DNA from: Bacillus sp. AFS059628
GTDB lineage: Bacteria > Bacillota > Bacilli > Bacillales > Bacillaceae_G
Direction of reading: 5' to 3'
Assembly (NCBI RefSeq): GCF_002571225.1
Contig: NZ_NVEC01000096.1
Coordinates: forward strand, 1 to 64,000
DNA: 64,000 bases
Shown: one piece after another, positions 1 through 64,000 of the stretch
Layout: each line of letters starts with the position of its first letter
Numbering within the stretch: the first letter of the stretch is position 1
The notes under the pieces: model-generated
Told to the model about the DNA's origin: nothing
Seen by the model: only the letters and a program-made list of their open reading frames with translations
Database searches by the model: none
Position numbers and translations under genes: made by a program

Positions 1-98
1 CTGAATTTTGAGGTGGGGGTCTTACTGCCCGTTAAATGCGGGATAAAAAAGACTAATGCTCTCTTCATCATGCCCCTCCATTCAAAAGCATTTATTTA
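1..98. other. Window-edge intergenic DNA, possible dispersed repeat remnant
   Basis: No ORF with a ribosome site is seen here. The GC-richer stretch around 10-50 (GTGGGGGTCTTACTGCCCGT) resembles, from memory only, short interspersed repeats of B. cereus-group genomes. There is no second copy in this window, so the repeat call is a guess. Confidence 0.25.
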
Positions 99-161
99 TT
101 GTCTATTTCTTCCTCTTATTATACTATTAAAATACAGAATTTTCTAAAATATGAGGTTTAT

Positions 162-989
162 ATGTTACAACAACAGTTAGAAGAAATTCGTAATAATAAT
201 TACGTAATCAATAATGTCCTCAATATCGATTCTTTAAGTTCCAGTATGCTGGAGCATATCGGGGATACTGATAGCTATTTAAGGGATAAACTTATCTACT
301 CTACTTTTTATCATCTAATCAAGAAGGACTATATTTCACACACACACTTACAGAAACTATTATTAGAAAGTATCAGTGACAAATATTTATTGTATAAGAT
401 TCATTCGAATGACGAAGATGCTGTATTTACCCGCGCCTTTACAACATTATTAATCGCGCTCATTATTGATGCTGATACAAAATATAATTTCTTATCGCAG
501 AATGATATTTTAACTGTAAAAGATCAATTAATTCTATATATGAACAACGAGCATGATTTCCGTGGATATGTGCAGGACCGCGGCTGGGCACATAGTATCG
601 CTCACGCTTCTGATACATTTGAAGCGCTTGTGAATAGCCCTAAACTGGAAACTTTATATTACGAAGAAATATTACAAACTTTATTAAACAAGGTTTGTGT
701 CCATTCTATTTGTTACAAATATGAAGAAGACGAGCGCCTCGTGTATCCGATTGTTTCAATGCTACAAAACGGTCTAAAAGAAGAGGTACTCATATTAGCC
801 CTTCATGACTTATTAGCCCAATTATCCGTCCAAAAACAAACATTACATATTGAATCGTACGAGTACCTATACGGAAATATAAAATCTTTCTTGCGTAGCT
901 TATTTTTCAGATTACGTACAATGTCTATATGTAAAGAAACAGAATGCGAAATTGAAAAATCGCTACGAGAACTTCCAAAATATTATTAA
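162..989 (+). CDS. DUF2785-like protein
   Basis: This 275-residue soluble protein has no signal peptide or membrane segment. I placed the start at ATG 162, which has a TGAGG site 5 nt upstream; an earlier in-frame ATG at 99 lacks one. The all-helical composition and the central motif GWAHSIAHASD (about residues 143-153) fit the DUF2785 family of Firmicutes. The family has no known reaction, and the conserved His/Asp cluster is only suggestive of a binding site. It is a single gene that converges on the next gene and shares a terminator with it. The family assignment is from recognition, not a search. Confidence 0.7.
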   Translation: MLQQQLEEIRNNNYVINNVLNIDSLSSSMLEHIGDTDSYLRDKLIYSTFYHLIKKDYISHTHLQKLLLESISDKYLLYKIHSNDEDAVFTRAFTTLLIALIIDADTKYNFLSQNDILTVKDQLILYMNNEHDFRGYVQDRGWAHSIAHASDTFEALVNSPKLETLYYEEILQTLLNKVCVHSICYKYEEDERLVYPIVSMLQNGLKEEVLILALHDLLAQLSVQKQTLHIESYEYLYGNIKSFLRSLFFRLRTMSICKETECEIEKSLRELPKYY

Positions 990-1025
990 AAAAAGAAGGC
1001 CACTTAAAAAGTGCCTTCTTCTATT
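985..1025. terminator. Bidirectional terminator between convergent genes
   Basis: A stem AAGAAGGCcACTT/AAGTGcCTTCTT is flanked by A-runs on one side and T-runs on the other. It can end transcripts from both convergent genes and overlaps the last codons of the minus-strand gene. Confidence 0.7.
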
Positions 1026-1210
1026 TCACTAATATTTAATTGAAATTTCACGATCCAAACTGAGAAAAGATGGACAAGAAGCGCAAACGCCATACATGCT
1101 CCGCTTAAAAAAGTTAGTATAGGATGCGAATACACGTGCCCTAATCCATAGGATATCGCCACGAAAAACATTGTTATGTAAATATAAATTGCTCCATGTA
1201 TTTGCCTCAT
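1004..1210 (-). CDS. Small two-helix membrane protein
   Basis: This 68-residue protein has two predicted membrane segments (about residues 9-28, rich in I/Y/F/A, and 34-55) and a short acidic tail ending EIEEGTF. The start at 1210 is chosen because a perfect AAGGAGG lies 6 nt upstream; an upstream ATG at 1258 would add 16 residues without a better site. I do not recognise a family. Its position is convergent with the DUF2785-like gene. It probably sits in the cell membrane; no function can be given. Confidence 0.6.
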   Translation of the reverse strand: MRQIHGAIYIYITMFFVAISYGLGHVYSHPILTFLSGACMAFALLVHLFSVWIVKFQLNISEIEEGTF

Positions 1211-1273
1211 ATAAACCTCCTTTTCACATAGTATACCATAAATTTTCTGATTATTCACATTAATAGACTGTAA

Positions 1274-1500
1274 TTAATATTTCTCAACTGTTACACCTCT
1301 AACAGCAGCCTTAATATATTGTGCTCCTTGTAAACTTTGTAAATCCTCTGTTTTACCTGTTACAACTACACCGTATATGGGTAGATCTTTTGGTTTAAAG
1401 TTTTTCACCTTGTTATAGTTTCCCCTAAATTTTTTTAATATCCCCCGTTATTTTCACTTAAAGATATCTAAATACAGCTTTTCTTCAAAATTTTTTTCAA
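1274..1500 (-). pseudogene. Remnant of an anti-sigma-type (sigma factor regulator C-terminal) gene
   Basis: Reading the minus strand across frames gives one coherent C-terminal domain: FEEKLYLDIFK, then a frame change to SENNGGY, then another to ILKKFRGNYNKV and on through PIYGVVVTGKTEDL to AAVRGVTVEKY and a stop at 1274. The motif 'YGvvVTGK ... L..Lq' is typical of the C-terminal domain of anti-sigma regulators such as those partnering ECF sigma factors. Two frameshifts and the lack of an N-terminal part show it is dead. No sigma gene lies next to it, so the locus is a decayed relic. Confidence 0.6.
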
Positions 1501-1550
1501 GATAAAAAGCACACCTACCTTGATGTGCTTCTCTCAAAAATAATATTCTA

Positions 1551-1895
1551 TTATTTCATTGCGTCCTTCACAACATCTTGAATCATAACAACTTCCGTTT
1601 TCATATCAACAGATGGTGCTTCTTCATCAATACATTCATGCCAAAATTCCAAGTGCTTTTTATCAATTTCATGATGAGAATTTTCGACAAGAGCCCCGCC
1701 TTCTCCTTGCACAGAATACCAATATAAGTATTCTTCTCCATCTCTTATTTCCCGGAAAATTGTCTCTACATACATTTTCTCGTCGTTTAATGTCAAAAGC
1801 ACTTCTTTCATATTGTCATTAAGAAGCTGCATCCATTCATCTACACGATGACTTTTACCTTGTTTCACTTTGAATCTCGTTAACTCCACATTCAT
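1551..1895 (-). CDS. DUF6176-type small protein (dimeric alpha-beta barrel-like)
   Basis: This 114-residue soluble protein begins MNVELTRFKVKQGK, a pattern like the first strand of ferredoxin-like stress or monooxygenase-type folds. The alternating strands (YVETIFREI, EEYLYWYSVQG) agree with that. I associate it with DUF6176 from memory; no reaction is known. Its ATG lies 2 nt after the stop of the broken acetyltransferase gene, so it is the last gene of the cupin-acetyltransferase operon and should depend on the same transcript. The frameshift upstream may reduce its translation through loss of coupling. Confidence 0.6.
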   Translation of the reverse strand: MNVELTRFKVKQGKSHRVDEWMQLLNDNMKEVLLTLNDEKMYVETIFREIRDGEEYLYWYSVQGEGGALVENSHHEIDKKHLEFWHECIDEEAPSVDMKTEVVMIQDVVKDAMK

Positions 1896-1897
1896 TT

Positions 1898-2685
1898 TTA
1901 TTCCCCCGTTTTCTTACGCACAAACAATCTATATTCTATTGGATTATAAAAACGTAATTTACTAGCTAAATTTTGCGAAGGAATATTGTCTACATAACAA
2001 TCCCAGCACGGTGTAATATCATTTTGCATGCAATGTTCAATAAATCGTGTTGCAACAGCTTGTGCTAATCCTTTTCCTTGATATGCTGCATGCGTCACAA
2101 TATCAATTTCAGCAAATCCATTCCCATTAAATATCGAAACACATTCAGCTACAATCATCCCATCTTGTTCTATACAAAATCCAAAACCACCGTTCAAAAA
2201 CGTTTCTTTTGATCCCCAATATTCTTTATAATATTCCTCTGTAAACTCATTGCTTTGTGCTATATCTTTTCTATCAATACGCTTCACTTCATATGTATTT
2301 TTGTTACAATCTTGTTTTTTCTCTTCAAAGGTTATGCTTTGAAATTTCATTCGCGGAATGTTCCGAAGTACATTACTAAAATGTTCTTCTATCATCATTT
2401 CCCACTCTTCACTCGAAGTGAACAATGTAAATCTCTTCTCTGTTTTTCAATAGCCATTTTTAAATATACAAATAAATCTTCGTTATAATTGTGATCATCC
2501 GTATCACCAAATAAATAATAGATACCGTTAGCTGTAATAATTAATCCTGCCGTTAACTTCTCGTTTGTAAAAACTTCACCATCTATCATTTGATCACATA
2601 CCGCATAAGCAAACGTCGTTGTTGTTGTATTACTTTCTAAAATCGGAAGGATTTTTCTATACTCGTCTACAGATAATTTTTTCAT
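1898..2685 (-). pseudogene. GNAT acetyltransferase split by a 2-nt frameshift
   Basis: Two overlapping reading frames make up one GNAT_acetyltran-type enzyme of about 260 residues. The N-terminal half (2395-2685) ends KQRRDLHCSLRVKSGK out of frame. The other frame continues as RFTLFTSSEEWEMM into the catalytic half, with GNAT motif A (AAYQGKGLAQAVATRFI). Removing one GA from the GAGAAGAGA run at about 2432-2440 restores KQRRFTLFTSSEEW, so a slippage-type insertion is the simplest cause. The N-terminal half overlaps the upstream cupin gene by 4 nt (ATGA). The acetyl-CoA-binding half is intact but has no good ribosome site of its own, so the gene is probably inactive unless the frame switches. 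Confidence 0.75.
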
Positions 2686-3014
2686 AATTGCTCCACTTTA
2701 ATCGTATCAGCTTCTATATTTTCAAAACAAAGATTTACTGTTCTCTTTAATGCTCTCGTTCTATGAATCGTGCATGCTGGAATTAAAATAGAATCATTCG
2801 GCTTTAAAACCGCTGTTTCTCCATCTTCAAAATCGATAAGTAATTCTCCCTCTAGTACAATGAATAATTCATCCGAATTAGAATGATAGTGCCAATCATA
2901 TTCACCAGTAAATACAGCGATTCGTAAGCAATGATTATTTACATTTGAAACGACGAAGTTTTTATGTTGATCTTGAATGTCCTTTGTTAATTCTATCAAA
3001 TTCACAGTTTCCAT
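2682..3014 (-). CDS. Cupin-domain protein
   Basis: This 110-residue single-domain cupin contains both cupin motifs: WHYHSNSDELFIVLEGEL, with the metal-ligand pattern H-x-H-x(5)-E, and a later PNDSILIPACTIHRT with the final His. Such proteins bind a metal and act as small dioxygenases, isomerases or sensors; the substrate here is unknown. I chose ATG 3014 because an AAAGGGTGGG site lies upstream; a GTG four codons earlier overlaps that site. It is first in an operon with the frameshifted acetyltransferase and the DUF6176-like gene. Confidence 0.8.
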   Translation of the reverse strand: METVNLIELTKDIQDQHKNFVVSNVNNHCLRIAVFTGEYDWHYHSNSDELFIVLEGELLIDFEDGETAVLKPNDSILIPACTIHRTRALKRTVNLCFENIEADTIKVEQL

Positions 3015-3058
3015 ATTTCGTCCCACCCTTTCATTAGTCGTTCTTCTGAAAAACTAAC

Positions 3059-3487
3059 TTAGTCTCCACCACCTCCGCAATCTCCTCCACCATCACTTGA
3101 GCTGCTACAATCGTTGCTACTGTAGTCACCGAATCCACTTGATGAGCTTGAAGCATATGAAGATTTTTTACTCATTTTTCTTTGCGTATCTTTCTTACTT
3201 TCATGACTAGGCCATACTGTAGCAAAGAGTATAACGAATAAGGCTAATTCTATTACGACAAGTGTAAATTCTAAAATGCTCTCAATAATATTGGGAGTTA
3301 TCTCAAAACTGTAAAACACCCCAAATGAATACATACACAAAATCACATACAGAACCATACAAATATACCGAAATGTTTTCTCTATCATAATGACTATTTT
3401 TTTCGAAAGAGGTATGTTCTGTTCCTGTTTTTTCTTTATATACTTTTGTCTTTTAGCTTGCTTTTTCTTCCTTTTTTTGCTCCCCAT
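3059..3487 (-). CDS. Membrane protein with basic N-terminus and Ser/Gly/Cys-rich tail
   Basis: This 142-residue protein has a very basic start (GSKKRKKKQAKRQKYIKKK), two predicted membrane helices (about residues 36-57 and 66-90) and a low-complexity tail of Ser, Gly, Asp and Cys ending CGGGGD. The start at 3487 follows AGAGGAGA; an upstream in-frame ATG adds nine residues with a poorer site. The tail resembles the glycine-rich ends of YgcG/TPM-type membrane proteins but the domain itself is absent. No function can be assigned. It stands alone, divergent from the regulator that follows. Confidence 0.6.
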   Translation of the reverse strand: MGSKKRKKKQAKRQKYIKKKQEQNIPLSKKIVIMIEKTFRYICMVLYVILCMYSFGVFYSFEITPNIIESILEFTLVVIELALFVILFATVWPSHESKKDTQRKMSKKSSYASSSSSGFGDYSSNDCSSSSDGGGDCGGGGD

Positions 3488-3665
3488 TGAATCTCCTCTT
3501 CCGTCTTCCTTTTTCATTTAATTCCAAATTATCACAAAAAATAACATTATAACAAGCTATATTTCACGTAAAGTTTTATTTACTTTTTGTAAAGTTCAAT
3601 TTACTTATTACCTAAAAATGGATAAAATAAATGTAACAAATTTACAAAAAGGAGACTTTGTATAT

Positions 3666-3881
3666 TTGATTAAAAATAAAGTAAAACAATTCCGCGTCGT
3701 TAGAGACATCACCCAAGAACAATTAGCTTCCTCTGTTCAAATCACTAGACAATCCCTCATCGCTATCGAGAAGAATAAATACAACCCAAGTTTAGAATTA
3801 GCATTGAAATTATGTGAGTTTTTCAACTGTAAAGTAGAAGATTTATTTCAATTAGATAAAACTGGGGAGGAAAAAAAATGA
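3666..3881 (+). CDS. XRE-family small transcription regulator
   Basis: This 71-residue helix-turn-helix protein (QFRVVRDITQEQLASSVQIT, then RQSLIAIEKNKYNPSLELAL) is of the short single-domain Xre type found with small membrane proteins in Bacillus. I prefer the TTG start at 3666 behind GGAG at 3651, which gives the usual MIKNKVKQFR beginning; an ATG at 3618 is possible but has no ribosome site. The stop overlaps the next start (ATGA), so the two genes are translationally coupled and the regulator probably controls its own operon. Confidence 0.8.
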   Translation: MIKNKVKQFRVVRDITQEQLASSVQITRQSLIAIEKNKYNPSLELALKLCEFFNCKVEDLFQLDKTGEEKK

Positions 3882-4303
3882 AAAATACTTCTAATCAAAA
3901 GTTCATTTCGCATCTTACCATTTTATTGTTAGGTTCAACTTTTCTTTATTTCAATAGTAATGCTGAAGAAAAAATTAGTTCTGTCCTTCTATTCGCTGGT
4001 GTATACATACTCTTAGCCTTGATACTATTCGTAGTGAAACGGATATTCTTTAAGAAAAAAAAGAACGATCCCGAAAAATATCCATTACCTGAAATGGATG
4101 AAAGAATCGAGAAGATGAGTTTAAAACTTATGGCGCAAATTTTCGGTCTCTCTCATTTAATCGGTTCTGCGATACTATTTATTTTATATATCACTGACAA
4201 AAATTCGATGATACGAGTTGAGTATGCCTTGTATTATTTATTCGGCATTCTTTTCTTTACAATGATGTTCGGATTGAGAATCGTAAAGAAACTAGACAAT
4301 TAA
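3878..4303 (+). CDS. Membrane protein coupled to XRE regulator
   Basis: This 141-residue protein has four predicted membrane helices (about residues 10-26, 34-53, 87-104 and 116-136) and a short basic cytoplasmic stretch (FFKKKKNDPEKYPLPEMDERIE) between helices 2 and 3. The motif 'MDERIEKMSLKL' in that loop is common in small membrane proteins paired with Xre regulators (DUF2178/DUF3796-like). It overlaps the regulator by 4 nt and is followed by a strong terminator, giving a clean two-gene operon. The role is unknown; it may sense a membrane state or be the regulated product. Confidence 0.65.
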   Translation: MKNTSNQKFISHLTILLLGSTFLYFNSNAEEKISSVLLFAGVYILLALILFVVKRIFFKKKKNDPEKYPLPEMDERIEKMSLKLMAQIFGLSHLIGSAILFILYITDKNSMIRVEYALYYLFGILFFTMMFGLRIVKKLDN

Positions 4304-4307
4304 CTCA

Positions 4308-4344
4308 AATAAAAAGCCCCTCCTTACAAAAGGAGGGGCTTACA
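4308..4344 (+). terminator. Rho-independent terminator
   Basis: A stem AAGCCCCTCCTT/AAGGAGGGGCTT ends the xre-membrane operon. The same hairpin in reverse lies just after the ald stop and can serve both convergent units. Confidence 0.85.
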
Positions 4345-4354
4345 TGTATTTCTA

Positions 4355-5488
4355 TTATGATAAAGCAGGAGCTTTTTCAAGAAGCTCTTTCGCATCAGCG
4401 TATTGCAAGCCGTGCGCTTCTGCAACTGCTTCGAATGTTACATATCCATCTAATGTGTTAATACCTTTTAATAATGCAGTATTGCCTAGGCAAGCTTCTT
4501 TGTAGCCTTTGTTCGCAATTTGTACTGCATATGGTACTGTTACGTTTGTTAAGGCAAGAGTTGATGTACGTGGAACCGCACCTGGCATATTAGCAACTGC
4601 ATAATGAACAACTCCATGTTTTTCGTAAGTTGGGTTGTCATGAGTTGTAATACGGTCAGTTGTTTCGAAAATACCACCTTGGTCAATTGCGATATCTACA
4701 ACGACAGAACCTGGTTCCATTGATTGAATCATTTCTTCTGTTACAAGTTTTGGTGCTTTTGCACCTGGAATTAATACCGCACCAATAACAAGGTCAGATT
4801 CTTTTACAGCTTCTGCAATGTTGTATGGATTAGACATTAACGTTTTTACTTGGTTACCGAAAATGTCATCTAATTGACGAAGACGTTCTGCACTTAAGTC
4901 GATGATTGTTACATCTGCACCTAAACCTACTGCAATCTTCGCTGCGTTTGTACCAGCTTGACCACCGCCGATAATTGTTACTTTGCCGCGTTTTACCCCT
5001 GGAACGCCTGCAAGTAAAATACCTTTACCGCCTTTGTTTTTCTCAAGGAATTGTGCACCGATTTGTGCAGACATACGACCTGCTACTTCACTCATAGGTG
5101 CAAGTAATGGTAATGAACGATTGTCTAATTGTACTGTTTCGTATGCAATTGATACAACTTTGTTATCAATTAATGCTTTCGTTAATTCTGGTTCTGGAGC
5201 TAAGTGTAAGTATGTGAATAAAATTAAACCTTCACGGAAATAGCCGTATTCACTTGCTACTGGCTCTTTTACCTTCATAACCATATCTTGATTCCATGCT
5301 TCTTCAGCAGTTTCAACAAGCTTTGCACCAGCTTGTACGTATTCTTCATCTGTAAAGCCAGATCCTAAACCTGCTCCTTTTTGAACAAAAACTTCATGAC
5401 CATTTTGTACTAAATGTACTGCTCCCGCTGGCGTCATTGCCACGCGGTTTTCATTGTTTTTAATTTCTGTTGGAATACCGATACGCAT
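4355..5488 (-). CDS. ald: Alanine dehydrogenase
   Basis: This 377-residue enzyme carries out the NAD-dependent interconversion of alanine with pyruvate and ammonia in the cytoplasm; it supports growth on alanine and sporulation in Bacillus. The N-terminus [20 protein letters not shown], the catalytic region around [10 protein letters not shown], the Rossmann motif [18 protein letters not shown] (about residues 174-191) and the length all match the family. It is monocistronic. A cre-like palindrome lies about 45 nt upstream of the start, suggesting carbon catabolite control. Confidence 0.95.
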
Positions 5489-5532
5489 GATTAGTTCCCC
5501 CTTGAGTTATGAAATGACCCCTGAATCATTTT

Positions 5533-5546
5533 TTAAAGCGCTTTCT
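5533..5546 (-). promoter_or_regulatory. Possible cre (CcpA) site upstream of ald
   Basis: The palindrome TTAAAGCGCTTTCT differs from the cre consensus TGWNANCGNTNWCA at two outer positions. Its place 45-58 nt before the ald start would suit repression. This rests on consensus matching by eye only. Confidence 0.35.
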
Positions 5547-5701
5547 ACGCTCTTATATTTTAACATAATATCTCAATATTTGACAAAAAATAATACAAGT
5601 TTTCCGATAGATTTAATCTTACATGAAAGGACAGTATTATCCGCACCTCTTTGCATACAGGATAAACTGTTCAATTATTCGAAACTTCACTTTATTTTTC
5701 T

Positions 5702-6460
5702 CTATCGATGTCTATGAATAACATCAACTGCACCAGTCACTTCAATAATTGTACCGGTAATCATATCGGAATCGTCCTCACATAAAAACGCAATCGTTCT
5801 TGCGATATCTTCACCTGTTCCAGATCTACCAATTGGTGTGTTATGTTCTTTCAACTGACGTGCTTCTTGAATTGTCGCTTCTTTCATATCACCAATAATA
5901 TCACCAGGACATACCATGTTTGCAGTAATACCATATTCTGCTTCTTCATAAGCCACTGTTTTCGTTAATGAAACAAGTCCTACTTTCGCTGCTGCAAAAG
6001 CTGAACGATAAATCCATCCCGGTGCGCTATCTGCCCCTTGGAATCCGTAATTAATAATACGGCCAAAGTTCTGTTTTCTCATAACCGGAACGACAAGTTT
6101 CAACAAATGAAACACCGCTGTTAAATTACCCTGAATCATTTCATTCCATTCGTCTTCTTCATAATCGACTAACTTTTTACGTTCAAATACATATGGACCA
6201 GCATTATTAATTAAAAAGTCAATTTTGCCAAAACGGCTTATCGCTTCTTCTACCATTTTATGTAAATCTTCTTTTTTCGTGACATCCGCTTGCACGAATT
6301 GTAGACGCTCTTCCATATTTTTATATGTTTCTTTCATCTTTTCCATAGCCGTTATATCGCTATGATATGTTACTGTTACTGAATAACCTTTAGCCAATAA
6401 CTTTTCTGTTACTTGCTTTCCTAAACCTTTCGTACCGGCTGTAATGAGCGCGTGTCTCAC
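5702..6460 (-). CDS. Short-chain dehydrogenase/reductase
   Basis: This 252-residue SDR has the TAGTKGLGKQVTE nucleotide-binding loop near the start, the NNAGP motif and a catalytic arrangement with Y-R-S-A-F-A-A-A-K, in which the usual YxxxK reads as Y(RSAFAAA)K and is not a textbook spacing. I chose GTG 6460 because AAGGAGG lies 8 nt before it; the upstream ATG at 6469 sits almost on the ribosome site. It resembles FabG-like oxidoreductases, but the substrate is unknown. It stands alone, divergent from the universal stress gene. Confidence 0.8.
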   Translation of the reverse strand: MRHALITAGTKGLGKQVTEKLLAKGYSVTVTYHSDITAMEKMKETYKNMEERLQFVQADVTKKEDLHKMVEEAISRFGKIDFLINNAGPYVFERKKLVDYEEDEWNEMIQGNLTAVFHLLKLVVPVMRKQNFGRIINYGFQGADSAPGWIYRSAFAAAKVGLVSLTKTVAYEEAEYGITANMVCPGDIIGDMKEATIQEARQLKEHNTPIGRSGTGEDIARTIAFLCEDDSDMITGTIIEVTGAVDVIHRHR

Positions 6461-6641
6461 AAACATGCCTCCTTTTAAATTGCTATACTTCATATGTAAC
6501 AAGTTCTCGCACCAATTACAACTAAAATGAATTGAAACAGAGTTTTCAAAATTCTGTAACGTTTCCGATAAGCACATTACCAAAATTTGTTTTATAATAA
6601 AGTTGTAAAAGGTAATAAAAATGATTGGGAGGAAATTTACT

Positions 6642-7100
6642 ATGAATAATACATATACAAATATTTTAATCGCGGTGGATGGTTCTAAAGAAGCAGAAAA
6701 AGCCTTTAAAAAAGCAATTCAAGTCGCAAAACGCAACAATGCAACATTAACAATTGCTCATATCGTTGATGTAAAAGCATACTCAGCAGTAGAAGCTTAT
6801 AGCCGTGCAATTGCTGAACGAGCAAATCTATTTGCAGAAGACTTATTAGAAGACTACAAAAAAACTGCGCTTGAAGCTGGCCTTGAAAAAATTGAGACTG
6901 TATTAGAATTTGGTAACCCTAAATCTAAAATTTCAAAAGAAATTGCTCCAAATCATAAAATAGATTTAATTATGTGTGGTGCAACTGGTTTAAATGCTGT
7001 TGAACGTTTCCTAATTGGTAGCGTCTCTGAACATATTATTCGCTATGCGAAATGCGATGTCCTTGTTGTTCGTGGTGATGAGGAGCAAGGTGAGCTTTAA
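6642..7100 (+). CDS. Universal stress protein, UspA family
   Basis: This 152-residue soluble protein begins with NILIAVDGSKEAEKAF and ends with the ATP-binding signature GATGLNAVERFLIGSVSEHII-x-V, typical of ATP-binding UspA proteins. Its start at 6642 has GGGAGG 8 nt upstream. Family members bind ATP or AMP and help survival under starvation or oxidative stress; the precise role differs between paralogues. It is monocistronic, with a terminator directly after the stop. Confidence 0.9.
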   Translation: MNNTYTNILIAVDGSKEAEKAFKKAIQVAKRNNATLTIAHIVDVKAYSAVEAYSRAIAERANLFAEDLLEDYKKTALEAGLEKIETVLEFGNPKSKISKEIAPNHKIDLIMCGATGLNAVERFLIGSVSEHIIRYAKCDVLVVRGDEEQGEL

Positions 7101-7105
7101 TTTAT

Positions 7106-7144
7106 AAATAAAACACCAAGTCCACATGGACTTGGTGTTTTTCA
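7106..7144. terminator. Bidirectional terminator
   Basis: A near-perfect stem AAACACCAAGTCC/GGACTTGGTGTTT with A and T runs ends the UspA gene. On the other strand it overlaps the stop of the membrane protein gene. Confidence 0.85.
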
Positions 7145-7837
7145 TTTCACATATTTTACTATAAACACAAGACAAGCCACAATAACAACAGTAATTGCTA
7201 ATACATAAGGCGGTAAAAACTTCAAAGACCATAATGCCATCATAATCGTCGCTACCGTTAAATAAGTTTGCTTTGCATCTTCTGTCATTTGTTTCCGAAG
7301 TAAGAACACATACAAATAACCGATTGGCGGTGTGATAAAGCAAAGAACATATATGATTTTAGATTTTAAATACCATTTTTGTTCTCCGAGTTTCTTTATG
7401 TCTTCTTCTATTCTCTTATGCTCTCGTTCTCTCGCTTCTTCTACAAGTGGATTTTCCTCTTCTCCTCGCTTTTCTTTCATATAAGGAAGAAAATGCATGA
7501 AAAAATAATATGCAAATACGAACGCTCCAAATCCAATATTTAATCTTTCTAATGGGATATTCTCACTAAAAAAAGTAGCAGCAATCGCTAAAGTAAAACA
7601 ATACGTCGTCATCCAAAATGAACGTTTTCTCTTTTTTCGTTCCATTTCATTTTTATCTTGTACATGTTTTCTTTTCGAAAGCCATATTGAAATACAGCAA
7701 TCTACTATAAATAGAGTAAAGATAAATATCCCAACGTGTACTGTTTCTACATCTTTAAATGAAAATACGCTTGGGAATGCAACATGTACTACAACCAACG
7801 TATACAAAATTAACCCTATAAAATAAATACGTCTCAT
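7142..7837 (-). CDS. Multi-pass membrane protein of unknown function
   Basis: This 231-residue protein has about six hydrophobic segments (residues 3-22, 34-53, 75-92, 100-116, 164-182 and 207-227) separated by highly charged loops: KRKHVQDKNEMERKKRKR after the second and a long EEAREREHKRIEEDIKK stretch in the middle. I do not recognise a family. It is monocistronic and convergent with the UspA gene. The charged central loop could bind a partner, but nothing in the sequence shows a function. Confidence 0.6.
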   Translation of the reverse strand: MRRIYFIGLILYTLVVVHVAFPSVFSFKDVETVHVGIFIFTLFIVDCCISIWLSKRKHVQDKNEMERKKRKRSFWMTTYCFTLAIAATFFSENIPLERLNIGFGAFVFAYYFFMHFLPYMKEKRGEEENPLVEEAREREHKRIEEDIKKLGEQKWYLKSKIIYVLCFITPPIGYLYVFLLRKQMTEDAKQTYLTVATIMMALWSLKFLPPYVLAITVVIVACLVFIVKYVK

Positions 7838-7932
7838 TTTCCATTCCTTTCTTATTTCCTAACATTACATTAACATACATTTTTTAGAAATAGACGGACA
7901 AAATATATATGTTTAAAAAAGGAGGATGCTAT

Positions 7933-8118
7933 ATGGATGATTCTGAACGTATTATTTTAGATGTGAATGGAAAAGAAATTGAAATGTTAGATACAATTCG
8001 TACACATTTCAAAGAGAAACATGGTGTGGAACTAAGTAATGGTGCATTACTACGAGATTTAATGGATATTGAATATATTCGAATTACGGAAGATCGACAT
8101 AAGTATGATTCATTTTAA
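7933..8118 (+). CDS. Small conserved protein
   Basis: This 61-residue acidic protein (MDDSERIILDVNGKEIEMLD..., ending HKYDSF) has an excellent AAAGGAGGA ribosome site before ATG 7933. No domain is recognised; a helix-strand-helix layout is plausible. It is a single gene with its own strong terminator, typical of small conserved proteins of the B. cereus group. Confidence 0.6.
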   Translation: MDDSERIILDVNGKEIEMLDTIRTHFKEKHGVELSNGALLRDLMDIEYIRITEDRHKYDSF

Positions 8119-8127
8119 GCTGTAAAA

Positions 8128-8180
8128 ATCACAAAGAAGGCACGCTTTCCTCTACTAAGGTTAGCGTACCTTCTTTCTTA
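8128..8180. terminator. Terminator after small protein and after argH
   Basis: A stem AAGAAGGcACGCT.../...AGCGTaCCTTCTT with a T-run at its 3' side is followed directly by the argH stop on the other strand. It likely works for both directions. Confidence 0.75.
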
Positions 8181-8184
8181 TCAA

Positions 8185-9573
8185 TCAACTTCCAACAAAC
8201 TCTCCAACTAATCCCTTCGCTTTCTCCAAAGCCTTTTCAATCTGTTCAAACCCAGTCCCGCCAGCACTATTACGGCGCTTTACAGCGGCATATGATGAAA
8301 GAACTTCATACAAATCTTCTTCAAATAACGAACTCATCTCTTTATACGTTTCAAGTGGTACATCTACTAAATAAATTCCTTTTTGTGTGCAGTGTAGCAC
8401 TAGCTTCCCAACAATTTCATGAGCTTGACGGAATGGTAGTCCTTTGTTTGCTAAGTAATCGGCAATTTCTGTTGCGTTAGAGAAATCTTGCGTTACAGCT
8501 TTCCCCATTTTTTCTTTGTTTACAGTCATTGTCTCTAACATGCCCGCCATAATATGAAGGCAGCCTTCTACTGTTTTTACTGTATCAAACATTCCTTCTT
8601 TATCTTCTTGCAAGTCTTTATTGTAAGCGAGCGGTAATCCTTTCATAACTGTAAGTAAACTAAATAAATTACCGTACACTCTGCCTGTTTTACCGCGGAT
8701 TAGTTCCGCCATATCTGGATTTTTCTTTTGCGGCATAATGCTGCTTCCCGTTGCGTATTGGTCGCTCATTTCAATAAATTGAAACTCTTGGCTACTCCAT
8801 AAAATAAGTTCTTCACAAAAGCGTGATAAGTGCATCATGAGCATAGATGAGTTACTTAGGAACTCCAGTATGAAATCACGATCACTTACTGCATCTAAGC
8901 TATTTTCATAGATTCCATTAAATCCAAGAAGCTCCGCGCTATATTCTCGGTCAATCGGGAATGTTGTCCCAGCTAACGCTCCTGCTCCTAATGGGGAAAT
9001 GTTAATACGCTTTAACGAATCTTCATAACGGTTCATATCGCGCTCTAACATCCAAAAGTAAGCGAGAATATGATGTGCAAATGAAATCGGCTGCGCACGC
9101 TGCAAATGCGTATAGCCAGGCATAATCGTTTCAATATTATTTTCCGCTTGATGAACAAGAACAGTTTGCAATTGTTTTGTAGCTTTTATAATATGTTCTA
9201 CTTTTTCTTTCAAATATAAATGCATGTCAGTCGCTACTTGATCGTTACGGCTTCGGCCAGTATGAAGTTTCCCTCCTACTTCACCGATTTTTTCAATTAA
9301 CATCTTTTCGATATTTAAATGAATGTCTTCCGCTTCAACTGAAAAATGCAATTTATTTTGTTTCGCTTCTTCTAATAAATATTGAAGACCTATCTTTATT
9401 TTTTCGGCTTCTTCTTTCGTAACGATGCCTTGCTTTGCTAGCATCGTTACGTGTGCAATACTTCCGTTTATATCTTGATTTACTAACTGTTGATCAAAGG
9501 AGATGGATGCTCCGAACTCTTCAACCCATGCTTCCGCTTCTTCTGTAAAACGTCCGCCCCAAAGTTTGCTCAC
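8185..9573 (-). CDS. argH: Argininosuccinate lyase
   Basis: This 462-residue enzyme splits argininosuccinate into arginine and fumarate, the last step of arginine synthesis, in the cytoplasm. The start [12 protein letters not shown] and the fumarase-superfamily signature [12 protein letters not shown] (about residues 277-288) are diagnostic, and the length is normal. It overlaps argG by 4 nt (ATGA), so the two are translationally coupled and co-transcribed from the ARG-box-controlled promoter upstream of argG. Confidence 0.97.
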
Positions 9574-10775
9574 GCTTCCACCTTCTTTTGATTCACTTGG
9601 CTGTATACTTTCGTTGGTAAACCGAATAATGAAATGAATCCAACTGCTGCATCATGATTAAACTCGTCCTGGGCAGTATATGTTGCTAGTTTTTCATCGT
9701 ATAAAGAGTACTCAGATTTGCGTCCTTCTACAATCGCATGGCCTTTAAATAATTTCACTCGCACTGTACCTGTTACATTCTTTTGCGTTTCTTGTAAGAA
9801 AGCGTTAAGCGCTTGTTTTAAAGGTGAGAACCATAAACCGTTATAAATAAGTTCTGTTATTTTTTGCTCAATCATCGGTTTAAAATGCGCTACTTCTTTT
9901 ACGAGTGTTAAATCTTCCAGTTCCTTATGCGCCGTAATTAATGTCATTGCTGCTGGGCATTCGTATACTTCACGTGATTTAATACCAACAAGACGATTTT
10001 CAACGTGATCGATACGTCCAACGCCATGTTTCCCAGCAAGTGCGTTTAACGTTTTAATAAGTTCTGAAAGTGGATAGGCAGTACCATTTAAAGTAGTCGG
10101 TACGCCTGCTTCAAACCCGATTTCTACAAACTCGGGTTTATTCGGTGTATCTTCTAATGCCAATGTCATCTCATATGCATCTTCTGGCGGCGCTGCCCAT
10201 GGATCTTCTAAAATGCCACATTCATTGCTGCGTCCCCATAAGTTTTGATCGATTGAAAATGGGCTATCTAAATTAATCGGAATTGGTACATTGTTTTCTT
10301 TTGCATATGCAATTTCTTCTTCACGTGACCATTTCCATTCACGTACAGGCGCAATCACTTCTAAGTAAGGATTTAACGCTTGAATAGAAACTTCAAAACG
10401 AACTTGATCATTCCCTTTCCCTGTACATCCGTGTGCAACTGCAGTCGCTCCTTCTTGTTCTGCAATCTCTACTAATTTCTTCGCGATAAGCGGACGTGAT
10501 AACGCTGAAACGAGAGGGTATTTCCCTTCGTATAACGTGTGCGCTTGCATCGCCATCAATGCATATTCATTTGCAAATTCTTCTTGAACATCAATCATAT
10601 ATGATTTAATTGCACCTACTGAAAGTGCCTTTTCTTTTACAAATGCTAAGTCTTTACCTTCCCCTAAGTCTAAACAAAGCGCGATAATATCATAATTCTT
10701 CTCTTGTAACCATTTAATTGCAACGGAAGTATCAAGACCTCCAGAATATGCTAATACAACTTTCTTTTTCTCCAT
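9570..10775 (-). CDS. argG: Argininosuccinate synthase
   Basis: This 401-residue enzyme joins citrulline and aspartate using ATP to make argininosuccinate. The N-terminal PP-loop AYSGGLDTS (about residues 9-17), the motif [13 protein letters not shown] and the length match the family. I chose ATG 10775 because AGGGGGA lies 6 nt upstream; the upstream ATG at 10805 falls inside the predicted ArgR site. It is the first gene of argGH. Confidence 0.97.
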
Positions 10776-10789
10776 TTTGCATCCCCCTA

Positions 10790-10827
10790 AAGAATAAATA
10801 TTCATTTTCTTTTATAATAATTCACAC
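10790..10827 (-). promoter_or_regulatory. Tandem ARG boxes (ArgR/AhrC operator) upstream of argG
   Basis: On the minus strand, AATGAATATTTATTCTTT (about 10789-10806) matches the ARG-box consensus TNTGAATWWWWATTCANW at nearly all positions. A weaker half-conserved copy, TGTGAATTATTATAAA, lies at about 10812-10827. Two adjacent boxes are the usual arginine-repressor arrangement, so argGH is probably repressed by ArgR with arginine. Confidence 0.65.
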
Positions 10828-10941
10828 TTTAACACCTTTTACAAAATGTATCAAGAGTCATTTTCAAATTTTTTCAAACAATTTCGTCGAACTTCTTTCT
10901 GTTTTTATGTAAAATATAAGCAGGAAAACGGGGGTGAACTT

Positions 10942-11259
10942 ATGGAAAAGTATTTCTTATACGATGATCATCTAGGAATTGAAATTCCTCATTTACAAGA
11001 AGATTGGGAAGATATCCCCGAAAAAATGCAGCATGCTATTTTATTGAAATGGGAACAAGTTCGAGGAAAGATTCCGGATCGAATAAAAGAACTCGAGCAC
11101 TCTATTAATGCAAAACAGCATCATTTAAATAACGAAGAAGACTTCGAAATTTCTTGCAAGCTGAATTCAGAAATTGCCGATCTTGCTTCCATCATTAATG
11201 ACCTTTGGCTTTGGTATCGACTCACTCAACATGTATCTGAGGGGAAGGCACACCAATGA
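10942..11259 (+). CDS. Small helical protein divergent from argG
   Basis: This 105-residue charged soluble protein (MEKYFLYDDHLGIEIPHLQED...) has several amphipathic helices (RIKELEHSINAKQHHLNNEEDFE). The start at 10942 follows a GGGGGTGA site; the longer in-frame form from 10846 lacks one. No family or function is recognised, though proteins like it are common in Bacillus. It is divergent from argGH and ends at a bidirectional terminator. Confidence 0.6.
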   Translation: MEKYFLYDDHLGIEIPHLQEDWEDIPEKMQHAILLKWEQVRGKIPDRIKELEHSINAKQHHLNNEEDFEISCKLNSEIADLASIINDLWLWYRLTQHVSEGKAHQ

Positions 11260-11302
11260 AAAAAGCATGCCCCTCAATTAATTTGGGTCATGCTTTTTTG
11301 TC
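11259..11302. terminator. Bidirectional terminator
   Basis: A stem AAAAAAGCATG.CC/GG.CATGCTTTTTT directly follows the plus-strand stop and overlaps the end of the minus-strand zinc-ribbon gene. Confidence 0.85.
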
Positions 11303-11482
11303 GTAACACGATTTACAATATATTTCTTGTGCTGTTTTTGCCAAACACACATCAAATGGACCAACTAATATACTCCTTTCTTTCGGCAACTTTACAAAAG
11401 CAACAAGCTCTTCTTCATATTGAATCTTTTTCTGACATGAAACACATGTTAATTCTTTTCTTTTAAACATGTCTTTTAGCAT
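11288..11482 (-). CDS. Small zinc-ribbon-like protein
   Basis: This 64-residue protein has CVSC near residue 13 and CKSC near residue 58, a spaced four-cysteine set that would bind zinc, with a beta-rich middle (EELVAFVKLP). It has no membrane segment. The start at 11482 has a modest AAAGGGAAATGAG site; a second Met at residue 5 is possible. The function is unknown. It converges on the preceding small gene and shares its terminator. Confidence 0.6.
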   Translation of the reverse strand: MLKDMFKRKELTCVSCQKKIQYEEELVAFVKLPKERSILVGPFDVCLAKTAQEIYCKSCYDKKA

Positions 11483-11604
11483 ATTCTCATTTCCCTTTTA
11501 TCTATCTATATTAATATACTCTCATAATAGTTAAGACTTGTAAAAAAATGACACATTCCAAAGTGAACGATTCATATACTATGTACAAAAGGAGGTTCAA
11601 ACTT

Positions 11605-11703
11605 ATGCGTGCTTTCGTTATTATCGCTTTAACTTTTTTAAGTGTGATTAGCTGGGATGCGTTTTTTAAAGATAAAAGTGATGATAAGAATACAACTGAA
11701 TAA
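11605..11703 (+). CDS. 32-residue membrane-anchored small protein
   Basis: This short ORF has a perfect AAAGGAGG site 8 nt before ATG 11605. It encodes a hydrophobic first half (RAFVIIALTFLSVISWDAFF) and a charged tail (KDKSDDKNTTE). The layout is a single membrane anchor with a soluble acidic end. No family is recognised. The ribosome site and amino-acid pattern argue that it is translated. Confidence 0.6.
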   Translation: MRAFVIIALTFLSVISWDAFFKDKSDDKNTTE

Positions 11704-11857
11704 AAACTCTTCTTTTCTTACTTATTGGACAAACTAAAAAACTGTTCAATTCTGCAAAATAACTTAGGCTTTTCTACAAAAATATTTAAACATAACAATT
11801 TTTGTAGATTTCCTCCGTTTATTGTCGGTTTCCATCCGCATACATTTTTTGAAAGTA

Positions 11858-11866
11858 TGATATAAT
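11858..11866 (+). promoter_or_regulatory. Extended -10 promoter of the yitT-type leader
   Basis: TGATATAAT is an exact extended -10 element (TGnTATAAT) about 34 nt before the first leader ORF. No good -35 is seen, as expected for an extended -10 promoter. Confidence 0.55.
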
Positions 11867-11899
11867 AATATAAATCTTGAAGGAAGGGATTTTGATATC

Positions 11900-11950
11900 A
11901 TGATCGCTCGAAGGAGCATGTGGCATCGTATTGACGAATCATACACGTAG
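11900..11950 (+). CDS. Leader peptide 1 of the yitT-type gene
   Basis: ATG 11900 follows a GAAGGAAGGG site and encodes MIARRSMWHRIDESYT, stopping at TAG 11948-11950. The stop is directly followed by CGTATTTTT, the 5' arm of a hairpin (11951-11959 with 11985-11994). The peptide is closely similar to leader peptide 2, so selection on peptide or codons is likely. Probably a regulatory uORF. Confidence 0.65.
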   Translation: MIARRSMWHRIDESYT

Positions 11951-11994
11951 CGTATTTTTCAGCTCAGATACTTTAGTCTAGCGAAAAAAATACG
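11951..11994 (+). promoter_or_regulatory. Leader hairpin 1
   Basis: CGTATTTTT pairs perfectly with AAAAATACG across a 25-nt loop. It starts at the base after uORF1's stop codon, so a ribosome at the stop would prevent it forming. There is no T-run after it, so it is not a classical terminator. Confidence 0.55.
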
Positions 11995-12008
11995 AGAGTG
12001 GGGAAATT

Positions 12009-12059
12009 ATGATTGCCCGAAGGATAATTTGGCAAAAAAAAGACTCTTCTTACACATAG
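12009..12059 (+). CDS. Leader peptide 2 of the yitT-type gene
   Basis: ATG 12009 follows GTGGGGAAATT and encodes MIARRIIWQKKDSSYT, stopping at TAG 12057-12059. It has the same length as leader peptide 1 and shares MIARR, the central W and the final SYT. The stop is again followed by CGTTTT and a hairpin. The similarity points to tandem duplication of a uORF-hairpin cassette. Confidence 0.65.
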   Translation: MIARRIIWQKKDSSYT

Positions 12060-12060
12060 C

Positions 12061-12099
12061 GTTTTGTTTAGGGCTTAATTGTTACTAGCTAAACAAAAC
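12061..12099 (+). promoter_or_regulatory. Leader hairpin 2
   Basis: GTTTTGTTTAG (12061-12071) pairs perfectly with CTAAACAAAAC (12089-12099). The identical 11-mer GTTTTGTTTAG recurs at 12140-12150, so the 3' arm has two possible partners, a switch-like arrangement. Confidence 0.6.
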
Positions 12100-12120
12100 A
12101 AAGAAGAGCAGGATTGCTAA

Positions 12121-12150
12121 ATGAAGAATCCTACTCCACGTTTTGTTTAG
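12121..12150 (+). CDS. Possible leader peptide 3 (nine residues)
   Basis: ATG 12121, with AGGA 7 nt upstream, encodes MKNPTPRFV and ends at TAG 12148-12150. The TAG is followed by TCGTTTT, much like the other cassettes. Its last codons are the second copy of the 11-mer that can pair with hairpin 2. It is short, so translation is uncertain. Confidence 0.4.
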   Translation: MKNPTPRFV

Positions 12151-12175
12151 TCGTTTTAAGACTTAAACTAAAACG
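12139..12175 (+). promoter_or_regulatory. Leader hairpin 3
   Basis: CGTTTTGTTTAGTC (12139-12152) pairs with GACTTAAACTAAAACG (12160-12175) with two bulged bases. The 5' arm overlaps the end of the nine-residue ORF. Confidence 0.5.
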
Positions 12176-12191
12176 AAAGTAGGGAGAATTG

Positions 12192-12233
12192 ATGGACGAG
12201 AGGATTATTCGTTATTTCTTCAGCGACATATAG
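12192..12233 (+). CDS. Leader peptide 4 of the yitT-type gene
   Basis: ATG 12192 follows TAGGGAGAA and encodes MDERIIRYFFSDI, ending at TAG 12231-12233. The context TAGCGTAGTTAG repeats the TAG-CGT junction of cassettes 1 and 2. It lies 99 nt before the main start and its stop abuts the last switch-like hairpin. Confidence 0.55.
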   Translation: MDERIIRYFFSDI

Positions 12234-12234
12234 C

Positions 12235-12315
12235 GTAGTTAGTTTTTTCGTAAACTAACTGAAGCTACATGTGAGCTCGTAGTTAGTTTACAACACAAAA
12301 AGGACTACTAACTAC
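12235..12315 (+). promoter_or_regulatory. Leader alternating hairpin in front of the yitT-type start
   Basis: Two identical arms GTAGTTAGTTT (12235-12245 and 12279-12289) alternate with two complementary arms, AAACTAACT (12252-12260) and ACTAACTAC (12307-12315). Pairings 1:2 with 3:4, or 2:3 alone, exclude each other. The last arm ends about 5 nt before the ribosome site AAGAAGGA of the main gene, so pairing 3:4 could affect its access. Confidence 0.6.
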
Positions 12316-12332
12316 GGAAAGAAGGAATAACG

Positions 12333-12995
12333 ATGAGGAACATCCAAAGTCGACAAATTATTAAAGAAGTTTTTATGGTTTTAATCGGTTCATTTATTTT
12401 AGCAGCAGCGCTATATCACATTCACTTCCAAAACCACTTAACAGAAGGTGGATTTGTAGGTATCGCACTATTCATCCAAAATTTTTATGATATTTCACCA
12501 TCTATTTCAACTGTAATGATGGATATCCCAATTATTTTACTATGTGCTTCATTGTTAGGTAGAAAAATGGTTGGCTATTCATTCTTAGGTTCAATTTCAT
12601 TCGGAGTATTTTATTCTCTTATGGAAAATTATTCTCCATTTACGGTCGATTTATCAAACAATTTATTTATAGCTGCAGTAGTTGGCGGTGCGTTAGCTGG
12701 TATTGGACTCGGTTTTATATTGCGATTTGGCGGTGCAACCGGTGGAGACGATATTTTAACAATTGTATTAAGTAAAAAAACACGTTTTACAATTGGGCAA
12801 ATTTTCTTCGTCTTTGACGCGATTGTTCTTGCGCTTTCATTATATTATTTAAATTGGACAGAAATCGCTTTTACTATTCTTTCGATTGCCGTACAGGCAA
12901 AAACATTGGATTTAATTTATTATCCAAAAACAGAAAAAGCAGAAGAAAAGCAACCAGTATCTATTCCAATGTCCAAAAAGCATGCAACAAATTAA
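12333..12995 (+). CDS. YitT/YczE-type membrane protein
   Basis: This 220-residue integral membrane protein has five or six membrane segments (about residues 12-29, 39-50, 57-74, 80-95, 106-128 and 155-180) and the glycine-rich family motif RFGGATGGDDILT around residues 131-143, which marks YitT-type proteins. The family is thought to be transporters, but the substrate is not established. It lacks the C-terminal DUF2179 domain of the longer YitT proteins. The long leader with four small ORFs and switching hairpins suggests that translation of the leader controls this gene. Confidence 0.8.
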   Translation: MRNIQSRQIIKEVFMVLIGSFILAAALYHIHFQNHLTEGGFVGIALFIQNFYDISPSISTVMMDIPIILLCASLLGRKMVGYSFLGSISFGVFYSLMENYSPFTVDLSNNLFIAAVVGGALAGIGLGFILRFGGATGGDDILTIVLSKKTRFTIGQIFFVFDAIVLALSLYYLNWTEIAFTILSIAVQAKTLDLIYYPKTEKAEEKQPVSIPMSKKHATN

Positions 12996-13028
12996 AAAGC
13001 GAAAGGCTTCGGCCTCTCGCTTTTTTTA
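12994..13028. terminator. Bidirectional terminator
   Basis: A stem AAAAAGCGAAAGGC/GCCTCTCGCTTTTT lies between the convergent yitT-type and EcsC-like genes. Confidence 0.85.
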
Positions 13029-13859
13029 CGCTCTTTTTTCCTTCTCAACTATGTGGCGCACTTGATAAAATCTATTTGCAAATTCAGTAACGTTTCTTGT
13101 TAAACGATAATTTACTGTAGATCCGATTGCCATTCCAATTACCGGAATACCTTGGAATAATTTACGACGAAGAGCGTAAATCGAAAATGTTTTTAAAATT
13201 TGTTTTAACACAACTTCAGTAGAAGCTGGTTGCAACACTGCTTCGTCTCCTTCGTAGAAGAACGAATCTTCTTGCTCTAGCTCTTGCAGTAAATTGTACC
13301 ATGCGTATTGCTGAAGTCTTCCTGGTAGTAATGACGCATGAAATACCTTTAACGCAAGCATCATTTCATAAGGCTTGTTCACATCATGCCCAAATGATGT
13401 TGCAATAAGTTGGACAGCCTTCACATTTAACGCAATCATAACCGGGAAATCAGCTGTTAATAATAATAAACCTCCAGCACCCGTCGCTCCGCCTTGTACG
13501 AATGAATATAAACGATGTCGTGCTGTTTGCTGCTCTGCTATGTATGTTAATTGATCAATAGATAATTCTTTTAGGTCCTCTAGTTGCTCAATCGATTCAT
13601 CAAATAATCTCGACGTTCCTAAAATACGATTACGCGCCTCTAACTGCGATTGTGAACTTTGAATCAATGCATGCAAATGAAAGAGCCATCCGTCTGCTTT
13701 CGTAAAGAAATCTTTTCGTTTTTTCTCAGGTAGTTTCGCAATTGTAGCATGTACCCATTTATCAAACATTTTTTGAAAATCAGTCGCTTCTTGCTCAACT
13801 AATTGCGATTCCCATTCTTTTATATTGTCTAAAATGGCTTGTTCTCGCTTCGATCGCAT
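13026..13859 (-). CDS. EcsC-family protein
   Basis: This 277-residue protein has two features of the EcsC family: a glycine-rich hydrophobic stretch (FVQGGATGAGGLLLLTADFPVMIALN, about residues 139-164) and a second one near the end (LFQGIPVIGMAIGSTVNYRLT). I chose ATG 13859, 8 nt after GAGGTGG; a GTG four codons upstream overlaps that site. EcsC-type proteins are associated with ABC exporters and membrane quality control in Bacillus, but this paralogue is solitary and its role is unknown. Confidence 0.75.
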   Translation of the reverse strand: MRSKREQAILDNIKEWESQLVEQEATDFQKMFDKWVHATIAKLPEKKRKDFFTKADGWLFHLHALIQSSQSQLEARNRILGTSRLFDESIEQLEDLKELSIDQLTYIAEQQTARHRLYSFVQGGATGAGGLLLLTADFPVMIALNVKAVQLIATSFGHDVNKPYEMMLALKVFHASLLPGRLQQYAWYNLLQELEQEDSFFYEGDEAVLQPASTEVVLKQILKTFSIYALRRKLFQGIPVIGMAIGSTVNYRLTRNVTEFANRFYQVRHIVEKEKRA

Positions 13860-13987
13860 CGTAACAACCACCTCGTTCGATTTTTTTCTATTGTAACATA
13901 TTTCTGCTTATTCTTTGCAAATATGCTTGTCTATCTTTATTCACATACCATTTTTGAGTAGCATAAAATATTAACAAAAAGGATGAG

Positions 13988-14632
13988 ATGAATCACATGA
14001 ATTTATCCAATATAAAAAAAGAATATAACGCAGTATTCAGCTTAGGACAAAACTGCTGGCCTGCTTGGGCATTATATCAATTCGAATTATCACCATTTTT
14101 TGGCGTTATCGATTTTATGCTAAGCCCTTCATTAGAAAAAGTGAATGTATTATTACAAAATCGATTTGACCGTTTTTTACAGTTCGAAAACTTATCCTTC
14201 ATCTCATTTTGGGATGATGGTGCGAAATTAAGACTCCGTGACAACCTATATGAAATCGACTCTTGCCACGACTTTAAAACAGATGTAAATACACCAACTT
14301 CTTGGCCTTCTTATACAGAAATTAAGTTAAACTATGAGCATCGAATTCATCGTTTTCTAACTACAATTGACACAGCACAATCCATATTGTTTATTCGCAC
14401 TGGAGGAACATACGAAGAAGCACGTTCCTTGGAACACATTTTATCTCAAATCGTTACACATACATTCTCCGTCCTATTACTCATTCCTGAAGATGTACCA
14501 ACTGTTACGGAAGAAGATTGGGGATTACAAAATATTTGTGTTATAAAATGTCCTATTATGGATGTATTTCAGTACAATGAAGCATTTTGGGGAGACTTAT
14601 TCGATGGGATTACGATTAAACCACATTCTTAA
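13988..14632 (+). CDS. DUF1796 putative papain-like cysteine peptidase
   Basis: This 214-residue soluble protein opens with the motif VFSLGQNCWPAWALY, the conserved Ser-Leu-Gly-x-x-Cys of DUF1796, whose Cys is the proposed nucleophile. A His/Asp-rich middle (YEIDSCHDFKTD) and a later IRTGG strand are also family-like. The start may be 13988 or the ATG three codons on; both are compatible with AAGGATGAG. The substrate is unknown. It is monocistronic, before the Nudix gene. Confidence 0.7.
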   Translation: MNHMNLSNIKKEYNAVFSLGQNCWPAWALYQFELSPFFGVIDFMLSPSLEKVNVLLQNRFDRFLQFENLSFISFWDDGAKLRLRDNLYEIDSCHDFKTDVNTPTSWPSYTEIKLNYEHRIHRFLTTIDTAQSILFIRTGGTYEEARSLEHILSQIVTHTFSVLLLIPEDVPTVTEEDWGLQNICVIKCPIMDVFQYNEAFWGDLFDGITIKPHS

Positions 14633-14703
14633 ATACATGACACTTTTTATCACACACTGCATTATAATCATCCTTATACAAAATACATAAGGAGTGGTTG
14701 TAT

Positions 14704-15138
14704 ATGTATCCACGTGCAAAAGCTTTTGGTCTTGCTATACATGACGGTCGCCTTCTCGTACAAGAATATCGTACAGGAGATGAAACATATTATCGACCTG
14801 TTGGCGGTTCAATTGAACTTGGTGAAAAATCAGCACATACCGTTATTCGTGAATATAAAGAAGAGCTTCATACAGAAGTGGAAATCATCAATTATTTAGG
14901 TTGCTTAGAAAATATCTTTCATCTTGACGGAGAAATTGGTCATGAAATCATCCAACTATATTCTCTACGCTTATTAGACACATCACTATATGAAATGGAA
15001 AAAATGAATATACAAGATGAGCAAATAATATCGTATGCGAAATGGATTCCCATTACTGCATTCATTCAAGGGAAGAAAGTACTATATCCAGATGGAATTT
15101 TAAACTATATCCAAAAGAAAAAAGACGAAATCCTATAG
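14704..15138 (+). CDS. Nudix hydrolase
   Basis: This 144-residue enzyme contains a complete Nudix box: GGSIELGEKSAHTVIREYKE followed by ELHTEV, i.e. G-x5-E-x7-REyxEEl. It should cleave a nucleoside diphosphate linked to another group using Mg2+; the exact substrate cannot be read. The start at 14704 follows AAGGAG. The last codons form part of a hairpin that also terminates ackA on the other strand. Confidence 0.9.
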   Translation: MYPRAKAFGLAIHDGRLLVQEYRTGDETYYRPVGGSIELGEKSAHTVIREYKEELHTEVEIINYLGCLENIFHLDGEIGHEIIQLYSLRLLDTSLYEMEKMNIQDEQIISYAKWIPITAFIQGKKVLYPDGILNYIQKKKDEIL

Positions 15139-15157
15139 GATCTCGTCTTGCTTTTCA
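15119..15157. terminator. Bidirectional terminator overlapping the Nudix stop
   Basis: AAGACGAaATCCTATAGGATcTCGTCTT forms a near-perfect hairpin with T-runs on both sides, between the convergent Nudix and ackA genes. Confidence 0.75.
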
Positions 15158-15161
15158 TATA

Positions 15162-16355
15162 TTAACCAATGTTTCCAAGACGTAGTACGTCACGAGCAAT
15201 CATAACTTCTTCGTCAGTTGGAATTACAATAATTTTTACTGGAGAGTGTGGGAAGTTGATGAATGCTTCCTCACCGAATACGTTATTGCGTTTTGCATCG
15301 AAGTATACGCCCATGTACTCAAGGCCTTCTAATACGCGCTCACGAATAATTGCACTGTTTTCACCTACACCAGCTGTGAAGATGATTGCGTCTACACCTT
15401 TCATACGAGCAGTGTAAGAACCGATGTATTTGTGGATACGGCTTACGAATACATCAAGTGCTACTTTCGCACGGTGATCGCCTTCTTCTTCTTTCGCAAT
15501 GATGTCACGTAGGTCACTAGAGAAACCAGTAAGACCTAACATACCACTCTTCTTGTTTAATACGTTAACCACTTCTTCTACTGTTTGACCTGTTTTTTCC
15601 ATGATGTATGGAATTAACGCAGGGTCAAGGTTACCAGAACGTGTACCCATTGTTACACCAGCAAGTGGAGTGAAGCCCATAGAAGTATCGATAGATTTAC
15701 CGCCTTCTACTGCTGCGATACTTGCACCGTTACCTAAGTGACAAGAAAGTAAGCTTAAGCTTTCAAGTGGACGACCTAATAGTTCAGCCGCACGCTCAGT
15801 TACATATTTATGAGAAGTTCCGTGGAAACCGTATTTACGGATGCCGAACTTTTCATAGTACTCATATGGTAAGCTGTATAGGAATGCAGATTCCGGCATT
15901 GTTTGGTGGAATGCTGTATCGAATACTGCTACTGCTGGTACGTTTGGTAATACTTCTTGGAATGCTTTAATACCAACAACGTTTGCTGGGTTATGAAGTG
16001 GTGCTAAATCGCTTAATTCTTCGATATCAGCTAATACTTCATCAGTAATTAAAACAGAGTCAGCAAATTTTTCGCCGCCGTGAACAACACGGTGACCGAT
16101 ACCGCCAATCTCATCTAGAGATTTAACGATTCCGTTTTCAGTTAATTTTTTAAGAAGCATATTAACTGCTACTGCGTGATCTGGAATGTTTGTAACTTCT
16201 TTTTGTTTTTCGCCATCTACAGTAATAGTGAAGATACTATCTTCTAAACCGATACGTTCTACTAAACCTTTTGTTAATACTGTTTCACTTGGCATTTCAA
16301 ATAATTGGAATTTTAAGGAAGAGCTTCCTGCGTTAATCGCGATGATTTTTGACAT
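15162..16355 (-). CDS. ackA: Acetate kinase
   Basis: This 397-residue enzyme interconverts acetyl phosphate plus ADP and acetate plus ATP, the last step of overflow acetate production. The signatures [14 protein letters not shown] at the N-terminus and [10 protein letters not shown] further on, as well as the length, are standard for AckA. It lies downstream of ytxK in the order found in Bacillus. A degenerate cre-like palindrome lies about 85 nt upstream of the start, which would fit known CcpA activation of ackA. Confidence 0.97.
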
Positions 16356-16437
16356 CTAGTCTTTCGCCCCTTTTTCTCTTGGTAGTTGTGTGGATGTTTC
16401 CACAAACCGCTCGATTTTATCTGATCAAATTCACTAA

Positions 16438-16452
16438 ATATGAAAACGTTTC
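16438..16452 (-). promoter_or_regulatory. Degenerate cre-like palindrome upstream of ackA
   Basis: ATGAAAACGTTTCAT is one base shorter than the ideal cre palindrome TGAAAACGTTTTCA. The gap from the ackA start to ytxK (16356-16654) holds this site and AT-rich DNA; no gene is seen in it. Confidence 0.35.
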
Positions 16453-16654
16453 ATTCTTAGCAAATTTTATACTCACGATTTTAATTTAAACATCGTACGA
16501 CATATATTTCAAGTGAAAAAATTGTAACACCAAGAAAAAATATATATTACAGATTTCAAAAAAATTCAGTTTAATCTAGTATATATTTAAAAATATGACA
16601 TATCATATAAAACTGTACTACATGAATCACTAACCCTGTTACATATACCTAACC

Positions 16655-17647
16655 TTATTTATGCGTTGCAAACCAAGTATTTAATTGGTCCATAATGTCT
16701 TCCATCGCCTTCATGTTAGAGAATTTAGGTAATTCCACTAATAACGCCTGTTTTGGCATCGTTACACTAGGGCCTTTCTTTTGGAGAACAAATATACTTT
16801 TTGCATTTTTCTCGTTTTTAAACATGGAAACAGGTAGCTGTAATAACCCCTGAATAAAGCATGTTTCTTTAATAAATGCATGTAATTTTGGTGCTTGATC
16901 ACTTTCAAAAATGAAGTTCGGTACTAAGAAGAATAAGTACCCGCCTTCTTTCGTGTGTTTCACACTTTGTTCAATAAATAAGTGGTGGGCATATGACATT
17001 CCTTCATCTGCTTTTAACTTATATTCACTTGCACCGATTTCATTTGGATAATAACCAATCGGTAAATCTGAAACGACTGCATCAACCGGATCGATATAAA
17101 GTGGTGCTAGTCCATCTTGATGGAAGAATTCGATTGCATGCTTTTGTAAATTCGCATTTACTAAAGCAAGTTTAATTAACACTTCATCCACTTCTACACC
17201 AAATCCACTCACTGTAACGTTTTCTTGAGCGCTATTGAACACTGTCGTCATTAAATTACCCGTTCCAATTGCAGGATCTAACACAGTAATTTCATTTTGA
17301 CCCTTCATAAATTTATGGAATAGGTAACTCATAAACATACCAACTGCATCAGGCGTCATTTCGTGATTCGCTTGTACGCCTTCTTTCATTCCTTTTAAGA
17401 TGGCTAACTGAAATGCTTTACGAATTTCTTCACCTTTATATGTTTCTTCATTAAACGTACTATATTCACGATTCAGCCTTTCAATTGCTGATTCAGATAA
17501 TTCCTCTTGTAAAATCGCTCCTTCAAACAAGTTATCACCTGTTTCTACAAGCGCCTCTAAATATGTTACATCTAATTCTTTACGTAAAACTACCGCAGAA
17601 GAATCAAAAATAGAAAATAATGTTTCTACTGTCTGACTCACGTACAT
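16655..17647 (-). CDS. ytxK: YtxK-type class I SAM-dependent methyltransferase
   Basis: This 330-residue protein resembles the N6-adenine methyltransferase (HsdM-like) fold. The SAM-binding motif is VLDPAIGTGNLMTTV (about residues 139-153), and the catalytic motif position reads SDLPIGYYP rather than a clean NPPY, so DNA methylation is doubtful. The position between ackA and tpx matches ytxK of B. subtilis. The start is followed by normal spacing to an AGGAGG site. The target is unknown. Confidence 0.85.
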   Translation of the reverse strand: MYVSQTVETLFSIFDSSAVVLRKELDVTYLEALVETGDNLFEGAILQEELSESAIERLNREYSTFNEETYKGEEIRKAFQLAILKGMKEGVQANHEMTPDAVGMFMSYLFHKFMKGQNEITVLDPAIGTGNLMTTVFNSAQENVTVSGFGVEVDEVLIKLALVNANLQKHAIEFFHQDGLAPLYIDPVDAVVSDLPIGYYPNEIGASEYKLKADEGMSYAHHLFIEQSVKHTKEGGYLFFLVPNFIFESDQAPKLHAFIKETCFIQGLLQLPVSMFKNEKNAKSIFVLQKKGPSVTMPKQALLVELPKFSNMKAMEDIMDQLNTWFATHK

Positions 17648-17758
17648 TCCTCCTTCTCTCTTTTACACATAACTTATATCATACCATAATCTGATTTTTT
17701 CCCAAAAGAAAAAGCGACCCCTTTTAAGAGCTCCCTTTTTCGTGATGTATGATGTAAC

Positions 17759-17829
17759 GTCTTCTCTCGTATATCGATTCCATATAGCAATATATGAGAG
17801 AAGACGACCTCTTACAAAGAGGTCATCTT
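17759..17829. terminator. Two nested strong hairpins between tpx and ytxK
   Basis: GTCTTCTCTCGTATAT (17759-17774) pairs with ATATATGAGAGAAGAC (17790-17805) with one mismatch. A second stem GACCTCTT/AAGAGGTC (17805-17823) follows the tpx stop. The two share the GAAGACGACC segment. The second works as tpx terminator; the first is unusually long for that. Confidence 0.6.
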
Positions 17830-17837
17830 CCTTCACA

Positions 17838-18338
17838 TTATTTTGCCGATTTAGCTGCTTCTAATGCTGCTTCATAGTTTGGATGGCTTGTACCTTCGCT
17901 TACGTATTCTGCGTAAACTACTTTGTCATTGCTATCTACTACGAATACCGCACGAGCAAGTAAACGAAGCTCTTTCATTACTAAGCCGTAAGCTTCACCG
18001 AATGAAAGGTCGCGGTGGTCAGAAAGTGTAACAACATTTTCTAAACCGTTTGCTGCACACCAACGTTTTTGAGCGAATGGTAAGTCAGCGCTAATTGTTA
18101 ATACTTTCGCGTTTTCAATACCTGCTGCATCTTGGTTAAAACGACGTGTTTGTGCATCACACACACCTGTGTCGATTGAAGGTACAACACTAATTAATTT
18201 TACTTCGCCTTTGTATGTCTCTAAACTTACTGGAGATAAGTCGTTTGCTAATACTTGGAAATTCGGCGCTTGATCGCCAACTTTAACTTCTGTTCCAACT
18301 AAAGTCATTGGATTACCTTTAAAAGTTACGTTTGCCAC
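17838..18338 (-). CDS. tpx: Thiol peroxidase (atypical 2-Cys peroxiredoxin)
   Basis: This 166-residue cytoplasmic enzyme reduces lipid and alkyl hydroperoxides with electrons from thioredoxin. The peroxidatic cysteine is C60 in [15 protein letters not shown] and the resolving one is C94 in KRWCAANG, the Tpx arrangement. The length is normal. It is monocistronic, behind an AGGGAGG ribosome site, in the ytxK-tpx-ytfJ order known from Bacillus. Confidence 0.96.
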
Positions 18339-18435
18339 TTAAAAATCCTCCCTTATTTAAACAAAATATGTACAATGTAAATGATAGTTTGTCCCTATCG
18401 ATAATGCAAATAAAATCGCTTTATTTACAAAAAAA

Positions 18436-18471
18436 TTAAAGAAGCTAATCCATTGATCAGCTTCTTTATTC
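18436..18471 (-). terminator. Terminator after ytfJ
   Basis: AAAGAAGCTgATCaatGGATtAGCTTCTTTAA forms a hairpin with a T-run just beyond the ytfJ stop. Confidence 0.75.
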
Positions 18472-18472
18472 G

Positions 18473-18868
18473 TTAAATTTGAAATTCAGGATCGTCCTCT
18501 TTTCGTTTATCCATCATTTCTTTCACTTTATCAACAGCTTGTGGCGCTAATTCAATTATTTTATCGATGACGTGTGTTTGCTTATCTAAATGCAACACTT
18601 TTACACCTTCTCCATTTATTACAAGAAAAGCAACAGGATTAATAGAAACTCCTCCACCACTTCCCCCGCCAAATGGATGACGGCCTGAATGTTCTATTTT
18701 ACCAAATTCACTTCCACCAGCCGCAAATCCGAAGCTCACTTTTGAAACTGTAAGAATTACACTTCCATCAGCAGCTTTAATTGGATCACCTACAATTGTA
18801 TTTACATCAGTCATTTGTTTTAAATGCTGCATTGCGGTTGTCATTAAACCTTGAATTGGATGGTCCAT
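18473..18868 (-). CDS. ytfJ: GerW/YtfJ family sporulation protein
   Basis: This 131-residue protein has the family core: repeated strands (DGSVILTVSKVSFGFAAGG), a glycine-rich loop HPFGGGSGGGVSINPVAFLV, and a charged helical end. YtfJ (GerW) is made in the forespore in Bacillus and supports germination with L-alanine. The gene lies 13 nt downstream of ytfI, and the two probably form an operon. Confidence 0.9.
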   Translation of the reverse strand: MDHPIQGLMTTAMQHLKQMTDVNTIVGDPIKAADGSVILTVSKVSFGFAAGGSEFGKIEHSGRHPFGGGSGGGVSINPVAFLVINGEGVKVLHLDKQTHVIDKIIELAPQAVDKVKEMMDKRKEDDPEFQI

Positions 18869-18881
18869 TCTATATCCCCCC

Positions 18882-19520
18882 TTATGCTTGAACAGATTTT
18901 TCAGTCGTACCAGATCTTTGTTTTCTCATAAATACGAGTAATTTAATCCCTGTTCTTATGGCACGAAATATGCGAAAAGATGCCGTTAACTCACATCTTG
19001 ATGCAAATCCTTTCCCTTGAAAAACAGGAGTAATTTCAAATTCTGGTACGTCTACAATATGCATATATTGTCCTACAACTCCAGCAGCCATTCCTTTTGT
19101 CCCCCATGCATATCCAGTGACAATTCCAGTGCTAGCTGCATCACCTGCTCCGATTTGTGTGTGCCATCTCCAACCATTGATTTTTACTCGTTTGAGAAAA
19201 TCTTTAACAATAGTATGAACTTCTTGCAGTTTTTTTATCAGCTCCCCCATACTATCCAGTTGGGCTATAATTTTATTATCTAATCCGCCATCCTCTTCAG
19301 CTTTCTCAATCTTTTGCCCTGTCTTCTTCTGTTGCTTTTCAATTCTTTCCAATACATCAAATGTATAGCGAATCATCCATATTTTCACTTGAAACAAACA
19401 TTGCTTTTCCATTTCTGAATATAAAAATGTCACTTTAAGCTTTATTTTCGACAATAGTATAAGCAAAATAAAAAGGAGAAGAATTATTATTCCAATTACG
19501 AACCACTTCATACGTATCAT
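18882..19520 (-). CDS. ytfI: DUF2953 membrane-anchored protein (YtfI)
   Basis: This 212-residue protein has one N-terminal membrane helix (about residues 5-24) followed by a soluble domain with a coiled stretch (LERIEKQQKKTGQKIEKAEE) and the conserved VKINGWRWHTQIGAGDAASTGIVTGYAWG segment of DUF2953. It sits directly before ytfJ as in other Bacillus species, so the two are likely sporulation partners. Biochemical function is unknown. Confidence 0.85.
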   Translation of the reverse strand: MIRMKWFVIGIIILLLFILLILLSKIKLKVTFLYSEMEKQCLFQVKIWMIRYTFDVLERIEKQQKKTGQKIEKAEEDGGLDNKIIAQLDSMGELIKKLQEVHTIVKDFLKRVKINGWRWHTQIGAGDAASTGIVTGYAWGTKGMAAGVVGQYMHIVDVPEFEITPVFQGKGFASRCELTASFRIFRAIRTGIKLLVFMRKQRSGTTEKSVQA

Positions 19521-19725
19521 CCTTTCACTCCGTACCCATTATCGACAAGTTTATTCATAATTAAACAGAATCCCATAAGATTGAATATAAAAATTTTTCT
19601 AAAAATAAAAAGGTATTTTGACATTTTATATCGAAATATATTATTTGAACATATCGTCGGGGAACGTATTTGGATGATATGTAGTACGAAGAACAGAAAA
19701 TTTAACTGCAGTGGAGGGATACATA

Positions 19726-20529
19726 ATGGCAGATCGTCGCAATTTATTTTTCTTTTATGGTGATGACAAAGCAACGCTCGTTGAAAAAATGAAACCAATC
19801 TATCGTATTTTAGAAGAGAATGGATTTACCATATTAGATCATCCAAAAAATGCAAACGCTATCGTCAGTGTTGGAGATGATGCAACTTTCTTACAAGCCG
19901 TTCGTAAAACTGGTTTTAGAGAAGATTGCTTATACGCAGGGATTTCTACGAAAGATGAAACTTCTTTCTACTGCGATTTCCATATTGATCACGTTGATAC
20001 AGCCCTTCAAGAAATTACAAAAAATGAAATTGAAGTGCGAAAATATCCAACAATTGAAGTAGATGTGGATGGTAGCACATCTTTCCATTGTTTAAATGAG
20101 TTCTCATTACGTTCTAGCATTATTAAGACGTTCGTTGTAGATGTTCACGTTGATGATTTATATTTCGAAACATTTAGAGGTGACGGTTTAGTTGTTTCTA
20201 CCCCAACCGGAAGTACAGCTTATAATAAATCGTTACATGGTGCAGTTGTCGATCCACTTATTCCGTGCTTCCAAGTAAGCGAATTAGCATCATTAAATAA
20301 CAACACATACCGTACACTTGGTTCACCGTTCATTTTAAATCACGAACGTACACTAACTTTAAAACTAAGACCAGACGGTAACGATTATCCTGTTATCGGT
20401 ATGGATAATGAAGCGCTTAGCATTAAACAAGTAGAAAAAGCTGTTGTACGCTTAAGCGATAAACAAATTAAAACAGTTAAATTGAAAAACAATTCTTTCT
20501 GGGAAAAAGTGCAGAGAACGTTTTTATAA
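19726..20529 (+). CDS. NAD kinase (second paralogue, YtdI/PpnK2 type)
   Basis: This 267-residue enzyme phosphorylates NAD to NADP. It carries the family motifs VSVGDDATFLQAVRK (GGDG-like, here GDD) and STPTGSTAYNKSLHGAVV. The start at 19726 follows GGAGGG. The genomic place before ytcJ matches B. subtilis ytdI (nadK2). It is monocistronic with a perfect terminator. Confidence 0.92.
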   Translation: MADRRNLFFFYGDDKATLVEKMKPIYRILEENGFTILDHPKNANAIVSVGDDATFLQAVRKTGFREDCLYAGISTKDETSFYCDFHIDHVDTALQEITKNEIEVRKYPTIEVDVDGSTSFHCLNEFSLRSSIIKTFVVDVHVDDLYFETFRGDGLVVSTPTGSTAYNKSLHGAVVDPLIPCFQVSELASLNNNTYRTLGSPFILNHERTLTLKLRPDGNDYPVIGMDNEALSIKQVEKAVVRLSDKQIKTVKLKNNSFWEKVQRTFL

Positions 20530-20531
20530 CA

Positions 20532-20579
20532 TGAAAAAAACGGCCGAATTATGACATTCCATAATTCGGCCGTTTTTTA
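20532..20579 (+). terminator. Rho-independent terminator after NAD kinase
   Basis: AAAAACGGCCGAATTATG/CATAATTCGGCCGTTTTTT is a perfect long stem with a short loop. Confidence 0.9.
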
Positions 20580-20603
20580 TTTCTCTCGCTATCAGTCACT
20601 ATT

Positions 20604-20648
20604 CTTGTCGATAAGTCGATATATTTTAATAATCGCTGATATATTTTT
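20604..20648. repeat. Interspersed repeat, copy 1
   Basis: The core AAGTCGATATATTTTAATAA plus GCTGATATATTT is shared, with few mismatches, with 59280-59324. Each copy holds GATATATTTT twice and lies just beyond a gene's terminator. Confidence 0.6.
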
Positions 20649-22215
20649 ACGCATCTTTCCTATAGACAATCTGACCATCAATTACAGTCATTGCTACTTG
20701 TACTTCTCTTATTTCTTCCGCCTCTATCTCAAAAATATTGCGGTCTACTATCGTAAAATCTGCCTCATATTCTTTTGTGATTTTTCCTCGCTTCGCTTCT
20801 TTTCCGATTGCATAGGCACTTCCTGTCGTAAATAACGAGACAGCCTCATATACCGTTAATCTTTCCTCTGGCATATAGCATACACCGTCAATAAAACTTC
20901 TACGTGTAACAGCGCTATATATGCCTAAAAACGGATTCACTTGTTCAATGGGTGCGTCAGACCCACCGTTGCAGTGTAATCCTGCTTCTAGTAACGTCTT
21001 CCACGCGTATGCATAACGAAGACGATGCTCGCCTAGTTTTTCAATGACTGACGGGAAGTCCGATGACAGAAAGACGGGCTGAATATCGATAATAGCCGGC
21101 AAGTGTTTCATTCTCTCAATCAACTCTTCACGAGCTAGCTGACAATGAATAATGCGGTCGCGTAATCCTTCTGCTGGTGGATATAATTCAAGCGCATCAA
21201 TGACATATTCAAGAGATAAATCACCGATTGTATGAATCGCAACTGGCATATGTAAGTCTCGTGCTTTCTTCACTAACTCCGCAAGCTCTTTGCGCGAGAA
21301 GATTGCAACTCCATTTGTTTCCTGCGCATCTTCATACGGTTCACTTAATAAAGCTGTTCTTCCGCCAAAAGAACCGTCAGAAAAAATTTTCATCGCACCA
21401 AATTCAATATAGTGTTCATTTTCATATTCTTTTCGTTCATGTGCTACTTCATGGTGAACGAGTAAATGTGCTTTAAATGGCATATCCTTTATGACATGAG
21501 AAAACGCATTGTGCGTTTTTCTAAAGCCCCCGTAATAATTTAAATCTTCCGTATGCCCACCAACGAGGCCATATTGCCAACAGTCTTTAATCGCTGTTTG
21601 CAAAGCCCTTTGTAAATAAGCTTCATCAATTTCAGGTTGTACATGTTTAATTAATTCTTGCCCTTGTTCATATAAAAGTCCCGTTAACATATTTGATGAA
21701 TCACGACCGATTTTCCCGCCTTTCGGGTCTTGCGTCATTTCTGTTATGTTTGCTTCTTGCAGTATGTATGAATTCACCCATGTAACGTGACGACAAACTC
21801 GCTTTAATAAAATTGGATGTTCTTTAGAGATTTCATCTAAATCACGTACATGAACTTGCTTTGTATCTGTAAAATTATTTTCATTCCAGCCTTCTCCAAT
21901 AATCCAAGAACCTTTTGGTGCTTCTTCTACTCGTTTCCGCACGAGAGTCAGTACTTCACTGTAAGATATACAATTTGATAAATCTAGACGAAGTAACCTC
22001 TCTCCATGCCCAATAAGATGCATATGACTATCAACGAGACCTGGAATCATTGTTTTCCCTTCTAAGTCGTACAACTTCACTTCTGAATATCGACTTTCTA
22101 GCTCTTCCTTATTCCCAGTATCAACAATCATACCGTTTTCAACATAAATTGCTTCTACTTTTTCATTCTCTTCTCGCATCGTGTAAATGGTGCCGTCATA
22201 CCAAATTTCTCCCAT
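20647..22215 (-). CDS. ytcJ: YtcJ-type amidohydrolase
   Basis: This 522-residue metal-dependent hydrolase of the amidohydrolase 3 family has the metal-binding motif LVDSHMHLIGHG (about residues 54-65), the later AIHTIGD and NGGSDAPIEQVNP motifs, and a C-terminal beta-sandwich (ADFTIVDRNIFEI). I chose ATG 22215, with AAAGGAGATGGG upstream; the earlier ATGs lack a site. The substrate is unknown. The position between nadK and mbcS is as in B. subtilis. The repeat copy touches its stop codon. Confidence 0.88.
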   Translation of the reverse strand: MGEIWYDGTIYTMREENEKVEAIYVENGMIVDTGNKEELESRYSEVKLYDLEGKTMIPGLVDSHMHLIGHGERLLRLDLSNCISYSEVLTLVRKRVEEAPKGSWIIGEGWNENNFTDTKQVHVRDLDEISKEHPILLKRVCRHVTWVNSYILQEANITEMTQDPKGGKIGRDSSNMLTGLLYEQGQELIKHVQPEIDEAYLQRALQTAIKDCWQYGLVGGHTEDLNYYGGFRKTHNAFSHVIKDMPFKAHLLVHHEVAHERKEYENEHYIEFGAMKIFSDGSFGGRTALLSEPYEDAQETNGVAIFSRKELAELVKKARDLHMPVAIHTIGDLSLEYVIDALELYPPAEGLRDRIIHCQLAREELIERMKHLPAIIDIQPVFLSSDFPSVIEKLGEHRLRYAYAWKTLLEAGLHCNGGSDAPIEQVNPFLGIYSAVTRRSFIDGVCYMPEERLTVYEAVSLFTTGSAYAIGKEAKRGKITKEYEADFTIVDRNIFEIEAEEIREVQVAMTVIDGQIVYRKDA

Positions 22216-22242
22216 ATATCCCATCTCCTTTGTATTATTGTA

Positions 22243-22279
22243 TAAAAAAAAGCACCATTTCAAAACATGGTGCTTTTCT
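22243..22279. terminator. Bidirectional-looking terminator
   Basis: AAAAGCACCATtTTcaaAAcATGGTGCTTTT forms a stem between the glyoxalase-like stop and the start of ytcJ. It ends the glyoxalase-like gene on the minus strand. Confidence 0.75.
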
Positions 22280-22284
22280 AAACA

Positions 22285-22716
22285 TTACTTTTGTTCAGTA
22301 GTAGACGTTGTAACTTGCCATTCAATATTAAATTTATCTTTTACTTGTCCGTATGCTGGGCTCCAGAATGTTTCTTGAAGTGGCATAATAACCTCTCCAC
22401 CTTCTTGTAACTTATCGAATACTTCTTTCGCTTTTTCTGCATTATTAATTTGAATTGCGATTGTTACTTGAGATCCGATTGCATGCCCTTGACCTGGGAA
22501 TGTATCAGAAATCATAAGGTCCGTATTACCAACTTTTAAAGTAGCATGTAAAACGCGCTCTTTCGCTTCAGCTGGAATCGGGTATTCTGGATTTTCAGGC
22601 ATATCACCGAAGGTTTGCATGACTTCTACTTTTGCATCTAACGCCTCTTTATAAAATTGTACAGCTTCTTGCCCACTACCATCTAAAACTAAATACGGAT
22701 TAATACCTAAAATCAT
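22285..22716 (-). CDS. PhnB-like VOC (glyoxalase-fold) protein
   Basis: This 143-residue protein begins INPYLVLDGSGQEAVQFYKE and ends WSPAYGQVKDKFNIEWQV, the pattern of PhnB/YdhR-type members of the vicinal oxygen chelate fold. Many members have lost the metal ligands; function cannot be assigned. It is monocistronic, between ytcJ and the acyl-CoA synthetase gene. Confidence 0.85.
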   Translation of the reverse strand: MILGINPYLVLDGSGQEAVQFYKEALDAKVEVMQTFGDMPENPEYPIPAEAKERVLHATLKVGNTDLMISDTFPGQGHAIGSQVTIAIQINNAEKAKEVFDKLQEGGEVIMPLQETFWSPAYGQVKDKFNIEWQVTTSTTEQK

Positions 22717-22807
22717 ACGGACACCTCTTTTTTTAATTTATAAACGCGAACTTATGTTCGTTTTTATAATATCATATAGTTTACAGTTCATTCAACTATT
22801 TTCTAAA

Positions 22808-24394
22808 TTATTTTGACGGAATCTCCATCTCTTGTTTTCTAAGTTCAATACGGCGAATTTTTCCAGAAATCGTTTTTGGTAGTTCATCTACAAATTCAAT
22901 TTTGCGAGGGTATTTATATGGTGCAGTAAGTTCTTTGACGTGTTGTTGGAGTATTGGGATTAATGTTTCTTCGTTCTTTTCTATATTCTCTCTTAATACA
23001 ATAAATGCCTTCACGACACTTCCACGAATTTCATCAGGGCTGGCGACAACTGCGCACTCTCTTACGTAAGGATGTTTTACAAGCGCGTCTTCTACTTCAA
23101 ACGGCCCGATTGTATAACCAGAGCTAATAATAATATCATCACCGCGCCCTTCAAACCAGAAATAGCCGTCTTCATCTTTCTTCGCTTTATCGCCAGTAAT
23201 ATAATAATCACTGCGGAATTGCATCGCTGTGCGCTCATCGTCTTTATAATATTGTTTAAAGAGGGCTGGCGTTTCAATGTGAACTGCGATATCACCAACT
23301 TCTCCCACTGCAACTGGAATACCTTCTTCATTTACGATATCAACGTGGTTGCCTGGCGTTGGTTTTCCCATTGATCCTGGTCTAATATCCATCCCTTTCA
23401 TTACACCAACAAGCAATGTATTTTCCGTTTGCCCATAGCCGTCTCTGACTGTAATATGAAAGTGCTTTTGGAACGTTTCAATGACTTCTCTATTTAACGG
23501 CTCACCTGCTGATACAGCGCTATGTAACGCTTCTAAATTGTACTGGCTTAAATTCTCTACCTTTGCCATTAATCTATACTCAGTCGGCGTACAACAAAGC
23601 ACATTCACCTTATTATCGTCTAATAAATTTAAATATGTTTTCGGTTCAAATTTACCGTTGTATACAAATCCTGTTGCTCCTGATCCGAGAGTTGCTAAAA
23701 ACGGGCTCCAAATCCACTTTTGCCAGCCTGGACTAGCCGTCGCCCACACAACATCATTCTCTTCTATTCCGAGCCAATTTGGAGCGCTCGTACGTAAATG
23801 AGCGTATGCCCACGCATGAGTATGAACAACACCCTTTGGGTTTCCTGTCGTCCCTGACGTGTAAGATAAAAAGACCATATCTTCTTTATCTGTCTTCGCC
23901 ATTTCCAACATATCACTTTCTGTTTCTAACGCTGTTTTTAAATTATTCCATCCATCTACTGACTGCTCGCTCAGAACGAATTTTTGAAGAGACTCCATCG
24001 CTTCTATATCATCAAATTGTCCAATGTACGGTTCATAACTTACAATCGCTTTTACTTCCCCATGTCCAATGCGGTATTCGATATCTTTTTTGCGTAACAT
24101 TTCCGAACTCGGAATTACGACAAATCCTGCTTTAATCGCAGCGATATACGTCATGTACGCTTCAATTAAGCGCGGCATCATAATGAGGAGCTTGTCCCCT
24201 TTTTGCAGACCACTCTTTATAAAAGCGTTTCCAATTTTATTCGCACCTTGCATAAGCTCAGCGTATGTAACTTCTCGTCTATTCCCTTTATCATCTTGCC
24301 AAATTAAAGCAAGCTTATCTTTATCCCCTATATATTTCTCTATTTCAGAAACTAAATTATAAGACGGTGGCGCCAACAATTCCTCTCTTTTCAT
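22808..24394 (-). CDS. mbcS: Acyl-CoA synthetase (MbcS/YtcI type)
   Basis: This 528-residue AMP-forming enzyme activates a medium or branched short-chain acid to its CoA ester. The AMP-binding motif SYTSGTTGNPKGV, the GYGQTEN motif and the C-terminal PKTISGKIRRIELR with the catalytic lysine are all present. The second ATG (24394) is chosen, since the first lies against AAGGAGG. The ytcI position suggests the methylbutyryl-CoA synthetase that salvages fatty-acid precursors; the specificity is inferred from synteny. Confidence 0.85.
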   Translation of the reverse strand: MKREELLAPPSYNLVSEIEKYIGDKDKLALIWQDDKGNRREVTYAELMQGANKIGNAFIKSGLQKGDKLLIMMPRLIEAYMTYIAAIKAGFVVIPSSEMLRKKDIEYRIGHGEVKAIVSYEPYIGQFDDIEAMESLQKFVLSEQSVDGWNNLKTALETESDMLEMAKTDKEDMVFLSYTSGTTGNPKGVVHTHAWAYAHLRTSAPNWLGIEENDVVWATASPGWQKWIWSPFLATLGSGATGFVYNGKFEPKTYLNLLDDNKVNVLCCTPTEYRLMAKVENLSQYNLEALHSAVSAGEPLNREVIETFQKHFHITVRDGYGQTENTLLVGVMKGMDIRPGSMGKPTPGNHVDIVNEEGIPVAVGEVGDIAVHIETPALFKQYYKDDERTAMQFRSDYYITGDKAKKDEDGYFWFEGRGDDIIISSGYTIGPFEVEDALVKHPYVRECAVVASPDEIRGSVVKAFIVLRENIEKNEETLIPILQQHVKELTAPYKYPRKIEFVDELPKTISGKIRRIELRKQEMEIPSK

Positions 24395-24516
24395 AAACAT
24401 CCTCCTTTTTCTTTATGCCTCCCTTATATAATAAAGAATTTTCTGTCTATTTTGAACCCTCTTCTTTTGACAAATTTTTTATGTCTATGTCGAAAGGAAT
24501 ATATACCGATGCAAAC

Positions 24517-24554
24517 AACAAAAAGAAAGAGCGGGAGAACCCGCTCTTTCTAAG
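24517..24554 (-). terminator. Terminator after the SASP gene
   Basis: AAAGAGCGGGttctCCCGCTCTTT is a perfect GC-rich stem with a T-run on the minus strand. Confidence 0.9.
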
Positions 24555-24569
24555 CCATCTTATATGGGA

Positions 24570-24767
24570 TTATTTTTGGTAACCGCCTAATTGTTGCTCA
24601 GCTAGTGAAACTAAACGTTTAGTGATTTCACCACCAACAGAACCGTTAGCGCGAGCTGTTGCATCTGCTCCAAGTTGAACACCAAACTCTTGAGCGATTT
24701 CGTATTTCATTTGGTCTAATGCTGATTCAGCACCAGGAACCGCTAATTTATTTGTGCTACGTGACAT
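24570..24767 (-). CDS. Small acid-soluble spore protein, alpha/beta type
   Basis: This 65-residue spore DNA-binding protein coats and protects DNA in dormant spores. The sequence [20 protein letters not shown] contains the germination-protease cleavage site, and the second conserved block reads [27 protein letters not shown] gives a very strong ribosome site, as usual for SASPs. The gene is monocistronic and should be read by sigma-G in the forespore. It corresponds by position to sspA. Confidence 0.96.
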
Positions 24768-24847
24768 GTTATATCACCTCCTTGTGAGTATAGAGTGTGA
24801 TAAATAACATGACTTCATACACGATTTAGATATGGTAATTTATGGTT

Positions 24848-26068
<1,221 letters not shown>

Positions 26069-27211
26069 TTACCTCATCACTTCATATAATTTTGGCATTG
26101 TTTCTTTCACAATACCTTCAAATTGTTTTACTTCTTCCATCGTGTTTTCTGGTGCCAAACTAATGCGAATAGCACTTGCAGCAGCCGCATGCGGTACTCC
26201 CATTGACACTAACACTCTGCTCACTTCATTTGCTTTTGAAGAACAAGCAGACTTCGTTGATACATATACACCGTGTTCTTCTAAAGCATGAACGACCACT
26301 TCTGGTTTTAAACCTACAAATGATACATTTAAAATGTGCGGTGCTGCGTATGCAAGCGACGTATTAATCGTTACATCTTCCATCTCTTTAAAGAAACGAA
26401 CAAGCTCTGCTTGTAAACTTTGCAAATGAGCTACCTTTTCTTTCACTTGTTCCATCGTCATGCGAAGTGCTTTCACCATCGCTACAATACCAGGTAAGTT
26501 TTCTGTACCAGAGCGATACTTCAGCTCTTGTTGACCACCTGATAAAATTGGATCTAACCTTACACCATCACGTACATAAAGAAGACCCGTTCCTTTTACA
26601 CTGTGGAATTTATGTCCAGATATTGAGCAAAGATCAATATGAGAAGCATATAAATTAAGCGGTACTTTTCCTATCCCTTGCACATGGTCCACATGGAATC
26701 TTATTTTCGGATAATTCGATAATAATGTTCCAATTTCGGCAACAGGCTGAATTGCTCCAGTCTCGTTGTTTACGTGAATAATTGACACAAGAATCGTATC
26801 TTCACGAAGTGCTCGTTTTACATCCTCTACCGATACAACACCATGCTCATTAACCGGTAAATATGTTACATCAAAACCGAGATCTTCTAATTGTTTATAT
26901 GCTTCAAACACAGACGCGTGTTCAATATTTGTTGTAATGATATGTTTACCGCGCGAACGATTCCTCATCGCTATCCCTTTAATCGCAAGGTTATTCCCTT
27001 CCGTTCCACCTGATGTGAAAATAATCTCAGAAGGTTTAACGTGAAGAAGCTGCGCTGCAATCGTTCTTGATTGTGTTAATAGACGCTCTGCCTCTCCTCC
27101 AAGCGAATGAATAGAAGAAGGATTCCCAAAATATTTCCCTGCAACCGTTACGTACGATTGAAGAGCTTCTGGATATGGCTTTGTCGTCGCACTATTATCA
27201 AAATAGATCAT
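26069..27211 (-). CDS. Cysteine desulfurase (NifZ/IscS type, partner of ThiI)
   Basis: This 380-residue PLP enzyme removes sulfur from cysteine and passes it on as persulfide. The PLP lysine sits in SISGHKFHSVKGTG and the active cysteine in STKSACSSKANE. The gene precedes thiI directly, the Bacillus nifZ-thiI arrangement, so its main acceptor is ThiI for tRNA thiolation. Length and domain order are normal. Confidence 0.93.
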   Translation of the reverse strand: MIYFDNSATTKPYPEALQSYVTVAGKYFGNPSSIHSLGGEAERLLTQSRTIAAQLLHVKPSEIIFTSGGTEGNNLAIKGIAMRNRSRGKHIITTNIEHASVFEAYKQLEDLGFDVTYLPVNEHGVVSVEDVKRALREDTILVSIIHVNNETGAIQPVAEIGTLLSNYPKIRFHVDHVQGIGKVPLNLYASHIDLCSISGHKFHSVKGTGLLYVRDGVRLDPILSGGQQELKYRSGTENLPGIVAMVKALRMTMEQVKEKVAHLQSLQAELVRFFKEMEDVTINTSLAYAAPHILNVSFVGLKPEVVVHALEEHGVYVSTKSACSSKANEVSRVLVSMGVPHAAAASAIRISLAPENTMEEVKQFEGIVKETMPKLYEVMR

Positions 27212-27361
27212 CGTTCTTCCCCTTTCAGCGCTGTCACATCATATAATCATATCACAAATACGTGTCATTACGCTAAGACTACTAAAAGGTTCCGTTATAT
27301 TTTAAAACGAATAACCTTACTGTATTCCGCTATTCATTATAGCAACATCGCCTGCAAAATT

Positions 27362-29176
<1,815 letters not shown>

Positions 29177-29299
29177 CTATATTTAACAACTAACAATGTA
29201 CTAATCATACCATGTAATGGTTTGTTTTTGACCTAGTTTTTTTTAAAATTTCATGTTTCTTTCAATGCAATTGTAATCTTTCTCAATATTCCGTTTGGA

Positions 29300-30142
29300 T
29301 TACCTCTCATCATCAAATGAATGCACTAAATGGCCTTCTTCCATATGAGATGCGAAATAAATTTTGCGCACAAGTGGCGGCTCAACAGAAATCGCATGCA
29401 CATTTCCTTGGCTTACCGCTTGCTCTACTGACATTTCTGGAAGTAACGTGATACCAAGTCCAGCACCGACCATCGCAAGCATCGGTTCTGCATAAGAAGT
29501 TTCAAATGCAATGACTGGTTTCGCACCTATCCCTTGAAACATATTCGTAATCATTTTTCTTACATCACAAATTTCTGGATATACGATTAACTTTTCATTT
29601 TGCAAATCTTCCATTCGGATTACTGTTTTCTCTTTATAAAGATGATCATTTGAAACGACACAAACAATTTTTTCTTCTCGTATTTCTTTTATACACGCAG
29701 CGCCTTCTACTACCGAATCGATGAACATTGCTTCAATCTTTCGATCTTTAAAGAGTCCCATTAATACTTTCGTATGCTCAATTTTCCATTCTACTTCGAA
29801 TCCTTCACCTAACACATCATTACATTTCGATATATAATGTGCTGCTAAACTCGGCAATATGCCTATAGAAATTTTCCGCTTTTCTTGAAAATTTTTCATT
29901 TCTTCTTTCACTTCATATATGTGTTCTAAAATCGGTAACATTCTTTTTATAAATAACTCCCCAGCCTCCGTTAACTCCACTCCTTGCGCGGAACGCTTCA
30001 GTAAAGTAACCTCTAAATCCGCTTCTAATCTTTGAATTTGCTTACTAAGCGCCGGTTGAGAAATATGTAAAAGCCTACTCGCCTTGGATAAGCTTCGCGT
30101 ATTCTTTACTTCAATAAACGATCGTACTGCCTCTAAATCCAT
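29300..30142 (-). CDS. LysR-family transcription regulator
   Basis: This 280-residue regulator has the N-terminal helix-turn-helix (RSLSKASRLLHISQPALSKQ) and a C-terminal periplasmic-binding-like effector domain. I chose ATG 30142 after AGAGGTGTG; an upstream start at 30160 lacks a site. It is divergent from the EamA transporter gene with 124 nt between them, so it probably regulates that exporter and itself. The effector is unknown. The last residues (FDDER) look slightly short for the family but the domain is complete. Confidence 0.85.
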   Translation of the reverse strand: MDLEAVRSFIEVKNTRSLSKASRLLHISQPALSKQIQRLEADLEVTLLKRSAQGVELTEAGELFIKRMLPILEHIYEVKEEMKNFQEKRKISIGILPSLAAHYISKCNDVLGEGFEVEWKIEHTKVLMGLFKDRKIEAMFIDSVVEGAACIKEIREEKIVCVVSNDHLYKEKTVIRMEDLQNEKLIVYPEICDVRKMITNMFQGIGAKPVIAFETSYAEPMLAMVGAGLGITLLPEMSVEQAVSQGNVHAISVEPPLVRKIYFASHMEEGHLVHSFDDER

Positions 30143-30266
30143 CGTACACACCTCTAACAAAAAGTTATAACTGTCATAAAAAATCGATATTTCCTTCTAT
30201 AAACAATTACTCTTTATACTTATTTCATCAACTTACTATAACGAAGTGTAAAGGGGAAAGATACTC

Positions 30267-31211
30267 TTGGATAAAAAACAAATGCTACTTGGCTCCCTCC
30301 TATGCCTACTTGCCGTCACTTCTTGGGGGTTCATGTTTCCTGTCATGGCAAATGCCCTGCAGTTTATCGATCCGTTCTTTTTCACAACTATCCGATACGG
30401 ATCAGCAGCTATTATTTTTCTTATTTTGCTACTCATCACTGAAGGGAAAACTTCACTCCGCTTAGAGAAAAGAACACTTTCTTTATTCTTTTACGGAACT
30501 GTCGGTTTCGCTGGATATGGTTTTCTCATTTTTTACGGTCAACAACTTGCCGGACCTGCTGGAGCCATCCATGCCGCGATGATTCAATCTCTTATGCCAC
30601 TCATCGCTTTATTATTGCAGTGGATAACGAAAAACAAACGCCCACAAAACTATACATTCCTTTGTATGTTCGTTGCACTGCTCGGTGTTATGCTTGTTAT
30701 TTCAAAGGGAAATATTCACTTATTATTTGGAGCTGCCAGTCACCTCACAACAAATATACTTATGCTATGCGGCGTGACTTGCTGGGTCATTTACACGAAC
30801 GGCGGTGCTCGTTTTCACTCTTGGTCACCACTTAGATACACGACGTTAACTTGTTTATTCGGCTCGATTTCACTCATCGTTCTCGTCACTTTCTTCACTT
30901 ACACAAAAGTCATTACTGTACCGTCACTACGTACAATTATGAACGTTCGTTTTGAACTCTTGTATATGTCGATTATTGCAGGTGTTATCGCTGTATTTTG
31001 CTGGAACACAGGAAATCGCTACATTTCATCTATTAACGGCATATTATTTATGAATCTAGTTCCTGTACTTGCACTTATCGGTTCCATCTTTCGAGGTTAT
31101 ACAGTCGACAAAGTTGAAATTACCGGAGCCTCATTAACAATTATCGCACTATTATGCAACAATGTATGGCAAAGAAAAGAAAGCACAGAAATCCCCACCT
31201 CAGTTCGTTAG
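30267..31211 (+). CDS. EamA-family (DMT) transporter
   Basis: This 314-residue protein has about ten membrane helices in two EamA repeats (beginning LLAVTSWGFMFPVMANALQF and, in the second half, LMLCGVTCWVIYTNGG). It most likely exports a small metabolite or amino acid. The start is TTG 30267, placed 7 nt after AAAGGGGAAAG. It is divergent from the LysR gene, a common regulator-exporter pair. Confidence 0.85.
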   Translation: MDKKQMLLGSLLCLLAVTSWGFMFPVMANALQFIDPFFFTTIRYGSAAIIFLILLLITEGKTSLRLEKRTLSLFFYGTVGFAGYGFLIFYGQQLAGPAGAIHAAMIQSLMPLIALLLQWITKNKRPQNYTFLCMFVALLGVMLVISKGNIHLLFGAASHLTTNILMLCGVTCWVIYTNGGARFHSWSPLRYTTLTCLFGSISLIVLVTFFTYTKVITVPSLRTIMNVRFELLYMSIIAGVIAVFCWNTGNRYISSINGILFMNLVPVLALIGSIFRGYTVDKVEITGASLTIIALLCNNVWQRKESTEIPTSVR

Positions 31212-31224
31212 GTGGGGATTTCTC
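31190..31224. terminator. Bidirectional terminator
   Basis: AAATCCCCACCT...AGGTGGGGATTT overlaps the EamA stop and lies against the refZ stop on the other strand. Confidence 0.85.
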
Positions 31225-31861
31225 ACATATGAACAGCTCTTGGCCATTCTTGGTACATATTCGTTATACATAATGTTTGTTCCATCCATTGTTCAATTTC
31301 CTTCGTGTACATTTCTATGAAAAATGTCTCAGACGGAAAAGAATGCAGCACTTCTGATATATATTGTGGATATAAAAACGGCATATTCATCATGCCTTTT
31401 AATTGTGTCATAAACATTGTAAAAGATACCTTCTTAAACTCTCGTTTCATTTGTCCTTGCTTTATGATTTGTTCTATATAATATCTTTCTTTAGAAAAAT
31501 AAACAGTCATCACTTCGCGAATTAATGTCGTATCAAGCGACAGCTCTCGATAAAAGAAACGTGTCAGTTCCCTATTTTCAAATTGATATCGTAAAATCCC
31601 GCGCACCATTTGCACCATCACATCTTTAGCCGACAAATATTCTCTCTGTTCAAAGGACGTTTCAATCACATGAATATACCCTTCTAAAAAATTAGTAATA
31701 AGCTGCTCTAATAGGCCTTGCTTTCCAGCAAAATAATATGAAATATTCGCTACATTCACATCCGCTCGCTTTGCAATGTCTCGCACCGACGTTCCATCAT
31801 AACCTTTCGTATTAAACAACGATATTGCCGCATCAATTACTTTTTGTTTCGTCTGTTTCAT
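31223..31861 (-). CDS. refZ: RefZ (YttP), TetR-family FtsZ regulator
   Basis: This 212-residue protein has a TetR-type helix-turn-helix (GTSVRDIAKRADVNVANISY) and a helical C-terminal domain close to RefZ of B. subtilis. RefZ binds motifs near the chromosome origin and pole, adjusting FtsZ position at the polar septum in sporulation. The position next to ytsP supports this identification. I chose ATG 31861; a GTG/ATG six codons upstream is possible. Confidence 0.85.
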   Translation of the reverse strand: MKQTKQKVIDAAISLFNTKGYDGTSVRDIAKRADVNVANISYYFAGKQGLLEQLITNFLEGYIHVIETSFEQREYLSAKDVMVQMVRGILRYQFENRELTRFFYRELSLDTTLIREVMTVYFSKERYYIEQIIKQGQMKREFKKVSFTMFMTQLKGMMNMPFLYPQYISEVLHSFPSETFFIEMYTKEIEQWMEQTLCITNMYQEWPRAVHM

Positions 31862-32008
31862 GCGCTCACTTCCTCTCACTGAACAGCTATAGTTTAAATT
31901 TCTTGACTTTTAAGACAAATTCCTTTAATTTTCTATCGACAAAGTCATGTGAAATACATCGTATTTTGCTAATATTTTACACATCTCGATAAAAAAGGAG
32001 CTGTTTCC

Positions 32009-32488
32009 ATGTTTACTAAGGAAAGTTATGCAGGATCTCGCGTGCAGCAATATGAGACAGTAATTAAACAACTGGATGCATTATTAACTGGCGAATTAAA
32101 CGTAGTCGCAAACTTATCAAATGCGTCCGCATTATTAAACCAATTTTTAGATCGTGTGAATTGGGTTGGCTTTTACGTAACAGAAGGAAATCAGCTTGTT
32201 CTTGGACCATTCCAAGGAATGCCTGCTTGCGTACGCATTCCATTTGGACGAGGCGTTTGCGGCGTTGCAGCTGAAACGAAAACAACACAGCTTGTAGCAG
32301 ACGTTCATCAATTCCCAGGACATATCGCTTGCGACAGCGCTTCAAATTCAGAAATCGTCGTACCAATCGTGAAAGAAGGAACTGTCATTGGTGTACTTGA
32401 TATTGATAGTCCCGAAAAAAATCGCTTCGATGAAGTAGATCAGCGCTATTTAGAAAAGTTTGTGGAAACACTCCTAAAACATATGTAG
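32009..32488 (+). CDS. ytsP: YtsP, free methionine-(R)-sulfoxide reductase-like GAF protein
   Basis: This 159-residue GAF-domain protein keeps the three cysteines of the fRMsr enzymes: C74 (MPACVRIPFG), C84 (GRGVCGVAAE) and C108 (GHIACDSAS). It should reduce free methionine-R-sulfoxide, protecting the methionine pool. The start follows AAAGGAGCTG. It lies between refZ and rpsD as in B. subtilis. It is monocistronic with a long hairpin after the stop. Confidence 0.88.
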   Translation: MFTKESYAGSRVQQYETVIKQLDALLTGELNVVANLSNASALLNQFLDRVNWVGFYVTEGNQLVLGPFQGMPACVRIPFGRGVCGVAAETKTTQLVADVHQFPGHIACDSASNSEIVVPIVKEGTVIGVLDIDSPEKNRFDEVDQRYLEKFVETLLKHM

Positions 32489-32553
32489 AAGAAAAAGAGC
32501 CAGTTATCAATTGCGTACATCACGTACGAAACCGATAGCTAGCTCTTTTTTTA
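32489..32553. terminator. Terminator between ytsP and mgl
   Basis: AAAAAGAGCtAG.../...CTaGCTCTTTTTTT arms (32493-32504 and 32534-32547) enclose a further imperfect palindrome with TGCGTACATCACGTACG. The T-run ends ytsP; the mgl stop overlaps on the other strand. Confidence 0.6.
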
Positions 32554-33729
32554 TTGATTACTAACAGTAGATATTTTCTTTAACGCTTGTTCTAAATCAG
32601 AAACGATATCCTCCCACGATTCTAAACCGACTGATAAACGTATTAAATTATCATAAATACCCATTTCTTGTCTTAACTCAGCTGGAATCGCAGCATGCGT
32701 CATCGTTGCCGGATGCTGAATTAACGTTTCTGTATCTCCTAAACTTACCGCAATTGTAATAAAGTGAAGGTCATTAATAAACGCTTGCGTCTCTTCTTTC
32801 CCGCCTTTAATTGAGAAAGAAATTACGCCGCCGCCCCGTTTCATTTGGCGAGATGCTAACTCCCCTTCTGGATACCAAACACCTTCTACCGCATCATGAT
32901 TTTTTAGGAACGATACAATTTTTTCTGCATTATCACAATGACGGTCCATCCTTACCGCTAGCGTCTTTAATCCGCGTAACAATAACCATGCATCAAACGG
33001 CGCCATAATACCCCCGATATCTTTTCGCATCGGGCGAATTTTTTCAGCCAATGCTTTCGTTTTACAAATCGTTACACCCGCCACAACATCGCCGTGACCG
33101 CCAATATATTTCGTCGCGCTATGCACAACTGCGTCACAACCAAGCTCAAGTGGTCTTTGTAAATAAGGTGAACAAAACGTATTATCAATAATGACAAGTA
33201 AACCATTTCGCTTCGCAACCCGAATGACTTGTTTTAAATCAATTAATTTCATCGTTGGATTAATCGGTGTTTCAACGAAAATAAGCTTTGTGTTTGGGCG
33301 AATCTTATTTTCAATATCAGCCTCTGTCTCCATATCACAAAACGAATGCGTAATCATAAATTTCTCTTCTAACACTTCTAAAAATCCGTACGTGCACCCA
33401 TATAATCCATTTGAACAAATAATATGATCTCCAGCTTTTAGAAAGCCAATTAACGTTGCAGAAATAGCTGCCATACCGGATCCGAAAGCAAGTGCTTCTT
33501 CTCCTCCTTCTAACACCGCCATACGTTCTTCAAATAACTTTACAGTTGGATTTCCAAGTCTTGAGTAAATATAAGATGGATCCACTCCCGCAAAACTCGC
33601 CTCTCCTTGCTGCGCAGTCTCAAATGTAAATGTAGATGTTTGAAATAAAGGTGGTGTTAAACTTCCTTTATGTTCCTCTGATGTATACCCGTGATGAATT
33701 AACGCTGTCTCCATATGCTTCTTTTTCAT
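32551..33729 (-). CDS. Methionine gamma-lyase
   Basis: This 392-residue PLP enzyme of the Cys/Met metabolism family has the PLP lysine in VVHSATKYIGGHGDV and the cysteine in NGLYGCTYGF that separates methionine gamma-lyase from cystathionine lyases. It would split methionine into methanethiol, ammonia and 2-oxobutyrate. The long upstream gap and lack of neighbours on the strand show a single gene. An S-box is not visible upstream. Cystathionine gamma-synthase activity is the alternative. Confidence 0.82.
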   Translation of the reverse strand: MKKKHMETALIHHGYTSEEHKGSLTPPLFQTSTFTFETAQQGEASFAGVDPSYIYSRLGNPTVKLFEERMAVLEGGEEALAFGSGMAAISATLIGFLKAGDHIICSNGLYGCTYGFLEVLEEKFMITHSFCDMETEADIENKIRPNTKLIFVETPINPTMKLIDLKQVIRVAKRNGLLVIIDNTFCSPYLQRPLELGCDAVVHSATKYIGGHGDVVAGVTICKTKALAEKIRPMRKDIGGIMAPFDAWLLLRGLKTLAVRMDRHCDNAEKIVSFLKNHDAVEGVWYPEGELASRQMKRGGGVISFSIKGGKEETQAFINDLHFITIAVSLGDTETLIQHPATMTHAAIPAELRQEMGIYDNLIRLSVGLESWEDIVSDLEQALKKISTVSNQ

Positions 33730-33908
33730 AAAAACATCCCCTTTTATGTTTTTACTGCCGCATATTCATCAACAAAAAATTAATGAACATTTTTTACTAC
33801 ATTTTATGTAAGCGTTTTATTTGTGTTTCTATCACTTCTTTTATATCGTTTTAAATTCCTTCTTGTTCATTTCCAAAATTTATATGCATAAAACAAAAAC
33901 GTACTCGC

Positions 33909-33937
33909 TTGACGAAACTCTGGGTAAAAGATATAAT
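33909..33937 (+). promoter_or_regulatory. rpsD promoter
   Basis: TTGACG (33909-33914) and TATAAT (33932-33937) are 17 bp apart, a strong sigma-A promoter for the rpsD leader. The DNA from 33730 to 33908 otherwise holds only AT-rich spacer. Confidence 0.8.
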
Positions 33938-33943
33938 AGCGTT

Positions 33944-34128
33944 TGTGTAAAATAAAAAGGCAGCCTTGTAATGTGAGTTTATCGTTTGTATTTTGTTCCT
34001 CTACGGAGGTGTATCTCGTAACTCCCTGCTGCTGGAGCGAAGGTACATGAAAACAAAATGCCCGTAAATATCGATTACGTCTGTTTTTATTTTACGTAAA
34101 TAAAAACATTTTAAAGGAGGAGTCAATT
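33944..34128 (+). ncRNA. rpsD leader (S4 autoregulatory RNA)
   Basis: The 5' untranslated region is about 185 nt and structured. Arms TTGTATTTTGTTC and GAAAACAAAATGC enclose a GC-rich center (CCTCTACGGAGGTG, CTGCTGCTGGAGCG). A perfect stem TGTTTTTATTT/AAATAAAAACA (34082-34108) lies just before the ribosome site. S4 represses its own synthesis by binding such a leader in Firmicutes. The class is inferred from position and layout. Confidence 0.65.
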
Positions 34129-34731
34129 ATGGCTCGTTATACAGGTCCAGCTTGGAAACTGTCTCGTCGTCTTGGAATCTCTCTAAGCGGCACAGGAAAA
34201 GAATTAGAAAAACGCCCTTACGCACCAGGTCCTCACGGTCCTAACCAACGTAAGAAACTTTCAGAATACGGTTTACAATTACAAGAGAAACAAAAACTTC
34301 GTCACATGTACGGCATGACTGAGCGTCAATTCCGTCGCACATTTGACCAAGCAGGTAAAATGCCTGGTAAGCACGGCGAAAACTTCATGATCCTTCTTGA
34401 AGCTCGTCTTGACAACTTAGTTTACCGTATGGGCTTAGCTCGCACTCGTCGTGCAGCTCGCCAATTAGTAAACCACGGTCACATCATGGTTGATGGCGCT
34501 CGCGTAGATATCCCATCTTACCGTGTAAAACCTGGTCAAACTATCAGCGTTCGCGAAAAATCTAACAACCTTGTTGTTGTTAAAGAAGCGATCGAAGTTA
34601 ACAACTTCGTACCAGAATACTTAACTTTCGATGCTGACAAATTAGAAGCTACTTACACTCGTCACGCTGAGCGTTCTGAGTTACCAGCTGAAATCAACGA
34701 AGCATTAATCGTAGAGTTCTACTCTCGTTAA
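34129..34731 (+). CDS. rpsD: 30S ribosomal protein S4
   Basis: This 200-residue primary 16S rRNA-binding protein starts [21 protein letters not shown] and contains the S4 RNA-binding domain ([20 protein letters not shown], residues about 92-111). AAAGGAGGAG gives a strong ribosome site. Its last codons and stop (GAGTTCTACTCTCGTTAAT) are the attachment site of the mobile element that follows; the protein itself is unchanged by the insertion. Confidence 0.98.
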
Positions 34732-34732
34732 T
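34714..34732 (+). repeat. attL: left 19-bp direct repeat of the mobile element
   Basis: GAGTTCTACTCTCGTTAAT is identical to 50594-50612. It covers the last five codons and stop of rpsD. The bases next to it on either side differ between the copies. Confidence 0.9.
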
Positions 34733-34758
34733 TCAATCGCTTTGTAGATACTAGTATT

Positions 34759-34803
34759 AAAAACCCTAGAAACGTTATTATAACGCCTTTTCTAGGGTTT
34801 TTT
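34759..34803 (+). terminator. Element-supplied terminator for rpsD
   Basis: AAAACCCTAGAAa.../...TTTTCTAGGGTTTTTT forms a strong stem with an inner ACGTTATTATAACGC hairpin, 28 nt after the rpsD stop. It belongs to the element and replaces the native terminator, now at 50616-50645. Confidence 0.8.
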
Positions 34804-34846
34804 ACTGTTCTTATGGTTTGTAAAATAACTTAAATAAAATTAATTA

Positions 34847-34879
34847 GTTGGGGGAGGTTTTTGGGGGGACTTTTGAAAT
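34847..34879. repeat. G-rich end repeat, left copy
   Basis: GTTGGGGGAGGTTTTTGGGG followed by GGACTTTTGAAAT matches, with few differences, 50518-50550 inside the end of the integrase gene. It may be an integrase arm site. Confidence 0.45.
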
Positions 34880-34886
34880 AAAAAAA

Positions 34887-34900
34887 GCGTGAGCAAATGC
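34887..34900 (-). repeat. Element motif GCATTTGCTCACGC, copy 1
   Basis: It reads GCGTGAGCAAATGC on the plus strand. Near-identical copies are at 48074-48087 and 49339-49352. See the copy in front of the integrase. Confidence 0.5.
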
Positions 34901-34975
34901 TAATTTCCCCACACACTCTTACAATTTCAGATATAATGATATTTATTCTAATCAAATTAAAAGGAGTTAATTGTT

Positions 34976-35407
34976 TTGAAAGAAAAATTCACCAAGATCC
35001 CTCTTCATGTACAAGACTTTCAAAAATTAAAAATGTTATTAGACGAATTGGTACAAGATGAAATAATGTTCATGGAAGGGGTTTCTAAGTATGCTTTAAA
35101 TATTTCTTCTAAAGAACATAAGGTCACCATTAACCTTAGAAGTGAATTTTCCACCAATTCATACTTGGCGATCACCGCTATAAGTATTACCCCAAGCAAT
35201 CAAGGTAAGGGGAGTATTATTATTGAATGGTTTAAGACATTCGCTAAAGAACAAGGCTTTGAACGATTAGTATTACAGCAAGTCGTAACTAAAGAAGGTT
35301 ACCACTTTGCATTAAAAAATGGATTTTCAAAACATGTTAGTCTGTACGAAGAAATGTTTGGAAAACCAAACACTATTAACGGAGATTATGAACTACATTT
35401 AACGTAA
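34976..35407 (+). CDS. Small GNAT-type acetyltransferase
   Basis: This 143-residue protein has GNAT motif A-like ISITPSNQGKGSIIIEWFKT (residues about 75-94) and the following strand-helix end with YHFALKNGFSKH, typical of N-acetyltransferases. The N-terminal half is poorly conserved. The start is TTG 34976, 9 nt after AAGGAG. A TATAAT lies at 34932-34937. It is the leftmost gene of the element and has its own terminator. The acceptor is unknown; an accessory resistance, toxin-modifying or regulatory role is possible. Confidence 0.7.
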   Translation: MKEKFTKIPLHVQDFQKLKMLLDELVQDEIMFMEGVSKYALNISSKEHKVTINLRSEFSTNSYLAITAISITPSNQGKGSIIIEWFKTFAKEQGFERLVLQQVVTKEGYHFALKNGFSKHVSLYEEMFGKPNTINGDYELHLT

Positions 35408-35417
35408 AAAATAGGAT

Positions 35418-35457
35418 AAAAAATGAACGAATATTTTCGTAATCGTTCATTTTTTTT
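35418..35457 (+). terminator. Terminator after the GNAT gene
   Basis: AAAAATGAACGA/TCGTTCATTTTTTT forms a stem ending in a T-run. Confidence 0.85.
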
Positions 35458-35549
35458 ACTTGGCTAATTATCTAATATTCTCGGTTCTTTCCACGTTCAA
35501 TCCCATATACATCTAATACATAATAAAGAGCACACTTGGTCGAATGTGA

Positions 35550-35729
35550 CTACATTAATTCTTCAATTAATTTATTTTCTTCTTCAATATATTTATCAAT
35601 TAACCCCCATATAGAGCGCTGATTTCTGTAAGATATATTTTGATAATATGTTTTTTCTGCTTCATTTGACGTTTCTAAAAAAGAAGCACACCAGGTAATA
35701 TATTCATTACAATTTTCCCTTTCATTCAT
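35550..35729 (-). CDS. Small acidic helical protein (59 residues)
   Basis: An ATG at 35729 starts a 59-residue frame (MNERENCNEYITWCASFLET..., ending KYIEEENKLIEELM) that looks like real coding sequence: charged, helix-forming, no rare clusters. The ribosome site is weak (AAAGG about 10 nt upstream). No family is recognised. The flanks, 35458-35549 and 35730-36049, hold only AT-rich DNA with no other gene. Confidence 0.4.
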   Translation of the reverse strand: MNERENCNEYITWCASFLETSNEAEKTYYQNISYRNQRSIWGLIDKYIEEENKLIEELM

Positions 35730-36049
35730 GATTTTTTGCCTTTTTTCTTTTTATTTCCTTTGTAAGTTAGTATGGTTCGTAATTTACCATCTTTCAGAAC
35801 AACTTTTCTATCATAATCCGCTAAAATTAAATAAAAAAGAATCTACTCATATCTAAGGAAACTCTCCGTTTATCTCTTAAATTTATAACTCAACTCCAAA
35901 TATTACCTTCAAATATTATGTATTTTTCATTCTCCCATGTAAAATATCAATTTCCAAACTTAAACACCCTATATCTTAATAATGTTAAAATATTATATAT
36001 AACTTTACATTATTTTGTCGGTAAATTTTATTTGTTAGGAGGATGAAAA

Positions 36050-36961
36050 ATGGCAGTAAAAATGAAAAAAGCTTACTCAACAATCAAACAAGAGGATGTA
36101 ACAGCTAAATATGTCGAACAGCATCAAGAATTAAAAGTTGGATTAGAATGTCATATTTGTAGGATAGGCGTGGCTCATAAAAATAGTTATAAAAGAGTTG
36201 AAAGTCCAGTTCCAACTCATTTCACAAGAAAACCAAGGTTAGAACATAGGGAAGGGTGCAAATATAATACATTAGGACAAGTTACTGAAATAGCTAAGGA
36301 CTCCGATGATAAAATTTTAGAAAATATAAAGAAAAATAAATTCACCTTCCGATTAACAATGATTCATGAACCATTAAGGGATTTAGGTAAGCAAAGTAAT
36401 AATTTCACTAATAATGACGGAACTGCAGCTCCAAAAAAAGATAGGAAGTATGTTTCCAAAGGGAAACTAAGTTCCTATTTAGCAACAATGATAAAAGTTC
36501 TTGAACTACGAAAAGCGGTAGAAGATGACAATTCAAATGAATTAGAATCCATCATCGAAATTCAAATGTACGGAAAGAAAATCAAATGGTCCAATTTCTA
36601 TTATGATCAAGAAAAGTACCTAGATGCTTATAACTATTTGCAAACTCTTAAGACTAAAAGACATCCTATTTGCATTGAAGGTGTAGTAAGAGACATAAGA
36701 CCTCTTAAACAAGGAGATCGTTATGCTGTAAATCTCAAATTTGGTAAAACAGAAAAAGATGTGGAACAAATCCCTTCTGTTTCTATTTTGTGCAATGAAA
36801 GCGATATACCTTCTATTACTTTTGAACCAGGTCAGCATATTGTAGTGTGTGCATTATGCACAGCAAGCCAGAGTAAAATCAGCAATAAATATTTAAATAT
36901 TCGCGCGTCATTATATCATAAAAATCAGTTGGTTATATTTAAAGAAGACGAAGAACTTTGA
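36050..36961 (+). CDS. Zinc-finger cargo protein, CoiA-like N-terminus
   Basis: This 303-residue protein begins with a likely zinc site: C34-x2-C37, then HF at 57-58, H66 and C70 (sequence EHREGCKY). The C-x2-C ... HF ... C spacing recalls the N-terminal zinc region of CoiA-like nucleases, though no nuclease motif is evident. The C-terminal third (HPICIEGVVRDIRPLKQGDRY, then strands to VVCALCTASQ) looks like a beta barrel, perhaps an OB fold. AGGAGGATG gives a strong start at 36050. It is monocistronic and unrecognised. A nucleic-acid-binding or defence role is inference. Confidence 0.65.
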   Translation: MAVKMKKAYSTIKQEDVTAKYVEQHQELKVGLECHICRIGVAHKNSYKRVESPVPTHFTRKPRLEHREGCKYNTLGQVTEIAKDSDDKILENIKKNKFTFRLTMIHEPLRDLGKQSNNFTNNDGTAAPKKDRKYVSKGKLSSYLATMIKVLELRKAVEDDNSNELESIIEIQMYGKKIKWSNFYYDQEKYLDAYNYLQTLKTKRHPICIEGVVRDIRPLKQGDRYAVNLKFGKTEKDVEQIPSVSILCNESDIPSITFEPGQHIVVCALCTASQSKISNKYLNIRASLYHKNQLVIFKEDEEL

Positions 36962-37034
36962 TAAAATTAAAAATCAGCCTACATGTAGGTTAATGAATAT
37001 TTAAGCACTCTATTTTCCAGCTGCTCTACCTAAT

Positions 37035-37114
37035 AAAAAAGCTTACTGAATCGCATACTCAGTAAGCTTTTTTGAATTTGGATAAGTTCGCTTTGAGTTA
37101 TACTAATCCCTTTA
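37035..37114. repeat. Terminator-type direct repeat, copy A
   Basis: AAAAAAGCTTACTGA.../...CAGTAAGCTTTTTT is a terminator hairpin followed by GGATAAGTTCG and further similar DNA. About 80 bp match 39928-40010. It also ends the zinc protein gene (plus) and lies beyond the HEPN-like gene (minus). Confidence 0.75.
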
Positions 37115-37219
37115 AAAGCTACAGCATAGTATAAAACAGGATAATTGTAATCACCCTTTATTACATAATAAAAAGCCACGTTATTTAAACATAGCCTTAT
37201 GTAACTATTATTTGTATTC

Positions 37220-37762
37220 CTACTCTTCATTTGAAACATTAAGCCGCAAAACCTTATATAAATCATCAGATATAATAATATTATTGAAAATATCTTGTTT
37301 CGAGTTTTTATTATAAAAATTCTCAGCGACTAAACACATTTTACGACAAAAGTCGATTACTCCTATTTTAATTCTTATACTACAATCATCTTCATTGTTT
37401 TCCCAAGACTTGCTGTAGGAAGTTATAGTATCTGTTAACTCGAAAACAAAATCCTTAGATTCTGTCTGATTATACTTCTCTCTCATATACTCTCTAATAT
37501 CACTAGATCCATCATGAAGAAAATTACAACGCAACTTATAAACTGCATCACCATCAAATCTATCTACATTTTCAATTCCATCAGGATTTTCGAATTTATG
37601 TATATACTCGTTATACCATTGAGCATATCTTTTCCCTACTCCCTTAGTTTCAGAATATGCAATCTTTCCACAAATATCAGGTAGTGTAAGTGTTAAAGCT
37701 AAAGCAGATAAATAATTTTTATTATCTAAACTGTTCATAATTTCTTTTATAAGTTTATCCAA
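37220..37762 (-). CDS. HEPN-like protein with Rx4H motif
   Basis: This 180-residue all-helical protein contains VYKLRCNFLHDGSSD, where R78-x4-H83 is the Rx4-6H catalytic motif of HEPN RNases, set in a helix as expected. Proteins of this kind are common in toxin and abortive-infection systems; some of this length are stand-alone. The start is TTG 37762, 8 nt after AAGGAGAG. It lies in the same direction as the kinase operon but has a terminator between, so it is probably separate. The HEPN call rests on the motif and helical content. Confidence 0.6.
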   Translation of the reverse strand: MDKLIKEIMNSLDNKNYLSALALTLTLPDICGKIAYSETKGVGKRYAQWYNEYIHKFENPDGIENVDRFDGDAVYKLRCNFLHDGSSDIREYMREKYNQTESKDFVFELTDTITSYSKSWENNEDDCSIRIKIGVIDFCRKMCLVAENFYNKNSKQDIFNNIIISDDLYKVLRLNVSNEE

Positions 37763-37810
37763 AGTATTATCTCTCCTTCTTTATTCAATTCAAAAGATGC
37801 TTCTTGTAAA

Positions 37811-37838
37811 ATAAAAAGCCATACCTAGGTATGGCCTT
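37811..37838 (-). terminator. Terminator of the kinase operon
   Basis: GCCATACCTAGGTATGGC is a perfect palindromic stem followed on the minus strand by TTTTTATTTT. Confidence 0.85.
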
Positions 37839-37874
37839 AATCTGTTAAATAGTAAATAAAAAGTACTTAACTAA

Positions 37875-38066
37875 TTACTTTTCACTATATTTTTTTGACT
37901 CATCTAGTGGACTAATCCGCATAAAACCATTTTGTAAATCCTTGATTTGAATGTTATTGCGTAAGTCAGTAGAATTATTTAAAATTAAACGCTGGTGTAT
38001 GGAGTCGCTTTGATGTTTATTTGCTAAAAATCTTCTAGACAATTGATTTGATTCCCTAAACAACAT
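37875..38066 (-). CDS. Small basic protein at the end of the kinase operon
   Basis: This 63-residue protein (MLFRESNQLSRRFLANKHQS...) starts at ATG 38066, 10 nt after AAGGAGAGG; a GTG three codons earlier overlaps the ribosome site. It lies 29 nt after the kinase stop and before the operon terminator, so it is probably translated with it. No family is recognised. It might be a regulator or substrate of the kinase, but that is a guess from position. Confidence 0.5.
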   Translation of the reverse strand: MLFRESNQLSRRFLANKHQSDSIHQRLILNNSTDLRNNIQIKDLQNGFMRISPLDESKKYSEK

Positions 38067-38094
38067 CTCGATCACCCTCTCCTTACATTATACG

Positions 38095-39180
38095 TCAATT
38101 TTTCAATTTGTTTAAAAGCTTTTCAATGCCCTTATACGCTTCTTCTAATGAAGTATATACATTGTTCCACTCTGAAACCCGATTTGTCTTTCCACTCTTC
38201 TTAAACAATTTCAAACCATTAGTTAAATACCCTCCGTTATTTTCACATAAGCTCAGGGTGTACTGATTATTTTCCGTATCCAAAAACCAAGAACGAATGT
38301 TCTCTTCTGTATTATAATTATACTCCCAATCTAACTTTTCGTCAATCCGACTCAAGTCATTGATCATATCTAATACATTGGAATACCTTTGTGAAGCATC
38401 CGCACACATACTTTTTGAAATTATGTTTCTTATTTTTTTAGGAATATGTGGTAAGTACACTTCTCTATTTGGAAACTCTTCATTAAATAGCCCTTCTCTT
38501 AAACGAGGGTAGTCAATACCATCATCCGTACAATAATTATTAAATTGTCTCTCAAATTCTTCATTACCGTTACACATACGATATAGCGTTACGCCTGCTT
38601 GATAGATATCGTCTTGAATAGTTCTTGAAGAAGTCTCAAAATACTGCGGAGAAACATGCTTATTATAACCGAATCCTTGCTCCGCTAAACCGTATTCATT
38701 TAAGTACCTTGACAAGCCAAAATCAGTTATTATTGCCCTATCTGAATCATTAATTATTATGTTAGTTGGCTTTATATCTAAATGAAGCATGCCTTTAATG
38801 TGAATAAATAATAACCCACTTAAAAAATCAAGTGAGTATTTTATTATCTCTCTCACAGTTAGCATTCTCTCGTTCAATAAACTATTAATAGACCCCTTTT
38901 CATAATAAGGCATAGTAATATATATTTTCTCCTCATCTTCTGCCGCATAACGAACGGGCATTACATGAGGATGACTAGCATCATTTAACAATTGCGCTTC
39001 AAGAAAATAAGTTTTTATTTCCTCCACATCAAGAGACTCTTTTTTTATTTCTTTTGCGACTAATAGAGCGTTTAATTGTGGATCTTTTATAATATAGACT
39101 TCAGAATTTCTACCCTCTCCTCCTATAGATTTAATTTTTTCTAATGATAAATTCGCTTTTATGTGTTCTAAAACAATCAC
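38095..39180 (-). CDS. Serine/threonine protein kinase, soluble
   Basis: This 361-residue Hanks-type kinase has the glycine loop GEGRNSEVY (21-29), ATP lysine K43 (LVAKEI), helix-C glutamate E61, the catalytic loop HLDIKPTN with D135, K137 and N140, and metal-binding D153-F-G. All catalytic residues are present, so activity is likely. There is no membrane helix or PASTA domain. A C-terminal extension of about 80 residues (from LDWEYNYNTE) has no recognised fold. The start is GTG 39180, overlapping the stop of the upstream gene (GTGA), so the two proteins are made together. A phage-defence role is inferred from the element setting. Confidence 0.85.
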   Translation of the reverse strand: MIVLEHIKANLSLEKIKSIGGEGRNSEVYIIKDPQLNALLVAKEIKKESLDVEEIKTYFLEAQLLNDASHPHVMPVRYAAEDEEKIYITMPYYEKGSINSLLNERMLTVREIIKYSLDFLSGLLFIHIKGMLHLDIKPTNIIINDSDRAIITDFGLSRYLNEYGLAEQGFGYNKHVSPQYFETSSRTIQDDIYQAGVTLYRMCNGNEEFERQFNNYCTDDGIDYPRLREGLFNEEFPNREVYLPHIPKKIRNIISKSMCADASQRYSNVLDMINDLSRIDEKLDWEYNYNTEENIRSWFLDTENNQYTLSLCENNGGYLTNGLKLFKKSGKTNRVSEWNNVYTSLEEAYKGIEKLLNKLKN

Positions 39181-39665
39181 TCGTCTCCCGCCCCATCTTC
39201 TTTATAAATAGTGGCATATCCTACAAGAAAGCTCTCTCGATGATTCGCATGAAATTTTTCCCACCCAGGAATATTAAATTCATTTTTTTTTGCATCTCGA
39301 CATTCTTTTATAAGAGATTTATGCTTCCCTAACTTACTTCCAATTGTATCTAATCTTCCTGTAAAATAGTAGCTTACAGTACTATTAGCCAATAACTCTT
39401 GAATAACCCCTTCAATATTTACTCGGAAAGGATCTTTATTTTGCGAGATTCCTTCTGCTATTCGTAAACCCGCCTTTGTAATTCCATATTCACATATTAA
39501 TGAAAATAGACTTGTCCTTATATATGATAATTTCCTTGGAATGTCTAATGCTTTAGGAATAATAAGAGATTCATTGACATAATCAACCGCCCCCTGCTCA
39601 TCCATCTGCAAAATAGTATAATAAACTTCTGTAGGACTTACTCTAATTCCAATCGCTCGTTCCAT
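39177..39665 (-). CDS. RuvC/RNase H-fold-like protein coupled to the kinase
   Basis: This 162-residue protein has the layout of a RuvC-like RNase H fold: first strand RAIGIRVSPTEVYYTIL (compare GIDPG...G.aiL), a helix-strand unit with AGLRIAEGIS and a final ESFLVGYATIYK helix. The first catalytic Asp is replaced (GIR where RuvC has GID), so it may be inactive or bind nucleic acid only. AAAGGGAGAGA precedes the start. It is translationally coupled to the kinase. The fold assignment is by pattern and tentative; otherwise the protein is unknown. Confidence 0.45.
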   Translation of the reverse strand: MERAIGIRVSPTEVYYTILQMDEQGAVDYVNESLIIPKALDIPRKLSYIRTSLFSLICEYGITKAGLRIAEGISQNKDPFRVNIEGVIQELLANSTVSYYFTGRLDTIGSKLGKHKSLIKECRDAKKNEFNIPGWEKFHANHRESFLVGYATIYKEDGAGDE

Positions 39666-40214
39666 ACTCTCTCTCCCTTTTTATTATCTAAATTTAATCT
39701 AACACACAAAAGTACAGCAAGTAAATGTTGGAAGGATTGTATCAACTTACTAAATAAAAAAGACGCTCTCAACAGAGAACGCCTTAATTGGTCAATACTG
39801 TAAAACGCACATTAAACATGGCATTATTGATTTTTTAAGTGAATAAAAACATTAGAATTATCACTTCTAAATTTAGCAAGTGTCCCTTCTTTTACACCTT
39901 TATGTAATAAATAAACATATACTACACAAAAAAGCTTACTGATTATACGACTAAGTAAGCTTTTTATTGAATATGGATAAGTTCGTTTTGTCGTATGTTA
40001 ATACCTTTAATCAATTTATAAAACGCAATATTTACAGTCTCCACATTTAATTGGTATAATTTAACTATTAAGCCGACTTATTAATATCACATCTATTTTA
40101 TATAACATAGAGTAATTTAAAGCATAAAATTAAAGGTTAATAAAACTTTTTTATAGAAAAAATACATAAATGAATTTATAATGAGAAAGGCTTTTAGAAA
40201 AGGAGGATAGAAAG
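39666..40214. other. Gene-free stretch with two terminators and a gene remnant
   Basis: It holds a minus-strand terminator at about 39760-39785 (GCGTTCTC/GAGAgCGTCTTTTTT), the second terminator-type repeat (39928-40010) and, between them, a minus-strand fragment reading LHKGVKEGTLAKFRSDNSNV up to a stop at 39824. The terminators have no intact minus-strand gene upstream, which suggests that a gene was lost here. Confidence 0.55.
39928..40010. repeat. Terminator-type direct repeat, copy B
   Basis: AAAAAAGCTTACTGATTATA through AGTAAGCTTTTT, then GGATAAGTTCG and TTAAT-CCTTTA, match 37035-37114. The two copies flank the HEPN-like/kinase/RuvC-like module. Confidence 0.75.
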
Positions 40215-41087
40215 GTGCTACGTAAATGTTTAACAATTATAGAAGAGAATTTACCTCAACATGAACTAGAGAGAGTCTCTCGACTCCTTTACTCATCATA
40301 TAACCCTTTTGACTTCGATTCTAAAATTTGGACTAACATACAAGAAATAATTCCAAATGACGTATTTGATAAAATAAAACCCTTTAAACGAACAGTAGTT
40401 GGTCACGCTATTATAAATGAGTTGGTTATGAAATACTTCCCTGGTGAAATTACCATAAAATACAATTTTATTAAAAATCACCTTAATCGCCTTAATGAAA
40501 TTACTGTATTTGAATTAAAAATAAATTCAAGTAGGTTAGATATCGGAAGGATTAATGGTAAGTCTATTGCATATGAAATAAAGACAGAACTAGACACATT
40601 GGATAAATTACATAAACAAATTACAGACTATTCAAAGGTATTTGAGTATGTTTATGTCATTATTCATCCTTCACATTTAAAAAAGGTCACTGACTTAGTC
40701 CCGCAGCATTGCGGAATAATTACCTATAATTTAAAACATGGTGTTTGTAAATTTAGTTTCCGAAAAAAGGCGTTAAAAAGTGACAATATGAAACCAGAAG
40801 CACAACTTTCAACTTTAACAAATAAAGAGTTAGATTGGATTATAAAAGCAAGTAAAATTGACAATATTGTTTCTAATAAAAAGGTAAAAGAAGAAATAAT
40901 TGTCGAGAAAGTAAATTATAAAAAAATTAATACCCTCTATAAGAAGGTATTAAAAAAAAGATATAATAAAAATTGGGGCTACCTTTGTAATCACTTTGAA
41001 AAAATTATGCCAGTGGATATTCAGTCTTTTTTCTCAACACAAGCTGATCCTTACTGGGTATATTATAAAAATTCCTCCATAGTATAA
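40215..41087 (+). CDS. sce7726-like PD-(D/E)XK nuclease
   Basis: This 290-residue protein resembles the sce7726 family. The nuclease core is visible: helix glutamate E70, strand with D109 (SRLDIGRI), E121-I-K123 (AYEIKTELD) and a following Q135-x3-Y139 (KQITDYSKV), a complete PD-(D/E)XK site of the QxxxY type. The C-terminal 90 residues are lysine-rich. The start is GTG 40215 behind AAAGGAGGA. The family is usually found next to sce7725/protein beta relatives, as here, although the two genes face each other. A DNA-cutting defence role is inferred. Confidence 0.75.
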   Translation: MLRKCLTIIEENLPQHELERVSRLLYSSYNPFDFDSKIWTNIQEIIPNDVFDKIKPFKRTVVGHAIINELVMKYFPGEITIKYNFIKNHLNRLNEITVFELKINSSRLDIGRINGKSIAYEIKTELDTLDKLHKQITDYSKVFEYVYVIIHPSHLKKVTDLVPQHCGIITYNLKHGVCKFSFRKKALKSDNMKPEAQLSTLTNKELDWIIKASKIDNIVSNKKVKEEIIVEKVNYKKINTLYKKVLKKRYNKNWGYLCNHFEKIMPVDIQSFFSTQADPYWVYYKNSSIV

Positions 41088-42103
41088 AGGTAATGGCCAC
41101 ATGCGAAACCTTTCCACTCAGGTTGGCTTTTACCTTTTTTAATTTTATTGTATATTCCATCTATACTTTTACATCCTCGACAATTATCTTTGTGCACTTT
41201 CGTAAAACTACTCCATACTTGAGAAGAAACTATGGATGGAGCTACCATACTTTCGAAAGTATCTGCCTGTTCTTTTATACCTTTAAATCCATAATAAGAA
41301 TTATCGTCCCATGAATACTTAATATAACCAGGGCTTATTATCCCACCATCAGTTAATTCATCTTTTTTAACTCCACAATAATCCCCAAATGCTGAAAAAC
41401 CAAGTGAACTATAAGCAGTTAACAAACTATTATCAGCCTCTTGAATAATAGCATTGTGATTTAAACTCACATTTGAAACAGTTCTTGGAATAGCCGATCT
41501 TAGTATTACACTCTTACATTTTTTTGATGAACTTAACTGTTGTACACTTTTATACAAATTATCATTTGCAGGGTGCGTGTGCGGAGTTTCATCTAAATCG
41601 AGTATTATAATATCCCTTTCTGTAACAATGTTGACTAATTCCTTCATAGCATTGCTAAATTCATTTGGGTAAATCCTATAAGCAAGTTGATTATAATATT
41701 TTCTTAGTTGTTGATTTTGAAGCGCAAGATAGTTAGGTATGTATGTATCGTTTGGATTATAAGTTATCACAGGGATAACTTTATCACTATCTACAAGTCT
41801 ACTATCTGTTAGAATATCAATTCTAGTTTGGGGGTTTGCTAAAACTGGTGTCAAGTATCTTCGAACATTACCTATAGTATTATTCCGTAATCTAATGTAC
41901 ATAGGTATGTCTATCATCACACTTGTATTTGTATCTTTTAAATCCGTTAATAATTGTTCTATAGAATCCTTTTTACTCCTTTGTGTAGGTTTTTCAGTAA
42001 CAATTTCAATTAACGGTAAAATTTTATTGCTAATAGATGTTGAATTAAGAGCTTTTCTTTCTTGGCTTCTGTACCTAAAAGTAGGTACATATTTAAAATC
42101 CAA
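41063..42103 (-). CDS. Protein beta-family (sce7725-like) protein
   Basis: This 346-residue protein has the family start YVPTFRYRSQERKAL and the early strand ILPLIEIV (P30-L-I-E33), repeated strand-helix units such as DIIILDLDE, and a C-terminal likely zinc site: C308-x2-C311 and C335-x-H337 with W330 between. This matches the 'protein beta' family; the beta gene of satellite phage P4 belongs to the gop-beta-cII defence locus. The start is TTG 42103 after AAAGGGGAGGGA. Its last 25 bp overlap, on the opposite strand, the last codons of the sce7726-like gene. Confidence 0.7.
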   Translation of the reverse strand: MDFKYVPTFRYRSQERKALNSTSISNKILPLIEIVTEKPTQRSKKDSIEQLLTDLKDTNTSVMIDIPMYIRLRNNTIGNVRRYLTPVLANPQTRIDILTDSRLVDSDKVIPVITYNPNDTYIPNYLALQNQQLRKYYNQLAYRIYPNEFSNAMKELVNIVTERDIIILDLDETPHTHPANDNLYKSVQQLSSSKKCKSVILRSAIPRTVSNVSLNHNAIIQEADNSLLTAYSSLGFSAFGDYCGVKKDELTDGGIISPGYIKYSWDDNSYYGFKGIKEQADTFESMVAPSIVSSQVWSSFTKVHKDNCRGCKSIDGIYNKIKKGKSQPEWKGFACGHYLYTMEEFL

Positions 42104-42251
42104 TCGCTTTCCCTCCCCTTTATTACAAATAATTACAAAGCCCCTTAGAAAAATTCTACATAATATTCTAATATATTACAACTTTTTATTTTTTCATTAT
42201 TTTCTTCATATTCCTTCCTCAGCTGGATGAACTGATTCTATTTTAATAAAA

Positions 42252-42287
42252 AAGAACACTGCATAATTTTAATTAATCAGTGTTCTT
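42252..42287. terminator. Terminator of the late operon
   Basis: AAGAACACTG/CAGTGTTCTT has A- and T-runs on both sides. On the minus strand it ends the terS operon. The gap 42104-42485 otherwise holds only the fragment described next. Confidence 0.8.
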
Positions 42288-42381
42288 TAATAATTTTAAT
42301 TCTGTTAGAATAATATATTTATAACTATCTTATTCAATCTACAAACGATACACAGTCGGTTCTACCCTCTAGATAAATTAA

Positions 42382-42482
42382 TCACCCATCAAGAAGGTTG
42401 TATAATTTCAATCCTACTTCATTAACATTCGTATACATTTCTCTCATAATTTCAATTTCTAATCCATCTGAATTTTTTTCAA
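42382..42482 (-). pseudogene. Coding-like fragment after the terS operon
   Basis: A minus-strand frame reads EKNSDGLEIEIMREMYTNV and on to LKLYNLLDG, stopping at 42382. It has coding character but lacks a start codon, except an ATG that would leave 21 residues, and it lies one frame away from the preceding gene's end. It is either the end of that gene after a frameshift or a leftover small gene. Confidence 0.35.
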
Positions 42483-42485
42483 GCG

Positions 42486-42977
42486 TTAACCTTCAGTAAC
42501 TAATGTATCGGTTACTTCTTTTCCTTCTGCATCAATCGCTGGATTTTTTAACGGTTTTTGTCTCGAACCTGACCTTTGCGGCGCGTCGATCATGTCAACT
42601 CTTTTTCCAATGTTCACTGAATAGTCGACTCCAAGTTTAGGAGATTTTAAATTACCCCATTTTGTACTTGTTTCCCACTTTCTATAAATCTTGTTTTCTA
42701 CATAACGTAACACTTCATTTACTCGCTGATCTTCTGATTCGTTCGGATCATCATAGTAAAAAGTATATTTGTCATTAGGTTTGAAGTTGCTTTTGTTACG
42801 TGATAAAGCGTTCTTTAACCAGTTTTTAAGTTGTTCGTCCCTTTCTTCCTTTAATAAGTCCATACGACCGAATAATACTTTCCCTGCATCTGTTAGCGGC
42901 GTTAGTTCAATATCATAAGTATGATAAGCATGTTTTCTTTCTCGTGCCGATAGAATTTTTTCATATATTGTAATCAT
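42486..42977 (-). CDS. Unknown late-operon protein
   Basis: This 163-residue soluble protein (MITIYEKILSARERKHAYHT...) is rich in charged residues, with a C-terminal low-complexity part (DAPQRSGSRQKPLKNPAIDA). Its ATG overlaps the stop of the preceding gene (TAATG). It is the third gene of the terS operon. In phage satellites, genes next to terS redirect capsid size or interfere with helper packaging; that role is possible but nothing in the sequence proves it. Confidence 0.6.
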   Translation of the reverse strand: MITIYEKILSARERKHAYHTYDIELTPLTDAGKVLFGRMDLLKEERDEQLKNWLKNALSRNKSNFKPNDKYTFYYDDPNESEDQRVNEVLRYVENKIYRKWETSTKWGNLKSPKLGVDYSVNIGKRVDMIDAPQRSGSRQKPLKNPAIDAEGKEVTDTLVTEG

Positions 42978-43459
42978 TATCGTAATACCTCCGATTTCGT
43001 AGATGTAACCATTTCATATAGTTCACAGTAATATCCTCCGTAAGTCTCGTTACAATGCATTAACTTTCTGTGAGCTTCATGCATTTCATTTAGTTCTACA
43101 TTAATAGCGGCAACTTCATCAGCAATAGACATTTCTAAGTCATCTTTTCGTTTGCGTAACTCGATATAACGTTTGTCCATTTCTTTGATATCTTTCTTAA
43201 TCACTTTCGCCGCCTGGGCTTTTTCTTCTTCGCTAAAAATAACCGTTGGTGTGTAACCGAATTTCCTTTCGGCTGCATATTCTTTTTTTAGTTCTTCAAC
43301 AATCTTTGTAATGTGGTCATATTCATCACGTGACGTAACGTTTCTTTGACACTCTTCCGCTAATTTTAGCTTTTCCAGGACCGGAAGGCTTCTTTCTTCT
43401 GTTTTGATTTGTTGATAAAATAATTCTTTCAATTTTAAACTATTCTCTAAATGTGCCAT
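42977..43459 (-). CDS. Unknown coiled-coil late-operon protein
   Basis: This 160-residue highly charged helical protein (LEKLKLAEECQRNVTSRDEY; KKDIKEMDKRYIELRKRKDD) is predicted to form long coiled coils. AGGAGGTCATGAA gives a strong ribosome site. It lies between terS and the next unknown gene with 29 nt and a 1-nt overlap on its two sides, so all three form one operon. A scaffold-like or capsid-redirecting role is an inference from place and coiled-coil nature. Confidence 0.6.
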   Translation of the reverse strand: MAHLENSLKLKELFYQQIKTEERSLPVLEKLKLAEECQRNVTSRDEYDHITKIVEELKKEYAAERKFGYTPTVIFSEEEKAQAAKVIKKDIKEMDKRYIELRKRKDDLEMSIADEVAAINVELNEMHEAHRKLMHCNETYGGYYCELYEMVTSTKSEVLR

Positions 43460-43488
43460 GTTTTCATGACCTCCTGTTATATTATTAT

Positions 43489-43938
43489 TTATATATAAAG
43501 TTCTTCATCGTCTTCAGCTTCTTCAATGTCGATACCTAAAAACTCCAACAACTTTGACATAGACGTGATAACTTTTGTTAATTCTGAAATAGAATCATTC
43601 TTTTTGACTGATCCCGTTACACCCATTACAGATACGCCGCGTTCTTCAATATCTTCAATCAATTTGTTTTTGATATCGAAAAATTTCATGTACGTATTCA
43701 CCATGTCTACGAATTGCATTTCGGTTTCTAGACCTTTATCTTTCAATTTAGCCATCAATAAATCATAAAGCTTTTGACGATCTACATTTGCCGATAGTTC
43801 TACCCACTTGTAACGGTGACGCCAATTGTTTAGCGTACTCTCTTTGACTTCTAATTCTGCTGCGATTTCTTTAAATGAGTACTTTCCGCTTTTATACATT
43901 TCATAAGCTGTTTGTTTTTTGTCTTCATTTGAAATCAT
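43489..43938 (-). CDS. Phage terminase small subunit-like protein
   Basis: This 149-residue protein has an N-terminal helix-turn-helix (YSFKEIAAELEVKESTLNNW) as in phage terminase small subunits, which bind the packaging site on DNA. The rest forms an oligomerisation-type helical part, and the acidic end resembles P27-type subunits. There is no large subunit nearby, so the element would have to use a helper phage's motor. It leads a three-gene operon. The orphan state is the key evidence for a satellite. Confidence 0.7.
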   Translation of the reverse strand: MISNEDKKQTAYEMYKSGKYSFKEIAAELEVKESTLNNWRHRYKWVELSANVDRQKLYDLLMAKLKDKGLETEMQFVDMVNTYMKFFDIKNKLIEDIEERGVSVMGVTGSVKKNDSISELTKVITSMSKLLEFLGIDIEEAEDDEELYI

Positions 43939-44357
43939 ACTTTCATCACCCTTTCATCACTTGTTTTATTATTTTTTTAAATAAAAATCACTATTTGACG
44001 TTTATATTTGAGTTGCGATAATCTAAATCCAACGAAACAAACGTTGATTTCATGCGGTTTATAGGTTCATAAGTAACAATTTAATTTACCGATTAAAAAC
44101 ATAAATGTTTTCCTCAAAAAATAGGAAAGCATCTTTTTTTGGCCTTTTCTCTATTTTTCACGCGCGAAAAGCAAAAAATAAAAAGACAAATCTCCCCCCC
44201 GCGTTGCTCGGTCCCCCAGCAAAATTGTTTCTATATTTAGATGGGGGGGGTGTTATAGAAAAATTTATTTTTAATTTTTGTTTACAAATGAACAATTCAA
44301 TTCTTGTTTAATTAATTAAATAGCTTTTAAAATATTTTATTTTCCTTCCAAAGTTCT
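43939..44357. other. Noncoding region with G/C runs, candidate cos site
   Basis: Between the terS operon and the sigma-like gene no credible ORF is seen. The minus strand carries CTGGGGGACCGAGCAACGCG then GGGGGGAGA (44191-44220), and a G8 run is at 44243-44250 on the plus strand. Cohesive ends of several Gram-positive cos phages are G-rich 10-mers of this look, and cos lies beside terS. CCAACGAAAC/CGTTG arms near 44030 may bind TerS. The assignment is an inference. Confidence 0.4.
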
Positions 44358-44747
44358 TTATCCTCCTGCCTTTAATCTCTCTGCAAACTTGATTCTTCTC
44401 ATAATCTCAGCATGTTTCACTTTAATATAATGCGTACTGTAATTTAATTTGAATCCTATGCCTTCTAACGTCATTCCATCAATATATTTCAGCTTAAGTA
44501 TCTGTTGTTCTAAGTTTTTGAAATTACTTAATATGTCATCGAGCCGTTGCAATTGTTTTTTCTTAAATGTGAGTTTCTTCTTAAGTTGATCCATTATCTT
44601 TTCTGTTTCTTCATTGCCTGTATTAATTAATAATATATCTTTACCCCATTTGCTCTGACGTTTTAATTCAGCATGTATTCTATTTAACTTGTATTCCAAA
44701 TAAGTGATCTCTTCTTCTAACATTTGATAATCTTTAAGGCAAACCAA
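44358..44747 (-). CDS. Sigma-70 region 4-like late regulator (ArpU/RinA type)
   Basis: This 129-residue protein has a coiled-coil first half (YLEYKLNRIHAELKRQ) and a C-terminal helix-turn-helix EQQILKLKYIDGMTLEGIGF followed by YSTHYIKVKHAEIMRRI, the pattern of small sigma-like activators of late phage genes. It lies before the terS operon and probably turns it on. ATG 44747 has an appropriate but weak site. It overlaps no neighbour and lies 11 nt after the zinc-finger gene. Confidence 0.7.
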   Translation of the reverse strand: MVCLKDYQMLEEEITYLEYKLNRIHAELKRQSKWGKDILLINTGNEETEKIMDQLKKKLTFKKKQLQRLDDILSNFKNLEQQILKLKYIDGMTLEGIGFKLNYSTHYIKVKHAEIMRRIKFAERLKAGG

Positions 44748-44758
44748 TTACGTATCAC

Positions 44759-44986
44759 CTACTTAGGCTCACTCTTTGTAACAACCTCTTTACCCGATAA
44801 CTTCATCTTCTTAAGGACATAGCCTGTACGAATATATGGGCTATCTTCCTCAAAACAATGTGCATCCCTGTGTCCTTCACCTGTTCCGTGATGATGAAAC
44901 TTTCTACAGTATTGACACCATGTACTAAGATTTCCTTTTTCATCACGTTCAATCGCTAATACAATTGGAGCTTTTTTAGTTGCCAT
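44759..44986 (-). CDS. Small zinc-finger phage-type protein
   Basis: This 75-residue protein has CQYCRKFHHHGTGEGHRDAHC, a Cys-Cys-His-rich zinc site (C24, C27, H31-33, H39, H43, C44 region). Similar short proteins occur in Bacillus phages and satellites near replication genes; the function is unknown. AGGTAAG precedes the start at 44986. It lies between the candidate origin and the late regulator. Confidence 0.6.
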   Translation of the reverse strand: MATKKAPIVLAIERDEKGNLSTWCQYCRKFHHHGTGEGHRDAHCFEEDSPYIRTGYVLKKMKLSGKEVVTKSEPK

Positions 44987-45004
44987 TTACTTACCTCCAT
45001 TTTT

Positions 45005-45372
45005 TTAGTAATACATGTTTATTACTTTTTGCTAAAACCTTGAAATGCTTACGGCTCTAAGCTTTATTGCCTTTTCTATAAAATATCAGTAGTACGAGTA
45101 ATAATAAGGTTTTGGACGTATTACCTTATTTCCCCTTACTCCCACAAGGGATTTGACTTATCAGTAATAAAAGTAATACATTTTTAAAATCAAAACACTT
45201 ACATATATAAACTGGTTTTATTTTCTTTTTTTAAATACATGTATATATCAAAATCCTTATTACTCTTATTACTTTTATTACTTTTACTGATTCACCCCTT
45301 GATTTATAAGGGTTTTAAACAGTAATAAGAAATTTTAAATAAAGTAATTCCCTATTACTCTTATTACTACTA
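45005..45372. other. Candidate replication origin with TTATTAC iterons
   Basis: More than ten copies of TTATTAC or GTAATAA occur in two clusters, at about 45005-45180 and 45255-45372, around a 75-bp AT-rich stretch (45181-45255). Four copies follow each other at 45257-45290. Two hairpins, CCCTT/AAGGG (45136-45150) and CCCCTT/AAGGG (45295-45312), lie among them. It begins at the primase stop, the place and layout of SaPI origins. No ORF is seen. Confidence 0.65.
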
Positions 45373-47808
45373 ATCTGAAAAATCTATATTAGCTTCATAA
45401 AAGTCAAATCCTAGTTCTCCTACAAGTTCCATATTTAACGGTATACCATTAAATTTCTTTCCCTTATGGCTTACAAGTTTGTAATCAACTACTTTACTTC
45501 CTTTTTCAACTGGAATTGTCATGCCTCTCTTTAACCATTCACGCCTTACTTGCTTTTCTTCAACACCTAAGAAATCGGTAGTATAAGCTGGGGTCAAAAA
45601 CAACTGTCTTTGTTTATCTTTATAGATTGCTTTAATAATTTTAGGCATATAATCATAAAATATATTTTGTCTACTACTATCCAAATCCGTAAGTATCTCT
45701 TCTAAAAATTGAAGTGGCTTATCAATGGATTTATTTTCTTCTGCTATATCATCAAATAATGAGGAAATGGCTTTTAGATCAATATCAAAGTCCATTTTGT
45801 TTTTCAATATACTGCCTGTAAAATGAACTGCTGCATAATATCCAGCTAATCGGCTTAATACTTCATTACCTTTCGCTTTATCTACATAGTGTTTTCTAAA
45901 CTTGTGATACTCTGGAGTAAGCTCCTTCTTATGTTTCAACCAAACTTTTAAGAACTCTATTCCTATCGCTCCATAATTGTTTTCCATTGCTTCATAAAGT
46001 CCCATGATATTGCTATGATCTTTCTTTAATGGCTCGTCAATTAATGGGATAATCCTTGCAGCCGCTCCACCTTGATTTTTAGCGTACTCATTTAGAGAAA
46101 CTTCACCTGTACTTAGTAAAATATTATGCCAAGTATACTCCCGCTGACTTCCTTTTAAACTTCCTCTTCCTTTTGAACGTCCTCCACTGAAAGAATAAAT
46201 AACATCTTTTAAAATACGTTCATCGGCTTTTCGTGTATCATCCATTAATAAAGGAAAACTGTTTAAATATGCTGATTTTCTCTCAATAGATACTTTTGTA
46301 GCATTCCATTCACTCATTAAGCTTTCATTACCCCAAACACTTGCGGCTACTTTTAATGTAGTAGTTTTCCCCTGTGAGGTGGTTCCGCTTAAATCAACAA
46401 TGAAAGGTTGCAAGCGTAAATCCTTTATAATGACACTCGCAAAACTAGAAAGAACAAAAAATACTGCCTTGGGATTCTGTTTAATTCGTTCAAACACTTC
46501 TTTTTTCCAAGTATCACTTGTTCCTTTCACCTCAAAGGCTTCAAGTAATTGTTTCTCACCATGATCTATCGCCATAATTTCAACATCTTTAGTAACTAAA
46601 GGATGGATAAAAGTATCCTTTATATGCCCTAAACGCTCTACCGCATAATTTTGTTCTATATTATTAATCAATAGATATTGGTCAAAATAAGTAATGATTT
46701 TTTTAACGTTATTATCATTAACGGAAAAGCCTTTATCACTTAGCTCTAATAATTCTTTTCTAACAGCAATAGTAGAAGCTGGCACAACTTCACTTACAGT
46801 TCTATTACTTTCCTTCCATTCAATTTCATAAAGTACTTGTGGACGCTCTATGTTGTGGAATTCCTTTGTAATATATGGTGTTTTGCGAGATACGAGTTTT
46901 GTTATCTCATTTCCATCCTTATCCTCTCTCGTCTCAAAAAGTGTACCTTTATTTCCCACTTTAAAAGGCTTAGGAATGATTTTATTTTCGTCTTTACCTT
47001 CGGCATGTGTTTCAAAATTACTGTCAGATGTATGCTGTCTTTTTGTCTGGTCTGGTTTCCATTGAATAGCTGACTGCGTAAGGCTCTTTAATTCGTTATA
47101 AGGAAAATCAGTTTTATCTAAAAGAAAATACTCATATATAAGCTCCATTGCCTGCATTATTTCCTCGTTAGAAACATTCCACGCTTTTAAATGCGTAGCA
47201 AACTTATACATTGTGTCATTTCTGCTACCTGAGCTTTCTATAGGTACTGGAAACATATAATCTTTAGATTTATCTGTATTTCTAACAGGTATTAAATAGT
47301 GTGGTAATTCGTCCAGCTGATCTATGCTATTATTTGCTATATAGCGTCCTTCTGTGTTGTTTGTAGGAAAAACAATATATCCTGCTCCAGCTGTACGGGT
47401 ATCAATAACTACACCTATTTGAGAGAAATATTTCGTAATCTGTTTAATGTCTTGTGTCCTTTTCTCTTTAGCTGCAAAAACGAACTGCCATCCGTTTGGT
47501 GTTTTAATCGAATGGTGATGCCTGTTTTCTCCTTCAAGCAAATCTTTCACAAGTTCTCCTTGAACCTGGTCATCCACATCTATGATAATCCGCTCCTGGG
47601 GAATAACTGCTCCAATCCATCCGCCTTGGTTTATCCATTTATTTATTTCTAAATCATCTAATCCCTGGCTATCTTTCCACTTACATACTGGCGTTTTCGC
47701 TTTTTGATACCCCTGATTTCCATTTGCATATCCAGTTAACTTGATAATTTTTGCTCCAGGTAACATTTCATCAATTATTGTTATATAGTGCGGCATGGTA
47801 ACTTTCAA
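45370..47808 (-). CDS. Primase-polymerase/helicase replication protein
   Basis: This 812-residue protein begins with a primase-polymerase (AEP) domain: IIIDVDD (D77-x-D79), the HHSIKTPNGWQFVF segment and D136 in GVVIDTRTAGAGYIVFP. The C-terminal DUF927-like helicase has Walker A GTTSQGKTT (475-483, K481) and Walker B FPLLMDD (D523, D524). A C-terminal region could read the origin. It should initiate element replication at the iterons directly downstream. AGGAGGTGC precedes the start. It is the main gene of the early operon. Confidence 0.85.
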   Translation of the reverse strand: MKVTMPHYITIIDEMLPGAKIIKLTGYANGNQGYQKAKTPVCKWKDSQGLDDLEINKWINQGGWIGAVIPQERIIIDVDDQVQGELVKDLLEGENRHHHSIKTPNGWQFVFAAKEKRTQDIKQITKYFSQIGVVIDTRTAGAGYIVFPTNNTEGRYIANNSIDQLDELPHYLIPVRNTDKSKDYMFPVPIESSGSRNDTMYKFATHLKAWNVSNEEIMQAMELIYEYFLLDKTDFPYNELKSLTQSAIQWKPDQTKRQHTSDSNFETHAEGKDENKIIPKPFKVGNKGTLFETREDKDGNEITKLVSRKTPYITKEFHNIERPQVLYEIEWKESNRTVSEVVPASTIAVRKELLELSDKGFSVNDNNVKKIITYFDQYLLINNIEQNYAVERLGHIKDTFIHPLVTKDVEIMAIDHGEKQLLEAFEVKGTSDTWKKEVFERIKQNPKAVFFVLSSFASVIIKDLRLQPFIVDLSGTTSQGKTTTLKVAASVWGNESLMSEWNATKVSIERKSAYLNSFPLLMDDTRKADERILKDVIYSFSGGRSKGRGSLKGSQREYTWHNILLSTGEVSLNEYAKNQGGAAARIIPLIDEPLKKDHSNIMGLYEAMENNYGAIGIEFLKVWLKHKKELTPEYHKFRKHYVDKAKGNEVLSRLAGYYAAVHFTGSILKNKMDFDIDLKAISSLFDDIAEENKSIDKPLQFLEEILTDLDSSRQNIFYDYMPKIIKAIYKDKQRQLFLTPAYTTDFLGVEEKQVRREWLKRGMTIPVEKGSKVVDYKLVSHKGKKFNGIPLNMELVGELGFDFYEANIDFSD

Positions 47809-47854
47809 AAATGAGCACCTCCTTTTCTCTTAATAATGTTTTTAAAAGTAAATA

Positions 47855-48001
47855 TCATACTTGCTTTAATATTCGATTAATTTCTTCTAAAACTTTGATT
47901 GCTTTTGAATCACCGTTCTCCGCTTTTTCTAAGATGATATGTAACTTGTCTTCACGTATTTCAGCAGCTGACATTAATTTATTAACTGATACTTCGCCCA
48001 C
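47855..48001 (-). CDS. 48-residue early protein
   Basis: GTG 48001, 8 nt after GAGGTG, opens MGEVSVNKLMSAAEIREDKL... ending LEEINRILKQV, a helical acidic protein. Its codon use and strong site make it likely real. It lies between the DUF771-like gene and the primase in the early operon. No family is recognised. Confidence 0.6.
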   Translation of the reverse strand: MGEVSVNKLMSAAEIREDKLHIILEKAENGDSKAIKVLEEINRILKQV

Positions 48002-48073
48002 ATGTATTCACCTCAACCCTTTGAATATCAAAAAAATTACTTATTTTTAAATTTGATAAAACTTCTAATTTTC

Positions 48074-48087
48074 ACGTTTGCTCACGC
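48074..48087 (+). repeat. Element motif ACGTTTGCTCACGC, copy 2
   Basis: It lies in the gap between the 48-residue gene and the DUF771-like gene of the early operon and differs at one position from the copy before the integrase. Confidence 0.5.
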
Positions 48088-48108
48088 TTTTGATTTAATT
48101 TTCTACTT

Positions 48109-48381
48109 CTACCAAGAATCCATAATCTGTTTAATTGCTTCCATCGTCGGCTCATAAAACCAGTATCTTTTTCCACCGGGTTTACGACGTTCGAATTGTT
48201 TGACTCTCGGATCTTGGAGTATATCAAGTTCAAGACTTGATTTAGAAATGCATGTTAATTCAGCCATTTTATTAATATCAATTGTAAAAAAGGTTTGATG
48301 GATACTCTCATCAATTTTCTTTTGGATGTAATCACGCAACTGCTTTTGGTCAACATCGACATTAATTGTTGCTAATTCCAT
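48109..48381 (-). CDS. DUF771-type small phage protein
   Basis: This 90-residue protein (MELATINVDVDQKQLRDYIQ ... RKPGGKRYWFYEPTMEAI) fits DUF771, a winged-helix-like family seen next to Cro/repressor genes in phages and satellites and sometimes called excisionase-like. I chose ATG 48381 with AAGGGAGA upstream; a longer frame from 48429 lacks a site. It overlaps the Cro-like gene by 20 nt. An excisionase or early-control role is plausible. Confidence 0.65.
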   Translation of the reverse strand: MELATINVDVDQKQLRDYIQKKIDESIHQTFFTIDINKMAELTCISKSSLELDILQDPRVKQFERRKPGGKRYWFYEPTMEAIKQIMDSW

Positions 48382-48631
48382 ATTGAATCTCCCTTTCACT
48401 TTGTTTGCTGTCACCAACCACTTTAACAAAAAAAATATCTTCTATTTTGAGATTCAAACCTTTAGAAATTTTTGTCGCTATTACTGGTGATGGATTACAA
48501 TCCCCTTTTAAAATTTGGCTTAAATAAGCATGAGAGAAACCATTTTCTTTAGAAAAACTTCTTAAGCTTTTACCTGTTTTGGCGATTAAAAGCCTAGTTG
48601 TTATTTCATCTTTCAATTTTATTTCAATCAT
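48362..48631 (-). CDS. Cro-like XRE regulator
   Basis: This 89-residue helix-turn-helix protein (RSFSKENGFSHAYLSQILKG) is the first gene of the leftward early operon, divergent from the repressor gene. In such modules it represses the repressor promoter, favouring the lytic or excised state. Its promoter (TTGACG-18-TATACT, 48694-48665) lies in the shared operator region. Confidence 0.75.
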   Translation of the reverse strand: MIEIKLKDEITTRLLIAKTGKSLRSFSKENGFSHAYLSQILKGDCNPSPVIATKISKGLNLKIEDIFFVKVVGDSKQSEREIQYGISNN

Positions 48632-48664
48632 TTTTGCTCACCAACTTTTTCTTTGCTTGGTCAT

Positions 48665-48741
48665 AGTATACAATCTACCGTTTGGTATCGTCAACCATTA
48701 TTTTAAATTTGTTTGACATAACTACCACCCTAAAGTAAAAT
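48665..48741. promoter_or_regulatory. Divergent early/repressor promoters
   Basis: The minus-strand promoter is TTGACG (48689-48694) and TATACT (48665-48670) with an 18-bp spacer. The plus-strand promoter is TTGACA (48713-48718) and TAAAAT (48736-48741) with a 17-bp spacer. Both lie in the 132-bp space between the Cro-like and repressor genes and probably hold their operators. Confidence 0.7.
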
Positions 48742-48763
48742 TTAGACAAATAAATAAAAGAAG

Positions 48764-49312
48764 GTGATTAAAATAGAATTAGGTGAATATATACGAAAAG
48801 TTCGCACGGACAAAAAACTTTCATTAAGAAAAGCAGCAGAATTGACTGGTATATCGCATCCTTATTTATCTCAATTAGAGACAGGTAGTCATAAAAAACC
48901 ATCAGCAGAAATATTAGAGAAAATAGCTGAAGGGTTAGATATTCATTTTAATTATCTCTCCTATCTAGCTGGTTATATTAACTATCCACTTATCGAAAAT
49001 GATGAAACTTTAACAAATGAAGAAAAAGAAGAGCAGATAAAAGAAGCTATTCATAAAATACCTGGTAATATTTTTAATGATCCTTTTAATTCTTCAAAGA
49101 CAATACCTATAACTTCATTTGTACCCAAATTCATAAATATTATAGATGAAGAAGACGGAGTAGAAAGTCAGATTCCTACTACAAAAGAACATCTATTTGA
49201 TTTACATTATCTACTTCAGATGGATGTAGACATTTGCTATGACAAAAAAACCTTAACTAATGAGAATAAAAAAGATATCTTAAAGTTTATTGAAAACTTC
49301 ATAATTAAATAA
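48764..49312 (+). CDS. Master repressor, XRE family
   Basis: This 182-residue protein has an N-terminal helix-turn-helix (LSLRKAAELTGISHPYLSQLE) and an acidic C-terminal domain without the Ser/Lys protease signature of LexA-type repressors. So it is probably inactivated by a partner protein, as the SaPI Stl repressors are, rather than by self-cleavage. The start is uncertain: GTG 48764 is itself part of the best ribosome site AAGGTGAT. It lies upstream of the integrase on the same strand. Confidence 0.75.
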   Translation: MIKIELGEYIRKVRTDKKLSLRKAAELTGISHPYLSQLETGSHKKPSAEILEKIAEGLDIHFNYLSYLAGYINYPLIENDETLTNEEKEEQIKEAIHKIPGNIFNDPFNSSKTIPITSFVPKFINIIDEEDGVESQIPTTKEHLFDLHYLLQMDVDICYDKKTLTNENKKDILKFIENFIIK

Positions 49313-49338
49313 TTATAAGTATCCTTTCCCTTTTAATA

Positions 49339-49352
49339 GCGTTTGCTCACGC
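49339..49352 (+). repeat. Element motif GCGTTTGCTCACGC, copy 3, before the integrase
   Basis: It is an imperfect palindrome (GCGT...ACGC) 20 bp before the integrase start. Related copies are at 48074-48087 and, inverted, at 34887-34900 close to attL. It could be an integrase/excisionase or regulator site. Confidence 0.5.
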
Positions 49353-49371
49353 ACGAAAGGGTAGATAAATA

Positions 49372-50547
49372 ATGAAACTATATAAAACAAAGAAAGATCC
49401 TGAATTATACTATTATTTCAATACCAAAGGTGTAAAACTATGGTGTTTTAGACATAGATACTATGATTCATTAGGAAAAAGGCGAGAAAAATACAAACAG
49501 GGTTATAAATCTGAAAATGAAGCTTACCGAGGGTTACTTGAAGTTAAGACAAGTATCTTAAATGGTGAAGTTAAACAGGTTAAAAACTCCAATTTAACTA
49601 TTTCAGAATGGTTAGATATATGGTATGAAACTCACAAAAATGAATGGAAGATCTCTTCATGTTCACAACGAGAAAATGCTATTAAATATCAAATGAAACC
49701 ACTGCTCGGTAAATATAAATTATCTGAGTTAGATAAATCAACTTACAAGCGTGTTTATATCAATGAACTATTAAAGAGATATAAACCTAGTACCGTTCAA
49801 CTTTTTCACAGACTTTTTAAAATTGCAATCAATGCAGCTGTGGATGATGAACTTATTCCTCGTAATAGATTTAATAAAATTACAATACCAAATGAAGAAA
49901 AGACAGTAGAAAACTTCTTCACAGCTGAAGAGTTAAATGAATTCATAGCAGCTGCTAAAAAGCACGAAAACATCACAAACTATAGCATAATTTTGTTACT
50001 TGCTTTCACTGGATTAAGAAAAGGTGAGGCACTCGGGTTACAGTGGAAAAACATTAATTTCGAAGAAAAAACTCTAACTGTAGAACGCACTCGTGATAAC
50101 AAGGGAACACGCACACCCAAAACTAAAAATAGCTTCCGTACGATTTTAATTGATGATACTCTCATTAATCAATTGAAGGCCTATAGAACATGGTGTAAAA
50201 AAACAAAGCTCTCTTTCGGCCTGCACTTAAACGACGATGATTTTATTTTCATATCTTATCAATCTGGAACACCTATAACAGATAACCCTTTAATGTATAG
50301 TTTTCAACGCATATTAAAACATACAACTTTGAAAAAAATCACTCCACATGGTTTAAGACACACACATGCGACATTATTAATTAGCCAGCGGATACCAGTA
50401 AAAGTTATTGCTGATCGTTTAGGTAATACACCGCAGATGATTTTTGATATATATGGTCATTCATTTAAGGAATTAGAAGAAGAGTCAGTCGCTGCATTTA
50501 GTACAAGTTTACTTACAGCTGGGGGAACTTTTGGGGGGGATTTTTAA
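49372..50547 (+). CDS. Tyrosine-type site-specific integrase
   Basis: This 391-residue recombinase has an N-terminal arm-binding domain (about residues 1-70), a SAM-like core-binding domain (75-160) and the catalytic domain. Active-site residues are R216 (AFTGLRKGEALGL), H326 and R329 (TPHGLRHTHATLL) and Y361 (IFDIYGHS). The usual His/Trp after the second Arg is N352 (RLGNTP), a slight variation. It should insert the element into the 3' end of rpsD. Its last codons contain the right G-rich repeat. Confidence 0.92.
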   Translation: MKLYKTKKDPELYYYFNTKGVKLWCFRHRYYDSLGKRREKYKQGYKSENEAYRGLLEVKTSILNGEVKQVKNSNLTISEWLDIWYETHKNEWKISSCSQRENAIKYQMKPLLGKYKLSELDKSTYKRVYINELLKRYKPSTVQLFHRLFKIAINAAVDDELIPRNRFNKITIPNEEKTVENFFTAEELNEFIAAAKKHENITNYSIILLLAFTGLRKGEALGLQWKNINFEEKTLTVERTRDNKGTRTPKTKNSFRTILIDDTLINQLKAYRTWCKKTKLSFGLHLNDDDFIFISYQSGTPITDNPLMYSFQRILKHTTLKKITPHGLRHTHATLLISQRIPVKVIADRLGNTPQMIFDIYGHSFKELEEESVAAFSTSLLTAGGTFGGDF

Positions 50548-50550
50548 AAT
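50518..50550. repeat. G-rich end repeat, right copy
   Basis: GCTGGGGGAACTTTTGGGGG then GGATTTTTAAAAT matches 34847-34879 and overlaps the integrase stop. Confidence 0.45.
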
Positions 50551-50593
50551 CATACCTCGAAACCTTGATAATATAAGGGGTTTTAATACTAAG

Positions 50594-50612
50594 GAGTTCT
50601 ACTCTCGTTAAT
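50594..50612 (+). repeat. attR: right 19-bp direct repeat
   Basis: GAGTTCTACTCTCGTTAAT repeats the 3' end of rpsD without the rest of the gene. The native rpsD terminator follows 4 nt later. Confidence 0.9.
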
Positions 50613-50615
50613 GAC

Positions 50616-50645
50616 AAAAAGCCAATCCTGTGGATTGGCTTTTTT
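50616..50645 (+). terminator. Native rpsD terminator, displaced by the element
   Basis: AAAAAGCCAATCC/GGATTGGCTTTTTT is a strong stem right after attR. It would lie 4 nt after the rpsD stop once the element is excised. Confidence 0.85.
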
Positions 50646-50664
50646 CGTTATATATAAAATAAAA

Positions 50665-50793
50665 TTATTTATTTTCCTCTTTCTGAACATATACATAAGC
50701 ATCTTTCTGCTCTTTATGTACATCCACCTTCGAATTCTCTGCAAGCTGACCCGCGTTTAGCAAAGAAAAAATAATGAGCGCTTCTAGTGACAT
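50665..50793 (-). CDS. 42-residue small protein
   Basis: ATG 50793 follows AAAGGAGTGG by 10 nt and opens MSLEALIIFSLLNAGQLAEN, ending KDAYVYVQKEENK. A short hydrophobic start and charged end suggest a membrane-associated peptide. No family is recognised. The ribosome site supports translation. Confidence 0.55.
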   Translation of the reverse strand: MSLEALIIFSLLNAGQLAENSKVDVHKEQKDAYVYVQKEENK

Positions 50794-50943
50794 TTCGTTT
50801 TACCACTCCTTTCTAGTTGTTATACCTTTATCATACCGCTTACATGTGATTTCCGTATGAACTCGAAAAGGAGATTACAACAAAAAGGTTACAGGAATAC
50901 GAATGAACGCTATAATAACCAGTAAATAGGAGGTTGATTCATT

Positions 50944-51246
50944 TTGACAATAAACCAAATGGTTCAATTAGGTAGTGCATGTATGTTGTTTATTACTTCC
51001 GCACTTATTAATTGGTATCAGGGGAATAATTTAATAGATAATCCTGATGAATGGAAATATAGCGCTAAGTTTACGAATTACTTTAAAGGCACCGTTTCAA
51101 ATTACGAAGATATTTATCAAATCGATTTCTTTATATATGCAGCAAAATTTTATCCAACAGCATTTATTGTTATGCTCATTAGCTTACTTTATATGCTCGT
51201 ATTAATTCTTCATATTCTATTTACAAGAACTCGTAAGGTAAACTAA
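50944..51246 (+). CDS. DUF4306/YjdJ-like small membrane protein
   Basis: This 100-residue protein has two membrane helices (about residues 7-23 and 73-92) and an outside loop with DEWKYSAKFTNYF and QIDFFIYAAKFYP, resembling YjdJ-type DUF4306 proteins. The start at 50944 is TTG behind TAGGAGG. Function is unknown. It converges on tyrS; the space between (51247-51323) holds a weak hairpin, AACCCCGAAT/ATTCAGGGT. Confidence 0.6.
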   Translation: MTINQMVQLGSACMLFITSALINWYQGNNLIDNPDEWKYSAKFTNYFKGTVSNYEDIYQIDFFIYAAKFYPTAFIVMLISLLYMLVLILHILFTRTRKVN

Positions 51247-51323
51247 ATTCATACATAAAAACCCCGAATCATAAACTTTTCAGCCTATAATTCAGGGTAC
51301 TATTTGTTTATATTCGTTTCTAA

Positions 51324-52583
<1,260 letters not shown>

Positions 52584-52629
52584 CTACATACTCTCCTTTA
52601 AGTTCATTACTGGCGTGAAGGTTGAAAAC

Positions 52630-52890
52630 ATAAAAAAATCGCCCCTTCAAATAAGGGACGATTTTGATTATCGCGTTACCACCCTAGTTGCAGGCCAAAA
52701 AAGCCTACCACCTTATTTACATAACGGCTTAGCACCGTCTTTTCCCTTTTGAATACCATTCAATCGAAAAAAGATGCTCTAGGGGCGTAATTCGCGATCA
52801 TCTATGTGCTGATTTTCACCGGCCATCAGCTCTCTAAAACAGGGAAATGATCACTACTTCTCCCTTTCCACGCTCAATTATTCATATACT
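52630..52890 (-). ncRNA. T-box leader of tyrS
   Basis: On the minus strand the leader has the conserved T-box AGGGTGGTAACGCG (52672-52685) and a terminator GTCCCTT/AAGGGGC with a T-run (52633-52665). A stem-I-like region contains GAGAGCTGATGG and CGGTGAAAATCAGC. The triplet TAC in GAATTACGCCC (52787-52789) is a fitting tyrosine specifier. Confidence 0.93.
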
Positions 52891-52956
52891 TTTCTTTATA
52901 CCATCATTTATATAGGCGTGTCAAATAGAGGTCGAGTTTCTCTTCTTCCCAATCCT

Positions 52957-53208
52957 TTACAACGTCGCAAAGAGTATCGTAATAAGAGAAATCACCGGAA
53001 CCCCAACTAATAACGATACGTGAAATACAACCGATAAATCATTCCCAATCGTAGCCTCCACAGGATCTTTCGCTGGAGAACCAAGAAATCCGATTAATCG
53101 ATCGAAGCGACTTACCGTTTTTGGAAAGTCCGGTACTTCTACATAGTCACTATCTAAATGCTGTCTTAATTTATATTCACTCTTAAAGGGATTTTCGCTC
53201 AATTTCAT
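52957..53208 (-). CDS. Probable anti-sigma or partner protein of the ECF sigma factor
   Basis: This 83-residue protein has a soluble N-terminus (EYKLRQHLDSDYVEVPDFPK) and one membrane helix near the C-terminus (VVFHVSLLVGVPVISLITIL). It overlaps the sigma gene by 26 nt and has its own CTGGAGGTGG site, so both are made together. Small membrane proteins coded right after ECF sigma factors usually bind and hold them. No zinc-binding anti-sigma motif is present, so the role is inferred. Confidence 0.65.
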   Translation of the reverse strand: MKLSENPFKSEYKLRQHLDSDYVEVPDFPKTVSRFDRLIGFLGSPAKDPVEATIGNDLSVVFHVSLLVGVPVISLITILFATL

Positions 53209-53728
53209 CCACCTCCAGCAATTGTTTCAATTTCTTTATCCCGTTATGAAGTCTCGACTTCACTGTTCCAATTGGAATGTTTAATATCTCTGCAATTTCT
53301 TTTTGCTGCATATCATGATAATAAGAAAGAATAAGGACAGCTCGCTGCTCTTCCGGAACTTTCAAAATTGCCTCTCTTACTGTGAGCCGATCTTCGTGAG
53401 AAAATTCTTTTTCCTGAATTGGCACTAAAAATGGCAAAAGCGTACGCCACTTTTTTCTTCTATTTAATTTATTAATCATTAGACGATAACCAATTTGAAA
53501 TAAATACGTTTTTATTTTTCCTTTTTCAAGTTCATACATATGTTTCTTACGCTCTAACGTCAAAAACGTATCTTGCACAAGATCGATGCTTAATTGTTCA
53601 TCTCGATTAAATCGATATAAAAATGTGTATAGCGCTGGTTTGATTAAAACATATAGTTTTTCCCCAGCCTGCTTATCTCCACTTTGATACGCAAGCATGA
53701 GCTCCTCCTCAATCCCAATCTGCGCCAT
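53183..53728 (-). CDS. ECF-type RNA polymerase sigma factor
   Basis: This 181-residue protein has sigma region 2 (SIDLVQDTFLTLERKK) and region 4 (VLILSYYHDMQQKEIAEILN, then IPIGTVKSRLHNGIKKL), the two domains of ECF sigma factors. Its signal and target promoters are unknown. It starts within the last codons of the membrane protein before it and overlaps the partner protein after it, giving a tight three-gene operon. Confidence 0.88.
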   Translation of the reverse strand: MAQIGIEEELMLAYQSGDKQAGEKLYVLIKPALYTFLYRFNRDEQLSIDLVQDTFLTLERKKHMYELEKGKIKTYLFQIGYRLMINKLNRRKKWRTLLPFLVPIQEKEFSHEDRLTVREAILKVPEEQRAVLILSYYHDMQQKEIAEILNIPIGTVKSRLHNGIKKLKQLLEVDEIERKSL

Positions 53729-54164
53729 GATTTTTGATCTCCTTTATTCCTTTTAACGTTAATGAAATACGGGAAATCAAATATGCAATTGCAATAAAAA
53801 CCCACAACTGCGATTGATTTGTAAAAAATTGAACATATGGATTTTGAATTGTAAATCCCATTGGAACTAAAAAAATTAAAACCTGCACACATATGCATGC
53901 ATACAATGCCAGACAAACAGAAATCGTATCAAATACATTCCAGCGAAAATAAACTTTTGTTTTTGTAAAATCGATTTTATTCCCTTTTTTTCGTACTATG
54001 TGTTTTCTATCAAACGGAATAATAATTGAAAACACAACACTCATTATAACTCCAGCTGTAAGCATTGATACTCTATATCCAATTGGTATCGGTAAGAAAA
54101 GACCACAAGAAAATACGACTATAATTCCAAGTAAAGCAAAAATAAGAAGTAATTTATTAGACAT
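53709..54164 (-). CDS. Membrane protein of the sigma operon
   Basis: This 151-residue protein has four membrane helices (about residues 4-20, 26-48, 68-92 and 110-127). I chose ATG 54164, 6 nt after GGGAGGC; a longer frame from 54227 adds 21 residues with no site. Its end overlaps the sigma factor start by 20 nt. It may sense envelope state for the sigma factor. No family is recognised. Confidence 0.65.
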   Translation of the reverse strand: MSNKLLLIFALLGIIVVFSCGLFLPIPIGYRVSMLTAGVIMSVVFSIIIPFDRKHIVRKKGNKIDFTKTKVYFRWNVFDTISVCLALYACICVQVLIFLVPMGFTIQNPYVQFFTNQSQLWVFIAIAYLISRISLTLKGIKEIKNHGADWD

Positions 54165-54230
54165 AAAAAAGCCTCCCTCATCTATTCTTTCATAAGTGTA
54201 TACAGACGAGGAAGGCACTTCGTTCAAATA

Positions 54231-54788
54231 TTATTTTATTTTTTTAATAATCTTCGCGGGATTTCCGCCAACTACTACATTATCAGGCACATCTTTCGTT
54301 ACAACGGCGCCAGATGCGATCACCGCATTGTCTCCAATCGTTACACCTGGATTAATAATAGCTCTTCCGCCAATCCATACGTTATCACCAATTGTAACTG
54401 GTTTTCCGTATTCTGATCCGCTTATGCGCTCTACCGGATTAAGCGGGTGTGTTGCTGTATAAATGTGAACACCTGGAGCTAACATACAGTTCACTCCGAT
54501 TGTTACTGGACATACATCTAAAATGGTACAGTCAAAGTTCGCGTAAAAATTTTCGCCAACGTGAATGTTATAGCCATAATCACATCTAAAAGAAGATTCA
54601 AGATGAATGTTATCTCCAGTCGTTCCAAATAATTCTTTTACGATTTCGCTACGCTCTTTTAATTGTACTTCTGACGTTTCATTTAATTTTCTCGTTAATA
54701 TACGAGCTTGCTCCCTCTCTTGTACTAAAACTGGATCAGCTGGTATGTACATTTCGCCTAGTATCATCTTTTCTTTTTCTGTTTTCAT
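54231..54788 (-). CDS. maa: Maltose/galactoside O-acetyltransferase-like enzyme
   Basis: This 185-residue protein starts [20 protein letters not shown] and has left-handed beta-helix hexapeptide repeats ([29 protein letters not shown]), as in maltose and galactoside acetyltransferases. The catalytic His lies in YTATHPLNP. It transfers acetyl from acetyl-CoA to a sugar; the true acceptor is unknown. It is monocistronic. Confidence 0.88.
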
Positions 54789-54877
54789 TTTATTATCCCC
54801 TTTAACTTATATATATAAGTTCATGATATCACAAAAAAGAAAGGTCTGAACATATTACTTGTTCAGACCTTTCTCTC

Positions 54878-56596
54878 TTAATCTTCCATCGTTGATAAGT
54901 CACCTGTTGGTAAGTTTAACTCCCACGCTTTTAATACGCGGCGCATAATTTTACCACTTCTCGTTTTCGGTAATTTATCTCTAAATTCAATTTGTCTTGG
55001 CGCTGCATGAGCTGCGAGGCCTTTCTTTACAAATTGACGAATTTCTTCTTTTAATTCTTCAGATGGTTCGTATCCTGCTCGAAGCGCGATAAATGCTTTA
55101 ATGATTTCTCCGCGCACTGGATCCGGGATACCAATTACACCAGCTTCCGCAACAGCAGCATGCTCGATTAATTTACTTTCTACTTCAAACGGACCAACGC
55201 GCTCGCCTGATGTCATAATTACATCATCAATACGTCCTTGGAACCAGAAGTATCCATCTTCATCCATATAAGCAGAGTCACCTGATACGTACCAATCTCC
55301 TGGCATAAAGTAAGATTCATACTTTTGCTTGTTATTCCAGATTCCACGCATCATCGCTGGCCAACCTTTACCAATTGCTAAGTTACCCATTGTGTAAGGA
55401 GGCACTTCATTTCCTTCATTATCAACAATCGCTGCTTTCACGCCTGGAATTGGTTTCCCCATTGAACCTGGACGGATTTCCATACAAGGGTAGTTACAAA
55501 TAACTTGTCCACCTGTTTCTGTCATCCACCACGTATCATGAATGCGAAGTCCAAATGCGTTCATACCCCAGCGAATTACTTCTGGATTTAACGGTTCACC
55601 AACGCTTAATACGTGGCGCACTTGTGATAAATCATATTTTTTAATTGCGTCTTGTCCAGCCCCCATTAACATACGGAACGCCGTTGGTGCACTGTACCAA
55701 ACTGTTACACCGTAATCTTGCAGCGCTTCATACCACGCTTCTGGACTAAAACGACCACCTAAAATAACATTTGATGCACCGACTAACCACGGTGCGAAAA
55801 TACCGTAAGCTGTTCCAGTTACCCAACCCGGGTCAGCTGTGCACCAATATACATCGTCTTCTTTTAAATCTAATACCCACTTCGCCGTTTGATAGTGTTG
55901 AACCATTGCGTTCTGCGCATGAAGAACACCTTTTGGCTTACCAGTAGAACCAGACGTATAATGTAGAATCAAACCGTCTTCACGGCCTAACCATTCAATA
56001 TGTAATTCTTTTGAAGCTTGTTCAAATAAAGGATTGAACGCTACTGTTTTACCGCCTTCTTCTACATGATCTCCAACAAGGAAGACTGTCTTCAAAGCTG
56101 GTAAATCATTTAATGGTACGCGCTCTAACAATTCAGGCGTTGTAATTAACACCTTCGCTTCGCTATCTTCTAAACGGTCGCGAACTGCGCCTTCCATAAA
56201 TGCTTCAAATAGCGGACCAACGATTGCCCCTAATTTCACTGCACCTAAAAGTGCGAAATATAACTCTGGGGAACGCGGCATAAAAATAAAAACGCGATCG
56301 CCTTTTTCTACATCACCATAATTTTTCAGGACGTTTCCTGCTTTATTAGAAAAATCCTTCATTTCCTTAAATGTATACTTCTCTTTTCGCGATCCATCTT
56401 GATAATAAAGGGCTACTTTATTCTTTCGATCGGATTTCGCATGCTTATCAATTGCCTCATACGCCATATTTACTCGGCCTGTTTCATTCCAAGTAAAGTT
56501 TTTATTAACCTCTTCCCAGTTAAAATTCGCGTATGCCTCATCATAATTCGGCAAATTATTTTTTCCTTTAATGACAGGAAGCGTTTCTACTTTCAT
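54878..56596 (-). CDS. acsA: Acetyl-CoA synthetase
   Basis: This 572-residue AMP-forming enzyme makes acetyl-CoA from acetate, CoA and ATP. The motifs HYTSGSTGKPKGV, TWWMTETGG and the C-terminal PKTRSGKIMRR are present; the lysine in SGKIMRR is the residue that AcuA acetylates to switch the enzyme off. It is divergent from acuABC, which encode this control, with 161 nt between them. Length and position match B. subtilis acsA. Confidence 0.96.
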   Translation of the reverse strand: MKVETLPVIKGKNNLPNYDEAYANFNWEEVNKNFTWNETGRVNMAYEAIDKHAKSDRKNKVALYYQDGSRKEKYTFKEMKDFSNKAGNVLKNYGDVEKGDRVFIFMPRSPELYFALLGAVKLGAIVGPLFEAFMEGAVRDRLEDSEAKVLITTPELLERVPLNDLPALKTVFLVGDHVEEGGKTVAFNPLFEQASKELHIEWLGREDGLILHYTSGSTGKPKGVLHAQNAMVQHYQTAKWVLDLKEDDVYWCTADPGWVTGTAYGIFAPWLVGASNVILGGRFSPEAWYEALQDYGVTVWYSAPTAFRMLMGAGQDAIKKYDLSQVRHVLSVGEPLNPEVIRWGMNAFGLRIHDTWWMTETGGQVICNYPCMEIRPGSMGKPIPGVKAAIVDNEGNEVPPYTMGNLAIGKGWPAMMRGIWNNKQKYESYFMPGDWYVSGDSAYMDEDGYFWFQGRIDDVIMTSGERVGPFEVESKLIEHAAVAEAGVIGIPDPVRGEIIKAFIALRAGYEPSEELKEEIRQFVKKGLAAHAAPRQIEFRDKLPKTRSGKIMRRVLKAWELNLPTGDLSTMED

Positions 56597-56772
56597 ACTT
56601 TACATCCCCCTCCTATGTATTCTATTATCTATTATAATAACATTATTTAAAATTTTCAGTATATTTGTTGATTTTTAGACAAATTTTTAATGACAAATTT
56701 CGATTCACATCGCATATATTATAAAGTACGATATTAATAGATTCACAAACCCTCAAGGTGGTGAGCAATACA

Positions 56773-57405
56773 TTGATTCATAAAAAAATATATAATGCTA
56801 GAAACTTAAAAACAGCGAAAGGCACTTTAATTATTGAAGGGCCTGTCTCTACACATAACTTAGAAATGTATGAATTTCATCCAGACTTAATTGCGTTTCG
56901 TCCTGCCGAGCAGCAATATAAAGCAATTGTCGAAATTTCTAAATTGCCAGAAGCTCGTCTCATTATTGCTAGACATGACCAAACAATTGTTGGATATGTT
57001 ACATACTTGTATCCTGATCCACTTGAACGATGGTCAGAAGGAAAGATGGAAAACTTAATTGAACTCGGGGCGATTGAAGTTGTCCCTGCCTTCCGCGGTT
57101 GCGCTGTCGGAAAGAACTTATTAGAAGTTTCAATGATGGACGATTATATGGAAGATTACATTATATTGACGACTGAATATTATTGGCACTGGGATTTAAA
57201 ACAAACAGGCTTAAATGTTTGGGAGTACCGAAAAGTAATGGAAAAAATGATGAATGCTGGCGGGTTACAATGGATGGCTACAGATGATCCTGAAATTTGT
57301 TCACATCCTGCTAATTGTTTAATGGTCCGCATCGGTAAACGCGTTGATACGGATTCTATTCAAGCATTTGATCGTCTACGTTTTCACAATCGTTTTATGT
57401 ATTAA
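56773..57405 (+). CDS. acuA: AcuA protein acetyltransferase
   Basis: This 210-residue GNAT enzyme acetylates and inactivates AcsA. The sequence (TYLYPDPLERWSEGKMENLI; TEYYWHWDLKQTGLNVWEYR) closely follows B. subtilis AcuA as I remember it. I chose TTG 56773, 10 nt after AAGGTGGTG, which gives the normal 210 residues; a GTG at 56758 overlaps the ribosome site. It heads acuABC, divergent from acsA. Confidence 0.93.
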   Translation: MIHKKIYNARNLKTAKGTLIIEGPVSTHNLEMYEFHPDLIAFRPAEQQYKAIVEISKLPEARLIIARHDQTIVGYVTYLYPDPLERWSEGKMENLIELGAIEVVPAFRGCAVGKNLLEVSMMDDYMEDYIILTTEYYWHWDLKQTGLNVWEYRKVMEKMMNAGGLQWMATDDPEICSHPANCLMVRIGKRVDTDSIQAFDRLRFHNRFMY

Positions 57406-57422
57406 TAAAGGGGGCAACTGGA

Positions 57423-58067
57423 ATGATTGTAGAAGAAATTATGAATCAAGATGTGGTGACACTACATCCAAACGATACAATCGAAACAGCAATCCGAACG
57501 ATACGCACGAAAGGCATTCGGCACATTCCAATTGTCGATCAAAATAATCACGTCGTAGGCATTATTTCTGATCGGGATGTAAGAGATGCAAGTCCGTCTA
57601 TTTTAGATGAACAAGTTTCACTCGATATGCTGAAGCAACCGCTTGAACTCATTATGAAACATCCTGTTATGACTTGCCATCCTCTCGATTTCGTTGAGGA
57701 AATTGCTACTTTATTTTTTGAAAATAAAATTGGCTGTCTTCCTGTTACAAAGGCTGGAAAGTTAGTTGGAATTATTTCTGAATCTACCGTGCTGCACACG
57801 TTAGTGAAATTAACAGGAGCACATCAACCGAGTTCACAAATTGAAATTCAAGTGAAAAACGAACCTGGTATTCTCGGAAAAGTCGTTGCTATTTTTAGTG
57901 AGTTACAAATCAATATCGTGAGCGTTCTCGTCTACCCAGCAAAAGATGAGAATGATAAAGTACTCGTTTTCCGCATCCAAACGATGAATCCGCTAAAAGT
58001 GATTGATGCACTTGAGGCAGAAGGCTACCGTGTATTATGGCCGAACATTATGGGGATGCAAGCATGA
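57423..58067 (+). CDS. acuB: AcuB, CBS-ACT domain protein
   Basis: This 214-residue protein has two CBS domains (MNQDVVTLHPNDTIETAIRT and MKHPVMTCHPLDFVEEIATL) and a C-terminal ACT domain (EIQVKNEPGILGKVVAIFSE). It probably binds a nucleotide and tunes the acetyl-CoA synthetase control system, as proposed in Bacillus. It begins 17 nt after acuA and overlaps acuC by 4 nt (ATGA). Confidence 0.93.
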   Translation: MIVEEIMNQDVVTLHPNDTIETAIRTIRTKGIRHIPIVDQNNHVVGIISDRDVRDASPSILDEQVSLDMLKQPLELIMKHPVMTCHPLDFVEEIATLFFENKIGCLPVTKAGKLVGIISESTVLHTLVKLTGAHQPSSQIEIQVKNEPGILGKVVAIFSELQINIVSVLVYPAKDENDKVLVFRIQTMNPLKVIDALEAEGYRVLWPNIMGMQA

Positions 58068-59230
58068 GTAGCGCGTTTATTTATTCGGATGACTTTCAGG
58101 GCTATTCATTTAGCCCTGATCATCCTTTTAACCAACTGCGCGTCACACTTACGTATGATTTATTACAAAAGGGTGGTTTTATCTCTCCTTCCCAAGTCAT
58201 CTCACCACGGATGGCTACAGATGAAGAGATCGCCTACGTCCATACAGAGGAGTACATAAATGCGGTAAAACGTGCTGGAGAAGGTAAATTAGAAAAATCA
58301 ATTGCGATGACATATGGACTCGGAACAGAAGATACACCGATGTTTCCAAATATGCATGAAGCAAGTGCATTACTCGTTGGCGGTACATTAACTGCCGTCG
58401 ATGCTGTTCTTTCCGGGAAAGTAAAACACGCGCTTAACTTAGGAGGCGGCTTACATCACGGCTTCCGCGGCAAGGCATCTGGTTTTTGCATTTATAATGA
58501 TAGTTCCATCGCTATGAAATATATTCAGAAGAAATACGGTTTACGCGTTTTATATATTGATACAGATGCTCATCACGGTGATGGTGTACAGTGGTCTTTT
58601 TACGACGATCCTAACGTATGCACTATTTCACTACATGAAACTGGGCGCTATTTATTCCCTGGAACTGGTGCTGTAAATGAACGCGGACAAGGTAATGGCT
58701 ATAGTTATTCTTTTAACGTTCCACTCGATGCCTTTACAGAAGACGAATCTTTCTTAGATTCCTATCGAACTGTCGTAAAAGAAGTTGCCGCATACTTTAA
58801 ACCAGATATTATTTTAACGCAAAACGGTGCTGACGCACATTATTACGACCCACTTACACACCTTTGTGCAACAATGAATATTTACCGTGAAATACCGAAG
58901 CTCGCTCGCGAAATCGCTAACGAATATTGCGAAGGTCGCTGGATTGCTGTCGGCGGCGGTGGCTATGACCACTGGCGCGTCGTCCCAAGAGCTTGGGCAC
59001 TCATTTGGCTCGAAATGAACAACATCCAAAACATCTCAGGTTATCTCCCTCCAGAATGGATTGACGCTTGGAAAGGACAAGCTGAAACAGAACTTCCCCT
59101 CACATGGGAAGATCCAGACAACATGTATAAACCTATCCCCCGCAAACCAGAAATTGAAGAAAAGAATGCATTAACTGTAGCGAAATCTCTCGAAATTATT
59201 CGGAATAATATGAAAAAATCTTTGTACTAA
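58064..59230 (+). CDS. acuC: AcuC deacetylase
   Basis: This 388-residue class I histone-deacetylase-like enzyme removes acetyl groups from AcsA, reactivating it. The zinc-site and charge-relay motifs are GGGLHHGFRGKASGFCIYND, DTDAHHGDGVQ and NGADAHYYDPL. I chose ATG 58064, overlapping the acuB stop; it gives MSSAFIYSDDFQ and the normal family length. It is the last gene of the operon and is followed by a terminator. Confidence 0.95.
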   Translation: MSSAFIYSDDFQGYSFSPDHPFNQLRVTLTYDLLQKGGFISPSQVISPRMATDEEIAYVHTEEYINAVKRAGEGKLEKSIAMTYGLGTEDTPMFPNMHEASALLVGGTLTAVDAVLSGKVKHALNLGGGLHHGFRGKASGFCIYNDSSIAMKYIQKKYGLRVLYIDTDAHHGDGVQWSFYDDPNVCTISLHETGRYLFPGTGAVNERGQGNGYSYSFNVPLDAFTEDESFLDSYRTVVKEVAAYFKPDIILTQNGADAHYYDPLTHLCATMNIYREIPKLAREIANEYCEGRWIAVGGGGYDHWRVVPRAWALIWLEMNNIQNISGYLPPEWIDAWKGQAETELPLTWEDPDNMYKPIPRKPEIEEKNALTVAKSLEIIRNNMKKSLY

Positions 59231-59268
59231 ACGAAAAGGAGGCTCGTTTTTGAATAGCCTCCTTTTAC
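59231..59268 (+). terminator. Terminator after acuC
   Basis: AAAAGGAGGCT/AGCCTCCTTTT forms a stem ending in a T-run. Confidence 0.85.
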
Positions 59269-59279
59269 TTATTGTCGGT

Positions 59280-59324
59280 TTCTATCGGTAAGTCGATATA
59301 TTTTGATAATGGCTGATATATTTT
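59280..59324. repeat. Interspersed repeat, copy 2
   Basis: AAGTCGATATATTTTGATAA and GCTGATATATTTT match 20604-20648. A further upstream part, TATTGTCGGTTTC (59270-59282), also occurs at 11819-11831. Confidence 0.6.
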
Positions 59325-59372
59325 ATTTCATAATTAAGTGGTTCAACTTTTATGAGAAAAGGTCGTGATATT

Positions 59373-60212
59373 ATGTGGACACAACAAATAATCAACACGA
59401 AACGTGGCACATTTGAACTTTTTACAAAGGGAAATGGCGAACCACTTTGTATTACACATCACTATTCACAATTTAATGAAACTGGTGATTACTTTGCGGA
59501 TGTTTTCACTTCTACGCATCTTGTATTCCTCATTAATTTACGAGACGCTGGTAACTCTGTAAAAGCCAATTCAGAAAAAGAATTACGTATGATTGAAACG
59601 ATTCACGATTTAGAAGCTATACGAGAAGCTTTACAACTTCCAACATGGCATTTCGCTGGCCACTCAACAGGCGGTATGCTTGGACTTCTATACGCAATTA
59701 CGTATCCAAATTCTTTACAATCATTAGTCATCGTTGGAGCCGCAGCAAGTAACTATACCGAAACACCATTTTGCATTTATCACCCAGCACATCCACAGTT
59801 TCACTATATGCAACAACTCATCGAAAACTTAAAAAGCCCTCACCTTACAAGGAAAGGACGGAAAGAACTATCTACTGAGAGAACAAAATTATCACTGCAT
59901 AAACCCGAAAACTACAACTCTTATTTTTGTAAACCAATCGAAAAAACTATGTCCGCTAGCCGGATGAACGTTTTCGCCAATGAATATCCATCATTTGATT
60001 TAAGAGATCATTTACCTTCCATCCAAACAAAGACCCTTATTATATGCGGAAGACATGATGTACAGTGCCCGATTCAATATTCTATCGAGATACATAAGGG
60101 TATATGTAATTCTATCTTTGTGACATTTGAGGAGAGTAACCATTATCCTTTTTTAGAAGAAGCGACTCTGTTTACTTCTACTACTCAAACATTTTATAAA
60201 TCATTACACTAG
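59373..60212 (+). CDS. Alpha/beta hydrolase
   Basis: This 279-residue protein has the alpha/beta hydrolase fold with the nucleophile elbow FAGHSTGGMLGLLYA (Ser in G-H-S-T-G, about residue 99), the later acid in TLIICGRHDVQCP and the His in EESNHYPFLE. It likely splits an ester or similar bond; substrate unknown. I chose ATG 59373, which has AAAGGTCGTG upstream; an ATG 21 nt earlier is possible. It is monocistronic. Confidence 0.85.
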   Translation: MWTQQIINTKRGTFELFTKGNGEPLCITHHYSQFNETGDYFADVFTSTHLVFLINLRDAGNSVKANSEKELRMIETIHDLEAIREALQLPTWHFAGHSTGGMLGLLYAITYPNSLQSLVIVGAAASNYTETPFCIYHPAHPQFHYMQQLIENLKSPHLTRKGRKELSTERTKLSLHKPENYNSYFCKPIEKTMSASRMNVFANEYPSFDLRDHLPSIQTKTLIICGRHDVQCPIQYSIEIHKGICNSIFVTFEESNHYPFLEEATLFTSTTQTFYKSLH

Positions 60213-60268
60213 TACCGTTATTATTAAGAAAAGCTCACAGTCTCTATAAGACTATGAGCTTACTTTTC
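60212..60268. terminator. Bidirectional hairpin between convergent genes
   Basis: AAGCTCACAGTCT/AGACTATGAGCTT forms a stem at about 60230-60262, with a T-run on the plus-strand side. Confidence 0.7.
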
Positions 60269-60554
60269 AGAAGAAATATTTCGTACTATATAAAAATAAA
60301 AGATAAAAGGAAAAGAGTACTAAACCTACATCAAGCAATACTGACTTTGTATCTCCTTCTTTTAAGCCTATCGTAATATTAAAAATGCTTCTAACTATCC
60401 AACCTAATACTAAAAATAACCAGCCGAAATGATCATTTGTATAATCTTCATCATAAAACATTTGTATTGCACCAATAATTAATAAGATAAGTATAATATT
60501 AGTCCCAATTTTTAAAGCCTTGTGTGATTTGTTATCTTTTAATGTATCTCCCAA
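60267..60554 (-). CDS. Small membrane protein
   Basis: This 95-residue protein has three hydrophobic segments (about residues 15-32, 44-61 and 72-92) with short charged loops (YDEDYTNDH, GLKEGDTKS). The TTG start at 60554 has only a poor site (GAGAGGG about 18 nt away), so the start is uncertain. No family is recognised. Confidence 0.5.
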   Translation of the reverse strand: MGDTLKDNKSHKALKIGTNIILILLIIGAIQMFYDEDYTNDHFGWLFLVLGWIVRSIFNITIGLKEGDTKSVLLDVGLVLFSFYLLFLYSTKYFF

Positions 60555-60652
60555 AATGTAGCACGCCCTCTCATACTCTACTATGTTTTATCTCTCTTTA
60601 TATCTTAACATAAAATTCCCTATTATTTCCTTTTAGCGAATAACATAAAAAA

Positions 60653-60678
60653 CCTGCCAATTACTCGGCAGGTATATT
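60653..60678 (-). terminator. Possible terminator after the two-component genes
   Basis: The minus strand has ATACCTGCCGAGTAATTGGCAGGT followed by TTTTTTATG, a hairpin with a T-run. Confidence 0.75.
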
Positions 60679-61366
60679 ACACGTTAAAACGATAACCAGC
60701 CCCCCACACCGTTTCAATATATTGCGGCTGAGCAGGATCTCTTTCAATTTTTTCACGTAGTTTTCTAATGTGAACAACGACGGTGGCTAAATCGCCAGCT
60801 GATTCTAGTCCCCAAATACGTTCAAATAACTGTTCTTTATTTAATACTTGGTTTGGGTGCGTAACAAAGAATGTTAATAAATCAAATTCCTTCGTTGTAA
60901 ACGCGATTTCTTCATTGTTTATAAAAACTTTTCTCGCTCGCTGATCAATAGAAATCCCGTGAATGTATAGCGTATCGCATTGCTTACTCACATTTCCTGA
61001 TAATCTTTCATAACGAGAAATATGCGCTTTTACCCTTGCGACTAATTCACTCGGGCTAAACGGTTTCGTTATATAATCATCCGCCCCTAAACCGAGTCCG
61101 CGAATTTTATCTATATCTTCCTTCTTTGCTGAAACAAGTAAAATCGGAATGTCTTTTATGCCACGTATTTGTTTACAAATTTCAAAACCGTTCACCTTCG
61201 GAAGCATAATGTCTAAAATAATTAAATCATAATCTTCCTGCAAAGCCATTTGTAAACCGGTTTCTCCTGAATGTTCTACATCCACTTGAAAATCACTAAT
61301 TTCTAAATAATCTCGCTGTAATTCTGCAATACTTATTTCATCTTCTACTAGTAAAATTCTCTTCAT
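60677..61366 (-). CDS. OmpR/PhoB-type response regulator
   Basis: This 229-residue regulator has a receiver domain with acceptor D52 (LIILDIMLPKVNG), conserved K102-type lysine in YITKPFSPSE and a C-terminal winged helix (EIAFTTKEFDLLTFF ... GAGYRFNV). I chose ATG 61366; it overlaps the sensor gene's stop region in reading order (sensor follows). The two genes form one operon and a cognate pair. The signal is unknown. Confidence 0.92.
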   Translation of the reverse strand: MKRILLVEDEISIAELQRDYLEISDFQVDVEHSGETGLQMALQEDYDLIILDIMLPKVNGFEICKQIRGIKDIPILLVSAKKEDIDKIRGLGLGADDYITKPFSPSELVARVKAHISRYERLSGNVSKQCDTLYIHGISIDQRARKVFINNEEIAFTTKEFDLLTFFVTHPNQVLNKEQLFERIWGLESAGDLATVVVHIRKLREKIERDPAQPQYIETVWGAGYRFNV

Positions 61367-61367
61367 T

Positions 61368-62822
61368 CTATTCACCACATTCCTGTACTTTTTTCAATGA
61401 GAAGAAAATACTTGTCCCTTCCCCAAGCTTACTTTCTGCCCAAATTTCCCCGCCATGTTCTTCAATAATTTGCTTCGCTATCGCTAAACCAAGTCCACTT
61501 CCACCTGTGTTAGAATTTCGCGATTGCTCTGCGCGATAAAACCGCTCAAATATATACGGCAGCGTATCAGCTTCTATACCTGATCCATTGTCCATTACTT
61601 TCACAATAACAGTATTGTTATCACTGGATACTGTTACAGTAATTTTCTTCTCTTCTTTATCCATGTATTTCACACTATTATGAATTAAATTGGATATCAC
61701 TCTATTTATCTTTTCGCAGTCGGCCGTTACATATAGTGGTGATGAATGTAATTGTAAGTAAACTTCTATCCCTTCCTCACTTAAATCCATTTGCATCTCT
61801 TCTAATAATTCCTGCATAAACACATTTAACTCTATCGTTTCAAACTGAAAGGGAACTCGATTCAAATCAAGCTTCGAAAACAAAAAGAGCTCATCAATGA
61901 GTGTATCCATATGTTTTGCCTTCGTATGAATGGTCGTTAAATACTTATCCATTTTTTCTGGCGTATTTGCTACCCCATCTTTTATACCTTCCACATATCC
62001 GATAATAGAAGTAATTGGTGTTTTTAAATCATGAGATATGTTTGAAATGAGCTCTTTTCGATTTTCTTCATACTGTGTTTGCACTTCAATCGATTCTTTT
62101 AACTTCTTCCTCATTTCTTCAAATCCTTGATTTAATTGCCCGATTTCATCATGCGATGTAACTGGAATTTGAAAATTTAAATCCCCTTCTTTTATTTTCT
62201 CAGTCGCATCTTTCAATAAGAAGATTGGTTTTATTACACTTCTTGAGACGAGGTAACTTAATAATCCAATAAGCAAAATAGCTAACAGTAAAAGTGCTCC
62301 GAACAAAATCGGAAATAACTTTTGTGTAAGATCTACAAATGAACTTTGTCTTTTTAGTACAAATATACTCCCCTCTTCATCCCCTGGAAAATAAAAATCA
62401 AATTTTACATATCGATAAAATGTATCGCCTAGTTCCGTTGTACCACGACTATTAATATTTGCTGATTCAAATTTCGGAAGAGCTTCTTTTAAAGATACAC
62501 TTTCAAATATTTTTGTAGCATAAGAAATAGTTTCTCCCTTTCTTACAACTATTTTCACACCTTCTTTTTCAAGTGATGAAACGAACGATTCATCTAATAG
62601 TTGTGATTGATTTTTCTTTGCCGCTAATTTCAATTCCATATACGTATTCTCTTCTTCTGGCGTAAGCGGCTTTTGAATATAGGAACTTTTATAGAAATTT
62701 TTCACTGACTCCAAGTCACCTGTTATAGAAAAAACAATTAAAAATCCCGCGACTAATATGAGCATGATAGAAACGAGAATAACAGCGATATAAGAGAATA
62801 AAAATCTTGTTTTAATAGACAT
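61368..62822 (-). CDS. Sensor histidine kinase
   Basis: This 484-residue membrane kinase has two membrane helices (about residues 8-34 and 168-193) around an extracellular domain of about 130 residues, a HAMP linker, the phosphoacceptor H264 in NISHDLKTPITSI, and the ATP-binding N, G1 and G2 boxes (LIHNSVKYM, VMDNGSGI, GGSGLGLAIAKQI). It is transcribed before the response-regulator gene, with 1 nt between the coding frames. The ligand is not evident. Confidence 0.92.
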   Translation of the reverse strand: MSIKTRFLFSYIAVILVSIMLILVAGFLIVFSITGDLESVKNFYKSSYIQKPLTPEEENTYMELKLAAKKNQSQLLDESFVSSLEKEGVKIVVRKGETISYATKIFESVSLKEALPKFESANINSRGTTELGDTFYRYVKFDFYFPGDEEGSIFVLKRQSSFVDLTQKLFPILFGALLLLAILLIGLLSYLVSRSVIKPIFLLKDATEKIKEGDLNFQIPVTSHDEIGQLNQGFEEMRKKLKESIEVQTQYEENRKELISNISHDLKTPITSIIGYVEGIKDGVANTPEKMDKYLTTIHTKAKHMDTLIDELFLFSKLDLNRVPFQFETIELNVFMQELLEEMQMDLSEEGIEVYLQLHSSPLYVTADCEKINRVISNLIHNSVKYMDKEEKKITVTVSSDNNTVIVKVMDNGSGIEADTLPYIFERFYRAEQSRNSNTGGSGLGLAIAKQIIEEHGGEIWAESKLGEGTSIFFSLKKVQECGE

Positions 62823-62957
62823 ATGTTACATCCTCACTTTATCAAACCTTATTACTCATAAGCATAAAAATATATGTTCAAATACTCAAGCGATTTTATA
62901 GTAATTTTAGCGGCAGTTTATAAAAATTTAATGTTCTTATCCTACAGTTGAAATTCC

Positions 62958-63176
62958 ATGTTCAAAAAAACATTAAGTATGATCTTTTGCTTAATGTTTT
63001 TACAAAGTTGCTCACAACAAGAACAAGAAGTTAAAAAGGAGATGACAAACATGGAGACAGCGCTACACGGCGCAGATATAAACATTCCAGACAACGATGG
63101 TGTTACCCCGCTAGAGCATGCTCGTGCTCATCACTTTGAAGAGATAGAGAAGATTTTGTTAGAAGGGAATAAGTAA
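62958..63176 (+). CDS. Short lipoprotein with one ankyrin-like repeat (internal deletion)
   Basis: This 72-residue protein has a lipoprotein signal (MFKKTLSMIFCLMFLQSC, lipobox LQSC) joined almost directly to one ankyrin-type unit (GADINIPDNDGVTPLEHARA, HHFEEIEKILLE). Ankyrin lipoproteins in this group usually have several repeats, so most of the repeat region seems to have been removed in frame. It may still be secreted and lipid-anchored, but the protein is probably a non-functional remnant. Confidence 0.6.
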   Translation: MFKKTLSMIFCLMFLQSCSQQEQEVKKEMTNMETALHGADINIPDNDGVTPLEHARAHHFEEIEKILLEGNK

Positions 63177-63258
63177 AAAGCTATTTTTTGCCTTCCTCCC
63201 CCACCCTATGCTACATTTAACCCGTTACATTACTATTAATAGGGTGGGGGGAATAAAC

Positions 63259-64000
63259 ATGAACAAACCTAAAATTGGGATGATTGGCCTTGGAAGTATT
63301 GCGCAAAAGGCCTATCTTCCAACACTTACAAAAGAAACAAATTGGAATTTTGTAGGGGCGTTTACACCTAACGCGGAGAAAAGAAAACAAGTTTGCCAGC
63401 AATACCGCATTCAAGACTTTCATTCTATTGAAACGTTAGCTTCAGAATGCGATGCAATCTTCGTCCATAGTTCAACTGCTACACATTATGAAATCGTTTC
63501 TGAACTTCTGAAAAAGGGAATCGACGTTTATGTTGATAAGCCGCTAGCAGCTACAGTAGAACAAGCTGAGAAATTAGTCGAGTTAAGCGAAAAGCATAAC
63601 CGAAAGTTAATGGTCGGATTTAATCGCCGATTCGTTCCTATGTATGTTGCGGCAAAAGAACAAGCTCACAATATTTCTTGGGTTCGAATTGAAAAGCATC
63701 GTACAAATAAAGTCGGGCCATATACGTACGACTTTACTATGTTAGATGATTACTTACATATTGTAGATACTGCCCGTTGGTTAGCTAACGATGATCTTAA
63801 CGTCGTTCATAATATGATGCAAATGAATGAAAAGAATGAACTTCTTTACGGGCATCATACATATACAACGCCAAGTGGACTGTTGCTTTCTACAGCAATG
63901 CATCGCCATGCCGGTACGAATTTAGAACAAGTCGAACTTGTAACGACAGGAAAAATCATTCGTGTAAAAAATATGAACACATTTGAAGTTGAGCAGGAAA
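63259..64000 (+). CDS. Gfo/Idh/MocA-family oxidoreductase (partial)
   Basis: The frame opens at ATG 63259 (MNKPKIGMIGLGSIAQKAYL) behind GGTGGGGGG and runs past the window end, so only about 247 residues are seen. The N-terminal NAD(P)-binding GLGSIAQ and the catalytic-type motif VYVDKPLAATVEQAEKL (K of the DKP motif) mark the family. These enzymes oxidise or reduce sugars or related hydroxy compounds; the substrate is unknown. Confidence 0.88.
   Translation, partial: MNKPKIGMIGLGSIAQKAYLPTLTKETNWNFVGAFTPNAEKRKQVCQQYRIQDFHSIETLASECDAIFVHSSTATHYEIVSELLKKGIDVYVDKPLAATVEQAEKLVELSEKHNRKLMVGFNRRFVPMYVAAKEQAHNISWVRIEKHRTNKVGPYTYDFTMLDDYLHIVDTARWLANDDLNVVHNMMQMNEKNELLYGHHTYTTPSGLLLSTAMHRHAGTNLEQVELVTTGKIIRVKNMNTFEVEQE

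What the first reader, a model, noticed from the sequence alone, without database searches (positions are those of the whole stretch)
11858..12332. Tandem uORF-hairpin leader in front of a YitT-type membrane protein
A 430-nt leader holds four tiny ORFs with ribosome sites. Two encode related 16-mers (MIARRSMWHRIDESYT and MIARRIIWQKKDSSYT). Each ends in TAG followed at once by (T)CGT and a hairpin. Arms recur as identical 11-mers (12061/12140; 12235/12279), so mutually exclusive pairings are possible up to the main ribosome site. No hairpin has a proper T-run. This suggests a repeated translation-dependent switch, perhaps sensing ribosome stalling, tRNA charging or a drug. I know no described leader of this kind for YitT proteins.
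Basis: partly seen in the sequence, partly recalled or inferred. Interest (0 to 1): 0.85.

Follow-up and report, generated by a model that had tools for sequence, protein, structure and literature searches.

The report
Tandem stalling-peptide switch before yitT
A membrane-protein gene in spore-forming bacteria is preceded by a chain of tiny genes whose peptide endings and stop codons are nearly unchanged across distant bacteria, which suggests that ribosomes pausing on them switch the main gene on.

Summary
The leader has four SD-preceded mini-ORFs, all ending TAG (no shuffle of 1000 reached three). The uORF1-type ending W-x3-D-x-S-Y-[TI]-UAG-C recurs before a short YitT gene in all 19 held genomes of the Priestia taiwanensis family, in two genomes of another family, and in 67 of 67 covariance hits read out of 68 in 179 genomes of a second order, probably Paenibacillales. 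In 40 distinct codon sets the amino acids stay while synonymous codons change; UAG and the following C are 95/95. The RNA fits too: uORF codons, or bases just after the stop, pair with the next ribosome site, with covariation. A simulated ribosome on uORF3 opens the yitT site in 20 of 20 leaders; in Paenibacillus-type leaders this test is weak. Best reading: a translation-attenuation relay driven by ribosomes pausing at UAG, like ErmAL1/AL2 in plan and TnaC/SpeFL in site of arrest. The pause and its trigger are inferred, not shown. My paper and Rfam searches found no description of it.

The parts
11861..11866 (+). TATAAT, likely -10 box of the leader promoter
   Evidence: sequence; a similar TATGATAAAAT stands at the same place in Priestia leaders; the promoter scan did not list it, no start site mapped
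11900..11950 (+). uORF1, MIARRSMWHRIDESYT, stop TAG followed by C
   Evidence: uORF1-type ending conserved in 95 ORFs of 93 leaders
11951..11994 (+). hairpin H1, arms CGTATTTTT / AAAAATACG, beginning right after the uORF1 stop
   Evidence: helices 4 and 5 of A2 change on both sides
12009..12059 (+). uORF2, MIARRIIWQKKDSSYT, stop TAG followed by C; duplicate of uORF1 (35 of 51 bases identical)
   Evidence: a second copy also in P. taiwanensis
12060..12099 (+). hairpin after uORF2, arms CGTTTTGTTTAG / CTAAACAAAAC
   Evidence: pair I5
12121..12150 (+). fourth mini-ORF MKNPTPRFV, stop TAG followed by T; its end is the second copy of the 12-mer arm
   Evidence: not present in the 19 relatives read
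12192..12233 (+). uORF3, MDERIIRYFFSDI, last codon ATA, stop TAG followed by C
   Evidence: found in 20 of 20 leaders; ATA-TAG-C in 20 of 20
12209..12221 (+). uORF3 codons that mask the yitT ribosome site (pair with 12321-12333)
   Evidence: 13-bp helix; 10-15 bp in 20 of 20 leaders
12234..12268 (+). hairpin A1:A1' directly after the uORF3 stop
   Evidence: RNAalifold columns 64-96 of A1
12278..12316 (+). hairpin A2:A2' (same arm sequence as A1), just before the yitT SD; A1' can pair with A2 instead
   Evidence: pairs I1, I8, I9
12321..12333 (+). yitT ribosome site, masked by uORF3 codons
12333..12995 (+). yitT, short YitT membrane protein, 220 aa
   Evidence: PF02588, 148.8 bits against a cut-off of 24.3, the only Pfam family found

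Best explanation
A translation-attenuation relay. By default each next ribosome site is masked by RNA pairing: the yitT site by codons of uORF3, the uORF3 site by the last codons of the preceding uORF together with the hairpin that starts right after its stop. A ribosome that finishes uORF1 (or uORF2) pauses with UAG in the A site, because the nascent end W-x3-D-[LS]-S-Y-[TI] slows release by RF1 in the UAG-C context. It then covers the masking strand, so the next ORF is opened and loaded. A ribosome on uORF3 in turn unmasks yitT and lets A1' pair with A2 instead of A1. Shown: conservation, complementarity, covariation, computed opening of the sites. Inferred: the pause, its exact site, RF1 dependence, and the signal that prolongs it, for which I favour a small molecule acting in the exit tunnel, plausibly something that YitT transports.
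For: Peptide ends kept with changing synonymous codons, UAG 95/95, next base C 95/95; 19 pattern places in 18 of 151 class genomes, backward control 0, all before YitT; uORF3:yitT-site helix in 20 of 20, 97.7% of cells paired against 38-80% when slid; RNAalifold pairs the S-Y-T codons with the next SD unprompted and the structure beats both controls on cells paired and covariation score; post-stop arm covaries with the next SD arm in Paenibacillus-type leaders, 0 of 2000 permutations; ribosome at the uORF3 stop opens yitT in 20 of 20, ribosome at the uORF3 start does not; leader goes with the short YitT.
Against: No ribosome or expression data. uORF1 opens the uORF3 site only partly (mean 0.32 to about 0.5). 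In Paenibacillus-type leaders a ribosome at the uORF1 stop raises yitT access by more than 0.1 in only 19 of 70, and the two-step version is partial (30 of 64 up, 4 down). Any ribosome in codons 5-13 of uORF3 opens yitT, so no stop-codon pause is needed at that step. The uORF3 peptide is less conserved, and synonymous shuffles often reach the same helix length (6-35%).
Confidence: 0.6

Rival explanations
1. Drug-inducible attenuator of the erm or ABC-F kind: a ribosome-targeting antibiotic stalls elongation inside a uORF and YitT gives relief, for example by export.
For: The plan matches ermA with two leader peptides (PMC8274638 passages). One paper notes that a S. aureus YitT-family protein is filed by TCDB in a novobiocin exporter family (PMC8761152 passage). 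YitT-family substitutions appear among many others in macrolide- and pristinamycin-selected mycoplasmas (PMC10240068, PMC13148045, passages).
Against: The macrolide stall motif K/R-x-K/R (recalled) is absent from the aligned uORF1 ending on inspection; the invariant part lies at the stop; the leader is spread over whole families rather than on plasmids or phages. Novobiocin does not target the ribosome (recalled).
Confidence: 0.18
2. Plain translational coupling: the uORFs only tie yitT to ongoing translation, with no arrest and no ligand.
For: Any ribosome in the second half of uORF3 opens the yitT site in the simulation.
Against: Does not explain the kept amino acids at W, D, S, Y, T, nor UAG-C in 95 of 95.
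Confidence: 0.13
3. Sensor of termination capacity: slow UAG reading when RF1 is scarce, unmethylated or inhibited holds ribosomes at the stops; the peptide only tunes this.
For: UAG in all 95 uORF1-type and 20 uORF3 ORFs counted; UAG pausing despite RF1 was seen in an in-vitro library (PMC6238534 passage).
Against: Does not by itself require the strict peptide; no known link of YitT to termination.
Confidence: 0.12
4. Amino-acid starvation or tRNA-charging attenuator (arginine or tryptophan).
For: AGG at codon -12 in 39 of 40 sets and one Trp in each uORF1; argG and argH homologues lie beside the gene in the window (names from sequence, recalled).
Against: No run of regulatory codons; those codons lie far from the masking codons; uORF3 has no Trp; D, S, Y and T would not need to be kept.
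Confidence: 0.03
5. RNA-only element (riboswitch, thermosensor or transcription attenuator) with incidental ORFs.
For: Strong folding and covariation.
Against: Coding conservation with synonymous change; no terminator-like site in the leader; no Rfam match.
Confidence: 0.04

Closest known systems
ermA attenuator with two leader peptides (ErmAL1, ErmAL2); compare ermBL/ermBL2
   Same: Tandem leader ORFs; one model in print has a stall on the first open the second and a stall on the second open the gene (PMC8274638 passages).
   Different: Those are macrolide-induced stalls on drug-resistance genes; here the conserved part ends at UAG, the target is YitT, and no trigger is known.
TnaC and SpeFL termination-arrest leader peptides
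   Same: Conserved C-terminal peptide plus stop codon; arrest at termination, RF2 for TnaC and RF1 for SpeFL (PMC8429421 passages). W-x3-D spacing recalls TnaC W12 and D16.
   Different: No detected sequence relation tested; W and D lie nearer the stop here; those systems act in gamma-proteobacteria and, as recalled, through Rho-dependent transcription rather than SD masking.
MifM and other arrest peptides that regulate membrane-protein genes in Bacillus
   Same: Stalling on a leader peptide regulates a downstream membrane-protein gene (MifM for YidC2; abstract of PMC4423224 in a search listing).
   Different: MifM is a longer membrane-inserted sensor (recalled); here the peptides have 13-21 residues and no membrane segment.
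Long YitT genes (with an extra C-terminal part)
   Same: Same Pfam family by similarity to P0001.
   Different: Plain short leaders without such uORFs in the 19 loci read.

Membership tests
Translation attenuator (erm-type plan) | Short leader ORF with its own SD upstream of the gene | tested here: met
Translation attenuator (erm-type plan) | Ribosome site of the gene masked by RNA pairing, freed by a ribosome on the leader ORF | tested here: met
   by computation only: 20 of 20 in window and Priestia-family leaders; weak in Paenibacillus-type leaders
Translation attenuator (erm-type plan) | Ribosome stalling on the leader ORF in response to an inducer | not testable with these tools
   needs toeprinting, profiling or reporter fusions
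Termination-arrest leader peptide (TnaC/SpeFL type) | Peptide end and stop codon conserved at amino-acid level | tested here: met
   all 73 covariance-hit loci read passed the peptide filter
Termination-arrest leader peptide (TnaC/SpeFL type) | Release by the release factor is blocked, with a bound ligand | not testable with these tools
   biochemistry needed
Transcription attenuator | Intrinsic terminator between leader ORF and gene | tested here: not met
   consensus scan found none in the leader
Known structured RNA (Rfam 15) | Match at or above a family's gathering score | tested here: not met
   window leader (best two at E 0.7, opposite strand) and seven relatives' loci
YitT membrane family (PF02588) | Profile match above the curated cut-off | tested here: met

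The most novel reading that the evidence does not exclude
A previously undescribed, old family of termination-arrest peptides (W-x3-D-[LS]-S-Y-[TI]-UAG-C) drives a multi-step ribosome relay in two orders of Bacilli. Each step is gated at an RF1-only stop codon, so the switch reads release of the nascent peptide, and through it a metabolite or stress that YitT relieves, rather than decoding or a drug stall.
Probability: 0.4. Interest if true: 0.85.

Novelty: new variant of a known kind. Interest (0 to 1): 0.74.

Why it matters
If true, it adds a widespread arrest-peptide family with an unusually strict stop-codon rule, and a ribosome relay of two or more steps before a gene that is not a known resistance gene. 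It also gives a handle on the unknown function of short YitT proteins: whatever prolongs the pause is probably tied to what YitT handles. The peptide end is sharp enough for direct toeprinting and inducer screens.

Tried and rejected
Rejected. (1) Leader as plasmid or phage element: no match of the 475-nt leader among 72,556 plasmid and 50,697 phage records, and no viral contig with the peptide pattern. (2) A feature of all YitT genes: the 19 long-YitT loci read (L054-L072, open frames 289-352 aa) have plain leaders, with one unrelated TGA mini-ORF in each of two. (3) uORF1 directly opening yitT in Paenibacillus-type leaders: weak, 19 of 70 distinct leaders up by more than 0.1 and 1 down (the 70 include L088 and L091, which have uORF3 in between). 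The two-step version fits better but takes the best of up to 14 ribosome positions, which favours it. (4) Macrolide stall motif: absent on inspection. (5) Readthrough of UAG was considered only; the frame after it was not analysed.

Led nowhere. An AlphaFold model of YitT from two sequences had mean pLDDT 38, so no fold search was made. The solved-structure search gave one weak match, E 0.57. Locus-tag guesses found nothing on this gene. The first motif search with one mismatch was noisy: 95 of 397 genomes, of which about 16 are the family and, of the 30 loci opened, none outside it showed the uORF (minus-strand loci were not turned in that script).

Limits. No genome close to the window was met (best identity 66%), so variation within its own group was not seen; calling it B. 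cereus-group-like is recalled from gene content. The covariance model includes the TAG and the pattern fixes it, so the TAG count is conditional on detection; uORF detection allowed any stop. The filters ask for S-Y-[TI], yet no hit locus was lost by them (20 of 20 and 73 of 73). Of 68 hits I read 67 (G674 not fetched). In one search two loci (L111, L113) were first picked on the wrong strand and re-read. The row of window uORF2 was left out of alignment A2 because of its extra segment. In one search the window starts of uORF2 and uORF3 were one base late; the 20-leader averages there and one search used the right ones. The structure came from the same alignment, which favours it over slid versions. 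The tree is unrooted and its tool warns of long branches meeting.

Full report
WHAT IS THERE. The leader before the short yitT gene holds four SD-preceded mini-ORFs, all ending TAG, and repeated arms. It folds far better than shuffles (z -7.6), and no dinucleotide shuffle of 1000 had three TAG mini-ORFs with SD. The downstream protein (P0001, 220 aa) matches only PF02588 in Pfam.

CONSERVATION, NEAR. One named relative, Priestia taiwanensis (L001, 64% identical YitT), has the same three uORFs: MIARRSIWQRKDLSYT, MVARSIWQKKDLSYT and MCDRIICYFFSDI, each TAG. All 19 held genomes of its family have a YitT match, and all 19 plus the window have uORF1 and uORF3 ending TAG. The other 18 have one copy of uORF1; the window and P. 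taiwanensis have two.

CONSERVATION, FAR. A covariance model of module 1 (R1) hit 17 of 397 genomes of the order (16 of that family plus G389), 2 of 16 in the family of G389, 18 of 250 in the class and 68 of 179 in the order of G575, one hit per genome. I read 73 of these loci (L088, L091-L162): all 73 carry a uORF1 ending W-x3-D-[LS]-S-Y-[TI]-TAG, 56 of them WKRYDLSYT, before a YitT gene. An exact peptide-level pattern with TAG found 19 places in 18 of 151 class genomes and none for its backward control; two genomes were new (G514, G422, ending WKQFDLSYI) and these too precede YitT.

PEPTIDE OR RNA? Among 95 uORF1-type ORFs (45 distinct; 93 leaders) there are 40 distinct last-13-codon sets. 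W, D, S and Y are 40 of 40 and T/I 38 and 2, while S uses four codons, Y two, D two, L five and T four. The amino acids are kept while codons change. TAG is 95 of 95 and the next base C 95 of 95. uORF3 (20 leaders, 10 distinct) ends ATA-TAG-C in 20 of 20; L088 and L091, not in that count, have TAG-A, and the fourth mini-ORF of the window has TAG-T. Codon -12 is AGG in 39 of 40, so that site has a nucleotide-level constraint too.

MASKING. uORF3 codons pair with the yitT site over 10-15 bp in 20 of 20 leaders. On the distinct rows, 97.7% of cells pair in register against 38-80% when slid; one pair changes on both sides between clades (U-A to C-G) and others through G-U. Dinucleotide-shuffled uORFs reach the observed length in 0-24 of 3000 for the six leaders tested. 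Synonymous shuffles reach it in 6-35%, so peptide and pairing are entangled there. The longest ungapped helix between uORF1 codons and the next SD is not unusual by itself. In the folded alignment of module 1, however, RNAalifold places the S-Y-T codons against the next SD (columns 57-61 with 122-126). That structure has 92.7% of cells paired against 35-50% when slid, 24 cells changed on both sides against a shuffle mean of 10.1, and a covariation score reached by 0 of 500 shuffles; the number of pair types is not above shuffles (266 of 500), and helix 3 itself has no two-sided change.

SIMULATED RIBOSOMES. With about 31 nt blocked as a ribosome would, the yitT site goes from 0.12-0.43 unpaired to 0.48-0.90 when the ribosome is at the uORF3 stop, up in 20 of 20, and stays low with one at the uORF3 start. 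Any position in codons 5-13 does it (means 0.70-0.80 against 0.27). uORF1 opens the uORF3 site only partly (0.32 to about 0.5). In Paenibacillus-type leaders the direct effect on yitT is weak (19 of 70). Through a second mini-ORF that starts near CGAAGG it is partial: next site up by more than 0.1 in 30 of 64 and down in 4; yitT up in 47 of 64, taking the best ribosome position. There the arm just after the uORF1 stop does covary with the next SD arm: 18 distinct arms, own mean helix 6.8, swapped 5.1, 0 of 2000 permutations as high.

LEADER AND GENE TRAVEL TOGETHER. The 13 leader-bearing genomes tested have a short YitT (open frames 219-257 aa, E 5.5e-47 or better). Of 15 genomes of the first order without a model hit, 7 had only longer frames (289-326 aa, E 9.4e-36 or weaker) and 8 none at 1e-30. 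Of 20 genomes of the second order without a model hit, none had a match at 1e-35 (one search is the positive control). In a tree of 103 distinct YitT rows (from 113 loci and the window) the 86 leader-bearing rows are split from the 17 long ones by a 100/100 branch. L088 and L091, from another family, nest inside the Priestia group (98/90), which suggests transfer of gene and leader together.

MECHANISM. The anatomy is that of translation attenuation with arms 1:2 and 3:4 against 2:3. The strict C-terminus plus UAG-C points to a ribosome held at termination. Arrest at termination exists: SpeFL is reported to block RF1 and TnaC RF2 (PMC8429421, passages). A relay in which one leader ORF opens the next has been proposed for ermA (PMC8274638, passages). 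Pausing on UAG in spite of RF1 was seen in an in-vitro library (PMC6238534, passage). That UAG-C is a weak stop context is recalled. The signal is unknown. A link of YitT to export rests on a TCDB label quoted in PMC8761152 (passage); PMC9408558 (passage) doubts that YitT is an ABC protein; a search for that exporter name found one paper, seen as a listing.

NOVELTY CHECK. Full-text searches for YitT with leader peptide (2 papers, off topic by their listing), YitT family (11), arrest-peptide terms, the peptide strings (3 unrelated) and YitT/DUF2179/transporter (15 of 45 listed) showed no description of this leader. The uORF4u paper does not mention YitT (PMC10219788, term search). The library lacks most subscription journals. 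Rfam has no matching family.

Noticed in passing
window 11906-11917; same place in relatives: A small hairpin GCTC-GAAG-GAGC inside the start of uORF1 holds an SD-like AAGGAG; AGG at codon -12 is kept in 39 of 40 distinct sets although other Arg codons vary. Its role is unexplained.
   Followed up: partly
uORF3 of the window (12228-12230) and relatives: The last sense codon of uORF3 is ATA, a minor Ile codon in six window genes (14 of 147 Ile codons), in 20 of 20 leaders.
   Followed up: partly
L088, L091 (genomes G389, G401): Leader and yitT of another family nest within the Priestia group in the YitT tree, found in 2 of 16 genomes of that family: likely transfer as a unit.
   Followed up: partly
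L092-L162, after uORF1: Many Paenibacillus-type leaders have a second mini-ORF starting M-R-R or M-N-I-R-R near CGAAGG, with varying stops and in some cases running into the yitT start.
   Followed up: partly
window 11605-11703, plus strand: A 32-aa ORF (MRAFVIIALTFLSVISWDAFFKDKSDDKNTTE) with a strong SD (aaaggagg) just upstream, possibly a small membrane protein.
   Followed up: no
window 52651-52879, minus strand: A T-box leader, 151.8 bits, the only Rfam match of the window at gathering score.
   Followed up: no
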